A stretch of DNA of 64,000 bases from NCBI GenBank assembly GCA_024643365.1, contig JAHENC010000001.1, forward strand, positions 124,001-188,000, in the 5' to 3' direction. Of this stretch, positions 1 to 64,000 are shown piece by piece. A program made the position numbers and the translations under genes. A model generated the notes under the pieces. It made no database searches. It saw only the letters and a list, made by a program, of their open reading frames with translations, and was not told where the DNA came from. The first letter of the stretch is position 1; each line of letters starts with the position of its first letter. Source of the DNA: Crocinitomicaceae bacterium. Lineage in GTDB: Bacteria > Bacteroidota > Bacteroidia > Flavobacteriales_D > Crocinitomicaceae.

Positions 1-729
1 AATAACGACTCGAATCCAGAATTGAACTTTTTCGTTCAGCACATAAGTGGTGCTTCTTCAACACAGGGTGTTCAATTTACCTATGAAGGTGCTTTAGCTG
101 CTGCTTTGACAATGAATGGAGTTTCATTAGTTGGGGCTGCCGGAACGGGAAGCTCATCTTCCTCTTTTCAATTAACCGCACTGAACAATGGTGATGCCAT
201 TTCATCGGCTGCGAACTTCGGAACTTCCTCTTACAACGCATTAGGTGTAGACATTCTTGTTGACGCTGGGATACTCGGACAAATTCCAATTCAGCAAGGG
301 AATTTCCTAAATCAATCAAACAAATTTTTAGGCGCAAAACTAAGCGCTGGAGCCAATACGTATTACGGATGGGTAGAGCTTTCTGTTAATTCAAACGCCT
401 CACAAATCACCATTCATGGTTATGGTTATCAAGCAACTGCAAATACACAAATTTTAGCAGGTGAAGGAGCTAATTCAGGATTGGAATTAATTTCATTATC
501 GGATAAAGTTACGATTGTTGGTACACCAGAACACGTGAATATTAATGTGACACCAGATGTAATCGGTGCAACTGTTTCCTTTGTTTCCATATCCGGACAA
601 ACGTTGAAAACAGAAAAGTTAACAGATGTAAACAATACGTTATCCTTTGATGAACTTAGTACTGGAATTTACCAAGTTCTTGTTTCCAATGGAACAGAAA
701 CAACGACACAACGTGTTTATGTAAAATAA
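1..729 (+). CDS. Partial (5'-truncated) secreted protein with T9SS type A C-terminal sorting domain
   Basis: Frame is open from base 1 (NNDSNPELNFFVQH...), so the listed TTG start at 22 is probably not the true start. C-terminus 'VNINVTPDVIGATVSFVSISGQTLKTEKLTDVNNTLSFDELSTGIYQVLVSNGTETTTQRVYVK' fits a type A sorting domain. Confidence 0.8.
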   Translation, partial: NNDSNPELNFFVQHISGASSTQGVQFTYEGALAAALTMNGVSLVGAAGTGSSSSSFQLTALNNGDAISSAANFGTSSYNALGVDILVDAGILGQIPIQQGNFLNQSNKFLGAKLSAGANTYYGWVELSVNSNASQITIHGYGYQATANTQILAGEGANSGLELISLSDKVTIVGTPEHVNINVTPDVIGATVSFVSISGQTLKTEKLTDVNNTLSFDELSTGIYQVLVSNGTETTTQRVYVK

Positions 730-745
730 ATAATCATTCATTCAG

Positions 746-778
746 AAAAGGCTGGAATAATCCAGCCTTTTTTTTTAC
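746..778 (+). terminator. Rho-independent terminator
   Basis: GGCTGGA-ATAA-TCCAGCC perfect 7-bp stem followed by a T tract, just after the stop at 729. Confidence 0.85.
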
Positions 779-793
779 CCAATTTGAGCCAAT

Positions 794-3700
794 ATGAGAA
801 AAATTCTTGCTTTTCTGATTCTCTCCATTTGTCATGTAGTAACTGCACAAATAACAATCAACGAGGGCTGTAATAAAAATTACCTATCCTCTACCGACGA
901 AAATGGCGATGCCAGTGATTGGATTGAATTACATAACGCTGGAACAACCTCTGTCAATCTAGTTGGATATGCTTTATCAGACAAATTGACCGTTCCAAAT
1001 ATGTGGATTTTGCCGAATATCAATATTCCTGCAGGTGGATTCCAACAAATATTTTGTAGCCAGAAAAATCGTTTTGGCTCTACCCCTTTTCAATTTGGTA
1101 TTTCAGAACAAAATTTCACTCCACAAGTCGGATGGAGTCAACATCAGCTTGCAACTCCATTTTATTGGGATGGCGTTTCAAACGTGGTTATCAACGTTTG
1201 TTCTTATAACAATTCACAATACACGGAGAACTCGATCTTTAAACAAACGGCTACTCCCTACATTTCAACGATTGGTAGTTTTATCGATGGGAGTCCGGCA
1301 GCATGCTCTGCCAGCAATGCTTCCACTTATTACCAACGTCCAAACATCAAATTGAATAATGCGGTCATCGGTAACGGAACAATTCAAAATGGGAACACTG
1401 AATATCCAGCTCCTTTTGGGAATTGGTACTGGGGTGCGCGTCATCAAATGCTCATTAGAGCAAGTGAATTAATTTCGTCTGGATTGTCAGCAGGAATGAT
1501 TAATTCCATCGGATTCGAAGTTGCCTGGACTAACGGTGAGAATTACACCTATGTCGATTTTCACCTAAATACCACAAGTTTAACGGAACTCACCAATGAA
1601 TTCATTCCCGTACAAGGAAACCTGATTCACACCAATTTCAAACTAGACGGTAGCGGAGAAACGGTTTATTTATTTGACCCTTCGCAACAATTGGTTTCTA
1701 GTCTAACCGTTGAATCACCAGCAGCGGATATTTCTATTGGACGAACCCCGGATGCTTCATCAACGATCAAATGGATGAACCCGAGTCCTGCGAGTACCAA
1801 TAACAGTAGTTCAGTTTATTCGGATAGCCTATCTCGCCCAATTAGCTCTCGTATTTCTGGAGTGGTAAATTCCAGTTTCTACTTGAAGTTATCCCATAAT
1901 AACACAGTTCCATCTAAACTTGTTTACACAACCAATGGTTCGGAACCGACCTTTACTTCCACAACCTACACGGACTCTATTTTTGTATTTCAAAAAACAG
2001 TGATTCGCGCCAAAGTATTTCCCTTGAATGTCAATAGTACTTACCTTCCTAGTCAACAAACAGTAGTTACCTTTTTGTTTAATATCAGCCATGACACACC
2101 AATTTTGATGGTAACTACTGATCAAAGCAATCTTTATGGTTCCACGGGTATTTTTGATAATTGGTCGAGTGATTGGATAAAACCAGCACATGCGGTTTAT
2201 TTGAATGAAGGCCTTGGACACCCATTCCTGTTTGAACGTAAAACAGCCATCCGCATGGATGGAGGAGCCGGAGGGAGCAGGTCAAATCCACAGCATTCGT
2301 TTAGACTTTCATTTGATCATGGTGCGCTTGGACAAGCACCTGTTCATTATCCACTGATTCCAGATCGTCCGGATAGAACAAAATACAGTGATATTTACCT
2401 TCGCAATGGCAGTAACCAATACTTGAACCTACCTTACAAGGACGCGAGTCAAGTTCGCATGATGAGCGAAGGAACCAAAAATTACTATTCCGCTTATCGT
2501 CCGGTGAGTGTGTACATTAACGGTTCCTATTTTGGACTCTATGAACTAAGGGAAAAATTCAACTCCGAGTACTTTGAACTTCAAGACGGAGCAAATAAGG
2601 ATTCGTTGGAATTATTGTCCTTAAGTTATTGGTACAACCTAGTTTTACGAGCTGTAGAAGGAGATGTCGATAATTTTTGGGACTCATATGCTGATTTTCA
2701 AGTATTGAATCCTTTGGCTCCAAGTTATATGAGCGACGCTGATCAATACTTCGATTTAAAACATTACTCGGATTACATCATCGCAGAATCATGGATGGGA
2801 AATGTAGATTGGCCTGGAAACAACATTAAAATTTACCGTTCGGACAAAACCAATTGGCGCTGGCGTTTTGCCTTGATCGATCTTGAACTATCGATGCAAC
2901 CGAATGGGTGGACAAGCTGTACAGATAACCACATCAATTATATGTTGGGACAAAGTACGGACCTACCTTTTATTAATATTTGGTTAAAAAGCATACAAAA
3001 CACGAAATACAAAAACTATTTTATCAATCGCTTTGCTGATTTAATGAATACCAGTTATCAAACGGATGTGTTATTAGCGAGAGAAAACATGTTCTTTGAA
3101 TCCATGGTAACTGAAATGCCAAACGAATATGCACGTTGGGGAGATCCTAATAACATTGCCGGTCAAATGCAAACGTTTGTGAACAACCATGAAGTTTTCC
3201 AAGATCAATTGGCTTGTCGAAATGAAGTTGTTTTTGATAACATCAAAACTGGATTTGGCTTGGTAAAAACAATCGAAGTGAACCTTGAAGTCTACCCGGA
3301 AAATGGAGGAGAAATCGCCTTGAATACCATTCAACCGGCAACTTATCCATGGAATGGAACCTACTTTGATGGGGTTCCTGTGAACATGACAGCAATCCCG
3401 AAACCAGGATACTCATTCTCCCATTGGCTTCCTTCGGCATTTGTAAACGACACGTTGCAGGATTCCTTGTCCACGAACATTACGGCTACAAACGGATTCT
3501 TTACTGCCATATTTAAACTAATCCCACCGCCACCAGATGGACCAGACATTCATTTTACGGTTGCACCGAATCCATCGAATGGAACGTTTGTTTTAACGCA
3601 TGACAACAAAACGAAAGCGACGGGTTGCACCTATGAAATCTTTGATTTGAGCGGACGAATAATTACGCGTGGAACAGTCAACAATACCGCATTAGAAACA

Positions 3701-3796
3701 CCGGTATCGATTCCCGAAATGCGCTCAGCGGTTTATATCTTGCGAGTGAACAAGAAGGAAGAAGTATTGTCGACGTTTAAGGTATTGAAGTACTAG
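794..3796 (+). CDS. Secreted lamin-tail domain / CotH-kinase family protein with T9SS type A sorting domain
   Basis: Signal peptide MRKILAFLILSICHVVTAQ; N-terminal LTD 'ITINEGCNKNYLSSTDENGDASDWIELHNAG'; CotH-like 'RMDGGAGGSRSNPQHSFRLSF', 'YINGSYFGLYELREKFNSEYFELQDGANKD', 'RWRFALIDLELSM'; C-terminal 'VAPNPSNGTFVL...GRIITRGTV...VYILRVNKKEEVLSTFKVLKY'. Confidence 0.85.
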   Translation: MRKILAFLILSICHVVTAQITINEGCNKNYLSSTDENGDASDWIELHNAGTTSVNLVGYALSDKLTVPNMWILPNINIPAGGFQQIFCSQKNRFGSTPFQFGISEQNFTPQVGWSQHQLATPFYWDGVSNVVINVCSYNNSQYTENSIFKQTATPYISTIGSFIDGSPAACSASNASTYYQRPNIKLNNAVIGNGTIQNGNTEYPAPFGNWYWGARHQMLIRASELISSGLSAGMINSIGFEVAWTNGENYTYVDFHLNTTSLTELTNEFIPVQGNLIHTNFKLDGSGETVYLFDPSQQLVSSLTVESPAADISIGRTPDASSTIKWMNPSPASTNNSSSVYSDSLSRPISSRISGVVNSSFYLKLSHNNTVPSKLVYTTNGSEPTFTSTTYTDSIFVFQKTVIRAKVFPLNVNSTYLPSQQTVVTFLFNISHDTPILMVTTDQSNLYGSTGIFDNWSSDWIKPAHAVYLNEGLGHPFLFERKTAIRMDGGAGGSRSNPQHSFRLSFDHGALGQAPVHYPLIPDRPDRTKYSDIYLRNGSNQYLNLPYKDASQVRMMSEGTKNYYSAYRPVSVYINGSYFGLYELREKFNSEYFELQDGANKDSLELLSLSYWYNLVLRAVEGDVDNFWDSYADFQVLNPLAPSYMSDADQYFDLKHYSDYIIAESWMGNVDWPGNNIKIYRSDKTNWRWRFALIDLELSMQPNGWTSCTDNHINYMLGQSTDLPFINIWLKSIQNTKYKNYFINRFADLMNTSYQTDVLLARENMFFESMVTEMPNEYARWGDPNNIAGQMQTFVNNHEVFQDQLACRNEVVFDNIKTGFGLVKTIEVNLEVYPENGGEIALNTIQPATYPWNGTYFDGVPVNMTAIPKPGYSFSHWLPSAFVNDTLQDSLSTNITATNGFFTAIFKLIPPPPDGPDIHFTVAPNPSNGTFVLTHDNKTKATGCTYEIFDLSGRIITRGTVNNTALETPVSIPEMRSAVYILRVNKKEEVLSTFKVLKY

Positions 3797-4823
3797 ACCT
3801 AAACTCCCTAAACAACTCCTCCGCAGCTTGGTACGCCAACATTTCGCCGGTCTTCACCTTAGACTCCATTTCGTGGTATTTGGCAAGCCAATGCTCATTT
3901 GTAAAAAAATCGCTTTGAAGCAGTGAGCGCATCATTTCCTCTAACACTTCAACTTCTTGACGTTTTCTGTTTTCTGTGAGCCATCCGTTGTGATTCATTT
4001 TAACGAAAAAGGATTCGATGTTTTTCCAAATTTCCTCGAAGCCTTCCTTCGTCATGCTACTCGCTGTATGGACTTGCGTGACCCAATCGTTTTCCTTTGC
4101 GGGAAATAAATGCAAGGCATTCGCATATTCTCTTCTCGCCCATTGCGACTTTTGAATGTTCTCGCCATCCGCTTTTGTGATGATCATTCCATCGGCCATT
4201 TCCATGATACCTCGCTTCATTCCCTGTAACTCGTCACCTGCTCCTGCAAGCATGAGTAACAAGAAGAAGTCGACCATGGAGTGAACAATCGTCTCGGATT
4301 GTCCTACACCGACTGTTTCAATGAAAATCACTTCAAATCCGGCAGCTTCACACAGGATAATGGCTTCTCTCGTATGACGTGCCACTCCGCCTAAGGTTGT
4401 ACCAGCAGCTGTTGGACGGATAAACACACGCTCATTCGTAGACAATGTTTCCATGCGCGTTTTGTCCCCAAGTATACTTCCACCAGTAACGTTGGAGGAG
4501 GGATCAATGGCTAATACCGCCAAATTTTGTTTGTGCTGTAAAACGAAATTCCCGAAGGATTCAATAAGTGTGCTCTTGCCTACTCCTGGAACACCGGTGA
4601 TTCCAATGCGCCAAGCTTGCTTTTTTTGGGAAAGGCAAAGTTGTAAGAGTTTATTTGCTTCGATGCGGTCCGCTGGACGACTACTTTCAATCAAAGTGAT
4701 TCCTGCACTCAATGCGCCACGGTCCTGCTGACAGATGCGTTGAAATAAATCATCCGCACGACGTTCATTGAAACGGGCTTTCCGTTCCTTGAACCAATCG
4801 TTCAGACGTTCATCATTCGGCAT
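3777..4823 (-). CDS. meaB: Methylmalonyl-CoA mutase-associated GTPase MeaB (ArgK/MeaB family)
   Basis: P-loop 'GITGVPGVGKSTLIESFG', 'LAVLAIDPSSNVTGGSILGDKTRM', 'FIRPTAAGTTLGGVARHTREAIILCEAAGFEVIFIETVGVGQSE'. Confidence 0.93.
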   Translation of the reverse strand: MPNDERLNDWFKERKARFNERRADDLFQRICQQDRGALSAGITLIESSRPADRIEANKLLQLCLSQKKQAWRIGITGVPGVGKSTLIESFGNFVLQHKQNLAVLAIDPSSNVTGGSILGDKTRMETLSTNERVFIRPTAAGTTLGGVARHTREAIILCEAAGFEVIFIETVGVGQSETIVHSMVDFFLLLMLAGAGDELQGMKRGIMEMADGMIITKADGENIQKSQWARREYANALHLFPAKENDWVTQVHTASSMTKEGFEEIWKNIESFFVKMNHNGWLTENRKRQEVEVLEEMMRSLLQSDFFTNEHWLAKYHEMESKVKTGEMLAYQAAEELFREFRSSTSIP

Positions 4824-5505
4824 CTAACATCTTTTTTAAAGCGGTGAAAGCAGCTTGAATATTTGCATGAATTTCAGAAATACGCGCATCCATCATGTAA
4901 CATGGCGCTGTAATGATTTTATTTTCTGCGTCCACATGAACAGCTCCTAACGCGCAATCTGTTGTTTGCACCCCTGTTTGTAGAAGTCCAGATTCAAAGC
5001 CCGAGATTTCGTAGGGAGAAGCTGCATGTTTTGAACCAATAGTCATGGAAGCTTGAATGGATGATCCCTCAAAAGCTTTCGCTAAGACAATCGGACTCAC
5101 ACATAAAGCTACGATAGGTTTTCCAATGTTGACAAGGTTCACAAGTAATAATTTGACATCTGAACGAATGCTTCCAATTGGTCCATCAAAGGCCCATGTT
5201 GTAAAGTTTTTCGCACTCCCGAATCCACCAGGAATTACCAAGGCATCAATGTCCGCTGGAACTATTTCTGATATCGTTTTAATGTTTCCTCTCGCGATGC
5301 GGGCTGCTTCTATTAACATGTTTCTTGACTCAGGCATTTCTTGGCCGTTCAAGTGATTGACCACATGATGTTGCGTCGCATCAATTCCAATGCAAACTGC
5401 TTCAGCGCCCATTTGATCAATGGCCAATAAACTCAAAACCGCTTCTTGTATTTCTGCGCCGTCATAAACGCCACATCCAGATAATAATACGCCTATTTTC
5501 AACAT
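4813..5505 (-). CDS. elbB: Isoprenoid biosynthesis glyoxalase ElbB (DJ-1/PfpI superfamily)
   Basis: 'IGVLLSGCGVYDGAEIQEAVLSLLAID', 'DALVIPGGFGSAKNF', 'IVALCVSPIVLAK' characteristic of ElbB. Confidence 0.9.
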   Translation of the reverse strand: MLKIGVLLSGCGVYDGAEIQEAVLSLLAIDQMGAEAVCIGIDATQHHVVNHLNGQEMPESRNMLIEAARIARGNIKTISEIVPADIDALVIPGGFGSAKNFTTWAFDGPIGSIRSDVKLLLVNLVNIGKPIVALCVSPIVLAKAFEGSSIQASMTIGSKHAASPYEISGFESGLLQTGVQTTDCALGAVHVDAENKIITAPCYMMDARISEIHANIQAAFTALKKMLDAE

Positions 5506-5516
5506 ATTAGCAAGTG

Positions 5517-6635
5517 TTATTTGACTAAATTACGATATAATTCCTCATACATCGGAAGAATTCGTGCCAAACTAAATTCTTCAGAACGCAATTTCGCTTG
5601 TTTTTTAAAGGTAGGATGATTTTCTGGCTTCAATAATTCAAGGGTATTTTTCGCCATGTCATCAATGTCACCAACGTCTGACAAATAACCTGAGTAACCA
5701 TGAATGTTGACCTCCGGAATCCCACCTGTATTTGATGAAATTACTGGAACTCCCACTGCCATCGCTTCCAAGGCTGCAAGTCCAAAACTCTCTGTTTCCG
5801 AAGGAAGCAAAAATACATCCACCATTTCCAACACATGAGATGTATCGCGCACTTTTCCTAAGAAGATTACTTGGTCACACAGATTTAGTTCCCTACACAA
5901 ACGCTCGCAATTGTAACGATCAGGACCATCTCCTACCAATATTAACTTTGACGGCAAAACGGCATTTACTTTTGCGAATACACGCAAAACATCATCAACG
6001 CGTTTAACCGGACGGAAATTAGAGATGTGACAAAGAATTCGTTCTCCATCACTGGCATATTTTTGTCGCATATACACGGTGTAATGCTCGTCTTCAGCAT
6101 CTTCCACGACAAAATTTGGGATCACGTGAATATCACGTGTCACCTGAAAATGTGCGTAGGTATCTTCTTTCAAACTTTCCGAAACTGTGGTAACCGCATC
6201 TGAATGATTGATGCAAAATGTAATTACTGGCTCAAAAGATGGGTCTTTTCCTACAAGCGTAATATCTGTTCCATGAAGCGTTGTCACAAATGGAATATTA
6301 ATTCCCTGTGCTTTCAATATTTGCTGGGCCATAAAGGCTGCAGAGGCATGAGGGATCGCATAATGAACATGTAAGATGTCCAACTTTTCGTGTTTCACCA
6401 CGTCCACCATTTTACTGGCTAGTTGTGTTTCATACGGTTGAAAATCAAAAAGTGGATAATCTGTCAAGGAAACTTCGTGGTAAAAAATATTCTCACGGAA
6501 GGAACCAAGTCGAACTGGTTGCGAATACGTGATGAAGTGAATTTCATGTCCCTTTGCCGCTAGTGCTTTACCTAACTCCGTCGCTACAACCCCACTTCCT
6601 CCATAGGTTGGATAAAGTACAATGCCTACTTTCAT
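5517..6635 (-). CDS. bshA: N-acetyl-alpha-D-glucosaminyl L-malate synthase BshA (GT4)
   Basis: 'KVGIVLYPTYGGSGVVATELGKALAAKGHEIHFITYSQPVRL', 'LHVHYAIPHASAAFMA', 'LPSETESFGLAALEAMAVGVPVISSNTGGIPEVN' matching BshA. Confidence 0.92.
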   Translation of the reverse strand: MKVGIVLYPTYGGSGVVATELGKALAAKGHEIHFITYSQPVRLGSFRENIFYHEVSLTDYPLFDFQPYETQLASKMVDVVKHEKLDILHVHYAIPHASAAFMAQQILKAQGINIPFVTTLHGTDITLVGKDPSFEPVITFCINHSDAVTTVSESLKEDTYAHFQVTRDIHVIPNFVVEDAEDEHYTVYMRQKYASDGERILCHISNFRPVKRVDDVLRVFAKVNAVLPSKLILVGDGPDRYNCERLCRELNLCDQVIFLGKVRDTSHVLEMVDVFLLPSETESFGLAALEAMAVGVPVISSNTGGIPEVNIHGYSGYLSDVGDIDDMAKNTLELLKPENHPTFKKQAKLRSEEFSLARILPMYEELYRNLVK

Positions 6636-6637
6636 GT

Positions 6638-7204
6638 TTATTTTGATAATGGAATAAATAATGTAATGCGATAGATGATCGGTAGAATCCTAACTACTTG
6701 TCCAAATTCATCTTTGATTTTGAAATTATAGGAACTTCTAAACGGACTATTATCTGCATTGATGACATCGAAGAATAAAGCTAAATTCAAATTGATTTTT
6801 GGCGCTAACTTCAAGTAAAATCCACCACCAACAAATAAGGTAGGCGCCCATTTTTTCTGTCCCGATTGGAACGTAATAAAATTAAATGGACTGTGCAGCA
6901 TTTGAAATTCAACACCAGCAAATATCTTGTCTTGGTAACGCAAGTGTGCAAAAGCACCACCGCCATACATGTTGAACTGCGAATTTACATTGAGGTAATT
7001 GGACCAAGATCGGTGCAGTCGTAGTGATGGACCGATGATCAAATTATTAGGGAGCTTCACCGCGTATTTCAGTTCACCACCAAAGGTTCCACCGAGTTGA
7101 GATCCACCACCAAAAGCTTCGATTCCAAGTTCAGAACTTTGAATTTGTGCGCTAGAAGTAAACTGTAACAAACTGAGAAATAAGCCGAATATGAAATGCT
7201 TCAT
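6638..7204 (-). CDS. Hypothetical outer-membrane beta-barrel-like protein
   Basis: Signal peptide MKHFIFGLFLSLLQFTSSAQ; alternating beta-strand-like sequence. Start moved to the ATG at 7204, because the GTG at 7219 overlaps a promoter-like -7 box. Confidence 0.6.
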   Translation of the reverse strand: MKHFIFGLFLSLLQFTSSAQIQSSELGIEAFGGGSQLGGTFGGELKYAVKLPNNLIIGPSLRLHRSWSNYLNVNSQFNMYGGGAFAHLRYQDKIFAGVEFQMLHSPFNFITFQSGQKKWAPTLFVGGGFYLKLAPKINLNLALFFDVINADNSPFRSSYNFKIKDEFGQVVRILPIIYRITLFIPLSK

Positions 7205-7218
7205 GTTTTTCTTTTCCA

Positions 7219-7226
7219 CAAAGATA
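7219..7226 (-). promoter_or_regulatory. Putative Bacteroidota -7 element (TATCTTTG on minus strand)
   Basis: Forward CAAAGATA = reverse complement of TATCTTTG, matches TAnnTTTG; lies 14 nt upstream of the ATG at 7204. Confidence 0.55.
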
Positions 7227-7257
7227 ACTTGATTTAGGTCAAGATGTATGTTCTTCT

Positions 7258-7265
7258 TATCTTTG
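7258..7265 (+). promoter_or_regulatory. Putative Bacteroidota -7 element of folD (TATCTTTG)
   Basis: Matches TAnnTTTG, 13 nt upstream of the folD ATG at 7279. Confidence 0.55.
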
Positions 7266-7278
7266 CAAAAACTTTCTC

Positions 7279-8157
7279 ATGACACTTTTAGACGGTAAAG
7301 CAACAGCAGCACAAATTCGCGCCGAATTAACTCAAGCAGTTCAACAACGAAAATTAGAAGGAAAAAAAATTCCTCACCTCGCAGCTGTCCTGGTCGGTAA
7401 CGACGGTGGATCTGTTTCTTACGTCAATTCGAAAGTAAGTGCGTGCGATCAAATTGGATTTGAAAGTACACTCATTCGCTATGATTCATCTGTGCCAGAA
7501 GACATTTTACTAGATAAAGTTCGTCAATTAAACGAGGATAAAAGCATTGATGGTTTTATCGTCCAACTTCCCTTACCAGCGCACATCGACGAACTAAAAA
7601 TCACACAAGCAATTGACCCAAAGAAAGACGTTGATGGATTCCACCCACGAAATCTTGGGAACATGATATTAAATCTACCAGGATTCTTACCAGCAACTCC
7701 GGCTGGAATCATGGCGTTAATCGAACGAAACAACATCGAGACGGAAGGTAAAAATTGCGTCATTATCGGACGAAGTAACATTGTTGGCACGCCACTTTCC
7801 ATTATGTTGGGAAGGAATGCAAATCCAGGAAACTGTACCGTTACTCTTGCGCATTCTCGCACGGAGAATTTGAAGGAAATCTGTTTACAAGCAGATATTC
7901 TCATCGCTGCTATTGGTCAACCCAACTTCGTTACAGCAGATATGGTGAAAAACGGAGCAGTAATCATTGACGTTGGAACAACACGTGTAGAAGATCCTAC
8001 TCGTGAACGAGGATGGAGACTTGTTGGTGATGTTCACTTTGATGAAGTTGCACCGAAATGTAGTTTTATTAGTCCTGTACCAGGTGGTGTTGGACCAATG
8101 ACCATCGCATCGCTGATGATGAATACCTTAAAAGCAATGGAATTAAAAGGAAAATAA
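7279..8157 (+). CDS. folD: Bifunctional methylenetetrahydrofolate dehydrogenase/cyclohydrolase FolD
   Basis: '[30 protein letters not shown]', '[14 protein letters not shown]', '[12 protein letters not shown]', '[13 protein letters not shown]', '[17 protein letters not shown]', '[19 protein letters not shown]'. Confidence 0.97.
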
Positions 8158-8363
8158 TGGAACAATTTGCCGTAAACGGAGAATATATTGAATTAATGGG
8201 CTTGTTGAAAGCGCTAGGAATTGCAGAAACAGGTGGACATGCGAAACACATAGTAGACTCTGGCATCGTATACCGAAACGGACAAATTGAAACGAGAAGA
8301 AGAGCAAAACTCATCAAAGGAGATATCCTCTTAATCGAAGATCTTAAAGTGGAACTAATTTAA
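8157..8363 (+). CDS. Small S4-domain RNA-binding protein (YbcJ-like)
   Basis: 'YIELMGLLKALGIAETGGHAKHIVDSGIVYRNGQIETRRRAKLIKGDIL' is an S4 fold; start overlaps the folD stop (taATG). Confidence 0.85.
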   Translation: MEQFAVNGEYIELMGLLKALGIAETGGHAKHIVDSGIVYRNGQIETRRRAKLIKGDILLIEDLKVELI

Positions 8364-8416
8364 GAGAGGCAAGACCAAACGGCCTTACCTCATCTTTTTA
8401 TTTCCTACTTCCCATT

Positions 8417-9496
8417 TTATTTCAAATACCTAAAATCTTGACCTGCTTTAACGGTTAAAAGTGTTTCGTAAATCAAACGAATACAATTTTCTACGTCTTC
8501 TTTTTGAACCATTTCTACCGTTGTATGCATGTAACGCAATGGCAGAGAAATTAAGGCACTCGTTACCCCTTCATTCGAATATGCAAACGCATCTGTATCT
8601 GTACCAGTTGAACGAGATACGGCAGCACGTTGGAAAGGAATTTTGTTTTTCTCAGCCGCTTTGATGATTTGTTTCAAGAAATTGTTTTGAACGGCTGGAC
8701 CATACGTTAATACTGGACCATCTCCAGATTTCTGATCGCCATTTTCGATTTTATCAACCATGGGAGTACCCGTATCATGACAAACATCGGTGATTAAAGC
8801 TAAATCTGGTTTAATGCGGTGAGCCATCATTTCTGCTCCACGCAATCCAATTTCTTCTTGAACGGAATTAACAATGTACAAAGTAAACGGCAATTTCTTT
8901 TTGGCATCTTTTAACATGCGGGCAACTTCAGCAATCATAAACCCTCCCATGCGATTGTCAAGGGCGCGTCCAACATATTTATTCTTGTTCAAGATCATGA
9001 ATTCATCTTCAAACGTAGCTACGCAGCCAACATGAACACCAAGAGCTTCGACTTCTTCTTTGGAATTACATCCGCAGTCCAAGAAAATATTTTTCATGCT
9101 TGGCGTCTCTTCTTTTTGCTGACGCATGTGAATCGCTGGCCATCCAAATACTGCTTTCACTGTACCTTTATCGGTATGAATGTTCACACGTTTAGAAGGT
9201 GCAATCATATGGTCAGAACCACCGTTTCTTCTCAAATAAATAAATCCATCTTTCGTGATATAGTGCACAAACCATGAAATTTCATCCGCATGTGCTTCAA
9301 TCACCACTTTATAGGGCTGACCTGGATTAATGATTCCTGCCACTGAGCCATAATTGTCTGTAATGTACTCATCAACATATGGCTTGATGTAATCCAACCA
9401 CATTTTTTGACCAGCGGATTCAAATCCCGTTGGGCTCGCATTGTTTAAATAATTTTCTAAAAACTTCTCTGATTTTGCTTGAATGATTTTTCCCAT
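8417..9496 (-). CDS. M42 family metallopeptidase
   Basis: 'VVIEAHADEISWFVHYITKDGFIYLRRNGGSD', 'GRALDNRMGGFMIAEV', 'VNSVQEEIGLRGAEMMAHRIKPDLALITDVCHDTGTP'. Confidence 0.9.
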   Translation of the reverse strand: MGKIIQAKSEKFLENYLNNASPTGFESAGQKMWLDYIKPYVDEYITDNYGSVAGIINPGQPYKVVIEAHADEISWFVHYITKDGFIYLRRNGGSDHMIAPSKRVNIHTDKGTVKAVFGWPAIHMRQQKEETPSMKNIFLDCGCNSKEEVEALGVHVGCVATFEDEFMILNKNKYVGRALDNRMGGFMIAEVARMLKDAKKKLPFTLYIVNSVQEEIGLRGAEMMAHRIKPDLALITDVCHDTGTPMVDKIENGDQKSGDGPVLTYGPAVQNNFLKQIIKAAEKNKIPFQRAAVSRSTGTDTDAFAYSNEGVTSALISLPLRYMHTTVEMVQKEDVENCIRLIYETLLTVKAGQDFRYLK

Positions 9497-9499
9497 TTT

Positions 9500-12400
9500 T
9501 TATTTCATTAATGTAATATTTCCTTTGACAATGTTTCGTGAACCACCGATACAATCCACTTCTAAATAATAATCAAAAACATCGGGATCGAGTTTTTTTC
9601 CTTTGTATGTTCCATCCCAACCATAATTTTGATCTGTTGTTTCAAAAACCAACTCCCCCCAACGATCAAAAATGCGTAAAATACATTTCTCTATCCAAAG
9701 TCCACGAACATAAAGCACATCGTTTTCTTGATCTCCATTTGGTGTGAAGGCATTTGGCACAAAGACATACGGTTCATCACACACAATTTCATAGACCTTT
9801 ACTATGGCCGTGTCCGATTTGGTACATAGTCCGTCGGTTGCTGTTAACGTATAAATCATTGTTTCCAACGGTGAGACCATGGATTGCAAAGAGGACGGAT
9901 TCACCATGCCAAACGTTGGACTCCAAGTAAAACTTGCATTTGTTGGAACAATCCCCGTTAATTGCGTTGTTCCACCAGGCATGATGATATTTGGATTTGC
10001 GGTTGCTAAAACATTACCGGAATTAAACGTGGAAACATACACAAATTGGGAATCCAATACCACACATCCTTGCGGTGATGTAGCCTGCAAGTATACATAT
10101 TGCGACCCCGGCAATGTGCATTGAGCGTTCGCTTGATTATTCGGACTGATCACCACATTTGGACTAGACCAAAGATACGTGAAGGAACCTGAACCATTGT
10201 TTAACGCTTGCAATTGAAGGACACTCGTAATACAAATAGAATCTTGGCTCTGAATAAAGATTGATTCACCAAAAATAGAAACATGAACACTATCGATAAC
10301 GCTACAATAGCCATTGTCCGCTTGAAAATAATACGTTTGATTCTGAGGATCGACAAGTGATAAAATTGGATTCTGAAGGTCCATATTCAGTGTGTCACCG
10401 AAATCTGCGAAATTGGACCAAACATATGATGTACCAAGACCTGTTAAGATGGGGGTCAATGTAGTTTCAACCGATTGACATAAAAAAATCGTATCCTGTA
10501 GATTCGCGAGTAAAGGAGCGGAAACTTGAACAGCCATCGAATAACTATCTTGTCCCAAACAGATGCTATCTGATATTGTCAATTGAATTGAATATGTACC
10601 GGGATTTGAAAAGGTAACGGTAGGATTAAAATTGATTGAATCCAATGTACCATTTCCTAAATCCCATAAAAAATCCGTCGTGAAGGTTGAACTATTGTTT
10701 AGATTCACGGTGAATGGCGCGCAACCCAAGGTATCATCGATGGAAAAGAACGCTTGCAGAGGTACATCAAAAGCAAGAAAGACACTGTCCATCTTAGAAC
10801 AATATGGATTGCTTACCTCGATAAAGTACCAACCAGGCGTAGCAACTGTTGCCGTAGAATCGTTCGGATTATTTAAAGGATTGGTTAAATTAACCGATTG
10901 TGACCAAATGAATTGTGTTCCAGTTCCATTGTGAAAAGCTACGAGTTCAAACGGATTGGAACTACACAGACTTATCGTATCTAACACATTCAATTGAATG
11001 GAATCCAATACAAGCACTTGAATATTTGCAGTGTCCGTTAATAAGCAAACACTATCTGTCACATAAAGGTTCACGTTGTATGTCCCTGCCTGTGTGTAGG
11101 TAATGGAAGGGTTAAAAATCACACTGGTTGTATCGCCGTTGCCAAAATCCCATAAATATGAGTCTAATTGAGTCGACGTATTTTGAAAATCAACGGTTAA
11201 ATCGGTACAACCTGCAACGTTATTTGTGGTAAACGATGCACTCGGAATTAATTGAAAATCGAATTTAAAAACCAAATTATTACAATTGGAAGAATTGTTT
11301 GAGGAGGACCAAGCTCCCGGAGAAGTGGGGAAATCACTGTGAGCTCCACAACCACCGCAAACGGACTGATAAACAACACCGTTTTTATCGAAACGTGACG
11401 TTCCTCCATCTACGTGCTCTTGCGCTAATGAACCTCCGATATAAGAACCATAAAGTAATCCTGAAAAGTCATTTTGGACTACCATTAAATAGAAATCAAA
11501 ACCTGTGGTTGTCGATTGAAAAGCATTTGGCGATATCGGCATTCCACTGATTGGAACCGACTGCAAAATATTGGCTCCCCATCCGGAAACGTACATATTT
11601 CCACAGATGTCTACTAGAAAAGCGGCTGGTGAAATATTGATGGACGGACTTCCATTTCCTAAAACGGTAGACGCTAGATTGGTCGTTAAATTTGGATTCA
11701 GTTTCAAGATGAACTGGCTACTTCCGGGATTGGAATAAGGCGCATTGTTGACTGGGAACGTTCCTCCAACCGATTGACCCAATAAGAAAATTTGATTCAA
11801 GCGATCAATTTCTACAAAAAATACTTGGTCATAGTTAGATGCGCCCACATAACTCGCTTTTTGAATGGAAGTTCCAGATGGAACTAATTTCACCACAAAT
11901 CCATCCGTTTTTCCACCTTGAAAGGAAGGTTGATAGGCACCACTTGTTCCGAGTAGATTTGTCGAGCAGGTTCCACCAGCAAATACAATCGCTCCGAGTG
12001 TATCTAACTTCACCGAATAACAGGCATCGGAATTGTTTCCACCATAATAGGATGAGAACAGCAAACTTGAAAACGCTGCATTCAATTTAAAAATGACCCC
12101 ATCTTGTCCGGCTGATTTTACCGCTTGAAAAGCATTTAAGGTTGGGAAATTTGTGGAACGTGTGCAACTGGCTATGTACACGTTGTTTAATGAATCCAAC
12201 ATAATTTCCCCACGGAATTGATCACCGTAGTTGGTCGTTAAGGAATCATAAGCCGCAACGGAATTGTATGGCAAAGCTGTTGAACGGTAATTGACTCCAT
12301 CATTATCTGAACCGCCAACATAGGTTGACGCCAATAAATTCTGTCCATTCGAGGCTATTTTAGAAATGTACATATCTGTTCCTTGCCCTGAAAAGTATAC

Positions 12401-13570
12401 GCCGTTGAACAAGAAATTTGCACCGGTCGTTCCTCCTCCATGCGTGGTTTGAAACGCTCCAGCAGTTGTAGGGAAATTCGTGCTAGATGTTGCACCGAAA
12501 ACATAAATATTATTCAAGGAATCACAGATTAAACTATGTGCTGTTTCTGTTCCTTGTGTCATGTCTCCCCCACCTAAAAATGCCGACCAAAGCATATTTG
12601 TCCCTGTAGGATTATACTTTGTGACAAATACATCGGTAATGCCGTACGATCCTGCAATGGAGGTGAAATTCGGAGAAATGTCAAATGAATTTGCATTGGG
12701 AATGGGGAAATTATTCCCGTAAACCATTCCAGCTGAATACGCGGAACCATCATTTCCGTAAGTTGCTGTCATTCCAAAGTTATCAGAGACTGAACCATTA
12801 TACGTCGCAAAAACAAGCACCGGATCAATGACTAACGGAAATTCATCATCGTACTTTCCTAATTCATAGCTGTAAATTCCCTCTTGTTCTTTATATGAAC
12901 ATAAAACGGGGGACTTTTTCCCATCAATGAGTTGGTACGCAAAAGGACGCTGTTCAATAATTTCCCCAATCGCTGTTTTTAATATCAATCGTCCATCTCG
13001 AATGCGGACAGAATTGAATTCACCGGCATAACTCCAACGAATTTCGTTTGGATTTGCTCCCGGCTCGACAAAGAATGAATACTTCAAGGCATTTTTCTCG
13101 CTTTCCCAAAGCAAATGAATGTCCGGGTAAAAATGCTCGTATTCCACTTCGGAATATGCGTGAACGTCATGAGTCCATTTCGTGGAATCGTTGCCAAGAA
13201 AGTAATTGTAATAATGTATAGAACGTCCTTCTTTCATAAGTAATTTGTCCGTTCCCGAGCCAAGAAACTTTTGCTGAATGAGCGCGGATTTCACACTTGG
13301 ATTTTCTACATTTTTTAAATCATAGTGTGCTTTGTGCAGATCCGATAGATCTTGCAACTGAAATAAGATGGAACTATCTCCTATCCACAATTTTCCACCA
13401 GAAACAGAGGATTGAAACTGTACAACAGAAGGCCATTGCCCTTTGTTTTCAATGAATTGAATTTCATTGTGAGGAATTTCTTCATGGGAATCTTGCGCGG
13501 ACACCTGAGCAAGTGACGCAAACAAGAATAACACAAAGAAGTATCGTAATTTCAAAACGGTTAATTTCAC
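9500..13570 (-). CDS. Giant secreted protein: SBBP-like repeats, PKD/Ig-like domains, gliding motility-associated (T9SS type B) C-terminal domain
   Basis: 'IQFIENKGQWPSVVQFQSS' N-terminal domain; repeated 'A..YVGGSDNDG...' SBBP-like units; PKD 'YLWDFGNGDTTSVIFNPSITYTQAGTYNVNLYVTD'; C-terminus 'VFVPNAFTPNGDQENDVLYVRG...LRIFDRWGELVFETTDQNYGWDGTYKGK...GNITLMK'. Start appears to be GTG. Confidence 0.9.
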   Translation of the reverse strand: MKLTVLKLRYFFVLFLFASLAQVSAQDSHEEIPHNEIQFIENKGQWPSVVQFQSSVSGGKLWIGDSSILFQLQDLSDLHKAHYDLKNVENPSVKSALIQQKFLGSGTDKLLMKEGRSIHYYNYFLGNDSTKWTHDVHAYSEVEYEHFYPDIHLLWESEKNALKYSFFVEPGANPNEIRWSYAGEFNSVRIRDGRLILKTAIGEIIEQRPFAYQLIDGKKSPVLCSYKEQEGIYSYELGKYDDEFPLVIDPVLVFATYNGSVSDNFGMTATYGNDGSAYSAGMVYGNNFPIPNANSFDISPNFTSIAGSYGITDVFVTKYNPTGTNMLWSAFLGGGDMTQGTETAHSLICDSLNNIYVFGATSSTNFPTTAGAFQTTHGGGTTGANFLFNGVYFSGQGTDMYISKIASNGQNLLASTYVGGSDNDGVNYRSTALPYNSVAAYDSLTTNYGDQFRGEIMLDSLNNVYIASCTRSTNFPTLNAFQAVKSAGQDGVIFKLNAAFSSLLFSSYYGGNNSDACYSVKLDTLGAIVFAGGTCSTNLLGTSGAYQPSFQGGKTDGFVVKLVPSGTSIQKASYVGASNYDQVFFVEIDRLNQIFLLGQSVGGTFPVNNAPYSNPGSSQFILKLNPNLTTNLASTVLGNGSPSINISPAAFLVDICGNMYVSGWGANILQSVPISGMPISPNAFQSTTTGFDFYLMVVQNDFSGLLYGSYIGGSLAQEHVDGGTSRFDKNGVVYQSVCGGCGAHSDFPTSPGAWSSSNNSSNCNNLVFKFDFQLIPSASFTTNNVAGCTDLTVDFQNTSTQLDSYLWDFGNGDTTSVIFNPSITYTQAGTYNVNLYVTDSVCLLTDTANIQVLVLDSIQLNVLDTISLCSSNPFELVAFHNGTGTQFIWSQSVNLTNPLNNPNDSTATVATPGWYFIEVSNPYCSKMDSVFLAFDVPLQAFFSIDDTLGCAPFTVNLNNSSTFTTDFLWDLGNGTLDSINFNPTVTFSNPGTYSIQLTISDSICLGQDSYSMAVQVSAPLLANLQDTIFLCQSVETTLTPILTGLGTSYVWSNFADFGDTLNMDLQNPILSLVDPQNQTYYFQADNGYCSVIDSVHVSIFGESIFIQSQDSICITSVLQLQALNNGSGSFTYLWSSPNVVISPNNQANAQCTLPGSQYVYLQATSPQGCVVLDSQFVYVSTFNSGNVLATANPNIIMPGGTTQLTGIVPTNASFTWSPTFGMVNPSSLQSMVSPLETMIYTLTATDGLCTKSDTAIVKVYEIVCDEPYVFVPNAFTPNGDQENDVLYVRGLWIEKCILRIFDRWGELVFETTDQNYGWDGTYKGKKLDPDVFDYYLEVDCIGGSRNIVKGNITLMK

Positions 13571-13656
13571 GCTAATTTAATCATTTCATGTCAGATTGAA
13601 ATTAGGGTGCGTGAATCCCTTGAGAAATCCTTAAATTCGTCGTTCAAACACGAAAT

Positions 13657-14610
13657 ATGTCAGAATCGCGCAACCGTATTTGTCAACTATTTGATATTCA
13701 ATACCCATTGATACAAGCTGGAATGATTTGGTGTTCCGGATGGGAATTAGCAGCCGCCGTTTCAAATGCTGGTGGACTCGGAATCATTGGTTCCGGATCG
13801 ATGTATCCAGAGATTTTGGAAGAACAGGTCATTAAATGTAAAGAAGCGACAAACAAACCGTTTGCAGTGAATTTACCAATGCTTTATCCGGATATTGATA
13901 AGCACATTCAAACCATCATCAAACACCAAGTTCCAATTGTTTTCACATCAGCAGGAAATCCAAAAACATGGACAAAACTGCTTCAAGAAAATGGAATCAA
14001 AGTAGTACATGTGGTTTCCAGTGTAAAATTTGCATTGAAAGCACAAGATGCTGGAGTTGATGCGATTGTGGCAGAAGGATTTGAAGCAGGTGGACACAAC
14101 GGACGCGATGAAACGACCACGTTTTGTTTGATTCCCATGGTCAAAGCTGCGATTCAAATACCATTAATCGCCGCTGGTGGAATTGGCACTGGAAGAGGAA
14201 TGTTGGCTGCAATGAACCTTGGCGCAGACGCTGTGCAAGTGGGTAGTCGATTTGTAACTTCCACAGAAAGTAGCGCACATGAAAACTTTAAACAATATAT
14301 CATTGCAAGTGAAGAAGGTGACACGATGTTAACATTGAAGGAATTGACACCAGTTCGTTTATTGAAAAATGAATTTTACACAAAACTAGAAACAGCCTAT
14401 CAAGACGGAGCGGATAAAGAAAAACTAAGCGAAATTCTCGGACGTGGACGTGCGAAAAAAGGCATGTTCGAAGGAGATTTGGTGAACGGTGAATTGGAAA
14501 TTGGTCAAATTGCCGGACTCATTGAAAAAATTATGCCTGCGGGAGAAATTGTACAAGAAATGATGACTGAATTTCATCATGTATTGAACGAACAAAAGAA
14601 CTATTTATGA
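13657..14610 (+). CDS. Nitronate monooxygenase (2-nitropropane dioxygenase family)
   Basis: 'FDIQYPLIQAGMIWCSGWELAAAVSNAGGLGIIGSG', 'VDAIVAEGFEAGGHNGRDETTTF', 'PLIAAGGIGTGRGMLAAMNLGADAVQVGSRF'. Confidence 0.9.
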   Translation: MSESRNRICQLFDIQYPLIQAGMIWCSGWELAAAVSNAGGLGIIGSGSMYPEILEEQVIKCKEATNKPFAVNLPMLYPDIDKHIQTIIKHQVPIVFTSAGNPKTWTKLLQENGIKVVHVVSSVKFALKAQDAGVDAIVAEGFEAGGHNGRDETTTFCLIPMVKAAIQIPLIAAGGIGTGRGMLAAMNLGADAVQVGSRFVTSTESSAHENFKQYIIASEEGDTMLTLKELTPVRLLKNEFYTKLETAYQDGADKEKLSEILGRGRAKKGMFEGDLVNGELEIGQIAGLIEKIMPAGEIVQEMMTEFHHVLNEQKNYL

Positions 14611-15851
14611 TTCATTTTGAACGATTTAAATTGGAAAATGGCCTAACGGTACTTTTCCACAAAGAAGCATCCACCCCAATGGCCGTGGTCAATTTATTGT
14701 ACGACGTTGGTGCACGTGATGAAAGTGAAGAAAAAACTGGATTTGCCCATTTATTTGAACATTTGATGTTTGGTGGATCGGTGAATATTCCTGATTTCGA
14801 TGGACCACTTCAAGCCGCTGGTGGTGAAAGCAATGCCTTTACAAGCAACGACATTACGAATTATTACGATGTCCTTCCAGCACACAACCTAGACACCGCA
14901 CTTTGGTTGGAAAGTGACCGCATGCTCTCTTTGGCCTTCACGGATAAAAGCTTAGAAGTTCAACGCAATGTCGTGATTGAAGAATTTAAACAACGTTACT
15001 TGAATCAACCGTATGGCGATGTTTGGTTGGAATTACGTCCATTGGCGTATACCAAACATCCGTACAAATGGGCGACGATTGGAAAAGAAATCAAACACAT
15101 TGAGGATGCGAAAATGAGTGACGTGAAAGCGTTTTTCAAAAAGCACTATCATCCATCCAACTGCATTTTGTGTGTCATTGGAAACTTCGAGTTGGATTAC
15201 GTAAAAGAACGTGTCAATCATTTTTTTGGTTCCATTCCGAAAGCGAAAAAATCTGCTCGTATTCTTCCGTTGGAACCTGCCCAAGACCGTTTTAAATCCA
15301 AAACACTGGTTCGAAACGTTCCTGCGGATGCATTTTACTATGCCTTCAAAATGCCGGAACGAAAACATCCTGGATATTACTTCGCCGATTTATTAAGCGA
15401 CATCATGGGACGCGAGAAAGTCTCCAAAATGTATGTAGACCTTATCAAAAAACAAAAATTGGTTTCAGAAATCAATGCCTACATTACAGGGTCCATGGAT
15501 GAAGGATTATTCATCATCACTGGAAAATTGAACGAGGGAAAATCGTTTGCTGAACTAGATAAGGAAATTTGGAAAATTCTTGCACACTACAAAACGACCT
15601 TGATTTCCAAAAAAGAATTGGAGCAGATTAAAATCAAACTTCGAACGGCACGCGCTTTCCAAGACCAAGGATTATTGAACCGAGCGATGAATTTATCCTT
15701 TTTTGAACTATTGGGCGATGCAAATGGCATCAACGAAGAACAAGAGATCTATCAATCAATTCATGCGGATGACCTCCGTACCTTTGCCAATCAATTGTTT
15801 GCCAAGAAAAATGGTGTTTTATTGAAAGTTAAAAAGAAAAAAAATGCTTAA
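14607..15851 (+). CDS. M16 family zinc metallopeptidase (catalytic-type subunit)
   Basis: HxxEH motif in 'TGFAHLFEHLMFGGSVNIPDFD'; ATGA overlap with the preceding gene. Confidence 0.92.
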   Translation: MIHFERFKLENGLTVLFHKEASTPMAVVNLLYDVGARDESEEKTGFAHLFEHLMFGGSVNIPDFDGPLQAAGGESNAFTSNDITNYYDVLPAHNLDTALWLESDRMLSLAFTDKSLEVQRNVVIEEFKQRYLNQPYGDVWLELRPLAYTKHPYKWATIGKEIKHIEDAKMSDVKAFFKKHYHPSNCILCVIGNFELDYVKERVNHFFGSIPKAKKSARILPLEPAQDRFKSKTLVRNVPADAFYYAFKMPERKHPGYYFADLLSDIMGREKVSKMYVDLIKKQKLVSEINAYITGSMDEGLFIITGKLNEGKSFAELDKEIWKILAHYKTTLISKKELEQIKIKLRTARAFQDQGLLNRAMNLSFFELLGDANGINEEQEIYQSIHADDLRTFANQLFAKKNGVLLKVKKKKNA

Positions 15852-17100
15852 TCGTCAAGTTGCCCCGAAGCTCACACCCATAAAATCGATTGATTTCTCG
15901 GTGCCAGAGACCTATGAAATCCATGCTGGAATTCCCTTATATTGGAAAAACAACATTGCAAACGAAACGTCAAAAATCGAATTGCATTTTAATGCTGGAA
16001 CCACGATCGAAACGCCTATTTTGGCCTCTTTAACTGCCGGACTATTAATTTCCGGTACGAAAACTAAATCAGCGATTCAAATACATCATGCCCTTGATGC
16101 GGTTGGTGCGTATTATGACGTAAGCGTATCACAAGAACAAGCAGTTGTTACATTGTACGCGTTAAACAGCTACTTGAAACAAGCATTTGATATTTTTCAC
16201 GAAGCGTTGACTGCTGCCATTTTCCCTGAAAAAGAAGTACAGGAAATCTGCAATGAGCGTCAAGAAAAATTAAAGGTCCAACTACAAAAAGTCAATGTAT
16301 TAGCACAGCGAAAAATACAACAAGTCCTTTTCGAAGAAACGCCCTATTCACAAGTAATTTCGCAAGGAGATTACGCAACGGTGAAACGTACAGACCTCAT
16401 CACATTTCATCAAAAATACTATTTGAATGGATTGTCGAAAGTCTTTTTAGTGGGTGACCTTTCGAAGGAAGAGATGCTGGATATAAAAACAGCCTGTGCT
16501 GATTTCGCCGGGAAAGTATTCAATCCCTTGAACTGCAAGTTTAGTGGGAAAGCGCACATTGTTCACCAAGAAAAATCGGATGCCCTGCAAACAGCCATTC
16601 GCATTGGGAAAATCATGTTCAATAAAACCCATCCAGATTTTATAGCTTTTTCGGTAATGAATACCATTCTCGGAGATTACTTCGGTAGTCGTTTAATGAG
16701 TAACATTCGTGAGGACAAAGGTTATACTTACGGAATTGGATCCTACATGATGGAAAATACGAATTTCGGATATTTCATGATTGCGACGGAAGTTGCCAAA
16801 GAAGTGCGCGAAGCAACCATTCAAGAAGTGAAAAATGAACTCGAGCGACTGCAAACCGAATTGGTTCCAACAGAAGAGTTAGAGTTAGTGAAAAGTTACT
16901 TACTCGGACAATTGCTCAAAGCAGCCGATGGACCCTATGCAATGTTGGATTTATTCTCCGGAGTAGAATTACACGGCATGGACATCTCATTTTACAACAA
17001 ATACATCCAAAAAGTACAAGAAATAACAGCGGAAGAAATACGCGAAATGGCTTGTAAACACTTGGATTGGAAAAGTTTGTCGATAATTAGCGTTGGCTAG
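15844..17100 (+). CDS. M16 family peptidase-like protein (non-catalytic-type subunit)
   Basis: M16 fold without HxxEH; retains 'SRLMSNIREDKGYTYGIGSYM' R/Y signature; overlaps the previous gene by 8 nt. Confidence 0.9.
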   Translation: MLNRQVAPKLTPIKSIDFSVPETYEIHAGIPLYWKNNIANETSKIELHFNAGTTIETPILASLTAGLLISGTKTKSAIQIHHALDAVGAYYDVSVSQEQAVVTLYALNSYLKQAFDIFHEALTAAIFPEKEVQEICNERQEKLKVQLQKVNVLAQRKIQQVLFEETPYSQVISQGDYATVKRTDLITFHQKYYLNGLSKVFLVGDLSKEEMLDIKTACADFAGKVFNPLNCKFSGKAHIVHQEKSDALQTAIRIGKIMFNKTHPDFIAFSVMNTILGDYFGSRLMSNIREDKGYTYGIGSYMMENTNFGYFMIATEVAKEVREATIQEVKNELERLQTELVPTEELELVKSYLLGQLLKAADGPYAMLDLFSGVELHGMDISFYNKYIQKVQEITAEEIREMACKHLDWKSLSIISVG

Positions 17101-17158
17101 CAACTTATTCAGTTAACTTTCGTTATAATAAATACGGGCTTTTTCCGTTGTTTTACTG

Positions 17159-20100
17159 ATGTTTAGAGTTATTTTTCTGCTTTCAATTGTTTTGCTTTGT
17201 CAAAACGCATTTGCTTCCCATGTCATGGGTGGTGAAATCAGCTATAAACATTTGGGAGGAACGAATTATCAATTTGAATTGATTTTTTACCGCGATTGCA
17301 ACGGCGCAGATGTCAATCCAGTATCTGAGCAACTCAAAGTTTGGAACAATCCAAGTTTATCGTCCATCACGGTCAATTTCGTTTCTCGTCAAGATATTTC
17401 CCCAACTTGTTTGCCTGTTGCGGGCTCACCTGGACCTCTACTTTGCGGAACAGGAAGCAACGGCGGGAACGGGCAAGGAGCTGTTGAAAAAGTACTGTAC
17501 CGAAGTGCGGCTGTTTCTTTAACAGGTGTCCCTCCGGCAAATGGCTGGATTTTCACTTACGAAAACTTTTCCCGAAGCAACACCGTTTCCAATTTAATGA
17601 ATCCGGCGAACTATGGAATCACCTTGGCAGCGAAAATTTATCACTTAGATAATCCAGACGATTCACCTGTGTTTTTTCAAGATCCACACTTTGTCAGTTG
17701 TGCTGGAACTCCATATACGTTTAACGGAAATGCCATCGATCCAAACTTGGACTCCTTGGTTTTTTCCTTCGGAATTCCTTATAACAACATTCAAGGAGCA
17801 AGTTACAATCCTCCGGTTGATCCTATTCCGGTTCCATTTGAACTTGGATTTAGTGCCAATAATCCTACACCAAATCAAAGTTTAAATCCAGGAAATATTC
17901 CAGCAAGTTTAAATCCAGTCTCTGGTGAATTAACCTTTACCTGTGTGAATATTGGGAATTATGTCGTGAAGGTTCTGGTGAAATCCTATCGCCAAGGAAT
18001 TTTAATTTCAGAAGTTGAACGCGAAATGCAATTGATGGTCATGCCGTGTTCAGGCGCAAATAATCCGCCTGTGATTACGCCACCATTTCCAGGGAATTCC
18101 TTCGATCTAACCGTGAATGCAGGAGATTTGGTTTCCTTCAACTTAAATGCAAGCGATGCGGATCTACTTCAAGATGGCAGTCTGCAAACATTAACGATGA
18201 CTGGATCTGGTCCAATGTACGGCACGAACTTCACCTCAAGTTCAGGTTGCAGCATTGCGCCATGTGCGAGTTTAACTTCTGGATTTCCATTCAGTGGAAC
18301 AGGCGCTATCAGTACCAATTTCAATTGGCAAACCACCTGTGACCACATCTCTGATGCGCAAGGAAATGCCATGAGTCAAATGACCTACAACTTTGTATTT
18401 CGTGTGCAAGACGACTATTGCCAAGTTCCTCAAGTAAGCTATGCAACAGTAACCATTCACGTTTTGAATCCAGGAATCATTAATGCACCTGAAATTAATT
18501 GCATTCAAACGGCAAATTCAAACGATTTGACCATTTTCTGGGATCCTGTAACCAATAACAACAATGCATTTGTGTCTTATCAAATCTATTCGATTCAAAA
18601 TGGATTAATTGGAACAGTTACAGACATCAATGCGAATAGTTTTATTGTTCCAGCAATCTACACACACCACGAATTTTATCTTGCTGTGCAGTCTGGATGT
18701 AATGGCGGAACACTTCGTTACAGTGATACAATCTCTAACATTTTTCTGTCACTCGTCAATCCAAACAACGGAACGGCGGTTCTTAACTGGAATAAACCGC
18801 GTGCAACACCGCTTCCAACCTACAACGAGTACTTTTACATTTACCGAGAATATCCAACAAACTTCTTTAACTTTTTGGATAGCGTTCCCTACAATCAAAC
18901 AAGTTACATCGACACGATTGATTTGTGTGATGAATTCATTCGATACCGTGTGAATTTAACTACGACCTCATGTAATTTTAATTCTAACCGTCCGGGTGAC
19001 AATTTAAGCGATATGTTTACACCTGATATGCCGGTAATCTATTCAGTTGGATTCGACACGACGACCTACCTGATGAACATCCAGTGGAATCAAAATGCAC
19101 AAGATGACACATACGGTTATGTTATTTACACCTTCGACGCGAATGGGTTTCTATTTGAATTAGATACGGTTTACGGAATTGGAACAACGAACTATTCATA
19201 CCTCGTGAATTCCCCTGGCCCATTCTCATACTCTGTTGCCGCATTCGATTCTTGCTTCACCTCAGCGAATCCACCAACTTTTCAAACATCTGCAAAAGCG
19301 CTAGTACACACGTCTATTCTCGCGAGTTACAGCATCAACATGTGCGCTGAAGAAGCGAATCTTTCTTGGAGTTTATATGGTGGAGCACCGGTGACAAACT
19401 ATGAAATTTGGTCTAAGAACAACAACCAATGGACACTGTTAGGCAATACCAGTGACATGAGTTTTCTTGCGCAATTAACACGAGGACAGTCTTATTGTAT
19501 TTTCATCAAAGCAAATTTGAGTAATGGGAAAGTAGCCTTTTCGAATCCATGTTGTTTCTTGATGCCAAGTCCAACCGCTCCGGCGTATCATTATTTTAAA
19601 TTGGCGACAGTCAATGGAGAGTTCATTGAACTATACGATTACGTCGATGCCACCGTTGGAATTACAGAAATCATCTTTGAACGCAAGGATACACTTGGGA
19701 ATTTTGTAGAAATTGGTCGAGCACCAGTTGTTGGAAACGTTGCTAAGTTTACTGACGAAGATGTAGAACTAAGCCTACAAGCATGGGAATACCGAAGCAT
19801 GTACGTGGACAGCTGCGGGAATCCAGGTGCGTATGCGAACACCAATAAAACGATTTTTGTCACGGGAACAGCGGATCAATACAACATGATCAATACCATT
19901 TCATGGAATCCTTACGAATTATTTGATGGCGATGTGATGGAATACCATGTGTACCGAAATGCGTATGGCACTTTCGAAAATACACCAATGGCGATTGTCC
20001 CGAATAACGTTACGAGTTTAACAGATGATGTTTCTGCCTTACGAACGAATGGCGAGGTATGTTACCGAATTGAAGCGGTTGAAGGACTGAACTCCTATAA

Positions 20101-20425
20101 CTTTAGTGAAACGAGTCGTTCCATCGATGTGTGCATTCCATATGATCCATTGGTGTTTGTGCCAAACGCTTTCACTCCAGATGGGTTAAATCCAATTTTC
20201 TACCCGGTTGTTTCCAACGCTGATCCAAAAAACTATACGTTTAGTATTATTGATCGTTGGGGACAAATCGTTTTTGAAACTTCGGATCCAACTATGGGTT
20301 GGAACGGCAAGATTTCCAGTTCTGGACTAGATGCCACGAACGATGTCTTTTTGTACCGCATTGAAATTACGACACAAACAGATGAGTTGATTGTGAAAAG
20401 AGGATATGTGACGTTAATCAGGTAA
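17159..20425 (+). CDS. Large secreted protein with gliding motility-associated (T9SS type B) C-terminal domain
   Basis: Signal peptide; 'SHVMGGEISYKHLGGTNYQFELIFYRDCNG' N-terminal domain; C-terminus 'VFVPNAFTPDGLNPIFYPV...FSIIDRWGQIVFETSDPTMGWNGK...GYVTLIR'. Confidence 0.88.
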   Translation: MFRVIFLLSIVLLCQNAFASHVMGGEISYKHLGGTNYQFELIFYRDCNGADVNPVSEQLKVWNNPSLSSITVNFVSRQDISPTCLPVAGSPGPLLCGTGSNGGNGQGAVEKVLYRSAAVSLTGVPPANGWIFTYENFSRSNTVSNLMNPANYGITLAAKIYHLDNPDDSPVFFQDPHFVSCAGTPYTFNGNAIDPNLDSLVFSFGIPYNNIQGASYNPPVDPIPVPFELGFSANNPTPNQSLNPGNIPASLNPVSGELTFTCVNIGNYVVKVLVKSYRQGILISEVEREMQLMVMPCSGANNPPVITPPFPGNSFDLTVNAGDLVSFNLNASDADLLQDGSLQTLTMTGSGPMYGTNFTSSSGCSIAPCASLTSGFPFSGTGAISTNFNWQTTCDHISDAQGNAMSQMTYNFVFRVQDDYCQVPQVSYATVTIHVLNPGIINAPEINCIQTANSNDLTIFWDPVTNNNNAFVSYQIYSIQNGLIGTVTDINANSFIVPAIYTHHEFYLAVQSGCNGGTLRYSDTISNIFLSLVNPNNGTAVLNWNKPRATPLPTYNEYFYIYREYPTNFFNFLDSVPYNQTSYIDTIDLCDEFIRYRVNLTTTSCNFNSNRPGDNLSDMFTPDMPVIYSVGFDTTTYLMNIQWNQNAQDDTYGYVIYTFDANGFLFELDTVYGIGTTNYSYLVNSPGPFSYSVAAFDSCFTSANPPTFQTSAKALVHTSILASYSINMCAEEANLSWSLYGGAPVTNYEIWSKNNNQWTLLGNTSDMSFLAQLTRGQSYCIFIKANLSNGKVAFSNPCCFLMPSPTAPAYHYFKLATVNGEFIELYDYVDATVGITEIIFERKDTLGNFVEIGRAPVVGNVAKFTDEDVELSLQAWEYRSMYVDSCGNPGAYANTNKTIFVTGTADQYNMINTISWNPYELFDGDVMEYHVYRNAYGTFENTPMAIVPNNVTSLTDDVSALRTNGEVCYRIEAVEGLNSYNFSETSRSIDVCIPYDPLVFVPNAFTPDGLNPIFYPVVSNADPKNYTFSIIDRWGQIVFETSDPTMGWNGKISSSGLDATNDVFLYRIEITTQTDELIVKRGYVTLIR

Positions 20426-21402
20426 TGGAAACAAAGAAAATACTCATCATTCAAACAGCGTTTCTTGGCGACGTCATTTTGGCAACTCCTCTGATTGAAT
20501 CCCTATCAGCTTCTTTTCCATCTGCACAAATTGATTTTCTTTTGAAAAAAGGAAATGAAGCATTGCTGATCGAACATCCCAAATTACGTCGTGTACTCAT
20601 CTTTGATAAGTCCCAAAAAAGAAAATCACTACTTGATTTAATCCAAGAAATTAGAAAAGAAAAATACGATTTGGTATTAAACCTTCATCGCTTTGCTTCG
20701 TCTGGATTGATAACCATTTTTTCTGGAGCGAAAGAAACAAGGGGATTTTCAAAGAATCCATTTTCATTCTTCTACTCCAAACGATTTCAGCATTCCATCA
20801 GGAATGGGAAACATGAAGTCGATCGAAATTTGTCACTTATTTCCGACCTCGTTGAAAATCCACAGCGCAGACCACAATTATTCCCTAGTAAAGCAGACCT
20901 AGACTTTGTTTCGAAATGGAAAAACGAATCCTATTTTTGTCTTGCACCCGCATCTGTTTGGTTTACGAAACAAGCTCCACCAGCTGTTTGGCAATATGTG
21001 ATGGAAAAATTTGATGAAGAAGGTGTTCAATTTTATTTATTAGGAGGTCCTGCAGACCATGAACTTTGCGAAGGAATCAAAGTCATCAGTCAGCGAAACA
21101 ACGTGCATAATTTAGCCGGAAAACTAAGTCTGATGCAATCTGCCGCGTTAATGAAGGATGCCAAACGAAATTTCGTCAATGATTCAGGTCCATTACACAT
21201 TGCATCCGCAGGAAATGCTCCAGTCAGTGCCTTCTTTTGCTCCACCACTCCTGAATTCGGCTTTGGTCCATTGTCAGATGATTCGAATGTCATTGAGGTT
21301 AAAAACCTGGACTGTAAACCTTGCGGACTACACGGACACAAATCCTGTCCAAAAGGACATTTTCAATGTGGAAATGGATTGATTGAGGCGATGAATCGAT
21401 AG
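20425..21402 (+). CDS. Glycosyltransferase family 9 (heptosyltransferase-like)
   Basis: 'KKILIIQTAFLGDVILATPLIESLSASFPSAQIDFLLKKGNEALLIEHP', 'FVNDSGPLHIASAGNAPVSAFFCSTTPEFGFGP'. Confidence 0.9.
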   Translation: METKKILIIQTAFLGDVILATPLIESLSASFPSAQIDFLLKKGNEALLIEHPKLRRVLIFDKSQKRKSLLDLIQEIRKEKYDLVLNLHRFASSGLITIFSGAKETRGFSKNPFSFFYSKRFQHSIRNGKHEVDRNLSLISDLVENPQRRPQLFPSKADLDFVSKWKNESYFCLAPASVWFTKQAPPAVWQYVMEKFDEEGVQFYLLGGPADHELCEGIKVISQRNNVHNLAGKLSLMQSAALMKDAKRNFVNDSGPLHIASAGNAPVSAFFCSTTPEFGFGPLSDDSNVIEVKNLDCKPCGLHGHKSCPKGHFQCGNGLIEAMNR

Positions 21403-21465
21403 TGAAATGACAATTGTGATCATTTGATACTGTTACGCTGCAAGTTGTACTGCTGCGACAATAAA

Positions 21466-24400
21466 TCACCTAATCAAAACCACACTTCCCGTTACCTGGA
21501 ATTTATTCACGTAGCCAAGCTCTTTGTACTTGACTAAATACGAATACACGCCATCTGGCGCATCGAAGCCTGCGAGGGAAGCATCCCAACCTTGTTTTGG
21601 ATCTTGGCTGTAAAACACGAGTTCTCCCCAGCGGTCGTAGATGGATAGTTCATAGCTTGCCAATTTCATGTTTTCGGGGAAAACAGCTGTGAACTCATTG
21701 TTCAATCCGTCGCCGTCGGGTGTGAAGGCATTCGGAATGAAGACCACAGGATCGTGTTCAACGACAATGACTTGCGAAGTGGTATCCATGCAACCGATTT
21801 GGTTACTGACTTGCAAGCTAACCAAGTAGGAACCTGCTTCTTCAGGGAAGGTATGTTCGGGCGAGAAAATACTGTCGTTGCATGCTCCATCGCCAAAATT
21901 CCAGTTAAAAAAGTAGGCATTCGAAGAGTTGTTTTCCAAGATGGTTGTTGGCATGTACAATGGAAGTACAGAATATTGTGGCGTGAAATCAGCTACGGGA
22001 TTGGCTACAATCGTCATGATTTGATTCACGACCTGTGGACAACGTAAACCAAGACTGGTATTTGTGATTCCAACTGAACTCGGAGTGAAGGTATAGTTTT
22101 GTGTGGCTTGGTTGTTGAAAGTGGGAGTCCAGATTCCAGTAATACCCTCGATGGAGACATCTGGAAAATTGAAAACGGCATCTTCACACAAGGAATCAGC
22201 GAAGTTAAAGCTTGGAGAAAGGGTTGGAATGATGGTCATGGTTTCATTTACGGACGATGCGCACGCACCAAGAACGGTGCTGATATCTGGACTAAACGTG
22301 TAGTTCGCACTCATTTGGTTGTTGAATGCTGGAGTCCAGGTCCCAGAAATGCCATTGATACTGGTTGTTGGAAAAACAAACGATGATCCCTCGCACAAAT
22401 TATTCACAAGGGAAAAGCTGGGTGCTGTTGGTGGAACTATGACCACATCCTGCTGCGTTGAAGCAACGCAAGTTGCGGTATTATTTAGGTCAGGCGTAAA
22501 CGTATATGTTGCACTGTTTTGATTGTTGAATGCGGGAGACCATGTTCCTGTGATGGAATTGTCAGAAACAGTTGGAAAGGTTAATTGACCGTTCAAACAG
22601 ATAGTGTCTAGGAAGCTAAACGTTGGAACGGTAGGAGAAACAATGTTCAGTGTGTGTTGAGTCGTAGAAGGACACCCTAAAGCTATCGTGGAAATGCTTG
22701 GCGTAAAGGTATACGTTAAACTATTTTGGTTGTCAAAAGCGGGAGACCATGTTCCGGTGATGGAATTATCAGAAACCGTTGGGAACGTCAATTGTCCGTT
22801 AAAGCAAACTGAATCAATCAAGCTAAACGTAGGAACCGTTGATGGAATAATACTCACCGTGTGTTGTGCTGGGGTTGGACATCCCACCGCTGACGTGGAA
22901 ATCGTTGGAGTAAAGGTATACGTTGTGGTATTTTGGTTATCGAAGGCTGGAGACCACGTTCCGAAGGCGCCTGTTTGCGTCGAAACCGGAAACAGCAGGT
23001 TGTCATTCTGACACAAGGTTGTGGCGAAATTGAAGATTGGTGTGATTAGCGGAACAATCTGCACGGTTAGTTGCAGTGGCTGATTACACGTTGTATCATT
23101 GGGTAAGAAGAAATACGTTCCTGAACTTTGATTATTGAAAGCTGGAGACCAAACGCCATCGACATTGTTCAAAGAAACAGATGGCAAGGTGTAACTCGTT
23201 CCTTGACAAAAAGGACCAACGTTTCCAAAATTTGGATAGACAATCTCCGTGAGACTGATGGTAGAATCATTCGACGTATTGTTCCCAAAATTACTTTCTG
23301 GATAAACGCCTAATTGCGTGCTATTCTGGTTCACCACCATGCTTAAACTAAACGGACTAGAAATACTTGCGGGAATGGTTACCAATGTACTCAAGCTCAA
23401 ACTATCACCAATGAGAATGTTTGAAGGCAAGGTCACCGTTGATAACAACACATTATTATTAACATAGACCGAGATAGGTGTTCCCGCTAGCAAGGTATCA
23501 TTCGAGTTGACATTGTACACCGTATAATCCAAGGTTAAGTCATGATTTTGACAAATGTCTTGACCGGTAATGCTGTCGAGTGAAATGGTCGCATCGGGAA
23601 GTTCGGATTGGATGGAGGTGATAACCGTAGAAATGAATCTTGGAGGATTCGAATTTAAAGTGATTAATGCACTTGTATCACCAACATTTAGGTAATTATT
23701 GACAGCGTATGTATCAATATCCATATTCCAACTTGTGTTGCTTCCTGTAAAACTGTTTGTTCCGTTAAAAGGATTATTCGCGGGGTTTTGAGCATTATTC
23801 AATATATTGTTATTGAATTTTATAGATTCGCCTGAATAAAGATTTGAACTGCCATTGTATGCAATGTATGTTATTTTAGCACCGGCCGTACTTGTGACAT
23901 TTAAATTGTTAATTGGTATGTAAAAAGTGGTGTTGTTAACTACGGTTCCTACCATTTGTACAAAACCGTCGTAAATATTCAATTGCTTATTCGGAAGGGT
24001 CGGATTTGAATAAACTACGATCAAATTCCATCCAGAATAATAATTCATGTTGCTGCAATATAATGAAATGAGTGGATTCAAGTCAAAGTTGCTAACCTGG
24101 TAAAGACCACTTCCAAAACTTTGAACATACGATGTTATGTCTTTTACAGCCGAAAAAAATAGTATTGGAGTCCAAGTTGGGGGATGAATATTTGCAACAT
24201 GAATAAGGTCAGGAATAATTGTATTGCCATTAAGATTTAGTGTGGTTCCGGCACCATTACCAATTCCCGACCATACTAAATAAGCACCAACAATTGTTTG
24301 GGTTGCTGCTAAATTTAAAGAAGCTGACGAATTAGTTTGCATGACACATGATTGCGGTACAAGTGAAATGTTATCGTAAGGATTATGCGACTTGCCAATT

Positions 24401-24516
24401 ATTGTGTAATCATAAGGGCCGTTAAATTGCTGGAATAAAGATAAGGGAACAGATGTGCCTTGCCCTTTGCCAAAGAATGGCAACAAAATCAACAAGAACA
24501 GCACATACTTTAACAT
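21466..24516 (-). CDS. Large secreted repeat protein with Ig-like repeats, PKD domain and gliding motility-associated (T9SS type B) C-terminal domain
   Basis: Signal peptide MLKYVLFLLILLPFFGKGQ; tandem 'GTWSPAFxNQxxxxYTFTP' repeats; PKD 'AYFFNWNFGDGACNDSIFSPEHTFPEEAGSYLVSLQVSN'; C-terminus 'VFIPNAFTPDGDGLNNEFTAVFP...LSIYDRWGELVFYSQDPKQGWD...GSVVLIR'. Confidence 0.9.
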   Translation of the reverse strand: MLKYVLFLLILLPFFGKGQGTSVPLSLFQQFNGPYDYTIIGKSHNPYDNISLVPQSCVMQTNSSASLNLAATQTIVGAYLVWSGIGNGAGTTLNLNGNTIIPDLIHVANIHPPTWTPILFFSAVKDITSYVQSFGSGLYQVSNFDLNPLISLYCSNMNYYSGWNLIVVYSNPTLPNKQLNIYDGFVQMVGTVVNNTTFYIPINNLNVTSTAGAKITYIAYNGSSNLYSGESIKFNNNILNNAQNPANNPFNGTNSFTGSNTSWNMDIDTYAVNNYLNVGDTSALITLNSNPPRFISTVITSIQSELPDATISLDSITGQDICQNHDLTLDYTVYNVNSNDTLLAGTPISVYVNNNVLLSTVTLPSNILIGDSLSLSTLVTIPASISSPFSLSMVVNQNSTQLGVYPESNFGNNTSNDSTISLTEIVYPNFGNVGPFCQGTSYTLPSVSLNNVDGVWSPAFNNQSSGTYFFLPNDTTCNQPLQLTVQIVPLITPIFNFATTLCQNDNLLFPVSTQTGAFGTWSPAFDNQNTTTYTFTPTISTSAVGCPTPAQHTVSIIPSTVPTFSLIDSVCFNGQLTFPTVSDNSITGTWSPAFDNQNSLTYTFTPSISTIALGCPSTTQHTLNIVSPTVPTFSFLDTICLNGQLTFPTVSDNSITGTWSPAFNNQNSATYTFTPDLNNTATCVASTQQDVVIVPPTAPSFSLVNNLCEGSSFVFPTTSINGISGTWTPAFNNQMSANYTFSPDISTVLGACASSVNETMTIIPTLSPSFNFADSLCEDAVFNFPDVSIEGITGIWTPTFNNQATQNYTFTPSSVGITNTSLGLRCPQVVNQIMTIVANPVADFTPQYSVLPLYMPTTILENNSSNAYFFNWNFGDGACNDSIFSPEHTFPEEAGSYLVSLQVSNQIGCMDTTSQVIVVEHDPVVFIPNAFTPDGDGLNNEFTAVFPENMKLASYELSIYDRWGELVFYSQDPKQGWDASLAGFDAPDGVYSYLVKYKELGYVNKFQVTGSVVLIR
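22105..23215 (-). repeat. In-gene tandem repeat, six units with ~195-207 nt period
   Basis: Unit encodes 'PxFxxxxxxCxxxxxxFPxxSxxxIxGTWSPAFxNQxxxxYTFTP'. The WSPAF codon landmark recurs near 22121, 22328, 22532, 22739, 22946 and 23141 on the forward text. Confidence 0.85.
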
Positions 24517-24543
24517 CTGAAAAACAATTGTTTAACTACAAGA

Positions 24544-24551
24544 CAAATTTA
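24544..24551 (-). promoter_or_regulatory. Putative -7 element (TAAATTTG) of the repeat protein gene
   Basis: Forward CAAATTTA, 27 nt upstream of the ATG at 24516. Confidence 0.4.
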
Positions 24552-24754
24552 AGCGTAATTTGTTCTTGAAAAAATAAAGTGGGGCTAAAGATTGCGGGGA
24601 ATTCATCCACTTTGCACCGCTGGATATGCAATCCTGCGGTACTATAAGCGATTAAAATTTTGGGGAAAGCTAAAATGAAGGAACTATTTTATGACTTTTT
24701 GTATTCCGCATGATTTCAAATACAGCGGTACGGGCTTTTCATCCTCCACATTCG

Positions 24755-25216
24755 TCACACCCCAAATTGACGCAAATGGTGGTCGATGTGCTTATACAAA
24801 AGATTGTTCCATTCCATCGCTGTTAATTTCCCCAAGGACAAGGATGGTCTAGCCGACAATTGTTCTGGACCCAACTCTTGAATTTTCTGGATGTAACCAA
24901 TCAACTTGCCTTTCTCTGCTTCGATGTCGAAGTTTTGGTTCAAACGAATAAATGTTGGTCCTGTCGGTAAGTTTTGACGGTATGGTACTTCATTTACCAT
25001 GGATTGCTTAAAGAAAGTTTTCAGCATCCATTTCATGATCATACCCGGTTTATCGGTATTCTCTCCGAGCGCTTGCTGATAAGCGACACAACAATGCGAC
25101 AACATCTGACCTGCATTCATTTTACCCCATAGTGCAGGAGTTTCATTTGTTAGTGATGAAATTCGTGTTGTTAATTCAACAGTCGTTTCTGGGGAATAAA
25201 TATTCGGTAAAGCCAT
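24755..25216 (-). CDS. DUF1569/DinB-like domain protein
   Basis: 'ALWGKMNAGQMLSHCCVAYQQALGE...MLKTFFKQSM...LGKLTAMEWNNLLYKHIDHHLRQFGV' has the DUF1569 pattern. Confidence 0.8.
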   Translation of the reverse strand: MALPNIYSPETTVELTTRISSLTNETPALWGKMNAGQMLSHCCVAYQQALGENTDKPGMIMKWMLKTFFKQSMVNEVPYRQNLPTGPTFIRLNQNFDIEAEKGKLIGYIQKIQELGPEQLSARPSLSLGKLTAMEWNNLLYKHIDHHLRQFGV

Positions 25217-25236
25217 TTTGAAAAAGTTTGTTCAAT

Positions 25237-25266
25237 AAAAAAGCCATCCGCAGATGGCTTTTAAAA
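25237..25266 (-). terminator. Rho-independent terminator downstream of sucC
   Basis: AAGCCATC-CGCA-GATGGCTT 8-bp stem, A tract/T tract flanks, between the sucC stop and the next gene start. Confidence 0.8.
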
Positions 25267-26478
25267 TTATGCTAAAACTTCTTTGACCAAGTCAGCGGCT
25301 TCTTGTAGTTGCACTGCTGAATGGACATTCAGTCCTGATTCGTCGATTAATCGTTTCGCTTCAACAGCGTTTGTTCCTTGTAAACGAACAATGATTGGAA
25401 CTGGAATTTCACCGATGTTTTTGTACGCATCAACGATTCCTTGAGCAACACGGTCACAACGAACGATTCCACCAAAGATGTTGATTAGGATTGCTTTCAC
25501 ATTTGGATCTTTCAAGATGATGTGGAATGCTTTCTCAACGCGTTCTGCGTTTGCTGTTCCTCCTACGTCCAAGAAGTTCGCTGGGTTACCACCTGAAAGT
25601 TTGATGATATCCATCGTTGCCATAGCAAGTCCTGCACCATTTACCATACATCCAACGTTACCGTCTAATTTCACGAAGTTCAATCCAGCCTCATCAGCTT
25701 CTACTTCTGTTGGATCTTCTTCCGTTTTATCGCGCATCGCTGCGTACTCTGGATGACGGAACAATCCGTTTCCATCCATGGTAACTTTCGCATCTACTGC
25801 GATGATTTTATCATCCGATGTTTTGAACAATGGATTGATTTCAAACATCGAAGCATCGATTCCTACGTATGCATTGTATAAACAAGGAACGAATTTGCAC
25901 ATTTGTTTGAACGCTTCACCGGATAATCCAAGGTTAAAAGCAATTTTACGCACTTGGAATCCTTGAAGTCCAACACGTGGATCAACGAATTCTTTGTGTA
26001 ATTTTTCTGGAGTATGTTCAGCAACGTGTTCAATATCCATTCCACCTTCTGTAGAATAGATGATCACGTTTCTTCCTTTTTCACGGTCAAGTAAAACAGA
26101 CATATAGAATTCCTCAGGCTCAGAAGCTCCTGGATAGTAAACATCTTGTGCGATTAACACTTTATTTACTTTTTTACCTATTCCATTTGTTTGAAGTGTT
26201 GTGAGGTGTCCACCAAGGATACCAGCCACTTTTTCTTCTACTTGATCAAGTCCTTTTGCGATGACAACACCATGTGAACCAGTTTCTTCCACTGTTCCTT
26301 TCCCGCGTCCACCAGCATGTATTTGCGCTTTCACGACAAACCAACTTGTTCCTGTTTCCTCCGATAATTTTTTAGCAGCTGCCACAGCATCTTCTACTTT
26401 ATCGACTACTATCCCCTCTTGAACGGCTACGCCGAAACTTTTTAAGATAGATTTTCCTTGATATTCGTGTAAATTCAT
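25267..26478 (-). CDS. sucC: Succinyl-CoA synthetase (ADP-forming) beta subunit
   Basis: 'MNLHEYQGKSILKSFGVAVQEG', 'WFVVKAQIHAGGRGKG', 'NGAGLAMATMDIIKLSGGNPANFLDVGGTAN', 'ILINIFGGIVRCDRVAQGIV'. Confidence 0.96.
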   Translation of the reverse strand: MNLHEYQGKSILKSFGVAVQEGIVVDKVEDAVAAAKKLSEETGTSWFVVKAQIHAGGRGKGTVEETGSHGVVIAKGLDQVEEKVAGILGGHLTTLQTNGIGKKVNKVLIAQDVYYPGASEPEEFYMSVLLDREKGRNVIIYSTEGGMDIEHVAEHTPEKLHKEFVDPRVGLQGFQVRKIAFNLGLSGEAFKQMCKFVPCLYNAYVGIDASMFEINPLFKTSDDKIIAVDAKVTMDGNGLFRHPEYAAMRDKTEEDPTEVEADEAGLNFVKLDGNVGCMVNGAGLAMATMDIIKLSGGNPANFLDVGGTANAERVEKAFHIILKDPNVKAILINIFGGIVRCDRVAQGIVDAYKNIGEIPVPIIVRLQGTNAVEAKRLIDESGLNVHSAVQLQEAADLVKEVLA

Positions 26479-26543
26479 TGTTGAAATTTTGCGAGGTAAA
26501 AGTACGTTTTTTCTCGGAATTGGATTTGAAAAATTAAATTATT

Positions 26544-28028
26544 TTACTCCATGCGATTTTTCCATGACGAAGAAATTTCTCTAGAAGCAAACGCATTGTT
26601 TTTAAATTCACTCACATGACCCCAAATGGAGTCGATGGCATGTTGCAAAGCAACACTTTCTTCTTCCATGGCGTTCTTGATTAATTCTGGACTTGAGAAG
26701 TGTTCCTTCACAAAGTTCGTGTCAAATTTACCACTTCTAAATGCTTCATGTTTCAATACGAATTTCCCGAAATCAAGCGTTGTTTTAACGCCAGAAATTT
26801 GATAATCATCGATGGCTTTAATGGCACGATCAATCGCTTCTGTTCGTGTTTTTCCCCAAACGACCAATTTCGCGATCATCGGATCATAGTAAATAGGAAT
26901 TTCCATTCCTTCCTCAAATGCATCATCTACACGCACGCTTTTTCCTGTTGGAATGCGGTAGCGGTTCAATGTTCCGATGTCCGGTGTGAATCCATTTAAA
27001 CTATCTTCTGCATATACACGAATCTCCACAGCATGACCATGAATGGCTAACTCATCTTGAAGTTTTGGCAATCGTTCGCCACGTGCAACGCGTATTTGCC
27101 ATTCCACAAGGTCAAGTCCCGTGATTTCTTCGGTTACTGGATGCTCCACTTGCAATCTCGTATTCATTTCGAGGAAATAGAAATCTAAGTTTGCATCGAT
27201 TAAGAACTCCACTGTTCCTGCTCCCTCATAATTGCATGCTTTACATACTTGAACTGCTGCCGCACCCATTTTCTCACGGATTTCAGGCGTCAGAACCGCA
27301 CTTGGAGCCTCTTCTATCACTTTTTGATGGCGACGTTGAACAGAACATTCACGCTCAAAAAGATGCACCGCATTACCATGTTGGTCGGCAAAAACTTGGA
27401 TTTCAATGTGACGTGGTTGATTGACAAATTTTTCAATGAACACCGCATCATCGCCAAAAGAAGAACGCGCTTCATTTTGTGCTAAGATCATTTGTTCTTC
27501 GAATTCACTGTCTTCGTATACAAGTCTCATTCCTTTTCCACCTCCGCCAGCGGAAGCTTTGATTAAAATTGGATAACCTACTTCAGCAGCGATTCGTTTG
27601 GCAGCTGGAATATCAGAAATGGCTTCATCTACTCCAGGAACTAAAGGAACGTTATACTCTTTTACCGCTTGTTTTGCGCTTAGTTTATCTCCCATGAGTT
27701 CCATTGACTCCGGAGAAGGACCAATTAATTTCATTCCCGCATCCTTCACTTTACGTGCAAAACCGGAATTTTCAGAAAGAAATCCGTAACCTGGATGAAT
27801 CCCGTCAACTCCGAGGTCCTTACAAATCTTCAAGATTAAATCTTGTTGCAAATAACTTTCAGCCGATGGACTTTTTCCGACATATACAGCTTCATCAGCT
27901 TCTAGAACATGAGGCGCATTGGCATCCGCATCCGAATAAATAGCCACACTTTGAATATTCATTTTTTTCAAGGTTCTAAGAACCCTTCTGGCGATTTCAC
28001 CACGATTTGCTACGAGTACTTTTTTCAT
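26544..28028 (-). CDS. accC: Biotin carboxylase subunit of acetyl-CoA (or other acyl-CoA) carboxylase
   Basis: 'KKVLVANRGEIARRVLRTLKKM', 'DGIHPGYGFLSEN', 'IKASAGGGGKGMRLV', 'FLEMNTRLQVEHPVTEEITGLDLVEWQIRVARGE', 'IEIRVYAEDSLNGF'. Confidence 0.92.
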   Translation of the reverse strand: MKKVLVANRGEIARRVLRTLKKMNIQSVAIYSDADANAPHVLEADEAVYVGKSPSAESYLQQDLILKICKDLGVDGIHPGYGFLSENSGFARKVKDAGMKLIGPSPESMELMGDKLSAKQAVKEYNVPLVPGVDEAISDIPAAKRIAAEVGYPILIKASAGGGGKGMRLVYEDSEFEEQMILAQNEARSSFGDDAVFIEKFVNQPRHIEIQVFADQHGNAVHLFERECSVQRRHQKVIEEAPSAVLTPEIREKMGAAAVQVCKACNYEGAGTVEFLIDANLDFYFLEMNTRLQVEHPVTEEITGLDLVEWQIRVARGERLPKLQDELAIHGHAVEIRVYAEDSLNGFTPDIGTLNRYRIPTGKSVRVDDAFEEGMEIPIYYDPMIAKLVVWGKTRTEAIDRAIKAIDDYQISGVKTTLDFGKFVLKHEAFRSGKFDTNFVKEHFSSPELIKNAMEEESVALQHAIDSIWGHVSEFKNNAFASREISSSWKNRME

Positions 28029-31000
28029 ATTTTCTTTTTTGTTTTCTCAACGGATTCCGGAGTGCTAATTTGATTATTCGGAACCGTAACGGCTTGTCTT
28101 TTTCTTTTATCCACGGGTTTTTTACCGTCCTTTTTACCTTTTATAAGGTAAAGTGCCTTTTGAATGAATTGCAATTCATTCCAATGATTAAATTCTTCGC
28201 GATAAGAAACCCCTATTCCCTGCGTGAATGGTCCAGCATTTTCGTTTACAGAGCTATTATTTGATTGGTTGAAAGCACGGATTCTAAAGTTTTCTTTGAT
28301 TTTATACTCTACACTAACGTCACCAATCACCGAGTTTTGTACGTTTTTAACACCATTCAATTCACTCGTAGAGGAACGGTTTTCCACACCAAAACTTCCC
28401 GAGATAACCAGCCTATCATTTAAAATTCCTTTATTCATTCCAATGGCAACACTTGTTTCACCCTGTGTGGCATCTGAACCTACATCTAAATTCAATTTAT
28501 AATTTTCGGATAAATTACTCAGCGCAGCATTGATTTGTGATTCAATTAAATCCAACGCAGCTGATCCCCCTGCGGAAATATTTCCCTTTAATGGTTGAAA
28601 CTTACTAACCAACAACAGCGAGAAAAACTGGCGATTTTTTTCATCTGAATCCGCTAATACACGGTCAATCAAGGCTCTTCCCGTTTCTGGTGCGCGTGGC
28701 GCTTTAATGTCAAAAGAAATTTGTGGAGACAACAACTTGTCTGACAATCGCAAGTAACAGTATATGTCTTGATTCACCAACGACCTATCCGCGAGTTCTG
28801 GACTTAGTTCCAAGATAGATGCTTTTTTCGTTGCCACCGTATTAACATCAATCAAGGCGTCATACGGATCACCTGTCCATTCAATAACCGATCCACTTTC
28901 AATCATAAACAACTGCTTAATGGATCCCATTGCGAAGTTATACTTACTTCCGGAGGCAATACTGTACTTTCCAATCATCGTTAATTGATCCAATTGGTCT
29001 AGTTTGATGTTCATTTTACCATCGCCACGAGCGATGATTTCATCTCCAATTTGATCGTTGAAAATTAATTTCATTTGAGCATCTTGGTTAATCGTAAAGT
29101 TCAAGTCCAAATCAATCCCAGTAAAATCTAATTTTCGTTCCAATTGTTCTTGAACCGTTGATTTATTGATGAATTGAATAAAATCATCTTCTTTTTCAAT
29201 CTCTGAGACCCCATACATCGGGAAGATAATTTCGGTGTTTTTCTTCGTTTCCAGATCAACAAATACCTCCAAGTCACTTTCTGTACCAGAAATATTCACT
29301 ATTCCACGAGCAAAAGCTTTTCCGTAATAAATATCGCCATCCTTATATTTCGTGTTGAGGACCATAAATTGATCAATCGCTGCATTTCGTTTGGTCAGTG
29401 GATTGATTTTACGAATATCATCCTCCATGTTGAATTGCAAATCAAAGTTCCAATCGCTGAAATTACTGTGGTTGATGGTTCCGATGATATAAGAAACATT
29501 TCCGGCCTCATCGTATAATGGAATGTTTGTGATTTCAAATGATTCTTCTTTTACGTCAATAATTCCTTCCGTTCGATATTTGACGCCAAGTAGTTCCACT
29601 TGTGCACCACCATTTAACAGTCGTAATTTCCCGCTTAATTCTGGCTTATCAGGACTACCTTTTACTTGAATGTTCCCATTGATTTTTCCTTGAATGTCTT
29701 TCACTACTTCTGGATCGAGGAAGGCATTTGCGAATTTGATATCGGTTTGGTCGAATTTCAACTTAAGATCCAATTCATTTTTCTTCACCGCATACAATCC
29801 ATTGAAATCAAAGGTGCGCAGACCACGGTATTTCAATTCTCCTTGCATGAAGATACTTTCGCGTTTTTCGTTCCAATCTGTAAGTACGGAAACAGTTCCG
29901 ACCTCTTCCCCATCGATGGAAAAATTCTCTAAACGTGCATCACAACTGAAGTTAAAGTTGGTATAAGGATTGGAGACATCGCCCCAACCAGAGAAGGATC
30001 CTCCAAATACTTGATCCGTTCCAAACATGTGACTTAATTCTTCCAAATTAAGTTGGGTAACTTGATAATGGAGTTTGTCTTGGTCGTTTTTAGTAAGGCA
30101 GCCGGCAATTTTAATTAATTGTCCGCCTCGTGACAAACGAAAATCTTGAATACTTAAATCGTTATTCGCCAGGGTGATATCTGATTCGTTTTCAATTTCC
30201 CACTGGAATCCATTGATGGAGAAAAAAGAAGGTTTTAAAACAAAATTAATTTGATCATCCTCCATGATGGAAGTGGTCCATTTAATCGCAGAATAATCGT
30301 TGGACTGTTTATCCCAAATCAAGGATGATTCTAGAATTCCATTTTTCCCTTCGTTTAAAAACTCTACACCTTTAAAAGACATCGAATCATCATAATTCAA
30401 TTCAGCAATAGCCAAATTGCCATTGATGCCCGAAGAAGTGATGGATTGATTCATGTCAATCGCATTCAATCGCAAATCATCAAAGCGAATTTCCTTACTT
30501 TTCAGTTTTGCAACGAGCAAATCCTCCATGGATTTAAAAGAACCACTCAAGACTGTTCCACTCGAAATGTTTAGTCCAGGCACAAATATCTTCAAGAAAT
30601 CATTGATATCATTCACTTGAAACTGATACGTAAAGTCGCTGTGCGCACGATTGTTTTCCTTCAGGTGTTTCGTTACAGCAAGGGATGGAAATACCATCGA
30701 AAGACTTTGTAGGAAATCATCCACAACAGTTTTGTAATCAATTTTTCCTTGAATACGCGCACCCAAAATTCCACTTTGTAAGTTAATGAAATCCGAATTG
30801 TTTTGTCGATCAAAAATGAGGTTAGAATGATTTAACTCCATTTTATTTCCCGCCTCTTCATAGGAAAGTTTACTCGCATTTAACAATCCTGTTAACTCGT
30901 CAAAACTCGACCCATTGATTGTGGCATTGATTGTGGTAATCAAATGAGATTCTTCCGCATCCGTCAGGTTTAGGTTTTTCAGGTCACTTGAATGAATAGC

Positions 31001-32611
31001 TAATTCTACTTTGTAATGAGGGATATCGTTGAGTGAAATTGTTCCGGAATAATCCAAGTCTAAGTTTGGATCCTTAATTTGGAGCGTAGATTTAAATTGC
31101 TCATCGACAATTTCTCCTTCTGTCAACTGGAGATTCGTATACGCATAACCGAGATAGTCCAAACGGCTCAACTCTGCAGACATTTTCTTCAATTCATAGT
31201 CTCCGTCGTTCGAAAAGAATCCATCAAATCGAACAAAGCCATTTGCTAGCCCTAAATCACCTACATCAGTTAATTTGGCAAGATCTAAGGATTGAACTTG
31301 AATGAACGTTGAATCAGCCTGAACAGGACTTAAGGCTACGCCATCCGACTTAAATTCCAAACGCATTGGACTTTTTAACCCCACTTTTCCAATAGCTGTT
31401 TGCGCTTCTTTCAGCTGTACCTGAATTCGCGAAAGGTTTCCATTGATTTGAAGGTTTTTGATTTTTGCAAAATCTAATAAGTCCACTGTCGAACCCAAAT
31501 CAATCGAAGAAACTCCTTCCGGCATCTTTAATCGCGCTAAATCCTGAACAGAAATATAGGCGGAACTTACAAATTCATTGAGTTTACCTTTATCACCTAA
31601 ACGAAAATCAGGAAGCACAAGATTTCCTTTCAGGTAAGAATTTCGTCCGAACCTCAGATGTAAATCAGTCAATGTGAGGTTTCGTAGTCTTTCAGAAACA
31701 GTCCCTGAGAGTGCAACTCGATCGGACATTCCTTTTAAATCTGGTGCGAAATAACTGATATCCGCTAAATGCACGGTGCTTGGTGCAAGAAACGCATCGA
31801 AAATCACCTCATCATCAAACGAATCGAAAGCACCCCAATCCTTGAAATCAAAATTAAACTTTGGAAAGTGAATATTTGTTCGTGCTGTTTTTATCTTGAA
31901 ATTTCGCAAGTGCAAGCCTTTTTCAAGAATGGACACATGCGCCGAAAGTTGATTGATCTGAATTCCTGCTCGCTCCCTAAATTTCAGTCGGTCTAACTTA
32001 AATCTAACATCAATTTCACGAATGTTAAAATGACTTGCCAACAACTGAACATTTTTTAACTCCAAATGGTCGTAATCAACTCCATATGGCATCGTATATT
32101 TTCGATTGTCATCGTATTTAATGTGAAAATCGCTCAAAGAAACACGATTCAGGTCAAGTTTTATTGGTTTCGATTTGGATGTCGATTTTTCTGAACTCCC
32201 GAAATAATCTTGAAGGAAAGCATAATTGTATGCACCAGAAACTTTATCTCGTTGGATATTAATCTTTCCTTTCTTTAATGAAATTTGATCAAGCACAAAT
32301 TCATTTTTGAAGATTTTCAATTCATCCAGTGTTACCAAGAACTCATCGACTGCAATCAAGGTGTCTTTTTCCAAATCCTTGATCATCAAACCTTTTAATG
32401 CTATTTTATTTAGAAAAACAATCTCAAGTTGATCTACTTTTATTGTTGTATGAAGTTCAGAAGAAAGAAAACTCGTTGCTTGTCGAGCAAAAAAAGATTG
32501 AACACTTGGGAAACGAACTATAAAGGCAAGAAGCAACACGGACAGCAAAAGCCATTCCACTGCAATACCGAATATTCGACCCAAGAATTTAAGTACCTTT
32601 GCCATTAGCAT
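28025..32611 (-). CDS. Translocation/assembly module TamB-like (DUF490) protein
   Basis: 1528 aa, N-terminal TM segment, AsmA-like repeats, C-terminal 'FAMGSIKQLFMIESGSVIEWTGDPYDALIDVNTVATKKASI...LSDKLLSPQISFDIKAPRAPE' typical of Bacteroidota TamB. An ATG at 32605 is an alternative start. Confidence 0.88.
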   Translation of the reverse strand: MLMAKVLKFLGRIFGIAVEWLLLSVLLLAFIVRFPSVQSFFARQATSFLSSELHTTIKVDQLEIVFLNKIALKGLMIKDLEKDTLIAVDEFLVTLDELKIFKNEFVLDQISLKKGKINIQRDKVSGAYNYAFLQDYFGSSEKSTSKSKPIKLDLNRVSLSDFHIKYDDNRKYTMPYGVDYDHLELKNVQLLASHFNIREIDVRFKLDRLKFRERAGIQINQLSAHVSILEKGLHLRNFKIKTARTNIHFPKFNFDFKDWGAFDSFDDEVIFDAFLAPSTVHLADISYFAPDLKGMSDRVALSGTVSERLRNLTLTDLHLRFGRNSYLKGNLVLPDFRLGDKGKLNEFVSSAYISVQDLARLKMPEGVSSIDLGSTVDLLDFAKIKNLQINGNLSRIQVQLKEAQTAIGKVGLKSPMRLEFKSDGVALSPVQADSTFIQVQSLDLAKLTDVGDLGLANGFVRFDGFFSNDGDYELKKMSAELSRLDYLGYAYTNLQLTEGEIVDEQFKSTLQIKDPNLDLDYSGTISLNDIPHYKVELAIHSSDLKNLNLTDAEESHLITTINATINGSSFDELTGLLNASKLSYEEAGNKMELNHSNLIFDRQNNSDFINLQSGILGARIQGKIDYKTVVDDFLQSLSMVFPSLAVTKHLKENNRAHSDFTYQFQVNDINDFLKIFVPGLNISSGTVLSGSFKSMEDLLVAKLKSKEIRFDDLRLNAIDMNQSITSSGINGNLAIAELNYDDSMSFKGVEFLNEGKNGILESSLIWDKQSNDYSAIKWTTSIMEDDQINFVLKPSFFSINGFQWEIENESDITLANNDLSIQDFRLSRGGQLIKIAGCLTKNDQDKLHYQVTQLNLEELSHMFGTDQVFGGSFSGWGDVSNPYTNFNFSCDARLENFSIDGEEVGTVSVLTDWNEKRESIFMQGELKYRGLRTFDFNGLYAVKKNELDLKLKFDQTDIKFANAFLDPEVVKDIQGKINGNIQVKGSPDKPELSGKLRLLNGGAQVELLGVKYRTEGIIDVKEESFEITNIPLYDEAGNVSYIIGTINHSNFSDWNFDLQFNMEDDIRKINPLTKRNAAIDQFMVLNTKYKDGDIYYGKAFARGIVNISGTESDLEVFVDLETKKNTEIIFPMYGVSEIEKEDDFIQFINKSTVQEQLERKLDFTGIDLDLNFTINQDAQMKLIFNDQIGDEIIARGDGKMNIKLDQLDQLTMIGKYSIASGSKYNFAMGSIKQLFMIESGSVIEWTGDPYDALIDVNTVATKKASILELSPELADRSLVNQDIYCYLRLSDKLLSPQISFDIKAPRAPETGRALIDRVLADSDEKNRQFFSLLLVSKFQPLKGNISAGGSAALDLIESQINAALSNLSENYKLNLDVGSDATQGETSVAIGMNKGILNDRLVISGSFGVENRSSTSELNGVKNVQNSVIGDVSVEYKIKENFRIRAFNQSNNSSVNENAGPFTQGIGVSYREEFNHWNELQFIQKALYLIKGKKDGKKPVDKRKRQAVTVPNNQISTPESVEKTKKKI
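32594..32601 (+). promoter_or_regulatory. Putative -7 element of tsaD (TACCTTTG), inside the 5' end of the tamB-like gene
   Basis: Exact TAnnTTTG match 34 nt before the GTG start of tsaD. Confidence 0.45.
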
Positions 32612-32613
32612 TA

Positions 32614-32621
32614 CAAATTTA
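32614..32621 (-). promoter_or_regulatory. Putative -7 element of the tamB-like gene (TAAATTTG)
   Basis: Forward CAAATTTA immediately upstream of ATG 32611/32605. Confidence 0.45.
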
Positions 32622-32635
32622 ATAATCTTTTAGCA

Positions 32636-33649
32636 GTGAAAGACACGATTATACTTGGCATTGAATCTTCTTGTGACGATACCTCCGCAGCGGTTCTTCG
32701 AGGAAGCGAGATTTTGTCCAATATTATCGCTGGTCAGGCAGTGCACGAGCAATTCGGTGGAGTTGTTCCAGAACTTGCATCTAGGGCCCATCAAGAAAAT
32801 ATTGTGCCAGTTGTTTCTGCTGCGTTAAAAGAAGCTGGAATTGGACTTGAAGACGTCGATGCGATTGCTTTTACTCAAGGTCCAGGACTCTTAGGCTCCT
32901 TGACAATTGGAACTTCCTTTGCCAAAGCATTAGCGCTTGCTACAAATAAACCGTTGGTTCCTGTTCATCACATGAAAGCCCATATTTTGGCTCATTTCAT
33001 CGATGATGCTAGTGAGATGAAACCAAGCTTTCCCTTTCTCTGTTTGACCGTTTCTGGTGGACACACGCAAATTGTTCGTGTGGACAATCCTTTACAAATG
33101 GAGGTACTCGGCAATACGATAGATGATGCTGCCGGAGAAGCGTTTGATAAAGCAGCAAAGATGCTCGATCTTCCTTATCCAGGCGGACCTTTAATCGACA
33201 AATATGCACAATTGGGTAACGCTCAAGCATTTCAATTTTCCAAACCACGCATTGAAGGATTAAACTTTAGTTTCAGCGGCTTAAAAACGTCCATTTTATA
33301 TACTATTCGTGATCAAGTGAAACTGAACGAACAATTTAAAGAAATACATTTGAATGACCTTTGTGCATCGATTCAAAATAGCATTGTCAGTATTTTGATG
33401 GATAAAATAGAGAAAGCAGTCAAAGAAACGGACATAAACTGCGTGGTAATAGCCGGTGGTGTTTCCGCAAACAGTGAACTTCGCAAACGTTTGAGTGCGA
33501 AAATGGAACAAGGCTGGAAGGTTTCAATTCCTAAATTCTCCTATTGTACAGACAACGCTGCAATGATTGCCATGGCAGGTAAATTTCTATTTGAAAGTGG
33601 GATTCGTGCGGATCAGTCTATCAGCGCCCAAGCACGCTTAGCTTGGTGA
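32636..33649 (+). CDS. tsaD: tRNA N6-adenosine threonylcarbamoyltransferase TsaD
   Basis: 'ILGIESSCDDTSAAVLRGSEILSNIIAGQAVHEQFGGVVPELASRAHQENI', 'VPVHHMKAHILAHF', 'SGGHTQIV', 'VVIAGGVSANSELR'. GTG start. Confidence 0.97.
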   Translation: MKDTIILGIESSCDDTSAAVLRGSEILSNIIAGQAVHEQFGGVVPELASRAHQENIVPVVSAALKEAGIGLEDVDAIAFTQGPGLLGSLTIGTSFAKALALATNKPLVPVHHMKAHILAHFIDDASEMKPSFPFLCLTVSGGHTQIVRVDNPLQMEVLGNTIDDAAGEAFDKAAKMLDLPYPGGPLIDKYAQLGNAQAFQFSKPRIEGLNFSFSGLKTSILYTIRDQVKLNEQFKEIHLNDLCASIQNSIVSILMDKIEKAVKETDINCVVIAGGVSANSELRKRLSAKMEQGWKVSIPKFSYCTDNAAMIAMAGKFLFESGIRADQSISAQARLAW

Positions 33650-33717
33650 TTCAGTAACAATTGTTACTCGCGTATGTCCCGAAAGTTTCGTAATTTCGAA
33701 AACTCAGAAATCATCCA

Positions 33718-34155
33718 ATGAAAATGAAAAGCCTTCTATTAGTGCTATTATTGTCCTTTACATCCATGATGTATGCTCAAAATCATGTCAAATGGACTTT
33801 CAAGTACAACGCTAAATCAAGTACAGTCATTGCTACCGGAGAGATTGAACCTGGATGGCATTTATATTCGCAAAAAACAGATGAGAATGCGGGTCCTATA
33901 CCAACAAAAATGGTAATTGAAGCATCCAAAAACTACAAAATCATTGGATCGGCAGTTGAAACAACTGTTCCCCACGAAATTTTCGATAAAAATTTTGAGT
34001 CCACAGTGTATTTATTTGAATCGCACTATGCAGCCGAACAGCAATTAAAAGTTAAAAAAACAGGGATATTAAAAGGTGAAATGCAATACATGATTTGCGA
34101 CGACACCAAATGCCTCCCTCCTATTTCCGTACCATTTACCTTAGAAATCAATTAA
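33718..34155 (+). CDS. Stand-alone secreted DsbD N-terminal-like domain protein
   Basis: Signal peptide; 'VKWTFKYNAKSSTVIATGEIEPGWHLYSQKTDENAGPIPTKMV...QYMICDDTKCLPPISVPFTLEI' resembles the N-domain of the adjacent DsbD. Confidence 0.8.
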   Translation: MKMKSLLLVLLLSFTSMMYAQNHVKWTFKYNAKSSTVIATGEIEPGWHLYSQKTDENAGPIPTKMVIEASKNYKIIGSAVETTVPHEIFDKNFESTVYLFESHYAAEQQLKVKKTGILKGEMQYMICDDTKCLPPISVPFTLEIN

Positions 34156-34156
34156 C

Positions 34157-36196
34157 ATGAAAAACCTATTTTTCTTTTTCAGCTTCCTTTTCAGTTTATC
34201 ATTTGTCTATGGACAAGGAATGATGAACGATTACATTAAATGGAATTATTCCGTAGAAAAGATTGATGAGTCCCATGCAAACATAGTATTCAAAGGAACC
34301 ATCATTGAAGGATTCCATATTTTCTCCTTGAAACACAATCCGGCTGATGCAGATGGGACGGGTTTAGTTCCTGAATTCAATTTGAAAAAATCACCGAAGT
34401 ACAAACTTGTTGGAAAACCCTTCGATTTAGGGAAACCCATTAAACACGTGGATGACTTAGGTACGTCGTATTATTTCGAGAAGAAAGCAACTTTCAAACA
34501 ACAAATTGAAGTGTTGACGAAGGATGAATTCACCTTGGATTTTGGTATTAATTTCTTCCAATTATGTAATGCAGATGGTTGTGTTGGTCCATTCGATACA
34601 GAAGGAAAAGTAAAATTAAGTGGCTTTACACCAGATGAAAATGCGACGGTAACGGCTACCGACACAAGTGATGTAGTAGCTACTGCCGAAGATACCACGA
34701 GCGGAGCCAAAACAAACATGGAGCCGAGTAAACCGGACAATAAGAAGAAAAAAGAAAAGGACTCCAATTTGGTGATCTTCATCGCTGGTTTCCTTGCTGG
34801 ATTAGTTGCATTAGTGACACCTTGTATGTTCCCAATGATTCCAATGACCGTAACGTTCTTTACAAAACAATCTAAAACACGTAAAGAAGGAATCTTCAAA
34901 GCCTTGGTTTACGGTACGTCTATTGTTTTAATCTACGTAACGTTTGGATTAATCTTCACAGCAGCAATGGGTCCGTTGGGTTTAAATGATTTATCGACGA
35001 ATCTATGGATGAACCTCATCTTCTTCGGTATTTTCGTTTTATTCGCCTTCTCTTTCCTCGGTGCATTTGAAATTCAATTACCTAATTCGTGGGTGAATAA
35101 AATGGATAAACAAGCAGATCGTGGAGGCTACATTGGGATTTTCTTCATGGCCTTTACCTTGGGATTGGTTTCCTTCTCTTGTACTGGACCAATCATAGGA
35201 ACTTTATTAGTTGAGGCATCAACATCTGGATCCTACTTGACACCAGCAATTGGAATGACAGGTTTCTCTTTAGCCCTAGCAATTCCGTTTACCATCTTTG
35301 CGATTTTCCCAGGATGGTTGAATTCCTTACCGCAATCAGGCGGCTGGTTGAATTCCGTGAAAGTGGTACTTGGATTAGCTGAGTTAGCGTTAGCATTGAA
35401 ATTCTTATCCTCAGTAGATTTAGCATACCATTGGGACCTTTTGACACGTGAGTGGTTCATCGCGATTTGGTTTGTCTTATTCCTCATCATGGGAATTTAC
35501 CTACTTGGAAAACTGCGTTTCTCCCATGATTCTCCAGTTGAAAAATTAGGAGTTCCAAGATTTATGTTTGCCTTAGTTGCCTTGACATTCTCCGTGTATT
35601 TATTTACAGGGATGTTTGGTGCACCATTAACGTTAATTGACGGAATTGCACCGCCGAGAACACATTCAGAAGACAACTTCCGTTGGGTGAACGGTGGATT
35701 AGAAACAGGACTTGGAACGGATTCCATTTCTGTTCAATACGCAGCGGACATGCATCCAGTTGGAGATGGTTCGATTTTGGTATTCCATGACTTAACCATT
35801 GGACAAGAGTACGCGAAGAAAAAGAACTTACCGATCCTATTGGATTTTACTGGTTATGCATGTCAAAACTGTCGTAAAACCGAATCAACTGTTTGGACCA
35901 ACGACGAAATTCGTCCGCTGTTGCAAAAACAATTCGTGATTGTTTCCTTATACGTAGACGACCGCACCCCATTACCAGCAAACGAGGTACGTGTTTCTAA
36001 GCTCAGCGGTAACATCAAAACCGTTGGAAACAAATGGGCGGACTTAGAAATGGAGAAATATGGAAGTTTCCAACAACCGCTTTACGTGGTAGTTGACAGT
36101 GAAGGAAATGACCTGACCGAAGCAATTGGATATACTCCCGACGTTAAAACCTACAAAGCGTTCTTGATGAAAGGCATGAGCGCCTTCAAAAAATAG
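34157..36196 (+). CDS. dsbD: Thiol:disulfide interchange protein DsbD-like (protein-disulfide reductase)
   Basis: N-terminal domain with C-x5-C 'QLCNADGCVGP'; TM domain 'FIAGFLAGLVALVTPCMFPMIPMTVTFF...SFSCTGPIIGTLL'; C-terminal thioredoxin 'DFTGYACQNCRKTESTVW'. Confidence 0.92.
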   Translation: MKNLFFFFSFLFSLSFVYGQGMMNDYIKWNYSVEKIDESHANIVFKGTIIEGFHIFSLKHNPADADGTGLVPEFNLKKSPKYKLVGKPFDLGKPIKHVDDLGTSYYFEKKATFKQQIEVLTKDEFTLDFGINFFQLCNADGCVGPFDTEGKVKLSGFTPDENATVTATDTSDVVATAEDTTSGAKTNMEPSKPDNKKKKEKDSNLVIFIAGFLAGLVALVTPCMFPMIPMTVTFFTKQSKTRKEGIFKALVYGTSIVLIYVTFGLIFTAAMGPLGLNDLSTNLWMNLIFFGIFVLFAFSFLGAFEIQLPNSWVNKMDKQADRGGYIGIFFMAFTLGLVSFSCTGPIIGTLLVEASTSGSYLTPAIGMTGFSLALAIPFTIFAIFPGWLNSLPQSGGWLNSVKVVLGLAELALALKFLSSVDLAYHWDLLTREWFIAIWFVLFLIMGIYLLGKLRFSHDSPVEKLGVPRFMFALVALTFSVYLFTGMFGAPLTLIDGIAPPRTHSEDNFRWVNGGLETGLGTDSISVQYAADMHPVGDGSILVFHDLTIGQEYAKKKNLPILLDFTGYACQNCRKTESTVWTNDEIRPLLQKQFVIVSLYVDDRTPLPANEVRVSKLSGNIKTVGNKWADLEMEKYGSFQQPLYVVVDSEGNDLTEAIGYTPDVKTYKAFLMKGMSAFKK

Positions 36197-36230
36197 AAAA
36201 AAGCGGTGTTGATCACCGCTTTTTTTTTTA
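36196..36230. terminator. Bidirectional Rho-independent terminator
   Basis: AGCGGTG-TTGAT-CACCGCT with flanking A and T tracts between convergent genes. Confidence 0.85.
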
Positions 36231-38606
36231 TTTCATTACTTTTTTCAAATCCTCATAATAGCGTTTAAAGCTATAACAATTACTGATGAGGTCATCGTAC
36301 TGTTCCGGAAACTCCTTTTTTAATTTTTGATAATAGGCGTTCTGAGCGAAAATCCAATCACCGTAATTATCGTTGTAAACACGATCGCTTTGTCCGAATT
36401 CATATGCCGGATTGAATTCACTTCTCGCACTTATTCGATATTTTTCACAGCGTCCGGCCATGCGTAAACACAAGGCTTTCATCTCCTTGTTTCTTGTACT
36501 TCGATAACCTTTCAGGTAATACGATTTGGCTAAATCACACTGATAATATTCACGTTGATCCGGAAAATTGGTCGCAATGTAAGAATTGGACCAAGCATAG
36601 CGTCGCATCATCCACGAATTGCCGTATTGCGTCAGATTGAAACAAAAATTCCCCAAATAAAAGGCATACTTTGCTTTCAAGTCACCTTTGGAACGATCGT
36701 AACAAGCGCGCAACCTCAAAAACTCTCGGACCATCGTCGTTTTCGTAAAATGTATGGAATCCGCTTTTGACTGCTGGTGCTCTTGATAGAAGGTCGTGTA
36801 AAAAGGATTGGCGTTTAAAAAGGTCTTGTACGGATATTCATCACTTTTCCAGAGTGTGTCATTGACTTGTTCGAAATAGACCAAGGCTTTATCGAATTGA
36901 TTTAAACGAATGAACTTTGTCCCTATTAAGTCAGCCACACGGTTTTTTTGTTGGAGCAAGAAACTTTTCTTCCATGTGTCAAAGGACGATTTTTCCTTGG
37001 TTGGACGAAGTAAATCCTGGTAGACTTGGCGAATTTCAGACAAGGTGTAGGCATCATCCATGTAAAAGAAATAATCTTCATAATAACCATAATTCGATGC
37101 GTTCTTCCCTTTCTTTATTTGCCAAAATGCACCCGGTAATGCGTCGCTGTCATCCATGTAATTTAGTGATTTGTTTAATGAAGCAAATAAGTACGCTGCA
37201 TCTATTTTATTTCCTCTAAATTCCAATTCACGGGCAACAGAGAACACAAAACGATCATTGTGATTTTCCACTTCACGTTTCAAAATGGATTGAAGCAATG
37301 GATCATCCAATGTTGCGTTTCCAAAATCACGTGCCATCGCTAATGCATACATGCGTTCCTTTAACTGCTTCATGATTTCATTAGAAACAGAAATGGAACT
37401 TAACTCATGTACATTGATTTTTTCTCCTGCCAACCAATGTGCATACAATGCATACAGTTTCAATTCGCTTGTATTCCCTAACTTTATGTGATCGATGAAC
37501 TGAGCGAAACGACGGGCATAGGACTGATCAAAGTTTCTTCTACCGCGCATGAGTGCTTGTTCATAGTTGCCAGAATTATCCCATTGACCCCAATAATTTT
37601 CCCAGCTGTATGCCACAATGGCTGGTGAAAATTCTGTGTAGTAGGGTGTCAAAATCCAATCTTCTATTTTCGTGATTTCACGCTGTACTAAAAATTCAAA
37701 AGCTGGGTTTTGTGGGTCTAATTGGTGAAGGGATTTTAAGTTATCCAAAGCCGGATCCAATTTTTGCACCATAGTCAACGCGAGAATATTCGCCTTTTCT
37801 TTGGCGTTTTTAGTAGTTGAAAGCGCATGCTGCACGTCCTTCACCGGAATGACTTTAAAATTCAAATACGTCGCCAATTTTTTATCGTTGGAATGACGAA
37901 ATACCTCCGCACGATGAATAATGGTTTCATCGTTGATTTTATCCAAATTGTAGCGAAAATGCATCGCCCAATAGTCGATGGCCGACTTCGTTTTTTGTCC
38001 CTCAAAAAAGGCCTTGTAAATGGCTTTCACTTTCGGAAGTTGATTGGAATAGTAGGCAAGGCGAATGGCCAAGTGCGCATACCGTTTTTTCAGTTCCAAT
38101 CGTTTGGCTTTTCGAGCTTTTGCACAAGCAAGCGAAATAGACGCATTGATGCTCCGTTTTAATTTTACCTCCTCTTTTTCCCAAGGATCCAAGGAAGTTC
38201 CGGTAGAATATTTCGACATATTTTTAGCAAAAAGCAAATAGTTCTTTGCATCTTGATATCCTGGTTTACGTAACAATTGAACAAGCTTATTTGGATGTTT
38301 CCCCTCTTTAATTTGACTGTAGCTCAAGTAATAGATGGCTTCATTCAAGCTGGAAACATCCGCTTTCCCGTGAAAATAGTCATGCCACAAGCGTAAATTC
38401 TCATCTTCAACGGACTGACAATTCAGATCTCGATTATCGTAATAACTGGAGCTATTTTCATACTCAAACAATCGAAAACTAGGATAAAAAGATGGCATTC
38501 CAGCGAATATGGAATAACGTACTGATTCTCCATCTGGATACCATGGTCCACAAGAAAACGCCTTTAAACTAACGAAGACGCTTATAAAAACCAACCAATT
38601 CTTCAT
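36228..38606 (-). CDS. Large secreted hypothetical protein, helical/TPR-like
   Basis: 792 aa; signal peptide MKNWLVFISVFVSLKAFS followed by 'CGPWYPDGESVRYSIF'; long helical body with repeat-like segments. Overlaps the upstream gene by 38 nt. Confidence 0.75.
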   Translation of the reverse strand: MKNWLVFISVFVSLKAFSCGPWYPDGESVRYSIFAGMPSFYPSFRLFEYENSSSYYDNRDLNCQSVEDENLRLWHDYFHGKADVSSLNEAIYYLSYSQIKEGKHPNKLVQLLRKPGYQDAKNYLLFAKNMSKYSTGTSLDPWEKEEVKLKRSINASISLACAKARKAKRLELKKRYAHLAIRLAYYSNQLPKVKAIYKAFFEGQKTKSAIDYWAMHFRYNLDKINDETIIHRAEVFRHSNDKKLATYLNFKVIPVKDVQHALSTTKNAKEKANILALTMVQKLDPALDNLKSLHQLDPQNPAFEFLVQREITKIEDWILTPYYTEFSPAIVAYSWENYWGQWDNSGNYEQALMRGRRNFDQSYARRFAQFIDHIKLGNTSELKLYALYAHWLAGEKINVHELSSISVSNEIMKQLKERMYALAMARDFGNATLDDPLLQSILKREVENHNDRFVFSVARELEFRGNKIDAAYLFASLNKSLNYMDDSDALPGAFWQIKKGKNASNYGYYEDYFFYMDDAYTLSEIRQVYQDLLRPTKEKSSFDTWKKSFLLQQKNRVADLIGTKFIRLNQFDKALVYFEQVNDTLWKSDEYPYKTFLNANPFYTTFYQEHQQSKADSIHFTKTTMVREFLRLRACYDRSKGDLKAKYAFYLGNFCFNLTQYGNSWMMRRYAWSNSYIATNFPDQREYYQCDLAKSYYLKGYRSTRNKEMKALCLRMAGRCEKYRISARSEFNPAYEFGQSDRVYNDNYGDWIFAQNAYYQKLKKEFPEQYDDLISNCYSFKRYYEDLKKVMK

Positions 38607-39663
38607 GTGTATATTTTCTTAATTCGTCTGAATCTAGGTGAAACAGGGCCATTGTCGGACGGTCTTCAAAGTAAACTTCCCGATTGATGATATCCAACGC
38701 TTCACGGATCTGTTTTGCGGAAACTCGTTCTACTTTTAAATGATCGCCTTTTCGCAGATAAACCTCATCCACTAGCGTGTCCTTTCTAATTAAATAGAAT
38801 GGTGGTTTTAAGGGTTTTAGGTAGGATAGAAAGATGCTATCCTCCTCGTAAAATAAACTTTTAAATTGTTTGTTCTGAAATACCTGAACATTCGAATAAG
38901 TCGGTAAGGCAACATCAAGGGCAACTGGATAATCATCCGCTCCTTCCAAATATTTTTTCAATTCTTGGATGTCCAAAATGGAATTGCGATTCCCAGATTC
39001 TCTTGGGGTGAGCAAATTATAACACATCAACATGGCACGATCAACCGGTAAGACTCCCATTCGGTCCGGGAATTTATAAGCATACAGACGTAAGGTAGCT
39101 GAAAGTTTCGCGTCTTTCAGTGTCTTATTTTTCTGCATTTCCTCCTTCAGCTGTCGCAAGAAACGATGATATACTTCCTTGGTAGATTCCGTCCAGTCAC
39201 AGTCGATTTGAATTTCCTTCGGACAAGAAAATCCCTCCATATTTTCTGCATATTTTTTCATCACCAAATGGAGAATATTTTTCGCCATTTCACGTGTATT
39301 CAATCCTGGCTCCTTGAAAACTGAATTGAGAATAAATACAGTTGGAACGATGTTTAATTTTGCATTTTTCGACAGAATTTCTCGATCATTTTCATAATCC
39401 CATTCTGTTCGACTCAGTGAAAGATCTGTTTTTGAAACAGGAATTGGACCCAAATCCGGATCGTAATCCACCTCAAAATACTTCACATACAGTTTTCGTA
39501 CCTGCAAGGTGTCGAGGATATCTGATTCGAACCAAAAATCATCGTAATTTTTCCAATAATAAAAAGCTTTTATCGGTGCTTTGTTTTCATGTTTAAAAGG
39601 ATTCAAAAAAAATCCAATGATCACGATGCAAAGAAAACAAAGAATGAGTAGGATTTTTTTCAT
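38569..39663 (-). CDS. Membrane-anchored/secreted hypothetical protein with TIM-barrel glycosidase-like motifs
   Basis: N-terminal hydrophobic segment; ordered strand-like motifs 'VRKLYVKYFEVDYD', 'EIQIDCDWTESTKEVYHRFL', 'LSATLRLYAYKFPD', 'DRAMLMCYNLL', 'PVALDVALPTYSN'. Confidence 0.65.
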   Translation of the reverse strand: MKKILLILCFLCIVIIGFFLNPFKHENKAPIKAFYYWKNYDDFWFESDILDTLQVRKLYVKYFEVDYDPDLGPIPVSKTDLSLSRTEWDYENDREILSKNAKLNIVPTVFILNSVFKEPGLNTREMAKNILHLVMKKYAENMEGFSCPKEIQIDCDWTESTKEVYHRFLRQLKEEMQKNKTLKDAKLSATLRLYAYKFPDRMGVLPVDRAMLMCYNLLTPRESGNRNSILDIQELKKYLEGADDYPVALDVALPTYSNVQVFQNKQFKSLFYEEDSIFLSYLKPLKPPFYLIRKDTLVDEVYLRKGDHLKVERVSAKQIREALDIINREVYFEDRPTMALFHLDSDELRKYTHEELVGFYKRLR

Positions 39664-39771
39664 GAAAAGCTGATAATCAAGTACAAAAATGCAACTTTTT
39701 CCAATGGTTACAATTCATTGATAAAAAATTATTTTTCTTGTGAAAAATCGTTCATAACTCTCGATGTCGCC

Positions 39772-39804
39772 TTGTAAATAAAGGCACATTCTTTCCTATT
39801 TTTG
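39772..39804 (+). promoter_or_regulatory. Putative promoter of topB (TTG-N22-TATTTTTG)
   Basis: TTG at 39772-39774 and TAnnTTTG at 39797-39804, 22 nt before the ATG. Confidence 0.5.
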
Positions 39805-39826
39805 AGGTTCAATTGTTCACCTTTCA

Positions 39827-41614
39827 ATGAAACTTTGTATTGCCGAAAAACCAAGTGTTGCCCGCGATTTAGCGGAGATTCTAGGAGCTAAAAATCGTCG
39901 AGATGGCTACCTAGAGGGAAACGGCTATTGCGTAACTTGGGTTTTTGGACATTTGTGTTCCTTGAAGGATCCAGAGGATTACAATCCAAATTGGAAATAT
40001 TGGAAACTGGAAGATTTACCGATTATTCCGGGGCAATTCGGCATCAAATTACGCGAGGACGAAGGTGCAAAACGTCAATTCAAAGTCATCGAAACGTTGA
40101 TGACCCAAGCAGAGGAAGTCATTAATTGTGGGGATGCTGGACAAGAAGGAGAATTGATTCAACGTTGGGTGCTCATCAAAGCGAAATGCAAAGTTCCAGT
40201 AAAACGCTTATGGATTTCTTCCCTAACAGAAGAAGCCATTAAAGAAGGATTCAATAAATTGCGAGACTCCAAAGAATTCGACAATCTTTTTGCGGCTGGA
40301 AATTCACGTGCTGTGGGCGATTGGGTTCTCGGCATCAACGGTACACGTTTATATACACGCAAATTTGGTCGAGATAAAATGACCTTATCTGTTGGACGTG
40401 TTCAAACGCCGACATTAGCCATGATTGTTCAGCGTCAAAAGGAAATCAATGCGTTTAAAGCAGAAGAATACTGGGAACTAAAAACAATCTATCGCGAGAC
40501 TGAATTTCAATGTCAAATTGATCGTTTACGTTCCAAAGATAAAGCTGACAAAGGTCTAGCATATTTAGTAGACAAACCTTTCGAAGTGACCTCTTTCGAA
40601 CAAAAAGATGGAAAAGAAGGAAATCCACGCTTGTATGATTTAACATCCCTTCAAGTGGACGGAAATCGCTACTATGCCTATAGCGCCGAAGAAACATTGA
40701 CGAAGATTCAAAGTTTGTACGAAAAGAAGTTAGTGACCTACCCACGTGTAGATACAACGTATTTATCGGAGGATTTACACCCAAAAATCCCGAACATCCT
40801 GAATGGATTGCGCGATTACAAACGATTCACAGATGCGCTGCAAGGAAAACCCATTCCAAAGTCCAAACAGATATTTGACGATAAAAAAATTACCGATCAC
40901 CATGCGATTATACCAACAGGAGTTGCGCCGTCAGGTATTACGCCGGACGAACAACGCGTATACGATTTGATTTGCAGACGATTCATTGCTGTTTTTTATC
41001 CAGAATGTAAAATATCGAACACAACGGTATTAGGAAAAGTCGATGCGCTAGAATTCAAAGCCACCGGAAAGCAAATCTTGGATAAAGGTTGGCGTGTGAT
41101 CTACGATGATCTGAAGGCAGAAAACAAAGAATCCGGAAGTAAAAAGAAAGAAGGTGAAAGCGAGGATAAAATCCTACCGATTTTTGAAAAAGGTGAAAGC
41201 GGCCCTCATCAACCTTTAATTCACAAGGGGAAAACGAGTGCACCAAAATATTATACAGAAGCCACACTTTTACGTGCCATGGAATCCGCAGGGAAATTAG
41301 TGGAGAACGAAGAAATGCGTGAAATCATGAAAGAGAATGGTATTGGGCGTCCATCAACACGTGCGAATATTATCGAAACCTTGTTTAAACGCAAATACAT
41401 TGAAAAGAAAAAGAAAAACCTCGTAGCAACAGATACAGGGATGAACCTCATTGATACCATCAAAAATGAATTGCTGAAAAGCCCCGAATTAACTGGTCAA
41501 TGGGAACACAAATTACGTCAGATTGAAAAAGGCACCTATGAGGCACAAACCTTCAAAGAAGAATTGTTTGTCATGGTACGCGAACTGACAGACGAGGTGA
41601 TATTTGGAAGGTAA
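39827..41614 (+). CDS. topB: Type IA DNA topoisomerase (topoisomerase III, TopB-like)
   Basis: 'MKLCIAEKPSVARDLAEILGA', 'NCGDAGQEGELIQRWVL', 'LSVGRVQTPTLAMIVQRQ', 'LVTYPRVDTTYLSEDL', 'DHHAIIPTG', 'NGIGRPSTRANIIETLFKRKYI'. Confidence 0.95.
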   Translation: MKLCIAEKPSVARDLAEILGAKNRRDGYLEGNGYCVTWVFGHLCSLKDPEDYNPNWKYWKLEDLPIIPGQFGIKLREDEGAKRQFKVIETLMTQAEEVINCGDAGQEGELIQRWVLIKAKCKVPVKRLWISSLTEEAIKEGFNKLRDSKEFDNLFAAGNSRAVGDWVLGINGTRLYTRKFGRDKMTLSVGRVQTPTLAMIVQRQKEINAFKAEEYWELKTIYRETEFQCQIDRLRSKDKADKGLAYLVDKPFEVTSFEQKDGKEGNPRLYDLTSLQVDGNRYYAYSAEETLTKIQSLYEKKLVTYPRVDTTYLSEDLHPKIPNILNGLRDYKRFTDALQGKPIPKSKQIFDDKKITDHHAIIPTGVAPSGITPDEQRVYDLICRRFIAVFYPECKISNTTVLGKVDALEFKATGKQILDKGWRVIYDDLKAENKESGSKKKEGESEDKILPIFEKGESGPHQPLIHKGKTSAPKYYTEATLLRAMESAGKLVENEEMREIMKENGIGRPSTRANIIETLFKRKYIEKKKKNLVATDTGMNLIDTIKNELLKSPELTGQWEHKLRQIEKGTYEAQTFKEELFVMVRELTDEVIFGR

Positions 41615-41618
41615 ATAC

Positions 41619-43520
41619 TTACATCTTCATTGGTGCTTGCACACCTAACACCATTAAACTTTGTTGAATCGTGCGTCTCACACATTCACTCATCGCTAAT
41701 CTGAGATTTTTATTCGCTGCGTTTTCTTCGGAAAGAATTTTCACCGCTTGATAAAAATGATTGTATGTCTTCACTAAATCATAAATGTAATTCGCAACGA
41801 TTGCTGGTGAAAATCCACTAGCTGCTTCGTGAATGATATGCGGGAATTGCGTCAATAATTTGATGATTTCCTTTTCTTCATGAATCAAATTAGCTGATTG
41901 AATTTCACTTACATCTATCGCTCCAGCACGTTGTAATAAAGTGGAAATTCGGGCATGTGCATATTGAATGAAAGGACCTGTATTTCCGGTTAAGTCAATC
42001 GACTCTTCAGGATTAAACATCATGCGTTTTTTCGGATCGACTTTCAATAAATAATATTTCAATCCACCTAAGCCAATTTGTTCAAAAAGAGTGCTTCGCT
42101 CCTCATCACTCAACGATTCAATGTGTCCGCGTTCTTTGGTCATTTCAGCTGCTTTTTCAATGACTTCATCCATCAAATCATCTGCATCAACGACTGTACC
42201 TTCGCGGGACTTCATTTTTCCTGTTGGTAAATCCACCATTCCATAAGACAAATGGTAACAATTTTCAGCCCATGAATAACCTAGTTTCTTCAAAATTAAA
42301 AACAAGACTTTGAAGTGATAATCCTGCTCATTTCCAACGGTATACACCATTCCATTCAAGCTAGGAAAATCGTGAAAACGGTCAATTGCCGTTCCGATAT
42401 CCTGTGTCATGTAAACAGCTGTTCCATCTGAACGAAGAACTAATTTCTCGTCAAGACCATCAGCGGTTAAATCGATCCATACGGAACCATCAGGTTTTTG
42501 AAAAAACACACCATCCGCAATTCCTTTAATCACTTGGTCTTTACCCAACAAATAGGTTTCGGATTCAAAATACAACTTATCGAAATCCACACCCATTTTC
42601 GTGTAGGTGCTTTCAAATCCATCATACACCCATGAATTCATGGTTGTCCACAATAAATAAACTTGTGGATCACGCGCTTCCCATTTCACCAACATTTCTT
42701 TGGCTTCTAGAAGGATACTCGTATTATTTTTTGCCAATTCTTTGATTTTATCATCAATTCCTTGAATGGCTTTTTCGTCTTTGTCGACTTTCGCAGTTTG
42801 AAAGTTGACAAAAGCAGTTTTTACCTCATCTGAGCATGAAGAAAAATCCCCATTTTCCCAAGCGGAAATTAATTCTTTGGCCTCAATTTGTAAATGCTTG
42901 TCAAATTCCACATAATACTTTCCAACGAGCTTGTCACCTTTTAACCCGGTGTTTTGCGGTGTTTCTCGTTCACCTTTTTCATTTAAAGGTGAAAATTTCT
43001 CCCAAGCCAACATGCTTTTACAAATATGAATTCCACGGTCATTTATCACCTGTGTTTTGATGACTTCATGTCCGTCCGCTTTCAAAATTTCTGCCACGGA
43101 ATAGCCCAAGAAATTATTTCGAAGATGTCCTAAATGCAAAGGTTTATTGGTGTTCGGGGAAGAATATTCCACCATAATCGTCGGTTTCGAACCTTTTGGA
43201 GCAAACCCATAAGAAGTAGATTGATACACCTCATTGAGTTGAGACAACCAATAGTTTTTGGAGAAAACGATGTTCAAGAATCCATTCACAACAATGCATT
43301 TCTCCACGTCCGGAACTTGTTGTTCGATGAAATCTCCGATTTTTTGTCCGGCCTCTAAAGGAGTACAACGAAGCAATTTCACAAAAGGAAAAACAACTAA
43401 GGTCAAATCACCTTCCACATCTTTTCTTGTGACTTGAAATTGAATCAATTGTTCATCAATCTCTTGTCCAAACAAAGTCGTTGCGTGCCCTAGAATCAGT
43501 GCTTTAATGTGATTTTCCAT
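41619..43520 (-). CDS. argS: Arginyl-tRNA synthetase
   Basis: 'VEYSSPNTNKPLHLGHLRNNFLGYSVAEIL', 'YGMVDLPTGKMKSREGTVVDADDLMDE', 'FIQYAHARISTLLQRAG'. Confidence 0.96.
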   Translation of the reverse strand: MENHIKALILGHATTLFGQEIDEQLIQFQVTRKDVEGDLTLVVFPFVKLLRCTPLEAGQKIGDFIEQQVPDVEKCIVVNGFLNIVFSKNYWLSQLNEVYQSTSYGFAPKGSKPTIMVEYSSPNTNKPLHLGHLRNNFLGYSVAEILKADGHEVIKTQVINDRGIHICKSMLAWEKFSPLNEKGERETPQNTGLKGDKLVGKYYVEFDKHLQIEAKELISAWENGDFSSCSDEVKTAFVNFQTAKVDKDEKAIQGIDDKIKELAKNNTSILLEAKEMLVKWEARDPQVYLLWTTMNSWVYDGFESTYTKMGVDFDKLYFESETYLLGKDQVIKGIADGVFFQKPDGSVWIDLTADGLDEKLVLRSDGTAVYMTQDIGTAIDRFHDFPSLNGMVYTVGNEQDYHFKVLFLILKKLGYSWAENCYHLSYGMVDLPTGKMKSREGTVVDADDLMDEVIEKAAEMTKERGHIESLSDEERSTLFEQIGLGGLKYYLLKVDPKKRMMFNPEESIDLTGNTGPFIQYAHARISTLLQRAGAIDVSEIQSANLIHEEKEIIKLLTQFPHIIHEAASGFSPAIVANYIYDLVKTYNHFYQAVKILSEENAANKNLRLAMSECVRRTIQQSLMVLGVQAPMKM

Positions 43521-43522
43521 CG

Positions 43523-44458
43523 TTATTTTAAACTTTTTACGAGCGAATTGATCAATTCAAATGATCGTTCAGCCATTTTATTTTTTTCATTATCCAAACA
43601 TGGATTCACTTCTACGAGTTCCATACAGGCCAAATTGTTTAGCTTGGCCATACTTGTAAGAATGGACTTCGCTTCATCGAAACTAATTCCTTCTGGAACT
43701 GGCGTACCCGTTCCGTATGACGTTTCACTTGGATCCATAGAATCAACATCGAAGGAAACGTAAACGATGTCGCACGCTTGTAATTTCTCCGAAATTTCGT
43801 CGATACACGTTTGTAATCCTCGGTCTCTTAATTCTTTCACAGTATAGTTGCGTAGGTTCAATTGTTTCATCGCATGAATCTCCTCCACTTCTACGTCTCG
43901 TACTCCTATGTAAATAAGATCAGCGGGCTTTAATGAATGACTTTTTAACTGATTCCAATATTGCATGGTTGTCAAATCCAAGTTGTTTTTCTGTAGGTCT
44001 GACTGGTCTACACCTAAAGCTGTTGCAATGGGCATTCCGTGAATATTTCCGGAAGGAGTCGTATATGGAGAATGAATATCTGCGTGGGCATCTATCCACA
44101 AAACACCTAAGCGTTTCCCAGGGTAAGCTAACTTCAATCCAGCCATAGTCCCACCTGCCGAGGAATGATCACCAGCGATGATTAACGGAAACATTCCGGA
44201 ATCAATCGCTTCCTTTACCTGTGTTTTAATTCCTTCAAAAATTTGAAGAACACCATCGATGCGTTTTGCAAATGGAAAGTTCGTAGGTCGATCCAATAAA
44301 TCATTTCGATTAGCTAGGGTGTAAACCGGATATTCTGAAAACAAGGTGGAATTCTGAGCTCTTGCAGCGGCGCGAATTGCCTCAGGACCTAAGGAAGCCC
44401 CGCGCGTTCCTGCACCTAATTCCGAAGGATTAAAAATAAATTGTAATTGACGATTCAT
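43523..44458 (-). CDS. Arginase (ureohydrolase family)
   Basis: 'LIIAGDHSSAGGTMAGLK', 'LGVLWIDAHADIHSPYTTPSGNIHGMPIATAL', 'VYVSFDVDSMDPSETSYGTGTPVPEGISFDEA'. Start set at the internal ATG 44458 because a -7-like motif (44483-44490) sits inside the longer ORF. Confidence 0.9.
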   Translation of the reverse strand: MNRQLQFIFNPSELGAGTRGASLGPEAIRAAARAQNSTLFSEYPVYTLANRNDLLDRPTNFPFAKRIDGVLQIFEGIKTQVKEAIDSGMFPLIIAGDHSSAGGTMAGLKLAYPGKRLGVLWIDAHADIHSPYTTPSGNIHGMPIATALGVDQSDLQKNNLDLTTMQYWNQLKSHSLKPADLIYIGVRDVEVEEIHAMKQLNLRNYTVKELRDRGLQTCIDEISEKLQACDIVYVSFDVDSMDPSETSYGTGTPVPEGISFDEAKSILTSMAKLNNLACMELVEVNPCLDNEKNKMAERSFELINSLVKSLK

Positions 44459-44482
44459 AATACTCCCTTTCATCGGGCTCGA

Positions 44483-44490
44483 CAAATTTA
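44483..44490 (-). promoter_or_regulatory. Putative -7 element (TAAATTTG) of the arginase gene
   Basis: Forward CAAATTTA; 24 nt upstream of ATG 44458. Confidence 0.45.
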
Positions 44491-44544
44491 CAACTTTCTA
44501 TAGGAAGTATTGATTTGGACCTCCCGAACTTCTTCAATATTCGG

Positions 44545-44552
44545 TATATTTG
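44545..44552 (+). promoter_or_regulatory. Putative -7 element (TATATTTG) overlapping an inverted repeat
   Basis: Exact TAnnTTTG match, 33 nt before ATG 44586. Confidence 0.45.
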
Positions 44553-44585
44553 TTCACATTTACCGAACAATTTCGAATCCCAAAC

Positions 44586-45239
44586 ATGATCAAATCACTT
44601 CTTTTAACTGTGTTTTTAACTTGTGTCCTTGAGGCATGTTGGACACAAGATGCAAATCATTTCAACGGGACCTTAACCTATCGAATTGAACGTGTTGATG
44701 TGAAAGATTCCGTTGAGGCAAAAATGATCATATTCGCCCGAGACTCACTAATTAAAATTGTGAATTTCAGTTCCGACTTTGGAAAACAAGAAACCATCAA
44801 ACATTTGATTTACCAAAAAAAATATGTTCTCATTGAACTTGATCAGGAAAAATTTGCGGTACAGATTAAGGATAGCCCAGAGGACACAAGCAAAAAAACG
44901 TATACATTTCAACCAGTAAAGGGACATTCGAAAATTGCAGGAATAAAAGGTAAAAAATTAGCTGCGAAATTTTCACTTGTACAAAATGAATTGACCGTTG
45001 TTTATACACCAAAAATTTCCGCTCAATATCTTGGATCTTTTACAGATGCGCCTGGACTTCTGCTCCAATATTTTGTGGTCAATGATCATGGATTATATAA
45101 GTACACACTTGAATCAATTGATAAAAAAGTTCCCCCAATATCTCTATTTATAATTCCGGCTGATTACCAAAAAATTAGCCTTAAAGCCTTTATGGAAAAG
45201 TCTGCAGATTCAGGAAATTCGAGCATCCCAAATAACTAA
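44586..45239 (+). CDS. Secreted hypothetical protein (GLPGLI/DUF4412-like pattern)
   Basis: Signal peptide MIKSLLLTVFLTCVLEAC; 'FNGTLTYRIERVDVKDSVEAKMIIFARDSLIKI'. Family assignment tentative; start moved from 44550 to the internal ATG. Confidence 0.6.
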   Translation: MIKSLLLTVFLTCVLEACWTQDANHFNGTLTYRIERVDVKDSVEAKMIIFARDSLIKIVNFSSDFGKQETIKHLIYQKKYVLIELDQEKFAVQIKDSPEDTSKKTYTFQPVKGHSKIAGIKGKKLAAKFSLVQNELTVVYTPKISAQYLGSFTDAPGLLLQYFVVNDHGLYKYTLESIDKKVPPISLFIIPADYQKISLKAFMEKSADSGNSSIPNN

Positions 45240-45324
45240 CAAAATCTTGTTTATACAATTCCGCTTTTTCCGTTAGAAATGTGACCTTATCGTCTATCTT
45301 CGTTGGATATTGCATATAAAGCGA

Positions 45325-47889
45325 ATGGAAGACAACGAATTTACACCAAAGAGAGAGGCTGGAACTGAAAATCCTAGTGGTTCAACAACGAAAAGAAAAG
45401 AGGAGAAAGCCCCAAAACCTAGTAAGGAGAAAACACCTGCAAGGTGGAACTTTGCTGCTAATTTTGATTCGAAAAGATTTAAAGTAATTTTAGGTTCAAC
45501 ATTGACCTTACTTTCCATCTATTTGTTTCTAGCTTGTTTGTCCTATTTGTTTACTTGGACAGAAGATCAAGACAGAATTTTACAACGTTCCTTTCTTGAT
45601 TACATTTTTGATTCAACCGAAGCACCTGTTCAAAACTGGCTTGGGAAATTTGGAGCCTGGACCTCCCACCTGTTGATTTATCGTCTTTTTGGAATCACTT
45701 CATTCGGAATTTGCTTTTTGTTGTTCATTTCCGGAATTCGCATATTGTTTGACTATACCATTGTTGCTTTAGGAAGATCCTTCACCATCACCATTGCCTA
45801 CATGCTTTGGGGGTCGGTATTTTTAGGTTTCTTTAGTGAAAACTTGAATTATCTTGGCGGAACATTTGGCTTTTACGTGAACGAGTGGCTAACTCTTACA
45901 CTGGGTAGTTTTGGTTCGTTTGCCTTAAGCTTGGTTTTTCTTTACATTATTACGACCTTAATCTTTAATCCAAACTACGCTAAATGGCTTGATTTCATCT
46001 TTAGTCGGGAGAAAGAAGATTCCACAGCTGAAATGAGTCCAGAAAAGGTGGATGAAGATCGTCACACCTACGAAGATATTTTCGTTGTTAACACCATAAA
46101 GGACGAACAAATAAAATCAGATGTCATCTCTGAAACTGTTGATTTTTCTTCTGAAGAGGATGAGGATGAAGATGTGTTTTTTGATGAAAGTGAATTAATC
46201 GTATCTTCAAAAATTCCCAATGAAAAAGAAGATACTGATGATGGATTCGAAATTGAAATTGCCACAGAACCTGAACCAAGTGTGGTTATTCCAGCGAGTC
46301 CAACACCGATAATGGGTGCAAATGCGACACAGAAATCTGACGATGATGATTTAGCCAAAAGACTTGTTAGCGAGTACGGAGAATATGATCCAACTAAAGA
46401 TTTAGAGGGATATGTTCTACCTCCATTGGACCTCATGACGGACTATGGTACAAGCGGCGTTTCAGTGAGTAAAGAAGAATTAGAAACCAATAAGGACAAG
46501 ATTGTTCAAACCCTTCAGCATTACAAAATTGAAATTGCGAAAATTAAGGCGACAGTAGGACCAACCGTTACATTGTATGAAATAGTACCAGCACCTGGGG
46601 TGCGAATTTCCAAAATCAAAAACTTAGAGGATGATATTGCCTTGAGTTTATCCGCATTAGGAATTCGTATCATTGCACCAATTCCTGGGAAAGGAACAAT
46701 CGGTATTGAGGTTCCAAATTCAAATCCGGAAATGGTGAGCATGCGTTCATTGATCGCTTCTGATAAATTTCAACATTTCGACGGAGAATTACCTATCGTA
46801 ATGGGTAAAACCATTACCAACGAAACATTCGTTTTCGACTTAACAAAAATGCCTCACCTTTTGGTTGCAGGGGCAACTGGACAAGGGAAATCCGTAGGAT
46901 TAAATGCCATCCTGATTTCCATTCTTTACAAGAAACATCCAGCACAAGTGAAATTTGTGTTAGTGGATCCGAAAAAAGTAGAGTTAACCTTATACAATAA
47001 AATAGAACGTCACTTTTTAGCGAAATTACCTGGAGAAGAAGACGCAATTATCACGGATACATCCAAGGTGGTAAACACGTTGAATTCCTTGTGTATAGAA
47101 ATGGATGAGCGCTATGAATTGCTCAAAGATGCTGGTGTACGTACGATTAAAGAATACAATGCAAAATTCATTGCTCGTCGTTTAAACCCAGAGAAAGGAC
47201 ACCGATATTTACCATATATCGTGGTGTTAATTGATGAGTTCGCCGACCTCATCATGACTGCTGGGAAAGAAGTAGAACATCCGATTGCGCGAATCGCTCA
47301 GCTTGCACGTGCGATTGGAATTCACCTCATTGTTGCCACACAGCGTCCATCCGTGAATGTCATTACGGGTATGATTAAAGCCAATTTCCCTGCCCGCATT
47401 GCCTTCCGAGTTCTCTCGAAAATTGACTCGAGAACAATCTTAGATGCATCCGGAGCAGATCAATTAATTGGACGTGGAGATATGTTGATTTCAACAGGAT
47501 CAGACATCAAACGTTTACAATGTGGATTTGTTGACACCCCTGAAGTCGAAGAAATTTGTAGTTTCATTGGAGACCAACGTGCATATCCAGAAGCGCTCAT
47601 ACTTCCAGAATACACACCAGAAGGAAGTGATTCTGGAGGTGAAATGGACATGAATGAAATAGACCCAATGTTCGTTGACTCCGCACGCATTGTGGTCATC
47701 AATCAACAAGGATCAGCAAGCTTACTTCAGCGCAAATTAAAACTAGGTTACAACCGCGCCGGTCGTATTGTGGATCAACTTGAAGGGATGGGTATCATCG
47801 GTTCTTTCCAAGGAAGTAAGGCTCGCGAGGTGCTATATGGAGATATCGAAAGTTTAGATGAATTCCTTCGATCAAGAGGACTTATATAA
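45325..47889 (+). CDS. ftsK: DNA translocase FtsK/SpoIIIE family
   Basis: N-terminal TM helices; acidic linker; 'HLLVAGATGQGKSVGLNAILISILYKKHPAQVKFVLVDPKKVEL', 'PYIVVLIDEFADLIMTAGKEVE', 'IATQRPSVNVITGMIKANFPARIAFRV'; C-terminal gamma winged helix. ATG at 45325 preferred over TTG at 45310. Confidence 0.95.
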   Translation: MEDNEFTPKREAGTENPSGSTTKRKEEKAPKPSKEKTPARWNFAANFDSKRFKVILGSTLTLLSIYLFLACLSYLFTWTEDQDRILQRSFLDYIFDSTEAPVQNWLGKFGAWTSHLLIYRLFGITSFGICFLLFISGIRILFDYTIVALGRSFTITIAYMLWGSVFLGFFSENLNYLGGTFGFYVNEWLTLTLGSFGSFALSLVFLYIITTLIFNPNYAKWLDFIFSREKEDSTAEMSPEKVDEDRHTYEDIFVVNTIKDEQIKSDVISETVDFSSEEDEDEDVFFDESELIVSSKIPNEKEDTDDGFEIEIATEPEPSVVIPASPTPIMGANATQKSDDDDLAKRLVSEYGEYDPTKDLEGYVLPPLDLMTDYGTSGVSVSKEELETNKDKIVQTLQHYKIEIAKIKATVGPTVTLYEIVPAPGVRISKIKNLEDDIALSLSALGIRIIAPIPGKGTIGIEVPNSNPEMVSMRSLIASDKFQHFDGELPIVMGKTITNETFVFDLTKMPHLLVAGATGQGKSVGLNAILISILYKKHPAQVKFVLVDPKKVELTLYNKIERHFLAKLPGEEDAIITDTSKVVNTLNSLCIEMDERYELLKDAGVRTIKEYNAKFIARRLNPEKGHRYLPYIVVLIDEFADLIMTAGKEVEHPIARIAQLARAIGIHLIVATQRPSVNVITGMIKANFPARIAFRVLSKIDSRTILDASGADQLIGRGDMLISTGSDIKRLQCGFVDTPEVEEICSFIGDQRAYPEALILPEYTPEGSDSGGEMDMNEIDPMFVDSARIVVINQQGSASLLQRKLKLGYNRAGRIVDQLEGMGIIGSFQGSKAREVLYGDIESLDEFLRSRGLI

Positions 47890-47903
47890 ACGCAACGAAC
47901 TTT

Positions 47904-50192
47904 CTAACGAACAGCACGTTCGTTAAACAAGATGTAGCCAAAACTGAGTTGAAAAAACAATGGACTTTCTTGAGCTGGAAAATAATTCAAACTTGCCCTT
48001 ACTGGTCCAATTGGCGTGTCGTACAACACAGAACTACTAGCTACTAGCGAATGAACTTGTAAGGGCTTGCCATACTGAATAGTTCCATCTTGATTTTGCT
48101 GCAACTGAACAATGGGCTGAAAATAATAAACATCTAAACGCAGGTCCAATTTATTCGTCAACTCTACTATCAAATTTGTTCCAAGAGAAAGGAATTGGGT
48201 TGCACGGTATTCCGGTAAGAAGAAGGTCTCCATATCCGGAATTAAATTGAATGCTGGCATGGACAATAAACTCGCCGTGTAATTCGCAAACAGGGATTGA
48301 CTATTTAGGACTGTTTTCCCATGGAAACCAAGATGAAAAGGACCGTTTTTCAGAAAAAAGGATTGAAATTCAGCTTGAACACTCAACCATTGATGATCCT
48401 TTTCCACTGTATCTTTTAATATCGATGTTGTTCCCGGAGCTGTTCGTTCAAATCCATTGACATACCGCGCTTTCACTTGAAAAAAATGTCCCTCCGTAGC
48501 AAATTGTTTTTTATTCAAATTGTTCTTGGTATATTCTAATGAAAGGGAAGAACCAAAGAAACGTGTATAATCAGATGTATCTTTATTCGTAAACTGATCA
48601 GACTGATAATAATCATCCTCTAAACTAAAATAGCGTGCGTCAAAAGTCCAACGTGCATTATTCCCGAGAGGCAATTTTACCTTTAATCCACCATACGCTT
48701 CATTTTGCACGAGAAATGAAGGCTTGACATCCTCAAAAAACGTGGCGAAACTTCGAAAATAATCCCAACGGTTTAGTGTGAAGTATCCATTTACGGAAAT
48801 CGGAAAAACGGACGGGAAAACCATTTCATAGTTCGTTCGAAGCGAACCATAGAACTTACCGAAATACGATTCAGCATTCAGTTTATGTGCCACACGGCCA
48901 ATACTTCGATAACTTAAGTTAAAGTATCCTGTATTTACCGCTCTAGATGAAATGAGACCACCAAAGTCAGCTCGAAATTCCCTCGCTTTCTTTACATGCA
49001 AATTCAGTTGGAGTGTCCCATCTGGTTTCGATTCAAAATTTGGATAAAGGAAGTCGATTTGAGGAGTAGACGCCAAACGGAAATAACGTTCCTTTAATTC
49101 TTCTTCATCTAAAATACGGTGACTTCGTTTAGGTAAAATGAATTTATTTGCATACTTGAATTCATTCTTTTTGATGGGTGCTGTTTTAACGGAGGAAACC
49201 TGAATCAAAGGCACATTCCCTCGGAACTCCGCTCTTCTGCGGGCGAGCGAATCCGGATTTTCACGAACAGCAATAAATTGTTCCAATGAATCCAATTTCA
49301 ATAAAGTGGCTTTATATCCATCATTTATTGCTTGCTGAACATCTTTAAAGTCAAAAGTACCAACTTCTGTTTTGGGCTCTATGATCATTCCTTCTTGACA
49401 TGGAAGCGTGTAATTTGTTGGCGTGGTCATCATGCTTGAAATCATGCCAAAGAAATCGTTTTCATTCGCTTTTATATCATTCTTTGTCACGTTACTACCA
49501 ATGATAAAGTCTGCATCAAATTGCTCGTACATGGCATTCAATGGGAAATTATCATATAGGCCCCCATCAAAATAAAGGACTCCATTGATACGAATCGGAT
49601 TCAAATACAAGGGAAATGTCATCGATGCTCGAACCGCTTCATTCAAATTTCCGTTGGCAAAAACCACACTTTCTTTGCGAACTACGTCAGATGCCACGCA
49701 GCGAAAGGGAATAAATAATCGATTGAAATCATTATGTACAGCAGCACTGGTTCGACCTAAAATGCGCAACATCTCAAAATCGAAATAGCTTGGATTAACA
49801 AACGACATGGGAATCGACTTTTGAAGTATACTATCCTTCGAAAACGGAATGTTAAACATGCTGCTTGTATTCGAATCATCAAAAAAGAAGAATTTCTTGT
49901 CTGACTCTAATTCACCTTTTACCATTAACTGAAATGGCTCGCTCAGGACATATGCTTCAATCTCCTTTGGTGAATATCCACTTGAATACATACTTGCAAC
50001 GAGTGCACCCGCAGATGTTCCTACAATAAAATCAATAGGTATGTTTCTTTCCTCGAGTGCTTTCAACACGCCAACATGTGCAACACCCGCTGCTCCACCT
50101 CCACTTAAAACCAGTCCGATTTTCTGTTGAGCATGACATTCTGAGTAAAGAATGAAAAAAAGTGATAAAATAAGGGTCAATAAACTTCGCAA
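47904..50192 (-). CDS. Patatin-like phospholipase with C-terminal BamA/Omp85-like barrel
   Basis: 'IGLVLSGGGAAGVAHVGVLKALEERNIPIDFIVGTSAGALVASMYSSGYSPKEIE', 'FDGGLYDNFP'; long beta-rich C-terminus. TTG start at 50192 proposed; the ORF track uses TTG 50210. Confidence 0.9.
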   Translation of the reverse strand: MRSLLTLILSLFFILYSECHAQQKIGLVLSGGGAAGVAHVGVLKALEERNIPIDFIVGTSAGALVASMYSSGYSPKEIEAYVLSEPFQLMVKGELESDKKFFFFDDSNTSSMFNIPFSKDSILQKSIPMSFVNPSYFDFEMLRILGRTSAAVHNDFNRLFIPFRCVASDVVRKESVVFANGNLNEAVRASMTFPLYLNPIRINGVLYFDGGLYDNFPLNAMYEQFDADFIIGSNVTKNDIKANENDFFGMISSMMTTPTNYTLPCQEGMIIEPKTEVGTFDFKDVQQAINDGYKATLLKLDSLEQFIAVRENPDSLARRRAEFRGNVPLIQVSSVKTAPIKKNEFKYANKFILPKRSHRILDEEELKERYFRLASTPQIDFLYPNFESKPDGTLQLNLHVKKAREFRADFGGLISSRAVNTGYFNLSYRSIGRVAHKLNAESYFGKFYGSLRTNYEMVFPSVFPISVNGYFTLNRWDYFRSFATFFEDVKPSFLVQNEAYGGLKVKLPLGNNARWTFDARYFSLEDDYYQSDQFTNKDTSDYTRFFGSSLSLEYTKNNLNKKQFATEGHFFQVKARYVNGFERTAPGTTSILKDTVEKDHQWLSVQAEFQSFFLKNGPFHLGFHGKTVLNSQSLFANYTASLLSMPAFNLIPDMETFFLPEYRATQFLSLGTNLIVELTNKLDLRLDVYYFQPIVQLQQNQDGTIQYGKPLQVHSLVASSSVLYDTPIGPVRASLNYFPAQESPLFFQLSFGYILFNERAVR

Positions 50193-50207
50193 ATTCGTTC
50201 TTTTGTA

Positions 50208-50215
50208 CAAAGTTA
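50208..50215 (-). promoter_or_regulatory. Putative -7 element (TAACTTTG) of the patatin-like gene
   Basis: Forward CAAAGTTA; overlaps the track's TTG start codon. Confidence 0.4.
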
Positions 50216-50232
50216 GACCTTATCAAGAGAAA

Positions 50233-51447
50233 ATGGAAAAGAAGAGTACGGGAAATAATGAAGAGTTAACAATCACGCTAAAATGTTTGTTTGGATTTGA
50301 ACAAACATTGGTGGAAGAATTGGAGGAACTTGGATACCCAAAAGCAGAACAATTGAACCGCGCAGTGCGGATTAAGGGAACATGGAAAGATGTATATTAT
50401 CTTAATTTATATGCACGTTGTGCAATTTCGATTCTAGTAGAGCTCGACAAGTTCTATATTAAATCAGAAGAAGATTTGTATCGCAAAGCAATGAAGATTA
50501 AATGGACCGAAATTTTCGACGTGTCCAAAACCTTCGCGGTAAAAGGGGCTGTTTTCTCGACTTTATTTAACAATACACAGTATCCATATTTAGTCGTAAA
50601 AGATGCTATTGTTGACTCATTTCGCAATGAATTCGATGATCGTCCGGATGTTGAGTTAAAACGTCCACAAGTTCTATTTGATCTATACATCAAAGAAAAC
50701 GAAGTTACCATCTCATTGAATACAAGTGGAATTCCTCTTTTCCAACGCGGATATCGAGAGGCTGTTGGAGAGGCTCCCATCAATGAAGTAGTTGCGGCAA
50801 GTTTGATTCGTTTATCTAAATGGGACCGTAAAACAACCTTCCTTGACCCATTTTGTGGTTCAGGAACATTATTAATGGAGGCCGCATTGTTGGCTTCTGG
50901 AATCCCATCGAATATCGAACGACAACATTATGCGTTCAAGAATTTAAAGAATTTCGACGAAACCGTTTGGAATGACATTTATGACAATGCACCGAGAAAT
51001 GTTCGCTCACTTCCATGTAGAATCATGGGATCGGATTTATCAGACGAGATGATTTTGAAAACGCGCCGTAATTTGCGACAAATGAGTTTTGGACGTTTCA
51101 TTGAAACAAAAGTGTGTTCATTTGATGAAATCACAAAAGAAAAAGACGAAGCTGTTTTCATATTAACCAATCCACCTTACGGAGAACGTTTAGCTGCAAA
51201 TACGCACGAACTATATGAGAACATAGGGAATTGGCTAAAACACACGATGACGAATTCTCAAGCTTGGGTGATTACGTCAAGTGAAGAAGGTCTTAAATCC
51301 ATTGGTCTGCGTCCAAGTGTGAAACACAAAGTATTCAACGGTGACTTGGAATGTAGTTTCCGCATGTTTGAAACGTATGTTGGATCCAAACGAACACATT
51401 TCCCCTTTGATGAGCAAGGAGATTCTCAAGAGGTAACAGAAAATTAA
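50233..51447 (+). CDS. Class I SAM-dependent RNA methyltransferase (RlmL/YpsC-type, THUMP domain)
   Basis: 'LKCLFGFEQTLVEELEELGYPKAEQLNRAVRIKG', 'FLDPFCGSGTLLMEAALLASGIPSNIERQHYAFKN', 'ILTNPPYGERL'. Internal ATG at 50233 preferred over 50152. Confidence 0.92.
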   Translation: MEKKSTGNNEELTITLKCLFGFEQTLVEELEELGYPKAEQLNRAVRIKGTWKDVYYLNLYARCAISILVELDKFYIKSEEDLYRKAMKIKWTEIFDVSKTFAVKGAVFSTLFNNTQYPYLVVKDAIVDSFRNEFDDRPDVELKRPQVLFDLYIKENEVTISLNTSGIPLFQRGYREAVGEAPINEVVAASLIRLSKWDRKTTFLDPFCGSGTLLMEAALLASGIPSNIERQHYAFKNLKNFDETVWNDIYDNAPRNVRSLPCRIMGSDLSDEMILKTRRNLRQMSFGRFIETKVCSFDEITKEKDEAVFILTNPPYGERLAANTHELYENIGNWLKHTMTNSQAWVITSSEEGLKSIGLRPSVKHKVFNGDLECSFRMFETYVGSKRTHFPFDEQGDSQEVTEN

Positions 51448-51452
51448 CTCAT

Positions 51453-51490
51453 AAAAAAAGCCCTGACGATTTTGTCAGGGCTTTTTTTAT
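51453..51490. terminator. Bidirectional Rho-independent terminator
   Basis: AAAAAAAGCCCTGAC-GATTTT-GTCAGGGCTTTTTTT between convergent genes. Confidence 0.92.
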
Positions 51491-51493
51491 GTT

Positions 51494-52780
51494 TTATCGT
51501 TTCGAGATCTCAACGTACTCTCGGTCCGTTTCGCCGATGTAAATCTGACGTGGACGACCGATTGGTTCTTTGTTCTCTGTCATTTCTTTCCATTGAGCAA
51601 TCCATCCTGGTAGACGTCCTAAAGCGAACATCACGGTGAACATTTCTGAAGGAATTCCCAATGCTTTGTAAATGATTCCAGAATAGAAATCTACATTTGG
51701 ATATAAGTTTCTCGCTTTGAAGTATTCGTCCTCCAAGGCAACTTTCTCTAATTTTTTCGCGATGTCCAACAATGGATCATTCACACCTAATTTCTCCAAT
51801 ACTTCATCACATGCTTTTTTGATAATGTTCGCACGTGGATCGAAGTTTTTGTAAACTCTGTGTCCGAAGCCCATCAAACGGAATGGATCTTCTTTATCCT
51901 TCGCTTTCAAAACCCATTTATCTACATTTCCACCATCGTTGTGGATTTGCTCTAACATTTCGATTACTTCTTGGTTTGCTCCACCATGTAGAGGGCCCCA
52001 AAGTGCAGAAATACCTGCAGAAACTGTAGAGTATAAATTCGCTTGAGAAGAACCTACGATACGAACCGTTGATGTAGAACAGTTTTGTTCGTGATCAGCG
52101 TGAAGAATCAATAAGGTATTCAATGCACTCACCACAACTGGATCAACTTTGTAATCTTCCGTTGGCATCGCAAACATCATGTACAAGAAATTCTTGCAAT
52201 AATCAAATTCATTTTTTGGATACATGAATGGGTGACGAATCGAATTCTTGTATGCCCAAGCTGCTAACGTAGGTAATTTCGCGATCAAACGGTGAATCGT
52301 TAAATTCTTCGCTTCCTTGCTTCGGTTTGGATCCAAAGATTCTGGATAGAACGTTGCTAAGGATGCAATCATCGAAGAAAGTACACCCATTGGATGTGCT
52401 TTCGATGGATATGCTTCAAAGAATTGTTTCATGTCCTCATGAACCAAAGTATGTTTCTTGATACTATCTTCGAATGCATCCAATTCAGTTTGTGTTGGAA
52501 GATTCCCATAAATGAGAAGATATGCAACTTCAATGAACGAAGCCTTCGCCGCTAATTGCTCAATTGAATATCCTCTGTAATGTAGAATCCCCTCTTCTCC
52601 GTCCAAGAAAGTAATCGCACTTTTCGTTGCTCCTGTATTCTTGTAACCTGTATCTAAGGTAATGTAACCCGTCATATCTCTCAACTTGGAGATATCGATC
52701 GCTTTTTCGTTTTCTGTACCTGTTATAACCGGAAGTTCGTATACTTTTCCGTCAAGTTCAATTTTGGCTAGTTCACTCAT
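51494..52780 (-). CDS. gltA: Citrate synthase
   Basis: 'YITLDTGYKNTGATKSAITFLDGEEGILHYRGYSIEQLA', 'LHADHEQNCSTSTVRIVGSSQANLYSTVSAGISALWGPLHGGANQEVIEML', 'LMGFGHRVYKNFDPRA'. Confidence 0.97.
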   Translation of the reverse strand: MSELAKIELDGKVYELPVITGTENEKAIDISKLRDMTGYITLDTGYKNTGATKSAITFLDGEEGILHYRGYSIEQLAAKASFIEVAYLLIYGNLPTQTELDAFEDSIKKHTLVHEDMKQFFEAYPSKAHPMGVLSSMIASLATFYPESLDPNRSKEAKNLTIHRLIAKLPTLAAWAYKNSIRHPFMYPKNEFDYCKNFLYMMFAMPTEDYKVDPVVVSALNTLLILHADHEQNCSTSTVRIVGSSQANLYSTVSAGISALWGPLHGGANQEVIEMLEQIHNDGGNVDKWVLKAKDKEDPFRLMGFGHRVYKNFDPRANIIKKACDEVLEKLGVNDPLLDIAKKLEKVALEDEYFKARNLYPNVDFYSGIIYKALGIPSEMFTVMFALGRLPGWIAQWKEMTENKEPIGRPRQIYIGETDREYVEISKR

Positions 52781-52896
52781 TTTTTCTGTCGAAATATGTG
52801 TTTGGTATAAAAGTTTGCCCTAAATTACAAAAGAAACATCGAACTCTGTTTGTCTCGCGTAAAATATTAATAATTTAATGACATTTTTTTAGTGGT

Positions 52897-55056
52897 CTAA
52901 AGGTTTTCGTCGATAAAATTCAACATCAACTGAAATAAATGATTCCGAGTATTGCCACCATATATCCCGTGGTTTTTGTTCGGATAGATAAATAAGTCAA
53001 ATTGTTTATTCGCTTTCACAAGCGCAGTGATCATTTCCATACTATTCTGATAATGAACATTATCATCTGCAGAACCGTGGATTAAAAGGTATTTCCCCTT
53101 GATATTATCTACATAATTTATGGGTGAATTTCGATCGTAACCATCTGCGTTTTCTTGTGGAGTTCGCATAAATCGTTCCGTGTAAATATTGTCATAATAA
53201 CGCCAGTTGGTTACCGGTGCAACCGCGATCGCCATTTTAAAGACATCGGCTCCTTTTGTTATTCCTAAAGATGCCATGAATCCACCATAACTCCAACCCA
53301 TGATTCCAACACGACTAGCATCGACAAACGAATTTTTTGAATATTCCTTTACAGCATTGATGACATCTTCGATCTCCAATTTACCTAATTGTAAATACGT
53401 CGACTTTTTAAATGCCGCACCTTGGTACATCGTACCTCTCGGATCCACTTGAAAAACAATGTATCCCTTTTGCGCTAAAAGTTGATGAAAGAAATAATCA
53501 TTTCCATCCCAAGCGTCTAATACTTCATTATGTCCAGGACCTCCATAAACATTGACATACATGGGATATTTTTTTGAAGGATCGAATCCAACCGGTAAGA
53601 TGACCGAAGCATTCAATTTCACACCATTTGCTGAAATTTCAATAAATTGTTTTGTGGACAAGCGTTCCTTTTTCAGTTTATCCATAAAAGCTTGATTGGA
53701 TTCTAATACTCGAACCACAGAACCATCGCTTTTGCAAAGGGAATAAACGGGAGCTTGATTCGCATTTGAATAGGTATGTACAAAATACTTCATTCCATTT
53801 AGGAACTCGGCCTCATTCGAACCAACAGTAGTTGTTAAATCGCGTTTTTTGGACCCATCCAATTGTACCGCGTAAATCGATTTATGAATCGCACCTTTTT
53901 CAGATGAACTAAAATAAATTTGTTGGGTGCTTTCATCGAATCCAAGAAAATCAATCACATCCCAAGGACCACTTGTGATTTGTTTTACCGAACCATCAAA
54001 ATTTAATTGGAAAATATGGCGGTATCCATTTTCTTCACTCGTGCGCAAAATGGATTGTCCATCCTTCAAGATGAGTAAATTGTCATCGATATCCACATAC
54101 GTTTGCGATTTCTCTGTAAAGAAGTTTTTACTCACCGCTTTTCCTTTCACCATATCCACTAACCAATAGTTTAATTCACTTTGGTGACGATTCATGGTTT
54201 GAACAATCAATTGATTTGATTTGGATGACCAATTCAAACGAGGAATGTATTCGTAGCTGCCTAATTGAATGTGCTGTACTTTTTTACTTTCTAATGAAAC
54301 ACAATGAGCTGTAACAATACTATTCACTTCACCTGCTTTCGGATATTTAAACTCATATTGTTCAGGATAAAGTCCTTCGAACATATCCATGCTGAATTCA
54401 GGCACTTCTTTTTCATCAAAACGCAAATAAGCTATGAACTTACTATCAGGGGACCAGCCATATGCTTTGGTAATGGAGAATTCTTCTTCATATACCCAAT
54501 CCGTTGTCCCGTTAATTATTTTGTTTCGTTTCCCATCCAAGGTTAATTTCTCGACTTTTCCAGAGGAAATGGTTTTTACATAAATGTCATTGCCGTGAAT
54601 AAAGGATACTTTCTTACCATCCGGTGAATATTCCGCCAAGGTTTGTGGCGTATGAGTGGGATCTAGAGGCGTCAATTTTTGCGTGGAAAGGTCAAATAAA
54701 TAATAGACTGCCTGATAACTACGACGGTAAATAGACTCCACATTCGTTAATAAAAGAATTTTAGTTTCGTCCGAATTAAACTCATAGTCATCGAACGTCA
54801 GTTTTTTACCATCAACTAGAAGTTTCGAGCCATCCAGAACAACAGTTCCTTTGTCATTCATGTCGTTCAAACTGAATTTATAAATAGAACTACCTTCTTT
54901 TACATTGGTGTAATGTTCTCCATCATTCATGGATTTAAAACCGCTAATACGCTTAGGACTAAATTCATAATTTTTCCAAATGCGTTCAACTGTAAGGTCT
55001 TGTGTGAAAACTATAGAGTAAATAAAGGTAAAAAGAAACAGGATAGTATTTTTCAT
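52897..55056 (-). CDS. S9 family peptidase (dipeptidyl peptidase IV-like)
   Basis: 'DWVYEEEFSITKAYGWSPDSKFIAYLRFDEKEVPEFSMDMF', catalytic 'VGIMGWSYGGFMASLGI', 'LLIHGSADDNVHYQNSMEM', 'IYPNKNHGIYGGNTRNHLF'. Confidence 0.94.
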   Translation of the reverse strand: MKNTILFLFTFIYSIVFTQDLTVERIWKNYEFSPKRISGFKSMNDGEHYTNVKEGSSIYKFSLNDMNDKGTVVLDGSKLLVDGKKLTFDDYEFNSDETKILLLTNVESIYRRSYQAVYYLFDLSTQKLTPLDPTHTPQTLAEYSPDGKKVSFIHGNDIYVKTISSGKVEKLTLDGKRNKIINGTTDWVYEEEFSITKAYGWSPDSKFIAYLRFDEKEVPEFSMDMFEGLYPEQYEFKYPKAGEVNSIVTAHCVSLESKKVQHIQLGSYEYIPRLNWSSKSNQLIVQTMNRHQSELNYWLVDMVKGKAVSKNFFTEKSQTYVDIDDNLLILKDGQSILRTSEENGYRHIFQLNFDGSVKQITSGPWDVIDFLGFDESTQQIYFSSSEKGAIHKSIYAVQLDGSKKRDLTTTVGSNEAEFLNGMKYFVHTYSNANQAPVYSLCKSDGSVVRVLESNQAFMDKLKKERLSTKQFIEISANGVKLNASVILPVGFDPSKKYPMYVNVYGGPGHNEVLDAWDGNDYFFHQLLAQKGYIVFQVDPRGTMYQGAAFKKSTYLQLGKLEIEDVINAVKEYSKNSFVDASRVGIMGWSYGGFMASLGITKGADVFKMAIAVAPVTNWRYYDNIYTERFMRTPQENADGYDRNSPINYVDNIKGKYLLIHGSADDNVHYQNSMEMITALVKANKQFDLFIYPNKNHGIYGGNTRNHLFQLMLNFIDENL

Positions 55057-55133
55057 GTGTAATTATTTGAAGCCCGAATTTAAGTATTGTACTTGGATTA
55101 AACAACTTGTTCCATTCGCTAACATTCAATTCA

Positions 55134-55156
55134 TGAAAGTTTAACCTGAAAGTTTA
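55134..55156 (+). repeat. Perfect 10-bp tandem direct repeat TGAAAGTTTA-acc-TGAAAGTTTA
   Basis: Copies at 55134-55143 and 55147-55156, upstream of a TAAATTTG motif. Confidence 0.85.
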
Positions 55157-55177
55157 TTTAATTTTCAAAAAAACACC

Positions 55178-55185
55178 TAAATTTG
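55178..55185 (+). promoter_or_regulatory. Putative -7 element (TAAATTTG) of the 55.3-64.0 kb gene block
   Basis: TAnnTTTG match about 118 nt upstream of the first ATG; no clear -33 TTG, second direct repeat sits in that zone. Confidence 0.45.
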
Positions 55186-55302
55186 TTTCAACTTTTTACG
55201 TGTCCTCCTTGATGCATCTATGCTGAAACCACTTAAAAAGAATAATAACTTCATGACTTTGTAACGACAAAAAAAGATCATGTTGCTTGTTTTTATTGGA
55301 TT

Positions 55303-56361
55303 ATGAAAAAAATTTTACTGTTTATCACAAGTGTATTAACACTGAATGCAACTGCTCAAAATTGTTCTGAATTATTCATTTCTGAGTACGTAGAAGGATG
55401 GTCAAACAACAAAGCCTTAGAAATTTACAATCCAACTGCCAATCCGATCAATCTGAGTGGTTACTTTGTTTCACGCTATTCTAACGGTGCAACGACAGCA
55501 ACTGTTGCTAATTCCGTTCAATTATCAGGAACGATCGCTGCGCATGACGTATATGTTGCCGTTCTAGACAAACAAGATCCAAACGGAACAGGACAAGAAG
55601 CTCCTATTTGGGATTCTTTGCAAGCACGTGCAGATGGATTTTATTGTCCAATCTACAACACGTCAAACTCATTTTATTGGAATGGTAACGATGCCATTAT
55701 GTTGGCAAAAGGAACTTTGCCTTCATCAGCAACAACGTTAATCAATGCTACGAATGTACCAGGATTCGCCATTGTTGACCTTTTAGGAAAAATTGGAGAG
55801 AATCCCGCGAATGAAACGGGAACGTCATCTGGAAACGACGGAGCATGGTCAACACAGTTTCCTTACAGCACAGGATTAGGTGTATTGATTACGAAAGATC
55901 ATTCAATGATTCGCAAATCAACAATTGTTAAAGGATCTACAACAAATCCTTCGTTTTTTGACCCACTTTTAGATTACGATTCGATTCCACCAGTAATTGT
56001 TCGTTTAGATGCTAACGGAGATACCCTTTATGGAACAAGCGGAAATCCAATCCTAGATGGAAACTGGAGCTCACTTGGAACACACAACTGTTCATGTAAC
56101 CCTGCAGCAGTAAATGAAAATGAAGTGAGTTCATTAAGCGTATATCCTAACCCAAGCAACGGAATTGTAAATATCAAAAGCAACGGAAGTATTCGTAAAA
56201 TACAAGTTTTAAACTCACTTGGACAAACCATCTACACTCAAGCGAATATCGGTTCAAAACCAGTTATCTCTCTTGATTTAAGCGAATTCAGTGGTGTTTA
56301 CATCATTCGAATCACAGATCTTAACGGACAACAATTGATCCGTAAAATCATCTTAAGATAA
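55303..56361 (+). CDS. Secreted lamin-tail domain protein with T9SS type A sorting domain
   Basis: 'CSELFISEYVEGWSNNKALEIYNPTANPINLSGYFVSRYSNG' LTD; C-terminal 'LSVYPNPSNGIVNIKSNGSIRKIQVLNSLGQTIYTQANI...GVYIIRITDLNGQQLIRKIILR'. Confidence 0.88.
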   Translation: MKKILLFITSVLTLNATAQNCSELFISEYVEGWSNNKALEIYNPTANPINLSGYFVSRYSNGATTATVANSVQLSGTIAAHDVYVAVLDKQDPNGTGQEAPIWDSLQARADGFYCPIYNTSNSFYWNGNDAIMLAKGTLPSSATTLINATNVPGFAIVDLLGKIGENPANETGTSSGNDGAWSTQFPYSTGLGVLITKDHSMIRKSTIVKGSTTNPSFFDPLLDYDSIPPVIVRLDANGDTLYGTSGNPILDGNWSSLGTHNCSCNPAAVNENEVSSLSVYPNPSNGIVNIKSNGSIRKIQVLNSLGQTIYTQANIGSKPVISLDLSEFSGVYIIRITDLNGQQLIRKIILR

Positions 56362-56393
56362 GTACGACAATTTATTGTCCTACTCGAAAAACG

Positions 56394-59141
56394 ATGAAAT
56401 ATTTTATTCTTATTCTGTTCGCATGCTTTACTGAATGGAGTTTCAGTCAGGCTACTGCTAAAATCACTGGTGAAGTCAGTGAAAATGCTACGAATCAACT
56501 TTTAAGTGGCGCAAAAATCACCCTTTACAACAATAAAGGTATAGTGATGAAAAGGGCCATGTCGAACTCGCAAGGGATTTACGAAATGACCGACGTGACC
56601 TACGGCGATTATTCCATTACGTTCAAAATGATGGGATTTGACTCAATGGTTCAGGAAATTCAAGTTTCTAAACCCATTTTGACTGTCAATTTTTTCATCG
56701 GAGCAAGTCAAGAATACCGCGAAATAAAAGTCATCGGTAATTTAGCAGGTTCACAAAATGTTCCCGTCGCGGTTACTAAAATACCTTTACAAAAAATTAC
56801 TGAAGAACTTGGCTCACGTGATTTGCCCATGTTGCTAAATGGAACCCCAGGAGTCTATGCCACACAACAAGGAGGTGGAGACGGAGATGCACGAATCAAT
56901 GTGCGTGGATTTGATCAACGCAATGTTGGTGTGATGATCGATGGTGTTCCTGTAAACGACATGGAAAATGGCGCTGTTTATTGGTCCAATTGGTTTGGAT
57001 TAGATGCTATTACAGCTCAAATGCAAGTGCAACGTGGACTCGGAGCAACTAAAATTGCCATGCCATCAATTGGTGGAACAATTAATATCATTACCCAGGG
57101 TGTTTCCAATAAACCAGGTGGGTCTTTCCGTCAGGAATATGGTACTGGAAATTTATTACGCTCTACCCTATCCTATAATACTGGAATGACGAAATCTGGT
57201 TGGGGATTAACTTTTTCCGCATCCTATAAACAAGCGGATGGTTGGGTATATGGAACTCCAAGTCAAGGTAAATTTGGGTACCTCAAGGTGTCAAAGAAAT
57301 TGGACAAACATCTAATGACTTTATCTGCTTTTGCTGCACCACAAGAACATGGTCAACGATCATACACACAAGCCATACAATATTTTGATGAGGCAACAGC
57401 TCGAGATCTTGGGGCGCCGATCGACACGAATATGATTTTCTCAAATATGGGTATTCGCTTCAATCAACATTGGGGATATCAAACAGATAGTAACGGAGAA
57501 AAACAAATCCTTAACGAACGACTTAATTTCTACTCTAAACCTCAGTTTACCTTAAAGGATTTTTGGACGGTCAATGATAAATTGTCCATATCAAACATTG
57601 CCTATGTTTCTGTTGGTCGCGGTGGTGGGACAAGCATATTCAATTCAAGTGCTTTACTTAGAGATTCGACTGGATTGATTAATTGGGATTTAGTCATCAA
57701 AGAAAATCAAGTTAATTCGCTTTTTGGCACTCCAAATACTGACCCTATTTATCATCCAACGGAGATTAAATCAAGTCAAATTTTGTATGCAAGTATCAAC
57801 AATCATTTTTGGGCAGGATACTTGAGTCAATTTAATTACACCTACTCTAAAAAATTAGAGTTTTCTGGTGGGATTGATTTTCGTTATTATCAAGGATCAC
57901 ATTATCAAGTGATCACTAATTTATTAGGGGGCGACTATTTTGTAAGTACGGCGGATAAAAACGATGCGGATCCAATGCAACGTGTAGGAGATAAAATTGC
58001 AAAAAATGCATTTAATGCAGATCGTGATGGAATTGTACAATGGACCGGAGCATTTGGACAAATGGAATATACCGGAAAGAAATTATCCTACTTTGTAAAT
58101 GTATCAGGAATTTTGAATGGGTATAAAGGAGTAGATCGTTTTCAAAAAAGAGTATTGGACTTGGGAGATACGGTTTTGAGAATTGGTGCGTTAGACACCA
58201 TTACTTATAATGGAGAGACGTATGATGCGAGTAATAAAAATCTTAAGTATTACGCTACAGATTGGAAATTCCTCCCTGGTTTTACCTTTAAATCTGGTTT
58301 GAGATATCAGGTGCAAAAAAATGCGACTGCTTACATCAATGTTGGATACCTAAATCGAACTCCACAATTCTCAAATGTCATTGATAACAACACCAATAGT
58401 TTCTTTGGAGAAATCGTCAATGAAAAGATTCTCTCTGCAGAGGGTGGTTATAATTATGCAAAAGAGAAGTTCGGATTCAATGTCAATGCGTATGCGACGA
58501 ATTGGAAAAATAAACCTTTTCCTTACGGAGTAGCAGTTCCTGATCCAAATGATCCAACAGAATTTATTCGCATTAACATTAATGGAATGGATGCTGTTCA
58601 CCTTGGAGGAGAATTTGATGCAGCTTTCAAGTTTTCTAAAAAACTTTCTGGTGACGTTATGGTATCCATTGGACAATGGTATTGGAATTCTTCTAAGACA
58701 GTATTTGTTCCACAATATGATTCACTCGAATTTAGTTTCGATGCAAAAGGTGTTCACGTAGGTGATGCCGCACAAACTGCAATGGCTGCCGCTTTAAGGT
58801 ACGAACCAATTAAAAATGGTTACATCAAGCTGCAACTGCAATATTTTGATCGCTATTATTCAAACTTTGATCCATTCACGCTTCAAGGAGTCAATGGTGG
58901 TCGAGATTCTTGGAAAATGCCATCATATGCTCTATTGAATGTATTTGCTGGATATAAAATTCCATTTAAAACATTCTCCTTACTAACAACAGCAACAATC
59001 ACAAACGCCTTAAATACCAAGTATATTTCAGATGCAACGAATAACGCAAATGATATCTACAACACCTTCGATGCTCAGTCAGCCAGCGTCATGTTTGGAG
59101 GTGGATTTCGCTTTAATGTTTCACTCGCAATTCAATTTTAA
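56394..59141 (+). CDS. TonB-dependent receptor with N-terminal carboxypeptidase-regulatory-like domain
   Basis: 'ITGEVSENATNQLLSGAKITLYNNKG', plug 'LPMLLNGTPGVYATQQGGGDGDARINVRGFDQRNVGVMIDGVPVNDMENGAVYWSNW', C-terminal barrel ending in aromatic residue 'FNVSLAIQF'. Confidence 0.93.
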   Translation: MKYFILILFACFTEWSFSQATAKITGEVSENATNQLLSGAKITLYNNKGIVMKRAMSNSQGIYEMTDVTYGDYSITFKMMGFDSMVQEIQVSKPILTVNFFIGASQEYREIKVIGNLAGSQNVPVAVTKIPLQKITEELGSRDLPMLLNGTPGVYATQQGGGDGDARINVRGFDQRNVGVMIDGVPVNDMENGAVYWSNWFGLDAITAQMQVQRGLGATKIAMPSIGGTINIITQGVSNKPGGSFRQEYGTGNLLRSTLSYNTGMTKSGWGLTFSASYKQADGWVYGTPSQGKFGYLKVSKKLDKHLMTLSAFAAPQEHGQRSYTQAIQYFDEATARDLGAPIDTNMIFSNMGIRFNQHWGYQTDSNGEKQILNERLNFYSKPQFTLKDFWTVNDKLSISNIAYVSVGRGGGTSIFNSSALLRDSTGLINWDLVIKENQVNSLFGTPNTDPIYHPTEIKSSQILYASINNHFWAGYLSQFNYTYSKKLEFSGGIDFRYYQGSHYQVITNLLGGDYFVSTADKNDADPMQRVGDKIAKNAFNADRDGIVQWTGAFGQMEYTGKKLSYFVNVSGILNGYKGVDRFQKRVLDLGDTVLRIGALDTITYNGETYDASNKNLKYYATDWKFLPGFTFKSGLRYQVQKNATAYINVGYLNRTPQFSNVIDNNTNSFFGEIVNEKILSAEGGYNYAKEKFGFNVNAYATNWKNKPFPYGVAVPDPNDPTEFIRININGMDAVHLGGEFDAAFKFSKKLSGDVMVSIGQWYWNSSKTVFVPQYDSLEFSFDAKGVHVGDAAQTAMAAALRYEPIKNGYIKLQLQYFDRYYSNFDPFTLQGVNGGRDSWKMPSYALLNVFAGYKIPFKTFSLLTTATITNALNTKYISDATNNANDIYNTFDAQSASVMFGGGFRFNVSLAIQF

Positions 59142-59143
59142 TT

Positions 59144-61408
59144 ATGACAAAAGGAATACTTAGTTTTTTCGCTTTATTCACTGTTCTCAGTTTAAAAGCT
59201 CAAACCATTTCTCAAGTTCGAAACTTAGGAATCGGTCAAACAGTTACCGTTACTGGTGTAGTAACGAATGGTAGTGAACTTGGTAGTATCCGCTACTTGC
59301 AAGATGGAACGGCTGGAATCGCTTGTTACGGAAGTTCTTTATCTTCGGTTCAACGTGGAGATTCAATTACCGCTACTGGGGTATTATTTGACTTCAGTGG
59401 TTTACTCGAACTTTCTCCTACGAATAGCTTTATCAATCATGGTCCAGCAGTACTACCTTTAGCCCAAACAATTCCCTTCACAAGTGGAACGGAATCTTTG
59501 GAAGCGCAATTGGTGCGTTTTGACAACGTAACTTTTGTTCAAACTGGAAACTTTGCCACTGGAAATAGTACGGTTCAAGTTTCAAATGGAACAAGCACGT
59601 TCGATGTTCGTGTAAACGGTTCAACAAACATTGACGGGACAGCCATTCCAACGGGACCCATTTCCATTGTTGGTCTGCTCGGACAATTCAACGCGAATTA
59701 CCAAATTATACCAAGAAATTTATTGGACATTTTCCCATACGTTGCGCCGGCAAGAGAGATTAACGTGAAAGTAAACGGTTCAACTGTGCTTAATAACGAT
59801 ACGTATATCGTAGGAACCACTGCTGCTACGAATGTGATAATTGAAAATACAGGGGTTTCAGCCTTGACACTTTCAGGTGTAACATTTACAGGTGCAAACG
59901 CCTCTGAATTCGGAATTAACTTAACAACTGGAACAGTTGCGGGATTGGGAAGTAATAGTTACTCATTGACATTCACTCCAACAGGTACAGGTACACGCAC
60001 AGCGACCATTTCCATTGCCAACAATGACAGTGATGAGAATCCATACATCATCAACTTGTACGCAATTGGTACAAATAACCTTGCAACAGAACCAACTTCT
60101 AATCCATCGAATTTAACCTTCCCTTTAATAAAAGCGTATACAATCGCGGGACAATACACAGCAGGAACCAATGCTGAAAATTACCTTGTTCTTTGGAAAA
60201 ATGGATCTGTAGTTACAGGAATACCAACAGATGGAACTAGCTACAAAAGAGGAGACGTTATTGGAGATGCACGTGTGGCATATATCGGAAGTGGAACGGG
60301 ATTCACACCACGTGGAATCATTGCCAATCAAAACTACCATTTTGTTGTTTACGCATTCAATGGTCCTGCTGGATTTGAAAATTACAAAACAACTTCTCCT
60401 GCCATCGGAAACGTTACAAGTCAAGGAGAACAAATCGGAAACTATTATGCTGGAATCACTTCTGGTTCAACTACGTTTTTAAGTGACTTAAGTGCATTGA
60501 TTAATCCTCACACAGTTGTTTCTTATTTCAATTACAAAACAACAGTGATGAATCAATTCGAGATTCGCGATACAACGAACGGACAATCTTTCGTGACCTG
60601 TGTCTATTCAGGTGAACGCAAAGTATTTGATGAACCATTTGACTGGTCAGCTCAAGGATATTCTCGTGAGCACTCATATTGTCACTCTTGGATGCCTACA
60701 TTCCCTTGTGATAATCCTGAGCAACCAGAATACAGTGACCAACACAACTTATGGCCTACAAACTTGCAACAAGCAAATACGCCAAGAAGTAATCTTCCAT
60801 TAATGGACATCGATGGAAATGTGGTATTTACTTACTTAGAAGGAAGAGTCGGATATAGCGGAAATCAGTTGGTTTACGAGCCTCGTGCAGCACAAAAAGG
60901 AAATGCGGCGCGTTCTATCTTTTACATGGCAACAGCTTACAACGGTCAAGGTGGAAACAACTGGCAAATACCAACAAACCAGAGTCAAGAGTCTTTGAAA
61001 ACATGGCACTTTAATGACCTCCCTGATAATTACGAAATCGCTAGAAATGAATTTATCTTCAGCAAACAAGCAAATAGAAATCCATATGTTGACTCTGTAA
61101 ATTTCGCTTGTCACGTTAACTTTGCAAACATGTCTTATTTAGTTTGTGACGCTGGAATCGATGAGAAATTAGCTGCTAATTTCACCGTTTTCCCAGTTCC
61201 AACCTCCAATAAATTATTTGCTCAGGTGAATGGATTAGACATTGTTGAATACACCATCACGGATATGCAAGGCAGAGTAATTAAATCGTCTTCTAATATT
61301 CAAGTTCCCGTTTTAGAATTGGGGACAACTGAATTCAAATCTGGAATGTACCTACTACAAGTTGGGACAACATTCGGTCAAGTTCAACGTGAATTTATCG
61401 TCGAGTGA
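59144..61408 (+). CDS. Secreted endonuclease I family nuclease with N-terminal OB-fold-like and choice-of-anchor-D-like domains and T9SS type A tail
   Basis: 'VRNLGIGQTVTVTGVVTNGSELGSIRYLQDGTAGIACYG'; 'NVIIENTGVSALTLSGVTFTGANASEFGI'; EndoI 'YSREHSYCHSWMPTFPCDNPEQPEYSDQHNLWPTNLQQANTPRSNLPL'; tail 'FTVFPVPTSNKLFAQV...GMYLLQVGTTFGQVQREFIVE'. Confidence 0.9.
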   Translation: MTKGILSFFALFTVLSLKAQTISQVRNLGIGQTVTVTGVVTNGSELGSIRYLQDGTAGIACYGSSLSSVQRGDSITATGVLFDFSGLLELSPTNSFINHGPAVLPLAQTIPFTSGTESLEAQLVRFDNVTFVQTGNFATGNSTVQVSNGTSTFDVRVNGSTNIDGTAIPTGPISIVGLLGQFNANYQIIPRNLLDIFPYVAPAREINVKVNGSTVLNNDTYIVGTTAATNVIIENTGVSALTLSGVTFTGANASEFGINLTTGTVAGLGSNSYSLTFTPTGTGTRTATISIANNDSDENPYIINLYAIGTNNLATEPTSNPSNLTFPLIKAYTIAGQYTAGTNAENYLVLWKNGSVVTGIPTDGTSYKRGDVIGDARVAYIGSGTGFTPRGIIANQNYHFVVYAFNGPAGFENYKTTSPAIGNVTSQGEQIGNYYAGITSGSTTFLSDLSALINPHTVVSYFNYKTTVMNQFEIRDTTNGQSFVTCVYSGERKVFDEPFDWSAQGYSREHSYCHSWMPTFPCDNPEQPEYSDQHNLWPTNLQQANTPRSNLPLMDIDGNVVFTYLEGRVGYSGNQLVYEPRAAQKGNAARSIFYMATAYNGQGGNNWQIPTNQSQESLKTWHFNDLPDNYEIARNEFIFSKQANRNPYVDSVNFACHVNFANMSYLVCDAGIDEKLAANFTVFPVPTSNKLFAQVNGLDIVEYTITDMQGRVIKSSSNIQVPVLELGTTEFKSGMYLLQVGTTFGQVQREFIVE

Positions 61409-62115
61409 TCCGAAGAAACAGCATACTTTTTTTGATTGGAGCAAGCCTTGTGGCTTGCTCTTCTCATTTGGTCGTATTACCTTCAAGTGGAAAAACGGCC
61501 ATTCTTGAAAAGAATCGAGAGCAAACGGTCATCAAAGAAGCTATTCAACCCTATAAAGACTCCGTTGAAAAAGTCATGAGTACTGTAGTGGCAATAGCCC
61601 CAATAGATTTTGAAAGCGGAAGGCCAAATAGCCTACTTGGAAATTGGACCGCTGACGCATTATTTGCAAATCAAACTCGGACAGTACGCATGAGTGAGCC
61701 TGTTTTCTGCTTACTAAGTATCGGTGGACTAAGGTCTTCCATCGGAAAAGGGAACGTGACGCGGGGGGATATCTTTCGACTAATGCCCTTTGACAACCAA
61801 GTCGTGTGGATACGTATGCCTATTGCAAGTTTAACAAAAATTGAAAATTATCTGAATCAATCTGGTGGTGAGCCAATTTCAAATGCACAGCTCATTCAAG
61901 GAAAACTCGTACTTAACGGAATTCAAGAAAACACCACACATTTTTGGGTGATAACGAGTGATTACTTAGCAAACGGTGGAGACCGCATGGACTTTTTTCT
62001 CGACGCTATAGACCGACAACAAAAACCTCAATTATTACGAGATATTTTTATGTCAGAATGTCAACTTCAGGGAGAACTCATTGCTTCTCCTGAAAAACGG
62101 ATCCAACTAAAATGA
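61405..62115 (+). CDS. Lipoprotein 5'-nucleotidase C-terminal domain protein
   Basis: Lipobox 'ASLVACSS'; 'LGNWTADALFA', 'LLSIGGLRSSIGKGNVTRGDIFRLMPFDNQVVWIRM', 'FWVITSDYLANGGDRMDFF' typical of the 5'-nucleotidase C-terminal domain. GTG start overlapping the upstream stop. Confidence 0.88.
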   Translation: MIRRNSILFLIGASLVACSSHLVVLPSSGKTAILEKNREQTVIKEAIQPYKDSVEKVMSTVVAIAPIDFESGRPNSLLGNWTADALFANQTRTVRMSEPVFCLLSIGGLRSSIGKGNVTRGDIFRLMPFDNQVVWIRMPIASLTKIENYLNQSGGEPISNAQLIQGKLVLNGIQENTTHFWVITSDYLANGGDRMDFFLDAIDRQQKPQLLRDIFMSECQLQGELIASPEKRIQLK

Positions 62116-63014
62116 AAAGACGCAGTTTCTTAAAAACAAGTATTCTCGGTTCTAGTGCGTTTGTACTGCTTTCTTCTTTTCGTTTGAATCGATCTTTTCA
62201 TGCATTGAAAGAAAAGAAGTTGGTCATTTTGCACACGAACGATACGCATTCGCAAATTGAACCATTCCCTGCAAATCATCCCAAATATGCCAACAAAGGT
62301 GGCGTGGCTAAACGTGCACAATTAATCGAGGAAATACGCCAACAAGAGGAACATGTTCTTCTGCTAGATTCCGGAGATATTTTCCAAGGCACACCCTACT
62401 TCAACATCTTCCATGGTGAATTGGAAATGAAACTCATGAGCGCCATGAAGTATGACGCAGCAACGATGGGGAATCATGATTTCGACATCGGTTTAGATGG
62501 TTTTTTGAAAGCAAAACAATTTGCCAATTTTCCATTTTTGTGTGCGAATTACGATTTTTCTGAAACATCTTTAAAAAATCAAACCAAGGCCTATCATATT
62601 TTTCGTAAAGCGGGATTGAAAATTGGTGTTTTTGGCATTGGAATCAAATTGGAAGGATTGGTTCCATACGATAAATTTGGAAAAACAAAATACCTTGATC
62701 CAATTGCTGTTGCTAATCAGACAGCAAAAGAACTGTATGGAAAAGGCTGTGATTTCATCATTTGTTTATCACACTTAGGTTATAGCTATTTAGAGTCAAC
62801 TAAACCTAGTGATGTCAAATTAGCAGCGGAAAACGAGCACATCGATTTAATTCTTGGGGGACATACCCACACGTTTATGGATGCACCGGCGACTTTTGAA
62901 AATAAAGGCGGAAAGAAAACGGTTGTCCATCAGGTTGGATTTGGCGGAATCTATTTAGGACGCATTGACATCAGCTCGACTCATGTTTCTTGCCGCAAAC
63001 AGAGCATCGAATAA
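62112..63014 (+). CDS. Tat-type metallophosphatase (5'-nucleotidase N-terminal/catalytic domain)
   Basis: Twin-arginine 'MKRRSFLKTSILGSSAF'; 'LVILHTNDTHSQIEPF', 'LLLDSGDIFQGTPYFN', 'DAATMGNHDFDIG', 'IICLSHLGYS', 'DLILGGHTHTFMDAP'. ATGA overlap with the upstream gene. Confidence 0.93.
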   Translation: MKRRSFLKTSILGSSAFVLLSSFRLNRSFHALKEKKLVILHTNDTHSQIEPFPANHPKYANKGGVAKRAQLIEEIRQQEEHVLLLDSGDIFQGTPYFNIFHGELEMKLMSAMKYDAATMGNHDFDIGLDGFLKAKQFANFPFLCANYDFSETSLKNQTKAYHIFRKAGLKIGVFGIGIKLEGLVPYDKFGKTKYLDPIAVANQTAKELYGKGCDFIICLSHLGYSYLESTKPSDVKLAAENEHIDLILGGHTHTFMDAPATFENKGGKKTVVHQVGFGGIYLGRIDISSTHVSCRKQSIE

Positions 63015-63031
63015 TCACCTATCTTTAACCT

Positions 63032-63967
63032 ATGAAAGTTTGGACGGCCTTCTTGTTAATAGCTTTCTTTTCCTGTACCAAGGAAGTAAACATTGACATC
63101 CCCAATTATCAAAACCAATTAGTGGTTGATGGAATCATTGAAACTGGAGGGAATCCAATTGTACTACTTTCCCAAAGTGCTAACATTTATGAAACCAGTG
63201 ATCTTGCCGCGTATCTTTCTCGTTTTGTTTATGACGCACAGCTAAACGTAATATCGGGAAACGACACTTTTCCATTATCCCTGTTTACTATATCCGAACT
63301 TCCGATTGACAGCCAAAAAAAGGTAGCTGAAATGCTTCGTTTAGATTGGAATGAAGCCTTACTTCTTCCGATAAAAGTCTATAGTTCCAACGACTTGATT
63401 GCTCAGGCTAACATTTCCTACACCTTGGAAATCAAACATCTAGGGAAATCATTCAAAGGTACTACTCATTTACCCAATCCCACTCCACTAGATTCGATTT
63501 ACTGGAAACCTGAATCGGGAAATGTACAATATGGTTACTCTTGGGCGCGTTTAAGCGATCCGGCCAATCAATTTGATGGCTATAAATGGGAAGTAAAGCG
63601 CATAAACCTCACAGCGAATGGCGATGAATTGGATAACATCTACAAGCGTGGATATGGTGGATTCTTTTCTGATCAGTTTTTTGATGGTCAAACCATTGAG
63701 TTTTATTACGAGAATCCCTTGAAACGAAAGGACACAACTCATTTAAAGGAATTCAAAAGAATGTACCGTATTGGAGATACCGTGGTCGTGAAATTTTCAA
63801 AAATGGATCAACAGGTATTTTCGTTTTACGATAAAAAATATGCGCAACTGAATTCCGCATCAAGTCCATTTTCAACGCCAATTAACGTGCCTTCAAACAT
63901 ACCAGGATTACTCGGTGTCTGGGCAGGATTCTCTCCATGTTATGATACGCTATATTGCGTGGAATAA
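63032..63967 (+). CDS. DUF4249-like lipoprotein
   Basis: Lipobox 'IAFFSCTKEV'; 'VNIDIPNYQNQLVVDGIIETGGNPIVLLSQSANIYE' pattern of DUF4249. Confidence 0.8.
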   Translation: MKVWTAFLLIAFFSCTKEVNIDIPNYQNQLVVDGIIETGGNPIVLLSQSANIYETSDLAAYLSRFVYDAQLNVISGNDTFPLSLFTISELPIDSQKKVAEMLRLDWNEALLLPIKVYSSNDLIAQANISYTLEIKHLGKSFKGTTHLPNPTPLDSIYWKPESGNVQYGYSWARLSDPANQFDGYKWEVKRINLTANGDELDNIYKRGYGGFFSDQFFDGQTIEFYYENPLKRKDTTHLKEFKRMYRIGDTVVVKFSKMDQQVFSFYDKKYAQLNSASSPFSTPINVPSNIPGLLGVWAGFSPCYDTLYCVE

Positions 63968-64000
63968 AAAAATCAAATTTCCCGAACAATCATATGATAA

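Follow-up and report, generated by a model that had tools for sequence, protein, structure and literature searches.

Introduction

Extracellular DNA constitutes a large pool of phosphorus, nitrogen and carbon, and Bacteroidota are leading degraders of DNA. YhcR of Bacillus subtilis combines an OB-type part, a nuclease and a 5'-nucleotidase domain in one chain. The extracellular DNase ExeM of Shewanella carries LTD, OB and nuclease parts in a single polypeptide, of which the OB part is essential and the LTD helps (PMC6085458). Marine Bacteroidota feed on DNA by means of secreted nucleases and periplasmic nucleotidases (PMC8289736); TonB goes unmentioned in the main text of that paper. Transformation of Riemerella anatipestifer requires both RS04915, a CarboxypepD_reg outer-membrane protein, and RS04920, the DUF5689 protein encoded next to it, and adjacent homologues of the two occur in Flavobacteriaceae (PMC8459023). 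In the open-licence literature we found no account of how DNA fragments cross the outer membrane of Bacteroidota, and no description of a locus of the LTD-receptor-nuclease kind, although an earlier description in a subscription paper is possible.

We describe here a cluster of six genes from a Crocinitomicaceae genome, found in a 64,000-nucleotide stretch of DNA that was analysed as a whole and is termed the window. The cluster is probably a locus for the use of extracellular nucleic acid, in which DNA is cut at the cell surface and a TonB-dependent receptor imports the products. Its core unit consists of the LTD protein, the receptor and the nuclease.

The locus

The source genome is 2.53 Mb and 99.9% complete, and its closest named relatives are metagenome-assembled genomes of Crocinitomicaceae. 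A sequence-only reading of the window had proposed six plus-strand open reading frames (ORFs); all are present at the coordinates that it gave, and Pfam returns the domains that it named. With two upstream elements, the features are:

55178-55185, + strand: candidate promoter -7 box, TAAATTTG, fitting the Bacteroidota pattern TAnnTTTG
55190-55244, + strand: structured 5' leader RNA, proposed from covariation
55303-56361, + strand: LTD gene, 352 aa ORF
56394-59141, + strand: TonB-dependent receptor gene, 915 aa ORF
59144-61408, + strand: nuclease gene, 754 aa ORF
61405-62115, + strand: 5'-nucleotidase C-domain gene, 236 aa ORF, GTG start
62112-63014, + strand: 5'-nucleotidase metallophosphatase gene, 300 aa ORF
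63032-63967, + strand: DUF4249 gene, 311 aa ORF

Gaps of 32 and 2 bases separate the LTD gene from the receptor gene and the receptor gene from the nuclease gene; the C-domain gene overlaps the endonuclease I (EndoI) gene before it and the metallophosphatase gene after it by 4 bases each, and a gap of 17 bases leads on to the DUF4249 gene. A profile search of the genome found Endonuclease_1 in a single copy, in the nuclease gene adjoining the receptor, and DUF5689 also in a single copy, in that same gene; because the genome's only copies of both domains lie there, a chance neighbourhood is ruled out. A tRNA scan of the window found none, and scans for sigma-70 promoters and for terminators gave matches not above those in shuffled sequence. 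Outside this locus, positions 794-3796 (+) of the window encode another LTD-like protein, which also carries a CotH kinase domain and a type IX secretion system (T9SS) tail.

The encoded proteins

The LTD protein has Pfam matches to LTD (1.2e-14) and Por_Secre_tail (7e-12), and one region of it aligns with the LTD portion of the ExeM nuclease (NCBIfam NF033680, 1.2e-15); it is conserved throughout the phylum Bacteroidota. Por_Secre_tail exceeds the Pfam cut-off in both the LTD protein and the nuclease, and NCBIfam assigns a type A tail, so that both are predicted T9SS cargo destined for the surface. The nuclease consists of a DUF5689 OB-type domain (6e-12), an Ig-like domain, endonuclease I (Endonuclease_1, 3.5e-21) and the T9SS tail, as annotated by Pfam. 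Its EndoI domain matches PDB 1oup, a Vibrio-type endonuclease I, and the motifs REH, DQHNL and RSN are intact; among relatives REH and RSN are each found in 69/70 and DxHNL in 64/70. We predict that the window's enzyme is an active endonuclease I.

The receptor has the Pfam domains CarboxypepD_reg, Plug and TonB barrel. Its AlphaFold model (pLDDT 72.7, with the plug poorly modelled) matches the fold of TonB transporters, among them FhuA, Fiu, PqqU and FecA; the nearest structural matches, transporters of siderophores, PQQ and copper at 10-13% identity, are uninformative on cargo. The Pfam matches of the six genes include neither SusD nor any carbohydrate-active enzyme, the hydrolases being Endonuclease_1 and the 5'-nucleotidase domains. 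The receptor's cargo would be nucleic-acid fragments. Receptor net charge was tried as evidence for a polyanionic cargo and set aside as too scattered: it averages -4.5 in receptors that have LTD neighbours and -12 in the others, and is +8 for the window's receptor; neither the receptor nor the nucleases bear a clear positive charge.

The C-domain protein matches 5_nucleotid_C (1.3e-14) and has a lipobox in 56/57 relatives. The metallophosphatase matches Metallophos (2.7e-18) and the 5'-nucleotidase of PDB 2z1a (2.8e-32); its motifs DTH, GNHD and GGHTH are intact in the window and conserved in relatives. The metallophosphatase and the C-terminal substrate-binding domain of UshA-type 5'-nucleotidases are thus both present, across two genes, and the pair is predicted to form such an enzyme. 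In the window (61405-63014) and the Crocinitomicaceae relatives that carry the pair, the C-terminal-domain gene comes first, the opposite of the order in single-chain enzymes. The metallophosphatase has a Tat signal, KRRSFL, with the RR motif in 51/57 relatives, and TatC is encoded in the genome. Lipobox, twin-arginine motif and TatC together place dephosphorylation, by prediction, in the periplasm, after passage of the outer membrane. Of the two sites originally suggested for this enzyme, surface or periplasm, the Tat signal thus favours the periplasm; the lipoprotein has no obvious surface signal. The last gene encodes a DUF4249 lipoprotein (Pfam DUF4249, 9e-23).

Conservation of the locus

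A receptor orthologue is found in about half of 58 same-family genomes. The five genes from LTD to metallophosphatase keep the same order and strand in 25 of 27 wide family loci, where receptor identity is about 38-92%; the exceptions are L055, without the nucleotidase pair, and L064, ended by a contig end. The six genes had been read together as one uptake system; as a conserved unit this needs narrowing: the core is LTD, receptor and nuclease, the nucleotidase pair is conserved at family level and DUF4249 mostly at genus level. Of the 27 loci, the three from the window's genus alone have DUF4249, which is otherwise seen in a few named loci from metagenome-assembled genomes (MAGs); its place as a pathway member is not supported. 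The split 5'-nucleotidase is a Crocinitomicaceae addition to the core.

Family-level synteny is weak evidence by itself, because many of these loci also retain the citrate synthase gene (gltA) and a gene for a dipeptidyl-peptidase upstream; the comparison was therefore taken to phylum level. When the receptor alignment was used to scan species genomes, 80 named loci were obtained; they belong to Crocinitomicaceae, other Flavobacteriales, Saprospiraceae, Bacteroidales, Marinilabiliales and Prolixibacteraceae. Outside Crocinitomicaceae the flanking genes differ, but the LTD-receptor-nuclease triad stays: it is present in Flavobacteriales, Bacteroidales, Marinilabiliales and Saprospiraceae. The sequence-only reading was to be given up if gene order were limited to close relatives; for the triad, order is kept phylum-wide.

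Neighbours were counted for receptors scoring at least 950 bits at loci with enough sequence (n=113). An LTD gene lies directly upstream in 110/113 loci and a nuclease or OB-domain gene directly downstream in 109/113; the loci are related and include some duplicates, so these counts are not independent. As the bait was the receptor gene, the nucleases beside it were not built into the search. Five of the six OB-only third genes belong to truncated contigs, and the sixth, in L121, is real. The nuclease precedes LTD in L144 and L146, and L120 and L212 have no nuclease neighbour. The L121 gene (11853-12755, Marinilabiliales, beside an in-clade receptor) encodes OB/DUF5689 and a T9SS tail without nuclease and resembles the Riemerella arrangement. 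The MAGs of L067, L076 and L078 are titled Chryseobacterium gleum and have receptors 65-94% identical to that of the window's genome; these species labels are probably wrong.

A receptor tree of 104 rows was built by a quick method. Triad-bearing rows form one group (82 rows, SH-aLRT 100), which includes L120, L212 and OB-only L121; a sister group of 21 rows has no triad. Some sister receptors adjoin EndoI (L193, L194) or a nucleotide pyrophosphatase/phosphodiesterase (L204), and some have no nucleic-acid neighbours, for example L198, beside phosphoglucose isomerase. A second kind of nucleic-acid locus is seen at L208 (9734-12718, -), where EndoI and a full-length UshA-type 5'-nucleotidase directly precede a sister-clade receptor. 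At L202 (10827-13670, +) a 948-aa protein adjoining a sister-clade receptor unites LTD and OB in one chain; besides two LTDs and DUF5689 it has a plastocyanin-like domain and a T9SS tail. Proteins of 382-560 aa that have no Pfam match directly follow sister-clade receptors at L193 (6226-7905), L194 (6504-7667) and L195 (10630-11775) and may be receptor partners.

Replacement of the nuclease domain

The catalytic domain of the third gene varies. It is a C-terminal EndoI in Crocinitomicaceae, an N-terminal EndoI in several Bacteroidales and elsewhere a two-motif domain of the PLD/Nuc type; the OB/DUF5689 part and the T9SS tail are nearly always retained whatever the catalytic domain. For one PLD version (L111) the best match was MitoPLD/cardiolipin hydrolase, then the nucleases Nuc and NucT, and Zucchini was also matched. 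Mapped on the receptor tree, the presence of EndoI requires 10 changes, and well-supported branches force at least 6 of these; the close sister receptors of L115 (EndoI) and L126 (PLD) have different nuclease domains. The swapping of nucleases beside the same receptor is our strongest argument for a nucleic-acid role.

Leader RNA and candidate promoter

The leader was first detected as a conserved block in aligned upstream regions of four same-genus loci. In the window, helix P1 pairs 55193-55202 with 55230-55239 and P2 pairs 55214-55216 with 55221-55223, around a conserved internal loop, GUCCUCCUUGA / UGAAACC; the Crocinitomicaceae element has 58 nt and 13 pairs. In an 18-sequence alignment 11/13 pairs show changes on both sides, with a covariation of 0.572 against 0.059-0.184 for slid controls. 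In a set of 63 sequences, the alignment of which was fitted to the model, covariation is 0.828 against at most 0.178 for controls. The plus-strand orientation is favoured because G-U pairs on it (57) outnumber mismatches of all kinds (32). The long 5' region folded alone shows no stable structure (z-score +0.75) and the window element alone a modest one (-1.4), so that the case for the leader rests on covariation.

The -7 consensus of Bacteroidota promoters is TAnnTTTG. Such a box lies within 25 nt 5' of the leader in 56/63 loci, starting 9-15 nt before it (11-14 nt in 52/56), compared with 2% in shuffled upstream sequence; since the box sits just before the leader, the leader is probably the mRNA 5' end. 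The box at 55178 thus probably drives transcription of the operon, whose mRNA would start with the leader.

At almost every Crocinitomicaceae locus the leader stands upstream of LTD, and it is matched in 29/31 receptor-positive versus 3/27 receptor-negative family genomes. It was found in none of 58 triad or sister loci outside the family, and a 145-genome class sample gave one weak match (G317, E 0.018); it is essentially confined to Crocinitomicaceae. An Rfam search with the window and the leader gave nothing at gathering score, only chance-level snoRNA and U6 matches (E 0.3-9), and the leader seems to be a previously undescribed structured RNA candidate, not in Rfam.

Second leader copies mostly lie 16-20 nt before large surface-protein genes, and SprB repeats and CHU_C T9SS signals were present in 4/5 of those tested. 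One such copy in the window's genome, at G000:C16:10475-10538(-), precedes an SprB/CHU_C surface protein gene (L247). At L249, L250, L261 and L266 (genomes G014, G048 and G020) the leader stands before other surface-protein-like genes, and the receptor locus is absent. The leader is therefore not specific to the nuclease operon. The proteins behind second copies were considered as LTD homologues and rejected, with a weak N-terminal resemblance (hhalign probability 44%) and no Pfam LTD. Our best guess, somewhat likelier than not, is that the leader controls how mRNAs encoding T9SS surface proteins are translated or how stable they are; a metabolite riboswitch is less likely.

Proposed function and alternatives

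Gene content, conservation, nuclease-domain swapping and the covariation of the leader are results of the comparison; from them we infer how the transporter and the enzymes act, on what substrate, and that the genes are transcribed together and regulated, and propose the following course. T9SS would export the LTD and OB-fold/EndoI proteins to the surface, where DNA, possibly also RNA, would be bound and cut, and the TonB receptor would import the resulting oligonucleotides or nucleotides. In Crocinitomicaceae the two-gene periplasmic 5'-nucleotidase would then release phosphate and nucleosides, and the latter may be taken into the cytoplasm by a carrier of general type, for example the NupG-type symporter encoded in the window's genome. 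CNT nucleoside carriers are absent from that genome, and as candidate co-occurring partners they showed no association, being found in about 16/31 family genomes with the locus and 14-15/27 without. The earlier picture of a nucleic-acid locus built like a polysaccharide utilisation locus (PUL) without SusD finds strong support in the phylum-wide neighbourhood and the repeated nuclease replacement; phosphate does not stand as an established target, though it may be the aim of the locus.

Alternatively, the locus could gain phosphate from the phosphodiesters of cell debris in general, using phospholipids besides nucleic acids: phospholipids are possible substrates of PLD-family domains, L111 matches MitoPLD/cardiolipin hydrolase best, and a nucleotide pyrophosphatase/phosphodiesterase stands beside the sister receptor of L204. 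Yet MitoPLD/Zucchini has itself been reported as a nuclease, the same slot alternatively holds EndoI, for which we know of no lipase activity, and the OB part is of a type that binds nucleic acid, all of which makes this reading very improbable. Secreted nucleases also often act on biofilms, and the locus might remodel matrix or extracellular DNA or serve defence or predation, its receptor taking up an unrelated nutrient or exporting protein; secretion of PopC in Myxococcus is reported to need one TonB transporter. The receptor's place as the invariant middle gene across nuclease types and the recruitment of a 5'-nucleotidase in one family point instead to uptake, and we give this alternative little credence.

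Natural transformation, in which the receptor would pass long DNA through the outer membrane for ComEC to carry onward while the nuclease merely nicks or trims, is unlikely but deserves more thought, given the essential RS04915 and RS04920 of R. anatipestifer (PMC8459023), the presence of ComEC in the window's genome and the placing of that genome's only DUF5689 gene at the locus. Against it, the presence of a 5'-nucleotidase and of two nuclease families, both intact, favours digestion, no nuclease domain is reported for RS04920, and RS04915 homologues are reported from Flavobacteriaceae only, whereas the window's receptor type is phylum-wide. If the receptor is related to the Riemerella pair, it could nonetheless bear on DNA uptake for transformation in Bacteroidota.

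Under the preferred reading, extracellular nucleic-acid use, a receptor clade fixed between LTD and a secreted nuclease offers a concrete, deletable candidate for import of fragments across the outer membrane, and the LTD-receptor-nuclease clade would allow DNA feeders to be predicted from genome sequence. Only tentatively do we extend this to a phylum-wide nucleic-acid counterpart of PULs, with a dedicated (oligo)nucleotide TonB importer, swappable surface nucleases and, in Crocinitomicaceae, a new class of 5' RNA controlling it together with SprB/CHU_C proteins.

Comparison with known systems

ExeM and the window's locus both combine a nuclease domain with an LTD and an OB-type domain. ExeM, however, is a single polypeptide that has an EEP nuclease and lacks a receptor, whereas the window has separate T9SS proteins, EndoI and a TonB receptor between them. 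YhcR differs in being one cell-wall protein of a Gram-positive bacterium, with no receptor beside it; in a control search the DUF5689 model had matches in B. subtilis. The Riemerella pair likewise sets a CarboxypepD_reg outer-membrane protein beside a DUF5689 protein, but no nuclease or LTD gene is reported there and the pair is required for transformation. The window's nucleotidase pair has both 5'-nucleotidase domains of UshA and CD73 with intact motifs, but it is split, in reverse domain order, with one lipoprotein and one Tat-type protein. The DNA-degradation loci of Izemoplasma likewise cluster nucleases, an LTD/nucleic-acid-binding protein and transport genes, with ABC and phosphate transporters and no TonB receptor (PMC8289736). 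SusCD PULs are alike in joining a secreted or surface hydrolase, a TonB-dependent receptor and a periplasmic enzyme in one operon-like cluster; in place of SusD and glycan enzymes, the window's locus has nucleases, a 5'-nucleotidase and T9SS cargo.
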